Shown here one piece after another: positions 1 to 28,756 of a stretch of DNA of 28,756 nucleotides. The DNA lies in the IMG/VR virus record IMGVR_UViG_3300036985_001274, positions 1 through 28,756 of that record; one strand, written 5' to 3'. The stretch comes from a virus. The position numbers and the translations under genes are program-made. Below the pieces are notes generated by a model. The model searched no databases and was not told the DNA's origin. It saw only the letters and a program-made list of their open reading frames with translations. Each line of letters begins with the position of its first letter. Within the stretch, counting starts at the first letter, position 1.

Positions 1-24
1 AATTCGGCAATATAGAGGTGTTAA

Positions 25-714
25 ATGAGTAGTAAAGTAGATAATAAGGTACTTAAACACGATGATATAGTTAGTTTAGGTAGGGAGTTTGAAGGAGTGA
101 AGGAGAGTAGGTTTTTGAATTGTTGTCTTGTAGGTCAGAATAGTAATAACTTATTTAATGAAACAGAGTACTATCCTGTTAATATAAATAGATATGCTAA
201 AGTAAATGGACTAACTTACTCAGTAGCTTACCAAGAAGTTAAAGATTACGCTGTAAAACACATGGAACAAACTTTATATATTAAATTAGCTAATGGGGCA
301 ACTTGGGGAACTCCTCTAATCTACGATATAGAGTTCTGTGACAATAATAAGTATCTAAAGATTAAATGGAATAAAGAAGTTATACCTTTAATCAGCGGAA
401 CTATGGAAGCTGGAAAGTGGTGTAAGTATAACCCAGAGACTGATTCTGTCTCTAGTAATAAAGTTTACCTTCTCACTGAACTTCTACAGAAAAATGAATA
501 TCTGTTCTATAGGAATCCTAAAACTTTTACTATCTTGACTGTAGACCTTAGAGAAGCAACTGGAACTTTAACCAGTTATCCAGAGTATAAAGACTTAAAT
601 AGGAAGGTGATTCAACCAGCACTTAAAGAGATGAAGAGAGTTTTTAACCTAGATATTGCCTATAAAGGTAATAAACGCGAAGTAACTTTTTGGAGAAACA
701 CAAATGTTCAATGA
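25..714 (+). CDS. Replication initiator, Rep_3 (RepB-like) family, copy 1
   Basis: This 229-residue protein is likely a DNA-binding replication initiator of the plasmid Rep_3 type. These are double winged-helix proteins that bind iterons at an origin. The C-terminal third carries the family-like pattern: TVDLRE, then YPEYKDLNRKVIQPALKEM, then FNLDIAYKGNKREVTF, which matches the second winged helix and the final basic beta-hairpin. The start is supported by an AGAGGTG ribosome site at 14-20. The end overlaps the next gene by 11 bases, and the next gene is a clear paralogue. Initiators of this type are common in plasmids and phage-plasmids and also occur in some lytic or temperate phages. I see no iteron array in the window, so the origin may lie upstream. 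The family call rests on pattern recognition. The role in this phage is inferred. Confidence 0.7.
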   Translation: MSSKVDNKVLKHDDIVSLGREFEGVKESRFLNCCLVGQNSNNLFNETEYYPVNINRYAKVNGLTYSVAYQEVKDYAVKHMEQTLYIKLANGATWGTPLIYDIEFCDNNKYLKIKWNKEVIPLISGTMEAGKWCKYNPETDSVSSNKVYLLTELLQKNEYLFYRNPKTFTILTVDLREATGTLTSYPEYKDLNRKVIQPALKEMKRVFNLDIAYKGNKREVTFWRNTNVQ

Positions 715-1324
715 TTATGTAGTAAAACATGACGATTTTATTAAACTAACTAATTCTTTTAAAAGTATAGGAGAGTATAGAGCTATAAACTGCTGCCTAA
801 ACCTGCTAGATACTGAGAAATTGCTTGTAGAAGGGTTAGCTTATCCTGTAGATGTAACTAGGTACGCAACTTTAGGCGGATTACACTACTCTAAGGCTTA
901 CAACGAAGTAGTTGATATTCTATTTAACACTAAAGATATGTTTTTTAAAGAGTTAGTTATAGATGTAGAGCTTAGAACTATAAAAGTTATATGGCTGCCA
1001 CATATTTTACCTTTTATTAGTGGGGAAATGGAAGCTAAAACCTTTATAAAGTCTAAACTTATTATGGATTATACATCTAGTTACAGACATTATAGACTCT
1101 ATGAATATATCCAGAAGTATTTAAAACTTTTAAATCTTAGAGGGGAAATTAGATTATTTACTACAGACTTACGAGAAGTTAGTAAATGTACAGAAGTATA
1201 TCCTACCTATAAGGAATATTCTCGTTGCATACTTAAACCTTTCTTGACCACACTTGAAGAGCTTTTAAATGTAAACCTAGCTATAAAAGGTTCTCGCAGA
1301 GAGGTAACTATAATGAAAAAGTAG
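704..1324 (+). CDS. Replication initiator, Rep_3 family, copy 2 (diverged paralogue)
   Basis: This 206-residue protein is a paralogue of the preceding gene. Both share, in the same order, a KHDD start, NCCL, a YPV block, RYA, a YS-AY-EV helix, ISG-MEA, a T-DLRE motif, YP-YK, and AIKG-RREVT at the end. The shared order points to a tandem duplication followed by divergence. The copy is shorter in the middle: the linker around residues 85-100 of copy 1 is missing. Translation is probably coupled, since the start lies inside the end of copy 1. It could be a second initiator, a partner in a heterodimer, or a regulator that binds the same iterons. The sequence alone does not decide between these. 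The reading frame is intact, so it is not a pseudogene. Confidence 0.65.
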   Translation: MFNDYVVKHDDFIKLTNSFKSIGEYRAINCCLNLLDTEKLLVEGLAYPVDVTRYATLGGLHYSKAYNEVVDILFNTKDMFFKELVIDVELRTIKVIWLPHILPFISGEMEAKTFIKSKLIMDYTSSYRHYRLYEYIQKYLKLLNLRGEIRLFTTDLREVSKCTEVYPTYKEYSRCILKPFLTTLEELLNVNLAIKGSRREVTIMKK

Positions 1325-1350
1325 ACTCAATCTTAGATATATGGTACAAT
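1322..1350 (+). promoter_or_regulatory. Putative sigma70 promoter with a short palindrome over the -10
   Basis: A -35-like TAGACT (1322-1327) is followed after 17 bases by TACAAT (1345-1350). The arms AGATAT (1335-1340) and ATATCT (1349-1354) form an inverted repeat that covers the -10 and could be an operator. The transcript would start near 1357, just before a strong AAGGAG at 1364-1369. The -35 is weak, so this is a prediction from sequence only. Confidence 0.45.
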
Positions 1351-1375
1351 ATCTCCTAACATAAAGGAGATTACC

Positions 1376-1510
1376 ATGACCGAACAACCAACTGAACCTA
1401 GCTATTTAGATAAACTTAGAGCTAGAGAACTTAAAGACACTCCACTAAAACAAGAGGATGACGCAGATGTTCCAAATCAATCAGAAGATAACAGGTTACA
1501 AAGTAGTTGA
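1376..1510 (+). CDS. Small hypothetical protein, 44 residues
   Basis: The reading frame begins MTEQPTEPSYLDKLRAREL and ends at a TGA at 1508-1510. It has the best ribosome site in this region, AAGGAG at 1364-1369 with a six-base spacer, and lies directly behind a promoter-like sequence. It overlaps the start of the NrdJb-like gene by 53 bases in another frame, so the two are probably translationally coupled. The protein is charged, rich in Glu, Asp and Lys, and has no membrane segment. I do not recognise it. It may be a real small protein or a leader reading frame that sets translation of the next gene. Confidence 0.6.
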   Translation: MTEQPTEPSYLDKLRARELKDTPLKQEDDADVPNQSEDNRLQSS

Positions 1511-2111
1511 TAAAACTGAACCTACAGTCCAAGTTCCAGACTTAACTATTGAAACAATGAATGAGTTCCTAACTCGCCCAGATTTTCTACTAGGAACTAC
1601 CTACAAGATTAAAACTCCTTCAAGCGAACACGCCATGTATATAACTATTAATGACATGGTTCTTAACGAAGGAACAGCTGACGAGTCCAAACATCCCTAT
1701 GAGATGTTCATCAACTCGAAAAACATGGAACACTTCCAATGGGTACTTGCTCTAACGAGGCTAATCAGCGCAGTTTGGAGAAAAGGAGGTAATGCTCACT
1801 TCCTTATCGAAGAGTTGAAGAACGTATTCGACCCTAGAGGAGGTTACTACAAGAAGGGCGGAGTCTATATGCCCTCAATAGTTGCTGAAATTGGACATAC
1901 AATCGAGAAACACCTACATGCAAGTGGCAATTTAGTAGTTGAAGTAGATGAAAACTTAGAAAAGTTCCTAGAGGAGAAGCGGAAGGAGGTCGATTCAGAC
2001 GGTAAATTCCCAGAATCAGCTACTCTTTGCGGAAAATGTAACGTGAAAGCAGTTATCATCCTTGACAACTGCCAGACTTGTTTAAACTGTGGAGAATCTA
2101 AATGTGGCTAA
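1458..2111 (+). CDS. nrdJb: NrdJb-like TSCPD-domain protein with C-terminal zinc ribbon (class II ribonucleotide reductase accessory subunit)
   Basis: This 217-residue protein matches the C-terminal part of adenosylcobalamin-dependent ribonucleotide reductase that some bacteria, such as Pseudomonas, encode separately as NrdJb. Residues 55-152 form the TSCPD-type domain, with stretches such as YITINDMVLNEG, FINSKNMEHFQW and FDPRGGYY. Residues 191-216 form a Cys cluster (C191, C194, C205, C208, C211, C216) ending SKCG, the typical tail of class II reductases. That tail is thought to bind zinc or pass electrons to the active site. No catalytic NrdJa half is seen in this window, and the genes just upstream are replication initiators. 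It may work with a phage NrdJa encoded elsewhere or with the host enzyme to supply dNTPs. The start could be the ATG used here or the Met at residue 4. Confidence 0.75.
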   Translation: MTQMFQINQKITGYKVVDKTEPTVQVPDLTIETMNEFLTRPDFLLGTTYKIKTPSSEHAMYITINDMVLNEGTADESKHPYEMFINSKNMEHFQWVLALTRLISAVWRKGGNAHFLIEELKNVFDPRGGYYKKGGVYMPSIVAEIGHTIEKHLHASGNLVVEVDENLEKFLEEKRKEVDSDGKFPESATLCGKCNVKAVIILDNCQTCLNCGESKCG

Positions 2112-2182
2112 CAGATGATTTACTAATTACACTTGCAATGGCACTAGCTGTTACACTTTTAACCTTATTCTTTGCCAACTAA
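2102..2182 (+). CDS. Putative 26-residue single-span membrane peptide
   Basis: This short frame begins MWLTDDLLITLAMALAVTLL and ends FFAN. Almost all of it is one hydrophobic helix after a short acidic start. A GGAG at 2091-2094 sits seven bases before the ATG, and the frame overlaps the end of the NrdJb-like gene, as in a coupled operon. Its stop overlaps the stop of the leftward endolysin gene, so the two transcription units meet tail to tail here. It could be a small membrane effector or regulator. The evidence is the ribosome site, the packing and the clean hydrophobic span. There is no homology evidence. Confidence 0.4.
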   Translation: MWLTDDLLITLAMALAVTLLTLFFAN

Positions 2183-2529
2183 CCTCTCCATCGTGCATGA
2201 CCTTCTCTCACATCTATATGAGTGAAGGTCTTGTAACTTCCCAAACCACCAATCCTATCTCCAAATACAGTTTCCAAGTAACCTTGCACATCATGTGCTG
2301 TCATATCTTTAATTTTAATATCAGCTGCATTACCTAAAACGTGTTGAGACTTCTTAGCTCCTCCAACTTTAGCATTATGCTTCTCACATCTTTTACCACT
2401 CATTATAGTAATAGGTTTGCCAACTTTAGTTCTAATCTCTTCTAGCAAGTCAACTAACTTAGGGTTCACCTCCATCTGCTGACAGCCACAATGGCACATA
2501 AACTCACTAGGTTTAAAGTGTTCGCTCAT
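2179..2529 (-). CDS. Endolysin, peptidase M15A (D-Ala-D-Ala carboxypeptidase-like)
   Basis: This 116-residue enzyme is a zinc peptidase that cuts peptide bonds in peptidoglycan, releasing the phage at lysis. The family motifs are clear: SQHVLGNAADI gives ligands H63 and D70, and FTHIDVR gives H104. The early SGKR, with the basic residue at 47, also fits the M15_3 family. The length is normal for a single-domain phage endolysin. The extra N-terminal cluster CHCGC (residues 12-16) is common in this family. There is no signal peptide, so export must depend on a holin. Its ATG overlaps the stop of the holin-like gene (ATGA), and it is the last gene of the leftward operon. Confidence 0.88.
   Translation of the reverse strand: MSEHFKPSEFMCHCGCQQMEVNPKLVDLLEEIRTKVGKPITIMSGKRCEKHNAKVGGAKKSQHVLGNAADIKIKDMTAHDVQGYLETVFGDRIGGLGSYKTFTHIDVREGHARWRG
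2199..2230. other. RNA hairpin at the convergent operon junction
   Basis: The arms GACCTTC (2199-2205) and GAAGGTC (2224-2230) pair perfectly. Inside them, after a T-T mismatch, CTCA (2207-2210) pairs with TGAG (2219-2222), leaving an eight-base loop. It lies within the 3' end of the endolysin gene, just past the stop of the rightward unit. The run of T after it is weak, so it may act as a folding 3' end or an inefficient terminator, or may be chance within coding sequence. Confidence 0.35.
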
Positions 2530-2768
2530 TTCTTACCTCTCAATAGTAAAATAGTTCTTAATTTCTGTTCCAACCTAATCATATCGTTATCTAGGACTCT
2601 AATCTGGTCAATCAGCTCTACAAGTACGATGTAAGCTTCCTCAAGTATTGGCTTGACCATAGTTGTAGTCCAAATCCAGACAAAGTAAACTATATAACCC
2701 ATTCCACCAGCAGCTATTATAGGAAAACCATACTGATTTATATAATCTGCAAGCTGTTTAAGGTCCAT
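2526..2768 (-). CDS. Holin-like small membrane protein (second of a pair)
   Basis: This 80-residue protein has one hydrophobic segment near the N terminus (YGFPIIAAGGMGYIVYFVWI), followed by a helical, charged C-terminal part that probably forms a coiled coil and ends RGKK. The layout and its place just before the endolysin point to a holin or antiholin. I chose the ATG at 2768 rather than the one four codons upstream at 2780. A GGAGGT lies inside those extra codons at a proper distance from 2768, and the result begins MDL like its neighbour's MDF. It overlaps the neighbour's end by 11 bases. The shared GFPI-AA-GM-Y pattern suggests the two arose by duplication. Holin function is inferred from context. 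Confidence 0.6.
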   Translation of the reverse strand: MDLKQLADYINQYGFPIIAAGGMGYIVYFVWIWTTTMVKPILEEAYIVLVELIDQIRVLDNDMIRLEQKLRTILLLRGKK

Positions 2769-3009
2769 TAGCACCTCCATCTTGCTTTTTAAGGTCTAAA
2801 GCTTGACTAACTAAGTCATCTATCTGAACTATATCCTGCGACATAGCCGAAACTCTAATGTCTAGCTGCTTTATAATTGCAATTAGGTTCTTAACCTTCT
2901 CAAGTACAGAATCTAAGATAAACTTCTGCGTGAGGAAGACAAAATACATCCCCACGCAAGCAGCTGCTATTGGAAATCCTACTTCGGTTATAAAGTTCAG
3001 AAAATCCAT
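2758..3009 (-). CDS. Holin-like small membrane protein (first of a pair)
   Basis: This 83-residue protein begins MDFLNFITEVGFPIAAACVG and has one membrane segment of roughly 20 residues (about 8-30). A helical tail follows, with repeating hydrophobic positions, and a short polar end. It resembles the next gene in size, topology and the GFPI-AA start of the membrane helix, so the pair may be holin and antiholin or two subunits. No good ribosome site precedes its ATG. The stop of the 51-residue gene lies 10 bases before it, so it may be read by coupled translation. Other small phage membrane proteins look like this, so the lysis role depends on its neighbours. Confidence 0.58.
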   Translation of the reverse strand: MDFLNFITEVGFPIAAACVGMYFVFLTQKFILDSVLEKVKNLIAIIKQLDIRVSAMSQDIVQIDDLVSQALDLKKQDGGANGP

Positions 3010-3019
3010 AGAATTTATA

Positions 3020-3175
3020 CTAGGAAATAGCGTCAGACACTACATCAACTACTGTATCTACCGCTACATCAACAACTGTTTCTACAACTTCATGTGGAAG
3101 GATAGGTACTACTGTTTCAATAGCAACTTCAGCTACATCTTTTACTGATTCTACAATTTGGTCAAAGATAGACAT
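3020..3175 (-). CDS. Small hypothetical protein with VV-D/E repeats, 51 residues
   Basis: The frame begins MSIFDQIVESVKDVAEVAIE and ends TVVDVVSDAIS. The second half repeats a pattern of VV followed by an acidic residue (VVETVVDVAVDTVVDVV), giving an amphipathic acidic helix broken by a Pro-rich PILPHE. An AGGA lies seven bases before the ATG. It fills the gap between the fibre assembly gene and the first holin-like gene, and its stop is close to the holin start. This spacing supports it as a real gene. I do not recognise the family. The location suggests lysis control or a membrane-surface peptide, but that is inference. Confidence 0.6.
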   Translation of the reverse strand: MSIFDQIVESVKDVAEVAIETVVPILPHEVVETVVDVAVDTVVDVVSDAIS

Positions 3176-3184
3176 ATAAATATC

Positions 3185-3637
3185 CTATAAAGGAGGGGTC
3201 GGGAAAATTACATTAAATGGAAAACCTTCTTGAGCTGTTACATCTCGTAACTCTTGTCTGTAAGTTGCCCATGCAACCTTATCTACAGGAGCGTCAGCTA
3301 CTTGAGTCCAGTCTGAATCTTTCAAGAGTTGGTTTCGTTGGTTTCTAACTTCATTTTCTTTAGCTAATTGAACTTTTAAAGCATCGTCTTGAAGTTCAGA
3401 TTCTGTTTTAGCTACTTTTAAACAAGTATAAACCTTTCCATCTTTTATATAAGGTTCAACTGTTTCAAGTTTTTCTACAGACGAGTCAAACATTTCCCAA
3501 ACTACAACTTCCATTAAAGAGTTTTCAACTAAAAACTCTGGTTCAACTCCTGTAGAAGGGAAAGATACATTAGGGAATAGTTCAACAAGAGTACCACGTT
3601 GTCCTACTATCCCATTATCTATTTTAGCTACTTGCAT
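3185..3637 (-). CDS. Tail-fibre assembly chaperone-like protein (Phage_tail_APC type)
   Basis: This 150-residue protein ends with the signature of small proteins encoded after phage fibre genes: RNQLLKDSDWTQVADAPVD, then W-YRQELRD, then GFPFNVIFPTPP (residues 99-149). The middle (residues 77-100) is a helical, charged stretch that may form a coiled coil. These proteins help fibres fold or attach, or cap the fibre tip. The gene lies directly downstream of three fibre genes in the leftward operon, which fits. An AGGTAA precedes the ATG. The C-terminal motif makes the family call fairly firm. The exact role, chaperone or structural, is not settled by sequence. Confidence 0.72.
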   Translation of the reverse strand: MQVAKIDNGIVGQRGTLVELFPNVSFPSTGVEPEFLVENSLMEVVVWEMFDSSVEKLETVEPYIKDGKVYTCLKVAKTESELQDDALKVQLAKENEVRNQRNQLLKDSDWTQVADAPVDKVAWATYRQELRDVTAQEGFPFNVIFPTPPL

Positions 3638-3646
3638 TGTTATTAC

Positions 3647-6193
3647 CTATATAGTAACTGTTGTTGATGTTAAACTTGCTGTTCCAGAAGTAAGAGAACT
3701 TGCTGCGTCATTTGGATATCCAACCTTAGCAGTCCAAGAGTTTGGAAAATTATAGGATGTTCTAGTGTACGCAGAAGTACCATCCACTTCCGTAAATGAC
3801 CCATTGGATAAAGTAATATTATCAGTTGTATCGGCTAAAGACCCTGCTGTACTAGTATTAAAATTATAAGTACTCATTAAATCAGCAGTAGTGATGGTAG
3901 TTGTTCCTATAGTAACAGTTCCAGCCAGTTGCATAGTACTTAATCTGTGTAAAAAGACATAACCGGACCCAGCCTCGCCAGCTACATGAATAGTACCATT
4001 AGAAGCTATTGCAATAGCTCTCCCCTGGTCAGAGAAGGATGCTAAACCAATAGAAGCAGCCATTCTACATACACCTTGAGATGTATAACTGGTAACTAGA
4101 CATTGTCGATTAGTGCTTAATGGGTTATAAAAACCTGAACAATAGATATTTTCAGAAGAATCTATAGTTAAATCATAGTAAGTAGCTCCGAATGTACCTA
4201 ACGCAAGTCCTTTAGACCATTGTAGCGCCCCAGTAGAATCATATTTTGCTAAAAAAGGAGCGGTCGCTGCTGTACTACCTCCAACTACATAAATATATCC
4301 CGTAGAACTAATTTTTACAGCATAACCAATGCTGCCAGTAAATCCTGTAGCTTGTTTTTTCCATAGAATAGTAGAGCCAGTTGAATCTATTTTCCATAAA
4401 GCCAACACCCCACCATAATCTCCTGTGATGTATAAATTACCACTAGAATCTATATCAAGACCATAAGAAGGGGCAGAAAAACCTATTATTATTTTCTGCC
4501 ACTGTAAAACTCCACTTGAGTTATACTTCATTAAAGTAAGTGTCCCAGAACCTTGCTTTATAGCAATATAAAGATTATTAGCTGAATCTACTTTAATCCC
4601 AAAATTACTAAATTGCCATGATATATTAGAACTTGTAAGAGCCCTTAACCATTGATAGTTACCATTAGAGTCGTATTTGGTTACAAGTAATAGCCTATTC
4701 GTAGCATCATACCCAACTGAATATACATTATTAGAAGAATCTAAAGTTATTTTGTACCCTCGACAATAACACAAAGAGGAAGCTATATTTACTCCCCATA
4801 TATTAGTTAAATTATTATCATATTTACTAATATACATTGAAGAGTATGTTGTAGAGTTAGTACTTGTACCTGCTAAATATATATTATTGTTGGAGTCTAA
4901 AATTATCCCATTAAAGTTGTCATTACTATACCCACTATTAAATAATGTCGCTACTCCCCCTACAGTACTACTACTAATTAAAGAATCAGCTTCTACATAA
5001 GTTAAAACTGTCTCTGTTAAAGTTGAAGAAGAATATACCATCGAAGTTGTACCTATTACATAAGTTCCAACCTTAGTACCATCTGAAGGTAAACAAGCAG
5101 TAAAAATATCTGAATTTGTTTGGGTTATCCTCCCTGTAATATAGATATTAGTTAAAGTAGCTGTGATAGCATACCCTATATCTGTACTTGCAGTACTATT
5201 TGCTATAGTTCTTTGCCATTGTTGAGTACCAGCAGTATCATATTTAGCAACAAATATATCATAACCAAGAGTACCAGTTGTGGTTGTGCTGCTCGAGCCT
5301 ATTATATAGATTTTATCTAAAGAATCTATACAAATTCCTAACCCCGAATCATTTCTACTTAAGGTATTTCCATTAGCTAACTGGCGAGTCCATTGAATAA
5401 CGCCAGAAGAATTAAATTTTACTAAAATAATATCAATATTGTGCGAAGTATTAGTCCCTACTCCATAAATATTTCCGCTAGAATCAGTAATCACTCCGTA
5501 AAGATACTCAGCACCTGCTGGAAGTTGTTTTGCCCATTGCTTAATACCAGAAGAATTTAATTTAATTATAATTCCTCTAGAAATAGACGTTACATTTCCC
5601 ACAACATAAATATTACCAGAAGTATCTATAGTAATACTTCTAATATATACATAATTTGCAGTAGCGTAATGTATGGCAGTATTAAATTGAATAACTCCAT
5701 TTAAATCATATTTACATACAAACCCAACAGCCCTAGTTAAACCGATAAAACTGCCCTCTATAGAACCTGTAGTATAAATATACCCAGAACTATCAATAGT
5801 AATACCTGTAATTTTATCGTTATTAGCTAATCCATACTTTTTTTGCCAGATTAAAGTACCTGAAGTATTATATTTAGCTAATATACAAGTAGTCCCAGTT
5901 TGACCGCCTATATATACATTAGAAGAACTATCTACAGTTATACAATAACCAACGTCAACTATAGAAGCTGCTCCAATAGTAACCTGCCACTGTAAAGTCC
6001 CACTAGAATTGTATTTAACTAAAACAGCATCATATTCTGTTCCAGTTTGAATTTGTCCAGTTATATAGGTATTTCCAACACTATCTACAGCAATACCATT
6101 ACCTACATCAGCTTCTGCTCCTACTAGTTTATTCATCCAAGCAGGAGTACTAGTAGATGATGGTGTTACCATTATAATATCTCTAGTACTCAT
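3647..6193 (-). CDS. Receptor-binding or fibre protein with two seven-repeat SBBP beta-propellers
   Basis: This 848-residue protein is built from beta-propeller (SBBP-type) repeats, each with a core like IDSSGNIYVVG followed by KYNSSG and QW. I count seven repeats over residues about 24-378 and seven more over about 425-763, which fits two seven-bladed propellers in tandem. Each block ends at an IGTT motif (380-383 and 762-765). The first is followed by a 45-residue Ser/Thr-rich linker and the second by an 85-residue C-terminal beta domain. There is no signal peptide. Its start overlaps the stop of the fibre gene before it (TAATG), and a fibre assembly gene follows. It most likely sits at the tail tip and binds a surface polysaccharide or protein. 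The propeller call is strong. The binding role is inferred. Confidence 0.75.
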   Translation of the reverse strand: MSTRDIIMVTPSSTSTPAWMNKLVGAEADVGNGIAVDSVGNTYITGQIQTGTEYDAVLVKYNSSGTLQWQVTIGAASIVDVGYCITVDSSSNVYIGGQTGTTCILAKYNTSGTLIWQKKYGLANNDKITGITIDSSGYIYTTGSIEGSFIGLTRAVGFVCKYDLNGVIQFNTAIHYATANYVYIRSITIDTSGNIYVVGNVTSISRGIIIKLNSSGIKQWAKQLPAGAEYLYGVITDSSGNIYGVGTNTSHNIDIILVKFNSSGVIQWTRQLANGNTLSRNDSGLGICIDSLDKIYIIGSSSTTTTGTLGYDIFVAKYDTAGTQQWQRTIANSTASTDIGYAITATLTNIYITGRITQTNSDIFTACLPSDGTKVGTYVIGTTSMVYSSSTLTETVLTYVEADSLISSSTVGGVATLFNSGYSNDNFNGIILDSNNNIYLAGTSTNSTTYSSMYISKYDNNLTNIWGVNIASSLCYCRGYKITLDSSNNVYSVGYDATNRLLLVTKYDSNGNYQWLRALTSSNISWQFSNFGIKVDSANNLYIAIKQGSGTLTLMKYNSSGVLQWQKIIIGFSAPSYGLDIDSSGNLYITGDYGGVLALWKIDSTGSTILWKKQATGFTGSIGYAVKISSTGYIYVVGGSTAATAPFLAKYDSTGALQWSKGLALGTFGATYYDLTIDSSENIYCSGFYNPLSTNRQCLVTSYTSQGVCRMAASIGLASFSDQGRAIAIASNGTIHVAGEAGSGYVFLHRLSTMQLAGTVTIGTTTITTADLMSTYNFNTSTAGSLADTTDNITLSNGSFTEVDGTSAYTRTSYNFPNSWTAKVGYPNDAASSLTSGTASLTSTTVTI

Positions 6194-7599
6194 TATTTAA
6201 TATCCTTTCCAAGAACTAGACCTGTCCAAGTAGTCCCACCATCATGGGTAAAGAATCCAATAGAATCTCTACCAGCAGTAGTTAATGTAGGAGCAGTACC
6301 ACCTACCCATTTAACAGTCCACCATGTAATAGTCGCACTTCCACCATTAGTTAAGTCTAAGATAAAACTTCCAGTTGTTCCTGCTGAAGGAGTATTGCTC
6401 ACAGTTAAAGTTGTTGCGCCAGATATTGTTTTAGTAAAATAATTACCCGTAGCTAAGTTTATATCATTAGCTGACATTGCTACTTTAACTTCTTTAGTAC
6501 CTGTTATTGTAGGTGTAGTTAAAGCAGGATTAGTCCCAAATACTAACGCCCCCGAACCTGTCTCATCGGTAACAGCCGCTGATAAATTAGCACTAGATGG
6601 AGTTGCTAAGAATGTACTTACACCAGTACCTAAACCAGTTACACTAGAGATTGCTACAGTAACTGTCCCATTAGCCGCAGCAGTAAGTCTACCTTGAGCA
6701 TCTACAGTAATATTAGCTGTTGTATAACTTCCCGCTGTAACTGCTGTATCTGCTAAAGCAATAGTCCCAGTAGTTGTTATAGTACCGCCCGAAAAACCTG
6801 TGCCTGCTGTTATAGAAGTTACTGTACCCGTATTAGCCGTAGCTGCTGTAGCAATTCCATCTAATTTAGTTTTATCAGCAGAACTCATAGAACCAGCTGC
6901 ACTTGTAGTAGCTGCTGCAATACTAATGACAGGGGTTGCAGTTCCTGTTGCTACTGATATAGGTAAAGTTCCAGTTACTTCAGTTACAGTACCTCCACCA
7001 CCTGCAGGTCCTTGAGGTCCAGTTGCGCCAGTAGGTCCAGCTACACCTTGAATACCCTGCGCTCCTGTAGCTCCTGTAGGTCCAGTTGCGCCAGTATCAC
7101 CTTTAATAAGAATCCATTCATAATCTCCAGCTGAGGTAGATTCTGTAGTAGATGTTTTATTAACTGCAAGACCAATATAACTTTTACCAGTTGGGGTGTT
7201 ACTTAACCCAGTTCCAATAGCATCATCGGCATATTTAACCCAAGTATAAGTTGGACTACCATCATTACCTTTAATCTGACTCCAAGTATAATCAGTTGCA
7301 GTTGTGGATTCGGTGGCTGAAGACTTATTTACGGCAATACCTATAAATAACTTATTAACTGGAGAATCAGAAAGTCCAGTACCTATAGAATCGTCCGCAT
7401 ACTTTATCCATGTATATAAAGAAGCTCCATCTCCAGCTACTAAATCCCAGTCTGTAGTTACAGTTGGTAGCGCACTTGTAGTTGTTTTAGCTAAATAACT
7501 TGCACCTTGATACCTAACTAAGTCCAAAGGTTTATTAGGACCAGCTGTATAAGTTCCTTTAGGTACTATAGCAACCCTACCTAAGTTTGTAGTCGTCAT
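6193..7599 (-). CDS. Tail fibre protein with duplicated module and collagen-like stalk
   Basis: This 468-residue fibre has a modular layout. Residues 7-55 look like a small surface or carbohydrate-binding module (GTYTAGPNKPLDLVRYQGAS). Two close copies of a roughly 50-residue module follow at 61-110 and 117-166 (YTW-KYADD-IGTGLS, then IG-AVNK). Residues 167-200 are a collagen-like run of about eleven G-X-Y triplets. Residues 200-370 are low-complexity beta-rich fibre shaft, with patterns such as GTVTSITAGTGFSGG and TVDAQGRLTAA. The C-terminal 100 residues form a compact Trp-containing head ending LVLGKDIK. A GGAG lies eight bases before the ATG, and its start overlaps the previous stop. It is a trimeric fibre by analogy with similar phage proteins. 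Confidence 0.8.
   Translation of the reverse strand: MTTTNLGRVAIVPKGTYTAGPNKPLDLVRYQGASYLAKTTTSALPTVTTDWDLVAGDGASLYTWIKYADDSIGTGLSDSPVNKLFIGIAVNKSSATESTTATDYTWSQIKGNDGSPTYTWVKYADDAIGTGLSNTPTGKSYIGLAVNKTSTTESTSAGDYEWILIKGDTGATGPTGATGAQGIQGVAGPTGATGPQGPAGGGGTVTEVTGTLPISVATGTATPVISIAAATTSAAGSMSSADKTKLDGIATAATANTGTVTSITAGTGFSGGTITTTGTIALADTAVTAGSYTTANITVDAQGRLTAAANGTVTVAISSVTGLGTGVSTFLATPSSANLSAAVTDETGSGALVFGTNPALTTPTITGTKEVKVAMSANDINLATGNYFTKTISGATTLTVSNTPSAGTTGSFILDLTNGGSATITWWTVKWVGGTAPTLTTAGRDSIGFFTHDGGTTWTGLVLGKDIK
7016..7096. repeat. Direct repeats encoding the collagen-like stalk
   Basis: The 18-base sequence GGTCCAGTTGCGCCAGTA occurs exactly at 7016-7033 and again at 7079-7096, and a CTCCTGTAG unit is tandemly repeated between them. 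This reflects G-X-Y triplets of the fibre gene on the other strand. Such repeats allow stalk length to change by slippage or recombination. Confidence 0.8.
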
Positions 7600-9638
7600 T
7601 AATTATACTCCGAAATGAATTCACCATCTACTATAGACAGAGTGAAAGAGGATGAATGGTCTACTATAAGTTCACCATCAACTATAGAGAAAGTTGAGAA
7701 AGCACCACTACCTCCGCCACCACCACCTACAGCTGAAATTAAACCAGAACCATCTACAAGAATCGTAGTACCATCAACTTTAACACCGCCAAGAGTAGTT
7801 GGAGTAGCTGCGGGTAGGCTGTAAGAACTAGCTACTATAATATCCCCAGAGCCAAGTACAGAAGTTCCGTTGATTGTCTTGATTGTAGTCCCGCTAACTA
7901 GAGTAGCTTGTTTGTTGTTAAATATAGTCCAGTCAGTTGCGCTTAAAGCACCACGAGAAGTGGAGTTAGCTGTGGGTAAGTTTAAAGTAATTACTGGAGT
8001 TGTTGTAGAGTTAAGTACTGTAGAAGTTACGTCAGTTCCATTAGAGGTTAATGTCAAAGCAGCTACAGAAGCTACCCCACCACTCCCAGCTGACCCAATT
8101 TGAACATAATTTGTACCTGCCCATCTGTAAGTTAAATTAGTAGCTAATGCTATATAGATTTTACCAGATTCTCCTGTAGATGGAAAAGCTGCTAAATTTG
8201 CAAACTCTAATATATCATCTACATAAGAAGGTAAATTACTTGAAGGAACTAACCCATTTACCAAAGGAGCTACAGAAACGCCAACTTCAGTACTTGGAAC
8301 TGCATCAGTTATACCGTAAGCATTAAGAGTAGTTAAATTTTCCCCAGCAGTTACAATGCCTTTGCTATTTACAGTTATTTTAGTATAACTTCCCGCACTA
8401 ACTCCAGAAGTTTTTAAACTTGCAACTCCAGTAGTATTAGCTGACCCATCAAAAACCCCAGAAGTATATTCAACATCTCCAGTAATTGAGATAGTTCTAG
8501 CTGTATGAAGTTTCATAGCTTCGTCAGCTGTCCCTGCAGAGCTAATCTCTACATAAGCAGAACCAGACCAGCGGTAAATCTTATTAGTATCTAAAACTAG
8601 ATAAATAGTAGTAGTAAAAGCAGTAGTTGGTAACTGTGCAAAAGTGCCAAACTCTTGAATCTGGTCAACTGCAGCTGGCATTTGAGAAGTAGTTAATTTC
8701 CCAGTAGGACCTAAAGTAGCTACGCCAGAATCTGCTCCTAAAAGAACAGAATTAACTCCGTCAAGGATATTATAACCTTCTAAAGTAGAAGGTTTACCTG
8801 TTACATTCGAGAAATCTACACTAGAAGAACCACCAGCAGACCCTACATTAGTATAAGAAGTTCCAGACCAACGATAAGTAGCTTTAGTATCAACAGCTAC
8901 ATAAATAGTCCCAGAAGAACCTGTAACTGGAAAATTAGTAACAGAAGGATACTCTACAATAGAATCTACATAAGCTGGAAGTTGACTAGTAGGTACTTTT
9001 CCATTAGTTAAAGTGGCAATGCTAACACCAACTTCTGCAGAATTTACACCATCAGCTATACCATAACCTGCAAGAGTAAATGGTTTTCCAGTTAAAGTTT
9101 GAAAACTTGGAGTAGCACTGGCAACAGCTGTGTCAACTTCAGCCTTTGTATAAGCATCAGTAATTCCAAAAGTTGCAATAGTAGCTGGATTACTTCCGCT
9201 AGTAATAATCCCTTTGTCATTTACTGTAAGTTTTGTATAAGTGCCAGCTGTTACCCCAGAATTAGCTAAAGTAGTAACTGTAGAACCAGCTGTAGTTGTT
9301 ATAGCTCCGCTAAAAGCTGGTAATCTAGCTGCATTTAAGTATCCAGAGATAATTACTGACGCAGGGAATTCTGGAATTAAGGTGTAAGCTTCTGTTAGTC
9401 TTCCTTTAGCATCTACTGTAAAACTAACAACAGTACTGGTAGTTCCATAAGAGCCAGCCGCTACAGTTGTATTTTTTAAAGTAGTTGTTAGATTAGCTCC
9501 AGTAGTACCTGTACCTGTAATATCTCCTAGTAAAGTAATATTAGGACTTACATCCGTAATGCCAGGAGGTCCTTGTTCTCCAGCAGAGATAATTACACTA
9601 GAGGTTAAAATCTCATTAATAACTATTGTATCAGCCAC
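7599..9638 (-). CDS. Tail fibre protein with three copies of a shaft module
   Basis: This 679-residue fibre begins with a GTG codon preceded by GAGGTG. The N-terminal part (residues 1-90) includes a short G-PPG turn and a LGDITGTGTTG segment typical of fibre shafts. A module with the pattern LP-YVD-I-E(F/Y), then FP-TG-SG-IY-A-DT, YRW-GT-Y and GSAG occurs three times, at about 219-269, 319-369 and 469-518. Shaft motifs such as TVDAKGRLTEA and TVNDKGIITSG recur between them. Residues 637-643 are a glycine hinge, followed by two copies of a short SIVDGE(L/F)I strand at the end. It overlaps the upstream adaptor gene by eight bases. It may be the proximal fibre segment that links adaptor and distal fibres, but that order is inferred. 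Confidence 0.8.
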   Translation of the reverse strand: MADTIVINEILTSSVIISAGEQGPPGITDVSPNITLLGDITGTGTTGANLTTTLKNTTVAAGSYGTTSTVVSFTVDAKGRLTEAYTLIPEFPASVIISGYLNAARLPAFSGAITTTAGSTVTTLANSGVTAGTYTKLTVNDKGIITSGSNPATIATFGITDAYTKAEVDTAVASATPSFQTLTGKPFTLAGYGIADGVNSAEVGVSIATLTNGKVPTSQLPAYVDSIVEYPSVTNFPVTGSSGTIYVAVDTKATYRWSGTSYTNVGSAGGSSSVDFSNVTGKPSTLEGYNILDGVNSVLLGADSGVATLGPTGKLTTSQMPAAVDQIQEFGTFAQLPTTAFTTTIYLVLDTNKIYRWSGSAYVEISSAGTADEAMKLHTARTISITGDVEYTSGVFDGSANTTGVASLKTSGVSAGSYTKITVNSKGIVTAGENLTTLNAYGITDAVPSTEVGVSVAPLVNGLVPSSNLPSYVDDILEFANLAAFPSTGESGKIYIALATNLTYRWAGTNYVQIGSAGSGGVASVAALTLTSNGTDVTSTVLNSTTTPVITLNLPTANSTSRGALSATDWTIFNNKQATLVSGTTIKTINGTSVLGSGDIIVASSYSLPAATPTTLGGVKVDGTTILVDGSGLISAVGGGGGGSGAFSTFSIVDGELIVDHSSSFTLSIVDGEFISEYN

Positions 9639-9993
9639 GAGTCACCTCACCTTTAACTGAAACCTTACCTTCTACAAGCCTAGTAACTGTACTATTTAAA
9701 TGGTAGATTTCTAAATCATATACAGCATCTTTAATTACTGACAAATTAGCAGTATCTTCATTAGTGATTTCAAGATGAATCTTACCAGCTCCTCCATCTA
9801 TAGCTAATCTACCATTTTCAGTACTAAGTTCTATAATAACTGTAGGACTTTCTAAAGAAGCTCTAATCTGCATTTTAGCAGATACATTTGTAAGGTCTAT
9901 AGGCGTAGTTTTATCTGATGCTCTCCATAAAAAATTATGGCTATAAGTAGCACCTTGTTCTATAACTGGTAAATTAACTTTAGCAGCTGTCAT
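9631..9993 (-). CDS. BppU-like upper baseplate or fibre-adaptor protein
   Basis: This 120-residue beta-rich protein matches small proteins usually encoded before phage fibre genes: an early EQGATY-HNF strand, a DLTNVSAKMQIR segment, ENGRLAIDGGAGKIHLEI in the middle, YDLEI, and an ending that reads GKVSVKGEVTRG. Such domains form the N-terminal part of receptor-binding adaptors (BppU type) that link fibres to the tail. Here the domain stands alone rather than fused to a fibre, though it overlaps the next fibre gene by eight bases. AAGG precedes the ATG. The fold call is by pattern only. The adaptor role is inferred from gene order. Confidence 0.6.
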   Translation of the reverse strand: MTAAKVNLPVIEQGATYSHNFLWRASDKTTPIDLTNVSAKMQIRASLESPTVIIELSTENGRLAIDGGAGKIHLEITNEDTANLSVIKDAVYDLEIYHLNSTVTRLVEGKVSVKGEVTRG

Positions 9994-10001
9994 AAAACCT
10001 T

Positions 10002-10235
10002 CTATTGATAAAATTTATTAAATATGTAACCAGCGGCAGTTACTATAACACCAATCACTGCAGAAACTCCAGCTATAAAACCGACTTGCTTTTCTCTTTG
10101 CATTTTCATAGCTTGAACAGAATCAGATATTTCTAACAGAGCGTGTCTAATCTCTGTTCTAAACTCTTTACTATCTTCAGCTTCGTTATCTAACTTGACT
10201 TCAAGTCTAGTAACTCTGCAAGGTAAGTCTGGCAT
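10002..10235 (-). CDS. Small coiled-coil protein with C-terminal membrane anchor (XhlA/holin-like)
   Basis: This 77-residue protein has a charged helical N-terminal half (residues 5-45, with hydrophobic heptad positions) and one hydrophobic segment at about 50-72 (VGFIAGVSAVIGVIVTAAGY). The plan of coiled coil then membrane anchor is that of XhlA-type haemolysin or holin accessory proteins and of several unnamed phage proteins. It is second in the leftward operon, two bases after the first gene. A lysis role is possible, but two other holin-like genes lie next to the endolysin, so it may instead anchor another complex. Its function is not resolved. Confidence 0.5.
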   Translation of the reverse strand: MPDLPCRVTRLEVKLDNEAEDSKEFRTEIRHALLEISDSVQAMKMQREKQVGFIAGVSAVIGVIVTAAGYIFNKFYQ

Positions 10236-10237
10236 AT

Positions 10238-10600
10238 CTAAACCTGTAAGTATGTAACAACTGAGTTAGGAAATTCTAAGTCATTCCAAGGAAGTCTACT
10301 CTCGTAGTTTGCTCTCTTCTTATCTAAACTATACTTACCTTTTCGGTACAAACAAAATGAAGTTAAGTTTATTCTCCGAAGAGTAGCTCTTTCAATCCTA
10401 GACCATTCATCTTTATACAGAGGATTAAGCTTGCAGTTTCTAACTTTCCTTCTATAGTTACAGAGGGCAGTCCAGAAAACCTGACACTGGAGAATTGCTT
10501 CGGGTTTGTCCGAGAAGTCAACAATAATAACTTCTCTATTAAAAGCTCTTTCCCAAAGGTCTTTAAGTTCTACAGTTAGTGTGTAAGCTTGATACTTCAT
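10238..10600 (-). CDS. Hypothetical protein, first gene of the leftward operon
   Basis: This 120-residue protein is basic, rich in Arg, Lys and aromatic residues, with three Cys (39, 47, 56) and a fourth at 82. It has no membrane segment or recognised motif. Its middle (residues 33-80) looks helical, with RRKVRNCK and ERATLRRI segments that could bind nucleic acid. It is the first gene behind the predicted leftward promoter. An AAGGA lies 15 bases upstream of the ATG, which is too far for a normal ribosome site and near the predicted transcript start. Its message may therefore be almost leaderless. The product could be a regulator or a structural accessory. I do not assign a function. Confidence 0.6.
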   Translation of the reverse strand: MKYQAYTLTVELKDLWERAFNREVIIVDFSDKPEAILQCQVFWTALCNYRRKVRNCKLNPLYKDEWSRIERATLRRINLTSFCLYRKGKYSLDKKRANYESRLPWNDLEFPNSVVTYLQV

Positions 10601-10621
10601 ATAAGTACTTTATTTTCCTTG

Positions 10622-10651
10622 ATGATACCATAGGTACCGTCTAAAAGTCAA
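10622..10651 (-). promoter_or_regulatory. Leftward promoter for the fibre and lysis operon
   Basis: On the minus strand a TTGACT (10651-10646) is followed after 18 bases by TATCAT (10627-10622), each one base from consensus. An inverted pair TACC/GGTA with a three-base loop (10626-10636) overlaps the -10 and may be an operator. The transcript would start near 10615, only about 15 bases before the first start codon. Confidence 0.6.
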
Positions 10652-10698
10652 TCAATTTCGGTTAATTTTAAAGAATTTTAACTATTTTATCTAAAATT

Positions 10699-10727
10699 TT
10701 GCTTTTTTCTTAAAAATATTGTATATT
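10699..10727 (+). promoter_or_regulatory. Rightward promoter candidate for the packaging and head genes
   Basis: TTGCTT (10699-10704) and TATATT (10722-10727) are 17 bases apart in a strongly AT-rich stretch. The -35 is a poor match, while the -10 differs by one base. It points toward the terminase small subunit, whose ribosome site GAGGA lies at about 10749-10753. It stands back to back with the leftward promoter, so 10601-10757 is a divergent control region. Confidence 0.45.
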
Positions 10728-10757
10728 TCAAGTGAATTTTAAAGTAAAGAGGACGAT

Positions 10758-11330
10758 ATGACAAGCCTAGACCCAACAAATAAAGCAATTATAGATTTAG
10801 ATGCTCAAGCTAGTCCTGCAATTCTAGCAGGTATTTTAGATATTCCTGTATCTATGGTTCATCAAGGACGGCAGGATGGGAAGTTACCTTCAAGAACCTC
10901 AGCTAGTTACAGAGAATCTATTCAACAATATATCTATCATTATAAAAAGAAAGTAAGTACTCGGTCAACTTCTATGGGTGAAGCTAAACTAGCTCAAGAC
11001 ATTAGAAATGGGATTGCCAAAGAATATTTACAATGGATGGAGATTAAGACTCTAAAAGAAGAAGTTATTGATGTTCTTGTAATGAAAGAATTATTTGAGC
11101 CAGTGTTCCAGATTATAAGAAGTTCTTTAGTTAATATTGCCCGTCAACATCCAGAAACAACAGATACTATTGATAATACTTTAGAAAGTTTGTATTCTCT
11201 CGGTGAAAAGATTGCAGTTAGAGCTAATGAGGATTCCAGATACTATGTACAAACTATGCTAGATAAAGACTTATCTTTAGAACAAGCTGAAGAAGAGATG
11301 GAAGAAACCTTTAACAAGGAAGAGCTGTAA
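10758..11330 (+). CDS. Terminase small subunit (Nu1-like)
   Basis: This 190-residue protein is the expected DNA-recognition subunit of the packaging enzyme. The N-terminal part (residues 15-50) carries a winged-helix-like pattern (SPAILAGILDIPVSMVHQGR), where a Nu1-type recognition helix would bind the cos region. A basic helical middle and an acidic C-terminal tail (EEEMEETFNKEEL) follow, probably binding the large subunit. The length is close to lambda Nu1 (181 residues). Its stop overlaps the large-subunit start by one base (TAATG), so translation is coupled. A cos or pac site should lie close by, and the AT-rich gap before this gene is the natural place to look, though I cannot identify it. 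Confidence 0.78.
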   Translation: MTSLDPTNKAIIDLDAQASPAILAGILDIPVSMVHQGRQDGKLPSRTSASYRESIQQYIYHYKKKVSTRSTSMGEAKLAQDIRNGIAKEYLQWMEIKTLKEEVIDVLVMKELFEPVFQIIRSSLVNIARQHPETTDTIDNTLESLYSLGEKIAVRANEDSRYYVQTMLDKDLSLEQAEEEMEETFNKEEL

Positions 11331-13258
11331 TGTCCGAACTTAACTTAGAAACTAGTTGGGGAGAAAGACTCTTTATAGGTAAAGCTTTACAGTTATTTAA
11401 AAAACCTAACAGGATGTCCACAAGAGAGTGGGCAGAAGCTAATAGGTTCTTAACCTCAGACGTTTCTTCACGTCCAGGAAAGATGAACTGTATGGAAACT
11501 CCTTGGATGCTTTATGTAATGGAGTGTTTAGATAATCCAGAGATTATGGTTATTGTAGGTAAGAAGTCAGCTCAGATTGCTTGGACAGAAACTATTAACA
11601 ACTGGATAGGTAGAACTATCGACCTAGACCCAAGAAACATAATGATTGCTTTTCCTAGAGCAGCTTCAGCACAGAAGTTCTACAAGGAAAAGTTAGTCCC
11701 TTATATTAAGCACACACCTGTACTTAAAGAAAAGATTGGAAGTTTAGCTAAAGTAAGTCATAAACATATACCTTATGATGGAGGTTTCTTAGTTCTTGCA
11801 AACGCAGGTACAGCTGAAGACGGAAAAAGTTCGGTAATACCCTATGTAGTAGTTGAAGAGCCAGATGGTGTTAAGAAAGACGTTAATAATCAAGGGGATG
11901 GGATGTCTATCCTCAAACAACGGATGAAGTCCTTCTCAGACAGTAAACTTATATATGCTGGAACTCCTACAGATAAAGATTTTAGTCAAGTAGATTTAGC
12001 TTATGAGCAAAGTAATAAGATGGTTTACCTAGTTCCTTGCCACCTCTGTAATGAGTTTCATTCTCTAAGTTTTGACAACTTAAAGTGTGATGAATGGCAA
12101 GAAAGAAGAATAGACGAGTTCTACGGAATATATAATCCCGAAACAGCTTACTATGAATGTCCCTTTTGCTTAGGAATATGGAACAATGACGATAAGAAAC
12201 GAAATGTTATTGCTGCTCTCGACCATCATAATCTGGGTTGGGTTAGTTCTAACCCTAGCGTATCTGATACTTATGGATTCGCTTTCAATGAATTGCTAAG
12301 TTCCTTTGAAGCTTCAAGTCTTGTCAATCTAGCTAAACAGAAACTTAAAGCTCAGAAAGCTTATGACAATGGGCATGAAGGTTTGATGAAGAGTTTTACT
12401 AACAACTCTAAAGGTGAAGCTTACGTTCCTCTAAATGCTGGTCTAAATATAGACGAGATGAAAGGTAAAAGGATGAACTATCCAGAAACTATAGTTCCTT
12501 ATGAAGGTCTTATCCTAACTGCAGGTATTGACGTTCAGCATAATCGTTTTGCTATAGTAACTAGAGCTTGGGGGAGAAATGGCAACTCTTGGCTAGTGAA
12601 TTGGATTGAAATCTTTGGAGATGTACTTGATTACAGTGATGCAGTCTGGGGAAAACTATCTGATTATATTTTCCAGAAATGGGCACATGGAGCTGGTAAA
12701 GGTAAGTTCTTAACTATCTCAGCTGCTTCTATTGACTCTGGAGATGGTGCAACAGCTGAACTAGTGTATCGCTGGGTAGCTGAAATGAACTTAAAGCATC
12801 AATATATCTTTGCCTGTAAAGGTATTGGAGAACTTAAATACAATAACTATGAGATATTTAATGAACCAAACACTATGGAAGCTACTTCAAGTACTCAAGA
12901 AAGAAAGACATTAGCTCAAACTATGGGTGTTAATGTATTTCCTATGGGAGCTTATCGTGCACATGAGGAAGTTCTTAGAAGATGTAACCTTAAAGGCAGC
13001 CGAGATAGACACTATCACTGTGAAACTATGTATGGTGGTTACGAAGAAGGAGTTCTTTCTTGTCGTAAAACATTTGAAACAGATACAACTAAAGCTGGCT
13101 ATAAGCTAATTGCAGGTAAACATAAAGAAGCTATTGACTGTGAAAAAATGGCTCTTCATGCTGCTTATGCTATTCAGCTTAGAAGTTATAATAACTTCCA
13201 TTGGCAAGCTTTAGAAGTTCATTTACACGCTAATTCAGAATCTGGAGAGTTTAAATGA
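11330..13258 (+). CDS. Terminase large subunit, GpA family (ATPase and nuclease)
   Basis: This 642-residue packaging motor is almost the same length as lambda gpA (641). It pumps DNA into the prohead with ATP and cuts at the packaging site. The N-terminal motif (residues 25-65: NRMSTREWAEANRF to TPWM) is typical of the family. The ATP-binding P-loop is the unusual GpA form (GKKSAQIAWTE, 77-87). A VVVEEPDG at 173-180 is the Walker B candidate. A four-Cys zinc knuckle lies at C237, C240, C277 and C280. The nuclease begins at GIDVQ (399-403), with D401 a likely metal ligand, and includes SIDSGDG near 468-473. The stop overlaps the start of an HNH gene (ATGA). Confidence 0.92.
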   Translation: MSELNLETSWGERLFIGKALQLFKKPNRMSTREWAEANRFLTSDVSSRPGKMNCMETPWMLYVMECLDNPEIMVIVGKKSAQIAWTETINNWIGRTIDLDPRNIMIAFPRAASAQKFYKEKLVPYIKHTPVLKEKIGSLAKVSHKHIPYDGGFLVLANAGTAEDGKSSVIPYVVVEEPDGVKKDVNNQGDGMSILKQRMKSFSDSKLIYAGTPTDKDFSQVDLAYEQSNKMVYLVPCHLCNEFHSLSFDNLKCDEWQERRIDEFYGIYNPETAYYECPFCLGIWNNDDKKRNVIAALDHHNLGWVSSNPSVSDTYGFAFNELLSSFEASSLVNLAKQKLKAQKAYDNGHEGLMKSFTNNSKGEAYVPLNAGLNIDEMKGKRMNYPETIVPYEGLILTAGIDVQHNRFAIVTRAWGRNGNSWLVNWIEIFGDVLDYSDAVWGKLSDYIFQKWAHGAGKGKFLTISAASIDSGDGATAELVYRWVAEMNLKHQYIFACKGIGELKYNNYEIFNEPNTMEATSSTQERKTLAQTMGVNVFPMGAYRAHEEVLRRCNLKGSRDRHYHCETMYGGYEEGVLSCRKTFETDTTKAGYKLIAGKHKEAIDCEKMALHAAYAIQLRSYNNFHWQALEVHLHANSESGEFK

Positions 13259-13815
13259 GTAAATTACAATTTTTAGATAATTTATATAAAACTAAAATAT
13301 TACCTAATATAATTATACACGAGTCTGGTTGCCATCTTTTAAAAACTCATCTAACTAACGATGGGTATGCTAGAACTTTTATCTCTAAAATATATGAAGG
13401 AGTTAATACTAAAATGGGTTCTCATAGACTAACTTATCAAGTGGTCAATAAACAAATATTACCTTCAGATACTCATGTACTTCATAAATGTGATGTAAGA
13501 AATTGTGTAAACCCAGACCATTTATTTAGCGGAAGTAACCATGATAATATACTAGATAAAATAGCTAAAGGCAGGATGCCTTCTATGAAAGGTAGTAAAA
13601 ATCCTAATAGTATTTTGACTGAGCAGCAAGTTTTACACATTTATAGTAATAAATACCTTCCAAGATTTAAAAGAAAAACTATAAAATATTTCCAAGTTTT
13701 ATATAACATATCTAAATCAACTGTTGTAGATATTTTATATAATAAATCGTGGAAAGAACTAACTTCTTTCTACTCTGAACAATATTTAGAACTTAAGGAA
13801 TTAAGACATGGCTAG
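13255..13815 (+). CDS. HNH endonuclease with C-terminal helix-turn-helix, inserted between terminase and gpW
   Basis: This 186-residue protein has an HNH_3-type core at residues 57-107. H57, H77, C79, C84, N86 and H89 fit the zinc-bound beta-beta-alpha-metal site, and a SNHDNILDK follows. Residues 121-168 form a helix-turn-helix like those of mobile endonucleases (LTEQQVLHIY, then ISKSTVVDIL, then W). The gene is visibly richer in A and T than its neighbours. It overlaps the terminase stop by four bases and the gpW start by eight, so it is neatly fitted into the late operon. It is most likely a free-standing homing endonuclease, but HNH proteins beside terminase (HK97 gp74 type) also help DNA packaging, so a packaging role is possible. 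Confidence 0.85.
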   Translation: MSKLQFLDNLYKTKILPNIIIHESGCHLLKTHLTNDGYARTFISKIYEGVNTKMGSHRLTYQVVNKQILPSDTHVLHKCDVRNCVNPDHLFSGSNHDNILDKIAKGRMPSMKGSKNPNSILTEQQVLHIYSNKYLPRFKRKTIKYFQVLYNISKSTVVDILYNKSWKELTSFYSEQYLELKELRHG

Positions 13816-14077
13816 AACATTAACAGAAGTACAAGCAGATTTAGCAGTAGTTAATGCTGCCCTGCAAGATTTAATAGCTGGGAAACGCTTAACCCAACTT
13901 CGGTTAGGTTCTGGAGACTTTACTCGTCTTTTCCAGTATCAAGAAATTAGCTATGATGTTCTAAAAGCTGAACAAGCTGACTTAATTCAAGAGTTAGCTG
14001 CTCTACAAGCCCAACCTCAGATGCAGTTTAGAACTATGACTAACATTCCTCTTAACGTAACTAAATTTAGAGCCTAA
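13808..14077 (+). CDS. Head-tail joining protein W (gpW-like)
   Basis: This 89-residue protein matches the gpW family, which closes the portal after packaging and starts the head-tail joint. The pattern is two helices with a beta hairpin between: an N-terminal helix LTEVQADLAVVNAALQDLIA (residues 5-24), the basic turn KRLTQLRLGSGDF, and a second helix with LKAEQADLIQELAAL. It is somewhat longer than lambda W (68), with extra residues at the C terminus. It lies between terminase and portal as in lambda, apart from the HNH gene. Its start is inside the end of the HNH gene. Confidence 0.82.
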   Translation: MARTLTEVQADLAVVNAALQDLIAGKRLTQLRLGSGDFTRLFQYQEISYDVLKAEQADLIQELAALQAQPQMQFRTMTNIPLNVTKFRA

Positions 14078-14079
14078 TT

Positions 14080-15525
14080 ATGTCCTTACCTTATGATTCA
14101 GAAGAATTCTACTACTCAAGAGCTACTCAACAAGCTTTTGATGGTGCTGTTACTAACTATAGACTTGAGCAGAAAGGTTTAGTTACTGGAGAATCTGACC
14201 TTCTTGCGGCTAGAGAACTTAATCTCCTCTGGCAAAGAAGTCATCATGCTGTTAGAAATAATGGTTGGGCAAAGACAGCTAAGACAAAAAACCTTATCAA
14301 CCTTAATGCTATCTCTGTAAAGTGGAAAGACGATAAAGGTAAAGTTAATAAAAAGATGCAAGCTCTCTGGGATACTTTTGCAGCTGACCCTAACTTAGAT
14401 GGTTATGGGACTTTAGACAATACTCAAGAAGCTTGGAACGGAGCTATGTTTGAGTCTGGAGAAGCTCTATGTAGAATGTTGATTAAGAAGAGAGCTGGGC
14501 ATCCTATTCCACTAGTTCTACAAAACATTGAAGCGGAGTATCTTGACCCTAACTTTACTAATGGAGTTCCACAAACTACCCGTAATGGTATTAAGTTTGC
14601 AAACAGTAAACCAACTATCTACTACTTTAGCAAAAGAACTCCTAACTTTAACTTGTTTAATCTTTACTCTATTGAGAAAGTTGAAGTACCTGCAGACGAG
14701 GTTTTACATCTATTTGTTCGAGATAGACCAGGACAATGGAGAGGTATTCCAACTTTAACCCCTATTCTTTTACCTTTATACGAATTGGATGACCTTACAG
14801 ATGCTACAGTTGCTAAACAAAAAGCTGCCCAAGCTATTAGTTGGGTTGTTCGCAATACTAATCCTTCTGCCGCTGTTTCTGTCGGTTCTGCTCTTAATAG
14901 TGTTGACCCAAATGATATTGATAAGTCTACAGGCAAGCGAAGAGTGGTTACTCAAGCTTCTGGAGGGGGCGTCCAATACCTAAATAAAGGTGAAGATATT
15001 AACTTCTACCAAGGTACAGATATTGGAGCTAACTTACCCGAACTCATTAAAGCTGAGCTACATAAGATTGCTCAGTCAGCTGGACTTACTTATGAGGTTT
15101 TGACTGGAGACCTTACAGGTATTAGTTTCTCAGCTCTTCAACAAGTAGCTATTGATATGAAGACAAGAGCAGAGTTCATGTACAAGTTTTACATTGTAAA
15201 CCTAGGTCTGCAACCTTTATGTAATCGGTTTAGAGAACTTGCTTCAATCTATAGTAATAAAAGCTTTGCTAACTTAACTGCTACCTTCCAGTATCCAAGA
15301 AAATATGGAGTTAATGATTTGAAAGATGCTCAAGCTGATTTACTTGAAGTTCAGAGTGGATTTGCAACTTGGGAGAGCAAGCTCGAAGAAAGAAATTTAA
15401 CTGTTGAAGAAATTGTAGAAGACAAGAAGCTTCAACAACAAAGTGGAGTTAGCTTTGAACCTGTTGTAAAAGATACAACTCAATCTAAGAACATAAAAGC
15501 AAATCCTAATTCTGCTGGTATGTAA
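14080..15525 (+). CDS. Portal protein, lambda gpB family
   Basis: This 481-residue protein forms the dodecameric ring through which DNA enters and leaves the capsid. It follows gpW by two bases. Typical lambda-portal features are the N-terminal block with LLAARELNLLWQRSHHAVRN (near residue 43), the region LEALC-like GEALCRMLIKKRAGHPI, the VLHLFVRDRPGQWRGIPTLT stretch near residue 208, and the C-terminal LTYEVLTGDLTGISFSAL with a later TRAEFMYKF helix. The C terminus is polar and shorter than that of lambda gpB (533), which may reflect a lack of the processed tail. The ribosome site is weak, so coupling to gpW is likely. Confidence 0.9.
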   Translation: MSLPYDSEEFYYSRATQQAFDGAVTNYRLEQKGLVTGESDLLAARELNLLWQRSHHAVRNNGWAKTAKTKNLINLNAISVKWKDDKGKVNKKMQALWDTFAADPNLDGYGTLDNTQEAWNGAMFESGEALCRMLIKKRAGHPIPLVLQNIEAEYLDPNFTNGVPQTTRNGIKFANSKPTIYYFSKRTPNFNLFNLYSIEKVEVPADEVLHLFVRDRPGQWRGIPTLTPILLPLYELDDLTDATVAKQKAAQAISWVVRNTNPSAAVSVGSALNSVDPNDIDKSTGKRRVVTQASGGGVQYLNKGEDINFYQGTDIGANLPELIKAELHKIAQSAGLTYEVLTGDLTGISFSALQQVAIDMKTRAEFMYKFYIVNLGLQPLCNRFRELASIYSNKSFANLTATFQYPRKYGVNDLKDAQADLLEVQSGFATWESKLEERNLTVEEIVEDKKLQQQSGVSFEPVVKDTTQSKNIKANPNSAGM

Positions 15526-15540
15526 TTGTAAATAAATTCA

Positions 15541-15585
15541 GATAGTCCTTGACTTTTCCTTGTAGAAAGAGTATAAAGGACTATC
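15541..15585 (+). other. Long imperfect inverted repeat between portal and protease genes
   Basis: Arms GATAGTCCTT (15541-15550) and AAGGACTATC (15576-15585) match perfectly. Inside them ACT-TTTC pairs with GAAA-AGT apart from one bulged G (15569). The result is about 17 pairs closed by a six-base loop at 15559-15564, followed by TTTT at 15587-15590. A good promoter (15549-15577) lies within the repeat. It could be an operator for a dimeric regulator, an RNA hairpin for transcripts from upstream, or a weak terminator. Confidence 0.7.
15549..15577 (+). promoter_or_regulatory. Strong sigma70-like promoter before the protease and capsid genes
   Basis: TTGACT (15549-15554) and TATAAA (15572-15577) lie exactly 17 bases apart, each one base from consensus. 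The outer arms of the inverted repeat touch both elements, as expected for an operator. Transcription would start near 15584 and give a short leader with the AAGG ribosome site at 15592-15595 before the protease start. It would give extra transcripts for protease, scaffold, decoration and capsid proteins. Confidence 0.6.
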
Positions 15586-15602
15586 ATTTTCAAGGTGGGT
15601 AT

Positions 15603-16844
15603 ATGAACAAACATCATAGACTTTTAACAAGATTAATTAATACTCCTCTGGCTATCAGTCAAGATAAGTTAGAAATTATCTCTAGTAATGTCAGCTTAAA
15701 GCTTTTAGCTGGTCAAGCTTTAGATACTGGAGTAGCTAGTCCTTCTGATAAACAAGTAAATACTTCAAATTCGACTGCAGTAATTAATGTATTTGATAGT
15801 TTAGTTTCTAAAGGAGGAGCTGGTGAATCTGGCTTTACTTCCTATCAAGGTATTAAAAGTAGAGTAGAAGAAGCAGTAGCTAAAGGTGCAGATAAGGTTT
15901 TATTCTATATTGACAGTCCAGGTGGTGAAGTATCTGGTCTTTTTGGTCTATCTAGCTATATAGCTTCTTTACCAGAAACCTATGGAGTAGAAACTGTAGC
16001 ATTTACTGATGGTTCTATGACTTCAGCTGCTTATGCAATCGGTTCAGCGGCTCAAACAGTATATGCAACTGAAAGCTCAACAGTAGGTTCTATTGGGGTA
16101 ATTATGTCCCTAGTAGATGTTACTGAGGCAGATAAACAAGACGGCTACAACTATACAATCTTGCGTAGTAAAGAGGATAAAGCTTTATACAATCCTCACG
16201 AACAAATATCTTCTGCTGTTATTGATAAGTATTCAGCTATGTTAGCTGAACTAGATAACCTTTTCAACGCAGAAGTGGCGAAGAACCGCCCACAATTAAC
16301 CTTAGAGTCTATTGTCAACATGAAAGCTGATGCTTTCTTAGGTAATAAGGCACTAGAGTTAGGTCTTATAGATGGAATTGTTTCCTCTATGGATGAAGTA
16401 ATTAATTTAAATTTAAATTCAACAACTAAACGAGGTGATGTTATGACACTAGAAGAGTTGAAAGCTCAACTTAGTGCTAAAGATACGGAGTTAGCTACAC
16501 TGCAAGCTAGTGTTACTAACACTGTAGCAAAAGCTATTGCTGATGAACGTGCAAGATGTATTGACATCTTAGGCGCAGGTCAGTCTTTGAAAATTACAGC
16601 TGAACAAGTTACTAAACGTATCTCAGCTGGTACAGCTAAAGAAGATGCAGTTGACATCTTTACTGCTATTGCCGATGCTATCGGTACTTCAACTGCAATC
16701 GACACAGCTGCTCCAGTAGAAGCTACTGTTTCTAAAAACTTAACAACTGATGCAACTGAAACTAAAGTAGAGATTGAAGGTTCTTCTTACTCTATTAAAG
16801 ACATTGTTGCTGCTGCTCATTCTCTATCTAAAGGAGTTAAATAA
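15603..16844 (+). CDS. Capsid maturation protease fused to scaffold (gpC-like, S49/SppA fold)
   Basis: This 413-residue protein combines a ClpP-fold S49 protease (residues 55-270) and a scaffold-like helical C terminus (281-413). Visible motifs are YIDSPGGEV (102-110), the nucleophile region GSMTSAAYAIGSAA with S141 as the likely catalytic Ser, TVGSIGVI (160-167), and K190 or K193 as the dyad Lys. Lambda gpC uses the same Ser-Lys arrangement. I use the ATG at 15603, which has AAGG seven bases upstream, rather than a TTG 18 codons earlier that falls inside the hairpin and promoter. The in-frame internal start at 16443 gives the separate scaffold. The stop overlaps the next gene by one base. 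Confidence 0.88.
   Translation: MNKHHRLLTRLINTPLAISQDKLEIISSNVSLKLLAGQALDTGVASPSDKQVNTSNSTAVINVFDSLVSKGGAGESGFTSYQGIKSRVEEAVAKGADKVLFYIDSPGGEVSGLFGLSSYIASLPETYGVETVAFTDGSMTSAAYAIGSAAQTVYATESSTVGSIGVIMSLVDVTEADKQDGYNYTILRSKEDKALYNPHEQISSAVIDKYSAMLAELDNLFNAEVAKNRPQLTLESIVNMKADAFLGNKALELGLIDGIVSSMDEVINLNLNSTTKRGDVMTLEELKAQLSAKDTELATLQASVTNTVAKAIADERARCIDILGAGQSLKITAEQVTKRISAGTAKEDAVDIFTAIADAIGTSTAIDTAAPVEATVSKNLTTDATETKVEIEGSSYSIKDIVAAAHSLSKGVK
16443..16844 (+). CDS. Nu3-like capsid scaffold from an in-frame internal start
   Basis: A second start inside the protease gene at codon 281 (MTLEELKAQL) is preceded by GAGGTG at 16432-16437, a strong ribosome site with a five-base spacer. It would yield a separate 133-residue protein. 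It begins with a helical, probably coiled-coil segment (residues 1-45), continues with a basic and Cys-containing stretch, and ends in a mixed helical region. This mirrors lambda, where Nu3 is made from within gene C as the scaffold around which the shell assembles, and the internal ribosome site is seen directly here. That the product is made is inferred from the site and the analogy. Confidence 0.72.
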   Translation: MTLEELKAQLSAKDTELATLQASVTNTVAKAIADERARCIDILGAGQSLKITAEQVTKRISAGTAKEDAVDIFTAIADAIGTSTAIDTAAPVEATVSKNLTTDATETKVEIEGSSYSIKDIVAAAHSLSKGVK

Positions 16845-17200
16845 TGGCTGCTGAAACTTTTACATATACCCCTAAAAGACTTCTTGCTAGTTCAGACCCA
16901 GACGTAGTAGTTAAAACTGGTACTTTACTTTTAGGACAAAACCTAGCTCAGTACACACTTCTTGAAAGCGATGTAGCTGGTAAATGGAAAGTACACGCTG
17001 GTGTTAATAAAGTAGCTGGTATTCTTTTAAATGCTGTAGATGCTACTTCAGCTGACCAAGCTGCTCAAGCTTACATCGCTGGTGACTTCTTTGCTGACCA
17101 ACTTGTATTCCCTTCAGCAATCAACACTAACTTGTTAAAACAAAAACTTGTTGAAGGTAGTATGATTGCCTTAACATTCTTAGATACTGGTGAGGTATAA
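16844..17200 (+). CDS. Capsid decoration protein (gpD-like)
   Basis: This 118-residue protein matches lambda gpD in size (110) and place, between the protease and the major capsid gene. Lambda-type decoration proteins form trimers on the outside of the expanded shell and stabilise it. The start YTPKRLLASSDPDVVVKTGTLL and the later VNKVAGILLNAVDA fit the family, with a beta-rich core. The N-terminal arm that contacts the shell would be residues 1-20. Its ATG overlaps the protease stop, and the next gene follows after two bases. I see nothing unusual in it. Confidence 0.82.
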   Translation: MAAETFTYTPKRLLASSDPDVVVKTGTLLLGQNLAQYTLLESDVAGKWKVHAGVNKVAGILLNAVDATSADQAAQAYIAGDFFADQLVFPSAINTNLLKQKLVEGSMIALTFLDTGEV

Positions 17201-17202
17201 TA

Positions 17203-18348
17203 ATGGCTCGTTTTGCTACTCCTTATGAATTAAATGAGATTTACGGTACACTTACTGACCGTGAATACCCAACTCCTACCGAGTTACAATCTAACTTTGG
17301 TGTTATGCAACCTTTTGAAACTGAAACTATTAACTTAGATAAAGTTTCTCCAGACTTGCGTATTGGTATCTTTGTAGCTCCAGATGCACAAGCTAAACCA
17401 ACTGTTGCTCGTGGCTACCAAACTAAAGTATTCTATCCAGCTTACTGGAAAGATAAAACTACAGTTGACTTCAGAAACATTCGTGCAAGAAGAGTTGGTG
17501 AGCAGATTTCTGTTCCTACTTCTAATGCTGGTCGTATTGCTTCTGCATTACAAGATAACATGATGTTAATGCAAGCTAAACGTGACCGTTTACTTGAATG
17601 GATTGCATCACAAATCTTACTTTACGGTTCTTATGTTGCTACTTCAGAAAGACATCCTTCTGTTCTTGTAGATTTAGAACCAAACCTTGCTGTTGATGCT
17701 GCTACTTTAAATGGTGGTAAAGCTAACCGTGCAAACTTGACTACAACTGCAGTTAACTTACCTACAGGTTCTACTTTACCAGTTATTACTGATAATGGTG
17801 GCGCAGGTAAACGTGCTTGGGGTTCTACAGGTGGTACTAAAACTGTATCTCCTATTGCTGACTTGCAACAAATGTTAGATGCAGCTTGGGAACCAATCAG
17901 CAAAATCTATATGTCTGATGATGCTTGGCAAGAAGTAATTAAAGATGCAAGTTTTGCAACTGTTATTTCAACTTTAATTACAACTACTTCTTCTTTCTTA
18001 GTTGACTTGTTGCCTAGACAACAATCTAAAGAAGGTTTGAAACTTCGTGGTACTATTGCTGGTATTCCTATCTGGACATACAATGCAGCTTATCAAGGTA
18101 CTGCAAGTGCATCTACAAGCTTAACTAAGTTCATTCCTAACGGTTGGGTAGTTATGGTTCCAGCTGCTACTTATGGTGTACAAGCTTATGGTGCTATTCA
18201 ACATGGTGCGGCTGACTTTGTAGCTACTGAAATGTTCTGGAATTCATGGGTAGAAGACGAGTTTGGTATTCCTTGGTTGCAGGGACAATCTTGCCCATTA
18301 TTTTTACACACAAAGATAAATAGCACAGTTGCATGGCGCGTTATGTAA
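17203..18348 (+). CDS. Major capsid protein (gpE-like, HK97 fold)
   Basis: This 381-residue protein builds the icosahedral shell and belongs to the lambda gpE group (341 residues in lambda). Recognisable stretches are TREYPT-like segments near the start, DLRIGIFVAPDAQAKPT (residues 49-65), an ARRVGEQISVPTSNAG block (97-112) and the C-terminal SWVEDEFGIPWLQGQSCPL (347-365). Codons such as CGT, AAC and TTC are used more often here than in neighbouring genes, as expected for a highly expressed gene. A promoter at 15549-15577 lies upstream, and an inverted repeat follows the stop. The extra 40 residues over lambda E may lie in a loop of the middle region (about 160-200). Confidence 0.9.
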   Translation: MARFATPYELNEIYGTLTDREYPTPTELQSNFGVMQPFETETINLDKVSPDLRIGIFVAPDAQAKPTVARGYQTKVFYPAYWKDKTTVDFRNIRARRVGEQISVPTSNAGRIASALQDNMMLMQAKRDRLLEWIASQILLYGSYVATSERHPSVLVDLEPNLAVDAATLNGGKANRANLTTTAVNLPTGSTLPVITDNGGAGKRAWGSTGGTKTVSPIADLQQMLDAAWEPISKIYMSDDAWQEVIKDASFATVISTLITTTSSFLVDLLPRQQSKEGLKLRGTIAGIPIWTYNAAYQGTASASTSLTKFIPNGWVVMVPAATYGVQAYGAIQHGAADFVATEMFWNSWVEDEFGIPWLQGQSCPLFLHTKINSTVAWRVM

Positions 18349-18353
18349 TAATG

Positions 18354-18362
18354 TGATATAAT
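18354..18362 (+). promoter_or_regulatory. Extended -10 promoter just after the capsid gene
   Basis: TGATATAAT (18354-18362) matches the extended -10 consensus TGnTATAAT exactly. I see no good -35 at the usual spacing, as is common for extended -10 promoters. Transcription would start at about 18369, which is the first base or so of the inverted repeat at 18368-18423. Confidence 0.5.
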
Positions 18363-18367
18363 GATTT

Positions 18368-18423
18368 ATAACTACAGCTAGACCGCAATCGAAAAGAAGC
18401 CCCTTACTTCCTGCTGTAGTTAT
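18368..18423 (+). terminator. Stem-loop after the capsid gene, terminator or small-RNA candidate
   Basis: ATAACTACAGC (18368-18378) pairs perfectly with GCTGTAGTTAT (18413-18423), an 11-base stem. The 34-base loop includes a smaller GAAG/CTTC element, and the stem is followed by TTATTTATTTT. It could end most capsid-gene transcription. Because a promoter element sits immediately before it, it could also be a short RNA of about 60-70 bases with its own terminator, or a structured leader for the HNH gene. Confidence 0.5.
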
Positions 18424-18457
18424 TTATTTTAAGGGTTTATCTAAAGGAGATAATGCA

Positions 18458-18937
18458 ATGCTTACGCAAGAAAGATTAAAAGAAAGTTTTACCTATTTAC
18501 CAGAAACTGGTGAATTTATTAGAAACAAAGCAGGTAATAAACCTAAAGGACATATAAGTGGTGTAGTTGATACTACTACAGGTTATGTTAGATTAGGTGT
18601 TGGTAATAGAGTATATCATGGTCATAGATTAGCTTTTCTTTATATGACTGGAGAAATACCAAAAGAGATAGACCATATTAACCGAAATAGAAGTGATAAT
18701 CGGTGGTGTAATTTACGACCAGTAACTTCTACTGAAAATAGTATGAACCATCCTAGACGTGTAGATAATACTACTGGAATTACTGGAGTATCTTTTGTGC
18801 AAAATAGATATTGGACTAGAATTCAAGTTAATAGAAAATCTATAACTTTAGGTAGATTTAAAACTTTAGAAGAAGCTGCTAAAGCTAGAAAAGAAGCAGA
18901 AAGATTCTACGGATTTAGCGAAATACACGGGACATAA
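18458..18937 (+). CDS. HNH endonuclease with AP2 DNA-binding domain (homing type)
   Basis: This 159-residue protein has an HNH_3 core (residues 54-96) with H56, the IDH motif at 71-73, and N81 and N85, followed by an AP2-like three-strand DNA-binding domain (104-152), including the GVSF and YWTRIQVNRKSITLGRF strands and the EEAAKARKEAERFYG helix. This pairing is typical of phage homing endonucleases. It begins after AAAGGAG and sits alone between the capsid and tail-joining genes, behind its own promoter-like element and hairpin. It probably spreads by cutting phages that lack it. The AT-rich codon use differs from that of the capsid gene. It does not interrupt a gene in this copy. Confidence 0.85.
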   Translation: MLTQERLKESFTYLPETGEFIRNKAGNKPKGHISGVVDTTTGYVRLGVGNRVYHGHRLAFLYMTGEIPKEIDHINRNRSDNRWCNLRPVTSTENSMNHPRRVDNTTGITGVSFVQNRYWTRIQVNRKSITLGRFKTLEEAAKARKEAERFYGFSEIHGT

Positions 18938-18949
18938 GGTAGAACAACT

Positions 18950-19615
18950 ATGGCTTTTACTGCAACGATTACAGGATTAGATGAAATTGTTCAAGCATTT
19001 GAACAAACTAACTTCGAGAAAGATGTGGTAAAAGCCGTAGGTTCTGTTGCTAGAGAGCTACATTCAGTACTAAATACCCAAGTTCGAGCTACTTATTCCA
19101 TTGGGAATAGAAGTTTAAACTCAGTACTTATTGGCGGCACTGAATCTAACTTAAAAAGAGGTACTGGATTTATAGAAAATGGTTTAGTCTATCAATCAAA
19201 ACCTTTAAAGTTAAGTGATTTTCCTGTTAGTACTATAGGAACTGGTATCCTAAGTTCTTTTATAGCTCCTAACTTATTCACACCAGACTTAGCTGGTAAA
19301 ATTAAAAGAAAGAAACAAGTAGAAGCAGTTGTTGTTTCTATTAAAAGAAATTCTAAAACTCTGGTTAAAGGAGCTTTTAGAGGTAAAGTTAAAGGTAAAC
19401 TTCAAGTTCTTAGAAGAAAGAATTTCTTTAGTGGCGGAGATACTTGGGAAGAACTTCCTACTAGAGCTAACTTAGCTGGTGTAAGAAGTCCTTATGTACC
19501 TGTATATGGTCCAAGTCTTTCTCAAATGGCAGCTAAAGTCTACGATACAAATCCATACTTACAAAAGTTTAAAGATGACTTTGGTAATAAGATAGCTGAT
19601 AAAATCTGGAGATAA
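18950..19615 (+). CDS. Minor tail or head-tail joining protein Z-like
   Basis: This 221-residue protein lies after the capsid gene in the place of lambda Z (192 residues), which completes the tail's head-proximal end. It begins with a helical segment (GLDEIVQAFEQTNFEKDVVKA) as in Z-like tail completion proteins. The long basic middle (KIKRKKQVEAVVVSIKRN) is beta-rich. The C-terminal motif PTRANLAGVRSPYVPVYGPS, followed by an amphipathic helix, is characteristic of GPZ-like proteins. The next gene follows after one base. The match is by pattern and place rather than strong identity, so I give a moderate score. Confidence 0.65.
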   Translation: MAFTATITGLDEIVQAFEQTNFEKDVVKAVGSVARELHSVLNTQVRATYSIGNRSLNSVLIGGTESNLKRGTGFIENGLVYQSKPLKLSDFPVSTIGTGILSSFIAPNLFTPDLAGKIKRKKQVEAVVVSIKRNSKTLVKGAFRGKVKGKLQVLRRKNFFSGGDTWEELPTRANLAGVRSPYVPVYGPSLSQMAAKVYDTNPYLQKFKDDFGNKIADKIWR

Positions 19616-19616
19616 A

Positions 19617-19928
19617 ATGGTAGAAGACATACAAATGGTTCTTGAGAAAGCTGGAATCCTTCTCACATTTACCCAGTTTGAGATTTATGGAATTCCTGGT
19701 TTTCAAGTTGAATCTATCATTACAGCTGATTACGAAGTTACTAAACAAGACTTTACATTTAGAGTTTCAACTTTAGACATAGCTGATAATCAATTACAAC
19801 TTGATGATGAATTTACAATAGACGATACTGCTTATACATATACTTTTAGTGTAACTAAAGCTCCAGTTCCAGACCTTACTGGCTACTCTAAACTTTATGT
19901 AGATTATATCTCCAAGGTTCTTTTATGA
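19617..19928 (+). CDS. Small head-tail connector, FII-like
   Basis: This 103-residue acidic protein is beta-rich, with a central DDEFTIDDTAYTYTF hairpin and a C-terminal GYSKLYVDYISKVLL. Its length and fold pattern resemble lambda FII (117 residues) and similar connector proteins that join the finished head to the tail. In lambda FII precedes Z. Here it follows the Z-like gene, so the order is switched or the assignment is loose. It could also be a different joining protein. It overlaps the next gene by four bases (ATGA). Function is inferred mainly from its place. Confidence 0.5.
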   Translation: MVEDIQMVLEKAGILLTFTQFEIYGIPGFQVESIITADYEVTKQDFTFRVSTLDIADNQLQLDDEFTIDDTAYTYTFSVTKAPVPDLTGYSKLYVDYISKVLL

Positions 19929-20338
19929 TTACTTTAGAAACTTTAAAAACTAGATTAGATACTACAGGATATACTATTCAGTTTGCAAGAGACCGAGAAG
20001 TTGATTTGCAAGCTTTAACTGACCTTCCTATAGTATATATTAGTTATAGTAATATAGATAGTAGAAATCCTAATCAACCATTAGCTTATGACACTTATGA
20101 CCTTAATGGTGAGAACTTAGTACAAAACTTTACTATCCAGCTGATTTGTCAGCAAGCTGATTTTAGTACAATCTGGAAAACTATCTATAAAAAACTTATA
20201 GGTTGGAATCCAGTTGCAGCTAATAGTATTCATACAAGCTTCACTTACGCCCAAGGTGGAGTTATGGGTCTATCTAATAGTAAGTTCTATTGGGTAGATG
20301 TTTGGCGAATTGGTTTTCCAACAACTTCAATTTTATAG
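19925..20338 (+). CDS. Tail terminator protein, gpU-like
   Basis: This 137-residue protein is close in length to lambda gpU (131). Tail terminators form a hexameric ring on the finished tube and provide the head-binding face. It lies just before the small gene and the tail tube gene, as in lambda. The sequence has an N-terminal helix (LETLKTRLDTTGY), then beta strands including LPIVYISYSN and LVQNFTIQLICQQ, then a helix around FSTIWKTIYKKLIGW. This mixed fold is that expected of the U family. The identity is not strong, so place carries much of the weight. Confidence 0.62.
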   Translation: MITLETLKTRLDTTGYTIQFARDREVDLQALTDLPIVYISYSNIDSRNPNQPLAYDTYDLNGENLVQNFTIQLICQQADFSTIWKTIYKKLIGWNPVAANSIHTSFTYAQGGVMGLSNSKFYWVDVWRIGFPTTSIL

Positions 20339-20346
20339 AGGTATTT

Positions 20347-20505
20347 ATGGCTAGTAGTGTTATTCAAGAAGATGGAAGTGTGGTAGATACTTCTCTCTTC
20401 CAAGAAACAAATAAACTTCCTGCAGATAGTGTCTGTGGTCAGTTACAAGCTGCTCAAGATTTACTTGCAGCAGAAGAAGTTCAAACTATTGTAGAAGGAG
20501 CATAA
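20347..20505 (+). CDS. Small hypothetical protein between tail terminator and tail tube genes, 52 residues
   Basis: The 52-residue frame begins MASSVIQEDGSVVDTSLFQE and ends AAEEVQTIVEGA. AGAGG at 20337-20341 gives a five-base spacer to the ATG at 20347. A longer version from 20290 is rejected because it would overlap the tail terminator gene and lacks this site. It is acidic, with a helical second half, and contains one Cys. Its place, directly before the tail tube gene, suggests a tail accessory or tube chaperone. I do not recognise the family. Confidence 0.6.
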   Translation: MASSVIQEDGSVVDTSLFQETNKLPADSVCGQLQAAQDLLAAEEVQTIVEGA

Positions 20506-20509
20506 CGAA

Positions 20510-21775
20510 ATGGCTGTTAAATTTCATGAAAAGAACCAAGCTATTTACTTTGGTTTACAGACTGACTCTGGCACTGCAAATAAAGTAGCTACAGGTTCTT
20601 TAGGTTCTACAACGGCTATTGCTTGTACAGCTATTACAGGCGACCCTACTCGTGATACAGGTTCTTATCAGTACCTAGGTGATTCACTCTCAAGAGATGA
20701 ATACACCTACGAAAAAGATAAATATATTGACTTACAGATTGATACTTTTCAACAAGTACTTTCTGATATGACTACTGCTATTAACCCTAATACAGCAAGT
20801 CTTTGGAAACTTTACCAAGTTTGCGGTGGTAATGTTATCGTAGATGCAACTACTAAAGAAGTATTTGTAGATAATGCAACTGACTCGCCAGACTACGGCA
20901 CAGCTGACTTCCGTAAATCATCTCCAGATGATGCAACTAATGACAAGTTGTATAAATTCTGGGACTTACGCGGAACTGTAGACGTAACTGCAACTGTAGG
21001 TGAAGTTCCTAGTTTGAAATTCTCTTTGAAAGGTAATTCGGATGACCCTGCTCCAGTAGCTAAACAATCTGCTAACTTTGGACAACAAACTACACGAGTA
21101 GCTAGTTCAGTATTGTATTCTACAATTAAAACTGCCCAACTTGTAGAGATTTCTCCTTCAGATACTTTTACAGCTACTACAGGTACAGTTACTTCAGTTG
21201 CTTATGTAAATGCCCAAGCAACTATTACTTTCTCAGCTGCTCACTCAATTCCTTTAGGCGAAATTCGTAGAATTAGAGTATCTGGTTTAACTCCAGCTGC
21301 TTTAAATGGTGACTTTACTTTCTACGCAACTACAACTACCAAAGGTATCTACTACGTTAAAGGTAATGCTGCATCTGGTACCGCTACAGGTACTGCAGTA
21401 GTTAAAACTTCTGATGTAACTCCTTCAAGTTTCTGTTTCTCAACTTTGAACGCAGCTAACTTCTTTGGTTATGATTTCCAAAGATATATGACTGGTTGCG
21501 ATACGGGTTTTGCTAAAGGTGGTACTCCGACTGACGTTTCAGTATCCATGTTAGAAGACCAAGTAGGTGCTGCAGGTGTATTCTTACCAGATACTAAAGC
21601 TGGTAGTTTCTTCTCAGCTGTATTGAAGTTTGGCGGTTCAACTTCTGGCTCAACTGTAGCTTATATGTGGGACAAGCTTCAACTTGCTAACGTAAAACAA
21701 GGTAAAATTGCTACCTATTTAGGTAGAGATGTAACCTTCCGTAATACTGGTAGTTCATTTATTTTCTACCAATAA
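20510..21775 (+). CDS. Major tail tube protein, gpV-like, with inserted Ig-like domain
   Basis: This 421-residue protein is the likely tail tube subunit. Its core resembles lambda V (246 residues) but is longer. The N-terminal part has the SLGSTTAIACTAITGD and LSRDEYTYEKD segments usual in such tubes, and the C terminus has AGSFFSAVLKFGGS and VTFRNTGSSFIFYQ. Residues about 223-300 form a separate Ig-like or beta-sandwich insert (TGTVTSVAYVNAQATITF, then GLTPAALNGDFTFYATT, ending ATGTAVVKT) of a kind often grafted into phage surface proteins. It should sit on the outer face of the tube. A strong terminator follows the stop, which fits high expression of this gene. The codon choice is also that of a highly expressed gene. 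Confidence 0.78.
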   Translation: MAVKFHEKNQAIYFGLQTDSGTANKVATGSLGSTTAIACTAITGDPTRDTGSYQYLGDSLSRDEYTYEKDKYIDLQIDTFQQVLSDMTTAINPNTASLWKLYQVCGGNVIVDATTKEVFVDNATDSPDYGTADFRKSSPDDATNDKLYKFWDLRGTVDVTATVGEVPSLKFSLKGNSDDPAPVAKQSANFGQQTTRVASSVLYSTIKTAQLVEISPSDTFTATTGTVTSVAYVNAQATITFSAAHSIPLGEIRRIRVSGLTPAALNGDFTFYATTTTKGIYYVKGNAASGTATGTAVVKTSDVTPSSFCFSTLNAANFFGYDFQRYMTGCDTGFAKGGTPTDVSVSMLEDQVGAAGVFLPDTKAGSFFSAVLKFGGSTSGSTVAYMWDKLQLANVKQGKIATYLGRDVTFRNTGSSFIFYQ

Positions 21776-21790
21776 GATTTGTGCGCTTCA

Positions 21791-21819
21791 AGGAGGAGTT
21801 AATAGCTCCTCCTCTTTTT
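21791..21819 (+). terminator. Rho-independent terminator after the tail tube gene
   Basis: AGGAGGAG (21791-21798) pairs with CTCCTCCT (21806-21813) across a seven-base loop, giving an eight-pair GC-containing stem. C and TTTTT follow at 21814-21819. It would reduce reading from the tube gene into the chaperone genes, matching their different required amounts. The stem also contains a ribosome-site-like AGGAGG, which is hidden by pairing. Confidence 0.85.
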
Positions 21820-21843
21820 ATATAACTTTAGAGGACAACTAAA

Positions 21844-22287
21844 ATGGCTAAAAAACTATTCGTAAAGCTCCAAACTCCGAGTATCGAACTTAAAGTAAAA
21901 GCTACTGATGCTTCTGGCACTACTAGCGAAGTACTTGTAGGGTTCAAAAGATATGACCTTTCGCAGCTGGAAGCAAAATTCAAAGAACAAACTCCAGAGT
22001 CTGCCCCAGATACTAATGCCGATTTCGACTTTATTTCTAAAGAAGTTATCTACATTAAAAATGCTGTTCTTGAAGTTTATGACGAAAAAGGTGACTACTT
22101 AGAGGACTTAGTAGTTGCAGATACAAGAACAGTTGAACCAAATGAGTTCTTCCAATCTCCTAAAGATGCGTTAGACGTCCTCCTGACTCACTATATGGGG
22201 TCTAATCCTTGGAAGAACTCCCTTTTTGAAGCTTATAGAGACGCATTAGTTAATGTAACCTATAAGGATGCTGAACTAAAAAACTAA
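21844..22287 (+). CDS. Tail assembly chaperone G (gpG-like)
   Basis: This 147-residue protein is close in length to lambda gpG (140). It binds the tape measure and helps the tube polymerise, but is not in the virion. It has a beta-rich N-terminal half (KKLFVKLQTPSIELKVKATD) and a helical C-terminal half with a conserved-looking FFQSPKDALDVLLTHYMGSNPW. The stop at 22285-22287 lies right after a slippery run, so a part of translation shifts to the -1 frame and continues to 22652. It is preceded by a GAGGA ribosome site. Place, size and frameshift together make this call solid, although the sequence itself is diverged. Confidence 0.82.
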   Translation: MAKKLFVKLQTPSIELKVKATDASGTTSEVLVGFKRYDLSQLEAKFKEQTPESAPDTNADFDFISKEVIYIKNAVLEVYDEKGDYLEDLVVADTRTVEPNEFFQSPKDALDVLLTHYMGSNPWKNSLFEAYRDALVNVTYKDAELKN

Positions 22288-22652
22288 TAGAAGCGGGAGA
22301 GTTTCTAGGGAAAGCAGCTTTAGAGAGTGCAAACTCTAACCGTATAGCTAGAGCTAAGGTTAAAGAAGATGACTTTAAAGCTGCTTTTCAATCTCTCGCT
22401 TTTGAAGAAGCTGATGTAGTGGAAGAAGACGAGGAAGTTTATTTCTATCTCTGGGACTCTTTGGAAGAGATAGTTAGTGTGTATAGGACTTTAACTAACT
22501 ACCTATCCGAATACTACGCACTTGATACTTCAATTCTTTTAGCTTTAGTTAAAGATAAATGTATGCCTGTAGAGAGAACTTTACAGTTGATTCCCTATAT
22601 CCATTCTGGGTATTTAGATATTATTGTTGATAAGGCAGAAGATAATGGCTGA
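21844..22652 (+). CDS. Tail assembly chaperone GT, -1 frameshift fusion
   Basis: Shifting back one base after A-AAA-AAC (22278-22284) joins G codon 147 to the frame from 22284 to 22652. It adds 122 residues, beginning LIEAGEFLGKAALESANSN and ending VDKAEDNG, for a total of 269 (lambda GT: 279). The added T part is mostly helical and acidic. It has no good independent start before 22419, which supports a frameshift rather than a separate gene. In lambda the T part recruits the tube protein to the tape measure. Translation of the tape measure begins inside its end. Confidence 0.82.
22278..22284 (+). other. Programmed -1 frameshift site A-AAA-AAC
   Basis: The seven bases fit the X-XXY-YYZ slippery pattern in the correct frame, one codon before the G stop. 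Downstream, AGAGT (22324-22328) can pair with ACTCT around GCAA, or AGAGTTT (22298-22304) with AAACTCT (22331-22337), giving candidate stimulator hairpins. The first paired base is 13 or more bases from the slippery run, somewhat farther than usual. Confidence 0.8.
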
Positions 22653-25600
22653 CGATATAAAAAGAACATTACTTTTAAACTTTAAAGCTGAAACTAAAGG
22701 CATAGTAGACCTTGGAGTTCTTTTTTCTAAGACAGAAGAACAAGCTAAAGCAATGCTGGTAGAGCAAACTAAACTGCTCGATGAATCTATTAAGAGTAGC
22801 GAGAAGTTAGCTAAAGCTCAAGCCAAAGAAGCTAAAATTATTGCTGCTAATGAAGCTAAAGACAAGAAAGAATTAGCTAGACAAGAACTTGCTGACCTTA
22901 AAGAAAGAAATAGACAGGCAACTGCTGAAGCTAAAGCTCAAGCTAAGGAAGCTGCTCAGTTAGCTAAAGAACAAGCTAAACAATTAGTGGAATCTACTAA
23001 AGAACAAGTTAGACAGGCTAAGGAACAAGCTAAAGCAGTTAATGATGCAGTTAAAGAACAAAATAGAGTAGCTAGAGAAGAAGCTAAAAGGTCTGTCCTA
23101 GAAGCTAAAGAACAGGCTAAGGAACAAGTTCGTATTCTTAAAGAACAAGCACAAGCAGCTAAAGATGCTGCTAAAACTGCGGCACAAGAAGCTAAAGCTC
23201 AACTTACTGAAGAAAATAATGCTAGGAAAGCAGCTGCAGCTGAACAAGTTCGTTTAGCTAGAGAACAAAGAGAAGCAGAGAAACAAGCTGCTAGGGATAG
23301 AATCGCTCAAGTTAGACAGGAAGCTAGAGAATTACAAGCTGCTCAAGAAACTTATAATCGCTCAATGATGGGCAGGTTATCTACTGCCCCAAGATATACC
23401 CCACAAACTTCAATGATTTCTGGTATGTCTGAAGCTGGAAGAACTACTAATGTTTCTACTGCAGTAACATTACCTCCACCTCCTCCAAGAGTTCCAGAAG
23501 ATGTTAAAAATGGGTATGATAGTTTATTTGCACGAATTGGTGCTATTAATATTGAATACAGAATCTGGAATACCTTAATCAATACTGTAAATGAAAGTCT
23601 AAGAGGTATCCCACGAGTAGGTATTGAGTTAGATTCTGTAAAAGCCTCTTTAGAATCTACTATGGGCAGTACAGCTGCGATGAATTCAGCTTTAAAAGCT
23701 TTAGACGTTGAAGCTGAAAGAACTGGTATTAATATTGGGACTTTAAGAGATAACTTTAAAGGTTTCCAAGCATCTACTTCTCTTGCTGGAGTTAGTTTAG
23801 ACTCTACATGGAGAATGTTTACCAACTTAAACACAGTAATCACAGGTTTACATTTAAGTGCAGATAAAGCTAATCATACTTTTTTAGCTATCTCCCAAAT
23901 GTTTAACAAATCTAAGGTACAGTCTGAGGAGTTAGTTAAGCAGTTAGGTAACTTACTTCCTGGAGCTTTTGCAAGTTTTGCAGCTTCAATGAACATTACT
24001 ACCCAAGAACTTTCTAAACAGATGAAAGCAGGTTCTGTGTTTGCTAAAGATACTATGGAAAATTTCCTACAGTACATGGCAACTAAATTTACTCCAGCTT
24101 TTAATGCTTCTATAGATAACTTAAATGCTAATACAGGACGTATGCAAAGTAGTTTTACTCGTTTACAGGAAGCTATTTACGAGAAAACTGCACCTGCTAT
24201 GAATAGTTTTGTAAAAAGTGTAACAGAAACTGTAAAAAGCATGACTATGTTTGTACAGACAGGAGATAATCTTGCTAATACTTTACAAACAGTAGTTGTA
24301 GCTGCCTTGAGTTTAGTTGCAGGTCATATTGCTAAATTAATATTAGCTTATGCAGCTATGGAAACTCAAGCTAAAGCAACTAAAGTAGCTATGATGTGGT
24401 CTAATATAGAAGCAGCTGCGGTTATTACTTTCTTTGTAACTTTAGGCGAAACTATATCAGCTACTTATAATGAGTTTGAGAAAATTAAAAATGCTAGAAA
24501 AGATTTTTATACTCTTTACAAAGAAGGTTTAGCAGTTTCTGAAAAAGAACTAGGACTAGATGCTGGTAAATTAAAAACTGAAGCCGAACTTCTTAAAATT
24601 AAAGTAGACCAAAATAAAGCTGTAACTGACCTTACTGAAAAGTTAGAAGCTCAACAAAATAAGTTTAAAGATTTACCCGAACAAATTAAGAAAGATGCTG
24701 GTAAAGAATTATCTCTTAGAGAGCAGAAAAACTTAGAGCAAGCTCAAGCTGCTATGGATACTTTAAAACAGCAAAGAGACTTAGTTAGAAATAAAGTAGC
24801 TAAAGATTTACAGCAACAAGATTTAGATAATGCTAAAAAAGCTCATGAAGATAAAATAGCTGACGAAAAAGACTTTCAAGATAAAATGATTTTACTTTCT
24901 GATAAGTTTCCAAAAAGTCAGAAAGAAGCTATAGATAAAGCTTTAGATACTTTTAAAGACCAAACAGCTAAGAAACTTAAAGAAAGTCAAGCTACTATTG
25001 ATAAATATAGAGAACTTGCAGCTAAACCAGTTGGTAGTGTTAAAGATACAACATTAGCTCAAGCTAAAAAAGAAGCTGAAGAAGCTGGTAAGTCTATAGC
25101 TGAAGCTAAAGAAGCCGAAGCAAGAATAACTGAAAATGCTATTAAAAAGTATAATGCTAGAGAAGAAGCTGAACGAAATAGAGCTTCTGCTATTAAGTTT
25201 AAAGGTATCAAAGAAGAAACTAAAGTATTTGAAGAATATCAAAGAACAGCTGCTAATGATGCTAAAAATCAGATAGCTATGCTTGACTCTGACAATAAAG
25301 CTAAGATTCTATCTTTTGAAGAATATGCAAGACGTAAGCAAGAGATACTTGATAAAGATTACAATGATGAAAAATCTTGGTATGAGAAAGAGAAAGCCTT
25401 AGCAGAACAATCTGGTAAGAAAGATTTAATAGTTAGAGCTGATGAAAAGTTAAAAAGACTTGAAGACGATTACCAGTCTAAGAGTAAAGTAGCTGGAGAT
25501 GAAACAACTGCTAGAATGAATGACTATGAAACTAATCTAGCTAGTATTCATCAACAGTATCAAGACATTTTAGGGATTGAAAGAGATTCTACTGAGATTA

Positions 25601-26673
25601 CTAGAACTAAACTTGAACTTCTCAACAGACAGATTGAAGCTGAAATTAAAGAAGGCGGAGAAGTTGGTAAAACTGCATCTCTCCGTAAAGAAGAACTTGA
25701 GATTCTTATAGAAGCTAGAAATCTTAAAGCTAAGATGGCTATCTATGATAAAGAAACAGCTACTGCAGAAAAGATTCATACTGATGCTATAAGCAGAATT
25801 AACCAGCTTGAAAATGTAGGTCAGATGGGCAGTTTAAGTGCTACTATGGCTAGAACTAAAGCTAACGAAAGACTTTTAGAGATTAGACAGAAAGATGTTG
25901 ACTTAGCTAAAAAAGCTATGGATGACTCTAAACCAGAAGCTAGACCAGCTGCTCAAGCTAGTTATGATTTAGCTGTTCAAAGATTACAGAGTTTAAAATT
26001 AGTAGCTAATGAAACTGGAGCTATGATTGAACAATCTCTAGGTAATGCTTTTGAAGGTGCTTTCAATGGATTAATTACTAAGTCAATGACTGCCAGACAA
26101 GCTTTTGCAAGTTTTACTAATAGTATTCTTGCGGATATAGCTAAGATTATTGCTCAAGAAATGAGAAGTCAGCTTTTAGGTTCTATTTTAAAACCTTTAG
26201 CTGGAGCTGCTTGGGGAGGTTTAACTTCTGCTTTTGGCAGTTCAGCTGCAGCTAGTACAGCAGGTACGGTAGGTGGTATTAATATGAATAACACTTCTCT
26301 GCAGAATTTAAAGTTAGCTAACGGTGGTGTAGTCTCTGGAGCTGGTATCTCGGCACACTCTGGCACAATAGTTAGTTCACCTACAGTATTTCCTTTTGCA
26401 AAAGGTGTTGGTTTGATGGGCGAAGCAGGTCCAGAAGCTATTTTACCTTTGAAACGAAATGCGCAGGGCAAACTTGGGGTAGTGACTGAAAATGCTGGAC
26501 AATCTAAAGGAAATCTGTATAATATCACAGTAAACGTACAGTCTAAACAAGGCGAAAACCCAGAACAGTTCGGGCAAAGAGCAGCTGAAGCTATGATGCG
26601 CTCAGTAGCTAAAGAAGAAATATCTAATGCCCGCAGACCTGGAAATACCTTAAACAAATCGAGATTTGGCTAA
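22645..26673 (+). CDS. Tape measure protein (gpH-like)
   Basis: This 1342-residue protein sets tail length. Residues 38-240 are a highly repetitive Ala-, Lys- and Glu-rich helix with KEQ units spaced mostly 7 or 11 apart. Residues about 330-500 are the conserved tape-measure domain (SVKASLESTMGSTAAMNSAL to QEAIYEKTAPAM). A hydrophobic span lies near 548-570. A second coiled-coil region runs from about 610 to 1090, and the C terminus holds the usual LANGGV and KGVGLMGEAGPEAILPLKR motifs. I chose the ATG at 22645 because an AAGG precedes it, over a TTG seven codons earlier. At roughly 1.5 angstrom per residue the tail would be about 200 nm, longer than in lambda (853 residues). Confidence 0.92.
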   Translation: MADDIKRTLLLNFKAETKGIVDLGVLFSKTEEQAKAMLVEQTKLLDESIKSSEKLAKAQAKEAKIIAANEAKDKKELARQELADLKERNRQATAEAKAQAKEAAQLAKEQAKQLVESTKEQVRQAKEQAKAVNDAVKEQNRVAREEAKRSVLEAKEQAKEQVRILKEQAQAAKDAAKTAAQEAKAQLTEENNARKAAAAEQVRLAREQREAEKQAARDRIAQVRQEARELQAAQETYNRSMMGRLSTAPRYTPQTSMISGMSEAGRTTNVSTAVTLPPPPPRVPEDVKNGYDSLFARIGAINIEYRIWNTLINTVNESLRGIPRVGIELDSVKASLESTMGSTAAMNSALKALDVEAERTGINIGTLRDNFKGFQASTSLAGVSLDSTWRMFTNLNTVITGLHLSADKANHTFLAISQMFNKSKVQSEELVKQLGNLLPGAFASFAASMNITTQELSKQMKAGSVFAKDTMENFLQYMATKFTPAFNASIDNLNANTGRMQSSFTRLQEAIYEKTAPAMNSFVKSVTETVKSMTMFVQTGDNLANTLQTVVVAALSLVAGHIAKLILAYAAMETQAKATKVAMMWSNIEAAAVITFFVTLGETISATYNEFEKIKNARKDFYTLYKEGLAVSEKELGLDAGKLKTEAELLKIKVDQNKAVTDLTEKLEAQQNKFKDLPEQIKKDAGKELSLREQKNLEQAQAAMDTLKQQRDLVRNKVAKDLQQQDLDNAKKAHEDKIADEKDFQDKMILLSDKFPKSQKEAIDKALDTFKDQTAKKLKESQATIDKYRELAAKPVGSVKDTTLAQAKKEAEEAGKSIAEAKEAEARITENAIKKYNAREEAERNRASAIKFKGIKEETKVFEEYQRTAANDAKNQIAMLDSDNKAKILSFEEYARRKQEILDKDYNDEKSWYEKEKALAEQSGKKDLIVRADEKLKRLEDDYQSKSKVAGDETTARMNDYETNLASIHQQYQDILGIERDSTEITRTKLELLNRQIEAEIKEGGEVGKTASLRKEELEILIEARNLKAKMAIYDKETATAEKIHTDAISRINQLENVGQMGSLSATMARTKANERLLEIRQKDVDLAKKAMDDSKPEARPAAQASYDLAVQRLQSLKLVANETGAMIEQSLGNAFEGAFNGLITKSMTARQAFASFTNSILADIAKIIAQEMRSQLLGSILKPLAGAAWGGLTSAFGSSAAASTAGTVGGINMNNTSLQNLKLANGGVVSGAGISAHSGTIVSSPTVFPFAKGVGLMGEAGPEAILPLKRNAQGKLGVVTENAGQSKGNLYNITVNVQSKQGENPEQFGQRAAEAMMRSVAKEEISNARRPGNTLNKSRFG

Positions 26674-27035
26674 TGGCAACTACCGCACTTCCTTTAACTG
26701 CAAAAATAACTATTGATAGTGATAAGACTGTTGTATTTAGTGAAGTATCTGCTCAGTTTGGAGATGGCTATGAGCAAGTAGCTCCTAAAGGTCTTAATAA
26801 TATAAGAGAAAGTTGGACTATCCAGTGGGGAGCTTTAACTACTACTGAGAAAGATACGGTAGTTACAGCTCTTAACACAGTAGGTTCTTGGGGAATTCTA
26901 ACTTGGACTCCTTGTGGAGATTCTACTCAAAAGCTATACAGACTTTCTAAAGATGGTTACTCGGTTAAAAGAGAAGGTGCTAATAATGTTTTCTCAGTTA
27001 GTTGCTCTTTAAGACAAGTTTTTGACATAACCTAG
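26673..27035 (+). CDS. Minor tail protein M-like
   Basis: This 120-residue protein is close in length to lambda M (109) and follows the tape measure, which it overlaps by one base. It carries the pattern of the Phage_min_tail family: FGDGYEQVAPKGLNN early on, W-IQWGALTTTEKDTV, a WG-LTWTPCGD segment, and a C-terminal KREGANNVFSVSCSLRQVF. The product helps build the tail tip where the tube begins. Nothing unusual is seen. Confidence 0.88.
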   Translation: MATTALPLTAKITIDSDKTVVFSEVSAQFGDGYEQVAPKGLNNIRESWTIQWGALTTTEKDTVVTALNTVGSWGILTWTPCGDSTQKLYRLSKDGYSVKREGANNVFSVSCSLRQVFDIT

Positions 27036-27043
27036 GAGGTAAA

Positions 27044-27553
27044 GTGGATATTGCACAGTTAACTACTCAATCTACTTTACCAGCTTACATAGAGTTATTT
27101 GATATAGACTGTACTGCTATAGCTGGTATGGGTAATATTTATAGATATACTCCTAATGTAAATGGTAATACTAATGTTCTATTTGGAGGAGATACTTATC
27201 TACCTTTTCCTATAGAAATTAGCGATATTTCAGCTAGTGCGGATGGTGCGCCAGCTAGACCTACTTTAGCTATCTCTAATGTAAATAAACTATTCGGAAG
27301 GTTATCTTTTAGTTTTAAAGATATTATCGGAGCTAAAGTTACTTACTACAGAACTTTTGCAGTCTATCTAGGGCAAGCTACTAAGATTTCAGCGGCTCCT
27401 ATGAAATATACTATAGCTAGAAAAACTTCGCATAACATGAGTTCATTAAGTTTTGAACTTAGAAGTCCTTTAGATTCAGATAGAGGGATGCTTCCAAAAC
27501 GTCAGATGTTAAAAAGAGACTTTCCAGGATTAGGTATTAATAAGGTAATGTAA
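27044..27553 (+). CDS. Minor tail protein L-like, short form without cysteine cluster
   Basis: This 169-residue protein begins with a GTG preceded by AGGAGGT. Its core matches the L family: a DIAQLTTQSTLPAYIELFDI start, YLPFPIEISDI, then ARPTLAISNVN, and FELRSPLD near residue 140. Lambda L (232 residues) has a further C-terminal cysteine cluster that binds an iron-sulphur group. Here the protein ends at RDFPGLGINKVM and has a single Cys (about residue 23). The reading frame then joins the K-like gene at TAATG, so there is no sign of a frameshift break. The M-L-K order fits a lambda-like tail tip. Confidence 0.83.
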   Translation: MDIAQLTTQSTLPAYIELFDIDCTAIAGMGNIYRYTPNVNGNTNVLFGGDTYLPFPIEISDISASADGAPARPTLAISNVNKLFGRLSFSFKDIIGAKVTYYRTFAVYLGQATKISAAPMKYTIARKTSHNMSSLSFELRSPLDSDRGMLPKRQMLKRDFPGLGINKVM

Positions 27554-28260
27554 TGTACGATATAGATGAATTACAAAAAGGTATTATCAATAACTATCCT
27601 AATGAAAGCTGTGGTTTTATCTTACAAGATAACTCTATAGTTTTTTGTTTTAATATAGCTGAAGACCCAGAGAAAGCTTTTAAGATAAATCCTGCAGATT
27701 ATATTAAACATATTGGAAAGATTAAGTATCTTTTCCATAGCCACTGTGTTGATACTGATAGAGCTAATCCTTTAGACCCAAGAACCCCTTCTGTTAAAGA
27801 TATGGAAGGTCAGAAACTTACTGGAGTACCTTGGCTTATCTTTGCTACAGAAGGTTGGACTGTATCTGACCCTATAACTTTACCTAGAACACCGAATACA
27901 AACTATCTTGACCGTCCTTTTATCTGGTTTATTAATGACTGCTATACACTTGTTCAAGATTATTATAAATTTGAATTAGATATTGAATTAAAGCCTTATG
28001 TCTTACACGATTACACTAAAGTTAGAAAATCCGATAAAGTATTTGACGAATTTATAGAAGATTATGGGTTTACAGAATTTTTAACCTTAGATGACCTACA
28101 AAATGGAGACCTTTTTATTATAGATAACTCTGGATTTACTGAAAATCATCTAGCTATCTACCATGAAGGCTGTCTACTACACCAAGGTCTTCTATCATGT
28201 AAAGAACCTATAGAAAACTTTATGACTCAGATTAAAAAGAGGTTAAGATATGTTGGTTAA
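27553..28260 (+). CDS. Tail tip protein K-like, JAMM plus NlpC/P60 domains
   Basis: This 235-residue protein has two putative hydrolase domains. Residues 1-105 are a JAMM metalloprotease fold with E18, the HSH motif (H62, H64), S80 and D83. Residues 120-235 are an NlpC/P60 peptidase fold with catalytic Cys in WFINDCYTL (C130), His in NHLAIY (H199) and a third polar residue near H210. In lambda, K takes part in tail tip assembly, and the NlpC/P60 fold is a peptidoglycan hydrolase fold that may help DNA entry. Catalytic residues seem intact. The end overlaps the start of the next gene by 11 bases. Confidence 0.85.
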   Translation: MYDIDELQKGIINNYPNESCGFILQDNSIVFCFNIAEDPEKAFKINPADYIKHIGKIKYLFHSHCVDTDRANPLDPRTPSVKDMEGQKLTGVPWLIFATEGWTVSDPITLPRTPNTNYLDRPFIWFINDCYTLVQDYYKFELDIELKPYVLHDYTKVRKSDKVFDEFIEDYGFTEFLTLDDLQNGDLFIIDNSGFTENHLAIYHEGCLLHQGLLSCKEPIENFMTQIKKRLRYVG

Positions 28261-28756
28261 AATTTATAAAACTTTAAATGAATGTATTGATTTTGAAACT
28301 GCACTTAAAGATACTAGAGAAATTTTTAACTCTATAAAACATACTTTGGGAGAAGATGTTACTGACAGTATTTTATATACAGAACATTTATTTATAGGAA
28401 CTATAGGAGAAAGAGCTGATGCGTTAACTCCTACTACTTTATTCTCTGACATCTCCTTATATGAAGAACTTCATATAATTCCTAAAGTAGAAGGTAATGA
28501 ACCAATTTCAGCAACTATGGTTATGTCAGCTTCTATATCTGCTACAGCTGCAGTAGCTGGAGGTGGTGGTACTATTTTAATGTCCGCAGCTATGGCTTCT
28601 GTTATTGCTGGCATAGCTAATATGGCTATTGCTATTGGTATATCAATGGCAGTTTCAGCTATTATGACACCAGACAGTTCTTATGGCTCTGACCCAGCTA
28701 AAGCTCAAAAACAAAGTAAAATGTTTAATACTGCACTTACAATTAATGAACAAGGT
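28250..28756 (+). CDS. Tail assembly protein I-like, incomplete at the window end
   Basis: The frame opens with MLVKIYKTLNECIDFETALK and continues without a stop to the last base, giving 169 residues. The first 85 residues form a small mixed fold, followed by a glycine-rich hydrophobic stretch (SATAAVAGGGGTILMSAAMA to IGISMAVSAIM), then SYGSDPAKAQKQS. Lambda gpI (223 residues) has the same arrangement of an N-terminal domain and a hydrophobic, glycine-rich middle. It starts inside the end of the K-like gene. The host-contacting tail protein J should follow beyond this window. Confidence 0.75.
   Translation, partial: MLVKIYKTLNECIDFETALKDTREIFNSIKHTLGEDVTDSILYTEHLFIGTIGERADALTPTTLFSDISLYEELHIIPKVEGNEPISATMVMSASISATAAVAGGGGTILMSAAMASVIAGIANMAIAIGISMAVSAIMTPDSSYGSDPAKAQKQSKMFNTALTINEQG

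Follow-up and report, generated by a model that had tools for sequence, protein, structure and literature searches.

Propellers are known among the receptor-binding proteins of phages, examples being gp45 of phi11, which has five blades, P2 of PRD1, and the seven-bladed gp131C of phiKZ (PMC4901313, PMC6115969). In phages K1-5, SP6 and G7C and in Klebsiella phages, a short conserved peptide at the N-terminus attaches a second receptor-binding protein to an adapter that is encoded nearby (PMC6872550). Propeller receptor-binding proteins and short docking peptides are therefore both established; what the locus described here adds is a correspondence between the class of an N-terminal tag and the class of the domain, here called the socket, that precedes it. 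A literature search conducted largely outside subscription journals returned no paper on tandem SBBP propellers of phages, and none on a match between adhesin starts and upstream domains across folds, on DUF7483, or on a metagenome-wide exchange of peptide adapters. Receptor-binding heads set the host range, and in environmental phages they are mostly unannotated.

The DNA analyzed (the window) is a linear virus record from IMG/VR of 28,756 bases. On its minus strand, an open reading frame at 3647-6193 starts with ATG and encodes, without interruption, a protein of 848 residues, referred to below as the adhesin.

Predicted architecture of the adhesin

The open reading frame matches the Pfam family SBBP (PF06739) with 106.9 bits (E 4.6e-31; cut-off 20.5), and individual repeats also exceed the cut-off. 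A repeat profile trained on domains from related proteins, with the adhesin itself left out, found exactly 14 domains of 12-65 bits each in the adhesin, seven at residues 5-380 and seven at residues 402-754, and not a single domain in 200 shuffles of the same composition. The two groups of seven SBBP-type repeats that a sequence-only reading had described were thus recovered by an independent profile.

In the full-length AlphaFold2 model (16 sequences; pLDDT 77.6, pTM 0.59), 28 strands (7 x 4) span residues 19-369, and a second such set reaches residue 751; at this pTM the angle and relative placement of the two propellers are not fixed by the model. Folded alone (AlphaFold2, 23 sequences), the second half reached a pTM of 0.82 and again gave 7 x 4 strands, at residues 414-751, the first of which (414-419) occupies the closing-strand position of the last blade. 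For both propellers, the best match among solved structures was the SBBP propeller of CylK (propeller 1: Z 44.4, 1.9 Å over 338 residues, 28% identity; propeller 2: Z 41.5, 2.5 Å over 341 residues, 21% identity), and designed seven-bladed propellers were also found near the top. The rings predicted for this SBBP protein close into propellers; seven blades were counted twice and no other number was seen, and a single long solenoid is ruled out by the full-length and second-half models. The predictions therefore support an arrangement of two separate seven-bladed SBBP propellers in tandem, as the sequence-only reading had proposed.

The blade counts of the relatives, which step from 7 to 14 and 21, agree with this arrangement. 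Seven blades were scored in 24 of the 42 complete relatives, fourteen in the window's protein and in that of L040, and twenty-one in that of L062. The remaining ones are mostly one to three blades short, in diverged proteins, and the doubles of L066 and L208 fall shorter still. Except for single-propeller proteins with extra domains, lengths step in the same manner (416-498, 808-859 and 1228 residues). A tree of 28 propellers was mostly unresolved and does not separate fusion from old duplication. The best matches of the window's propellers are found in single-propeller proteins, the pair not being each other's closest kin, which makes a recent tandem duplication an unlikely origin of the doubling.

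From its N-terminus, the adhesin can be divided into five parts, all on the minus strand. A putative docking tag, recognized by its match to tags of the same socket class, comprises residues 1-18 (MSTRDIIMVTPSSTSTPA; 6140-6193). Propeller 1 (residues 19-371; 5081-6139) and propeller 2 (residues 414-751; 3941-4954) are each defined by seven profile matches and the CylK match, the former also by the strands of the full-length model and the latter by the model of the second half. The linker between them (residues 372-413; 4955-5080) holds the end of LPSDGTKVGTY, an IGTT hairpin with predicted strands at residues 376-380 and 383-389, and a Ser/Thr-rich stretch. The C-terminal region (residues 752-848; 3647-3940), of low pLDDT over most of its length, contains a second IGTT hairpin, another Ser/Thr-rich stretch and a closing SLTSTTVTI before the stop, a motif common to relatives. 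The IGTT motifs (residues 380-383 and 762-765) had been taken to end each group of repeats. They do follow each ring, and the Ser/Thr-rich stretch after each is indeed different; in the models, IGTT forms the first strand of a separate beta-hairpin just past the ring and not part of the last blade, so the blades occupy residues 19-751. IGTT is the local form of a family-wide element, LPSDGTKxGTY, that follows the propeller, and a scan for this element alone yielded 43 stretches, 40 of which encode a relative of the adhesin.

The fibre cluster and its exchangeable slot

The plus strand of the window carries genes for terminase, portal, protease, decoration, major head, neck and tape-measure proteins. 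On the minus strand, from 9993 downwards, lie genes for an LtfC-like protein, a fibre protein, a collagen-containing fibre protein, the adhesin, a Phage_tail_APC protein, two small paralogues and a lysin. The LtfC-like protein (9631-9993) matches PHROG 1084 and 3304 (L-shaped tail fibre assembly), its match to Pfam LtfC being below the cut-off. The proximal fibre gene P0003 (7599-9638; 679 residues) has tail fibre and minor tail matches in PHROG. The gene directly upstream of the adhesin, P0002 (6193-7599; 468 residues), has tail and tail-fibre matches in PHROG and shares one base with the adhesin gene, its stop overlapping the start of the latter. It encodes a duplicated YTWxKYADD repeat, a collagen-like stretch of GXY repeats at residues 167-203 (6991-7101; PF01391 at 22.1 bits, below the cut-off of 27.2) and, as its last 109 residues (6196-6522), a domain with a PHROG tail fibre match that we call the S1 socket. 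Downstream of the adhesin lies a putative tail fibre assembly chaperone (3185-3637; Phage_tail_APC, PF16778, 69.6 bits, cut-off 26.6), which comes after the adhesin in relatives too, some relatives having no recognizable APC there. The sequence-only reading had set the double propeller against the trimeric shafts of most phage fibres. This contrast needs correcting: the propeller does not replace a shaft, but lies behind a gene with a collagen-like stretch and looks like a head plugged onto that fibre.

Several features of the surrounding genes were recorded along with the cluster. In P0002, a unit of about 55 residues with YTWxKYADD is duplicated at residues 59-167, and relatives of P0002, mostly over this region, occur in more than 300 viral contigs. 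Two adjoining small genes next to the lysin (2526-2780 and 2758-3009) both match PHROG 18771; their relatives match each other at 25-29% identity, and the pair looks like an old tandem duplication, possibly of a holin-like gene. Two HNH endonuclease genes (13255-13815 and 18458-18937) lie among the head genes, and some sister phages lack the first or have one elsewhere, beside the terminase. An open reading frame of 217 residues (1458-2111) matches only the C-terminal part of the large subunit of ribonucleotide reductase (PHROG 84, positions 803-973); given its conservation of 82-87% in sister phages, it could be a stand-alone fragment that has a role of its own. The adjoining open reading frames 25-714 and 704-1324, the first matching replication initiation PHROG 4402, look like paralogues, both being matched by a single sister protein, at 65% and 35%. 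The right part of the window had no near match in the phage collection, and when the terminase alignment was used to search genome contigs for a host, no relative was found.

Phages whose terminases are 93-95% identical hold different proteins in the adhesin slot. In the sister L150, the adhesin is a double propeller with 33% identity to that of the window; identity amounts to 92-96% for the terminase, portal, protease and major head protein, and to 60-65% for the nearest fibre gene and for the chaperone. In L063, L064 and L065, the slot holds FN3 proteins, two of the three with an Lcl_C match below the cut-off, and no APC match was found in these three loci. A receptor-binding protein would be expected to be exchanged in this way. 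The tail receptor-binding design suggested by the sequence-only reading is strengthened by gene context and by the exchange of the gene between near-identical phages. Genes with starts like those of HNH or GIY-YIG homing endonucleases lie right behind the socket gene in L064 (11110-11610), L226 (5338-6078), L227 (3727-4359), L231 (5348-5944) and L263 (5330-5887), and they might drive adhesin exchange.

Correspondence between adhesin tags and sockets

The S1 socket is 59-87% identical in relatives, and a search of viral contigs gave 147 relatives of it. In a first set of loci, ten distinct genes end in S1, and the next gene encodes a propeller in eight; the other two both belong to L078, which also has an APC protein and in which LamG/DUF7483 or DUF7483 proteins follow as heads. 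A second socket class, S2, is found in L063 and lies before propellers in L019, L022, L024 and L033 as well. In L064 and L065 a third socket type forms a separate gene of 130 residues, found before a propeller in L034 as well. Two scans gave 79 S1 loci and 80 S2 loci, and the gene behind the socket opens in a class-specific manner, roughly MSxRDI(L/V)MAAAG behind S1 and MPLLxTxGAASAxGFG behind S2.

To assign socket classes from the adhesins, nearest neighbours were determined for tag residues 2-23 in 141 adhesins. These residues gave the correct class in 140 of 141 cases, and residues 61-140 in 78%. The difference was seen within single folds: tags assigned 45/45 DUF7483 adhesins and 17/17 propeller adhesins correctly, and protein bodies 67% and 53%, respectively. 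When propeller tags were compared solely with tags of other folds, 16 of 17 were still correct. The window's own tag is closest to tags of non-propeller adhesins behind S1 (score 37, versus 21 for the other class); taken alone, it is predicted to be disordered, with residues 1-14 at pLDDT < 50 in AlphaFold2. Contig L160 carries both socket classes, and the gene behind each opens with the tag of its class. Judged by eye, four isolates with assigned hosts fit the rule (Limnohabitans phage DC31 and Roseobacter phages CRP-603, CRP-3 and CRP-738); no clear tag was seen in a Pseudomonas phage and a Microcystis phage, both isolates whose socket is S1-like, and two S1 propellers, those of L062 and L208, have weak or atypical tags. 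At the level of sequence comparison, the start of an adhesin matches the class of its socket and not the fold of the adhesin. A search of solved structures with the socket profile gave chance-level matches only and no significant relative.

These results suggest a way in which tips that differ widely in fold are swapped among phages. We lean towards a general tag-and-socket code in environmental phages, in which the first ~20 residues of an adhesin, irrespective of its fold, would correspond to the C-terminal domain encoded by the fibre gene in front of it, and heads with one to three propellers, FN3 or lectin-like domains would be exchangeable as whole units among close relatives as well as across unrelated phages. 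If the match is physical, an adhesin could be recognized from its first residues and its upstream neighbour, with no need to know the fold, and the swapping of quite different heads between phages would be simply explained.

The match could also reflect mere linkage, the adjoining DNA serving as an anchor for recombination between genes whose proteins are not in contact. The tag directly adjoins the socket, exchange points fall just past the tag, and several loci have homing-endonuclease-like genes at the junction, all as linkage would have it. We nevertheless regard this explanation as fairly unlikely: the protein pattern of the tag is kept while sockets of the same class drop to about 60-65% identity, it is kept in isolates of unrelated genera, and docking of spikes on adapters via N-terminal peptides of 7 or 11 residues is established (PMC6872550).

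Proposed function and relation to described systems

The two faces of the propellers vary at different rates. In the usual propeller topology, the B-C and D-A loops share one face, opposite the A-B and C-D turns. Between close propeller pairs, the B-C plus D-A loops differ at 292/1135 sites and the A-B plus C-D turns at 80/721, so that one face varies 2.3 times as often as the other; these pairs overlap in part, so the p value of the comparison is not to be relied on, but the independent pairs window/L009, L019/L024 and L043/L056 agree. Lengths behave likewise, with standard deviations of 3.6 (B-C) and 2.4 residues (D-A), versus 0.3 and 0.7 for the A-B and C-D turns. The asymmetry points to the B-C/D-A face as a candidate binding face, and the slow A-B/C-D turns may instead reflect needs of the fold.

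That the turns could be slow purely for reasons of fold also suits an explanation in which the propellers are structural or spacer parts of the tail that bind no receptor and vary through relaxed constraint, and the PHROG match of the adhesin is labelled 'virion structural protein'. This we consider improbable, because the exchange of the entire protein for unrelated FN3 or LamG/DUF7483 heads is more in keeping with an adhesin than with a scaffold, and the adhesin is far more diverged than the adjoining fibre genes (33% versus 60-65%). An enzyme acting on the host surface is more improbable still: CylK, an enzyme, does top the matches of both propellers and some propellers are glycosidases, but only the CylK propeller (CylK residues 249 on) was aligned, a common propeller need not mean a common reaction, and the N-terminal region of CylK has no counterpart in the adhesin.

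We consider it likely that the 848-residue protein is an exchangeable receptor-binding head of a tail fibre. The gene order, the exchange, the tag-socket match and the loop asymmetry were observed and the two propellers predicted; virion location, physical docking, chaperone assistance and ligand are inferred. The head would consist of two seven-bladed SBBP propellers in series, held by an N-terminal tag of about 18 residues that docks on the 109-residue C-terminal domain of the collagen-containing P0002, and the Phage_tail_APC chaperone from the next gene downstream may help to fold or mount it. The faces with long B-C and D-A loops would touch the host surface, most likely a glycan, and the opposite face with short fixed turns would serve as scaffold. 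Two propellers would provide two binding faces per chain and therefore more avidity or two specificities, a question for which the steps of one, two and three propellers form a natural series. Socket, tag, head and chaperone would be exchanged as one cassette, which would explain why the head is a propeller in some phages and an FN3 protein in others that are nearly identical, and of the LamG/DUF7483 type in further phages that have the same socket.

The propeller of CylK (PDB 7ron, 7fh6), an enzyme of Cylindospermum licheniforme, belongs to the same SBBP repeat family and has the same fold as both predicted propellers of the adhesin. CylK combines one propeller with an N-terminal region, whereas the adhesin has two propellers and lacks that region, the CylK-type Friedel-Crafts N-terminal domain being absent, with just 18 residues preceding propeller 1. 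The SBBP proteins of cyanophages and other isolates in PHROG 8510 (S-PM2, ACG-2014h, Leptospira phage LE1 and Salicola phage SCTP-2) are likewise SBBP propellers, partly annotated as virion structural proteins, with about 23-31% identity to the adhesin; that of SCTP-2 alone covers most of it, and the likeness concerns the proteins themselves.

Among the receptor-binding propellers, gp45 of phi11 is a five-bladed propeller within a trimer, and the rings of the adhesin, being seven-bladed, fall outside this type. The phiKZ protein gp131C is seven-bladed, as are the adhesin rings, and it was not among the best 50 structural matches listed for propeller 1. Neither these two nor PRD1 P2 is described in PMC4901313 and PMC6115969 with two or three propellers per chain or with this tag and socket. 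The sequence-only reading had called a double propeller at the tail tip unusual; propellers as such are known in phage receptor-binding proteins, and it is the tandem repetition and the matched tag and socket that are unusual. The closest likeness in docking is to the K1-5/G7C/KP32 type, where the short N-terminal peptide is conserved, just as the adhesin tag is common across folds behind the same socket. The adapter in K1-5, SP6, G7C and the Klebsiella phages is T4gp10-like and the heads are mostly depolymerases (PMC6872550), whereas here the socket, for which the profile found no significant solved relative, is probably a different domain of ~109 residues, and a single class of tag is used by heads of the propeller, FN3, LamG/DUF7483 and other types.
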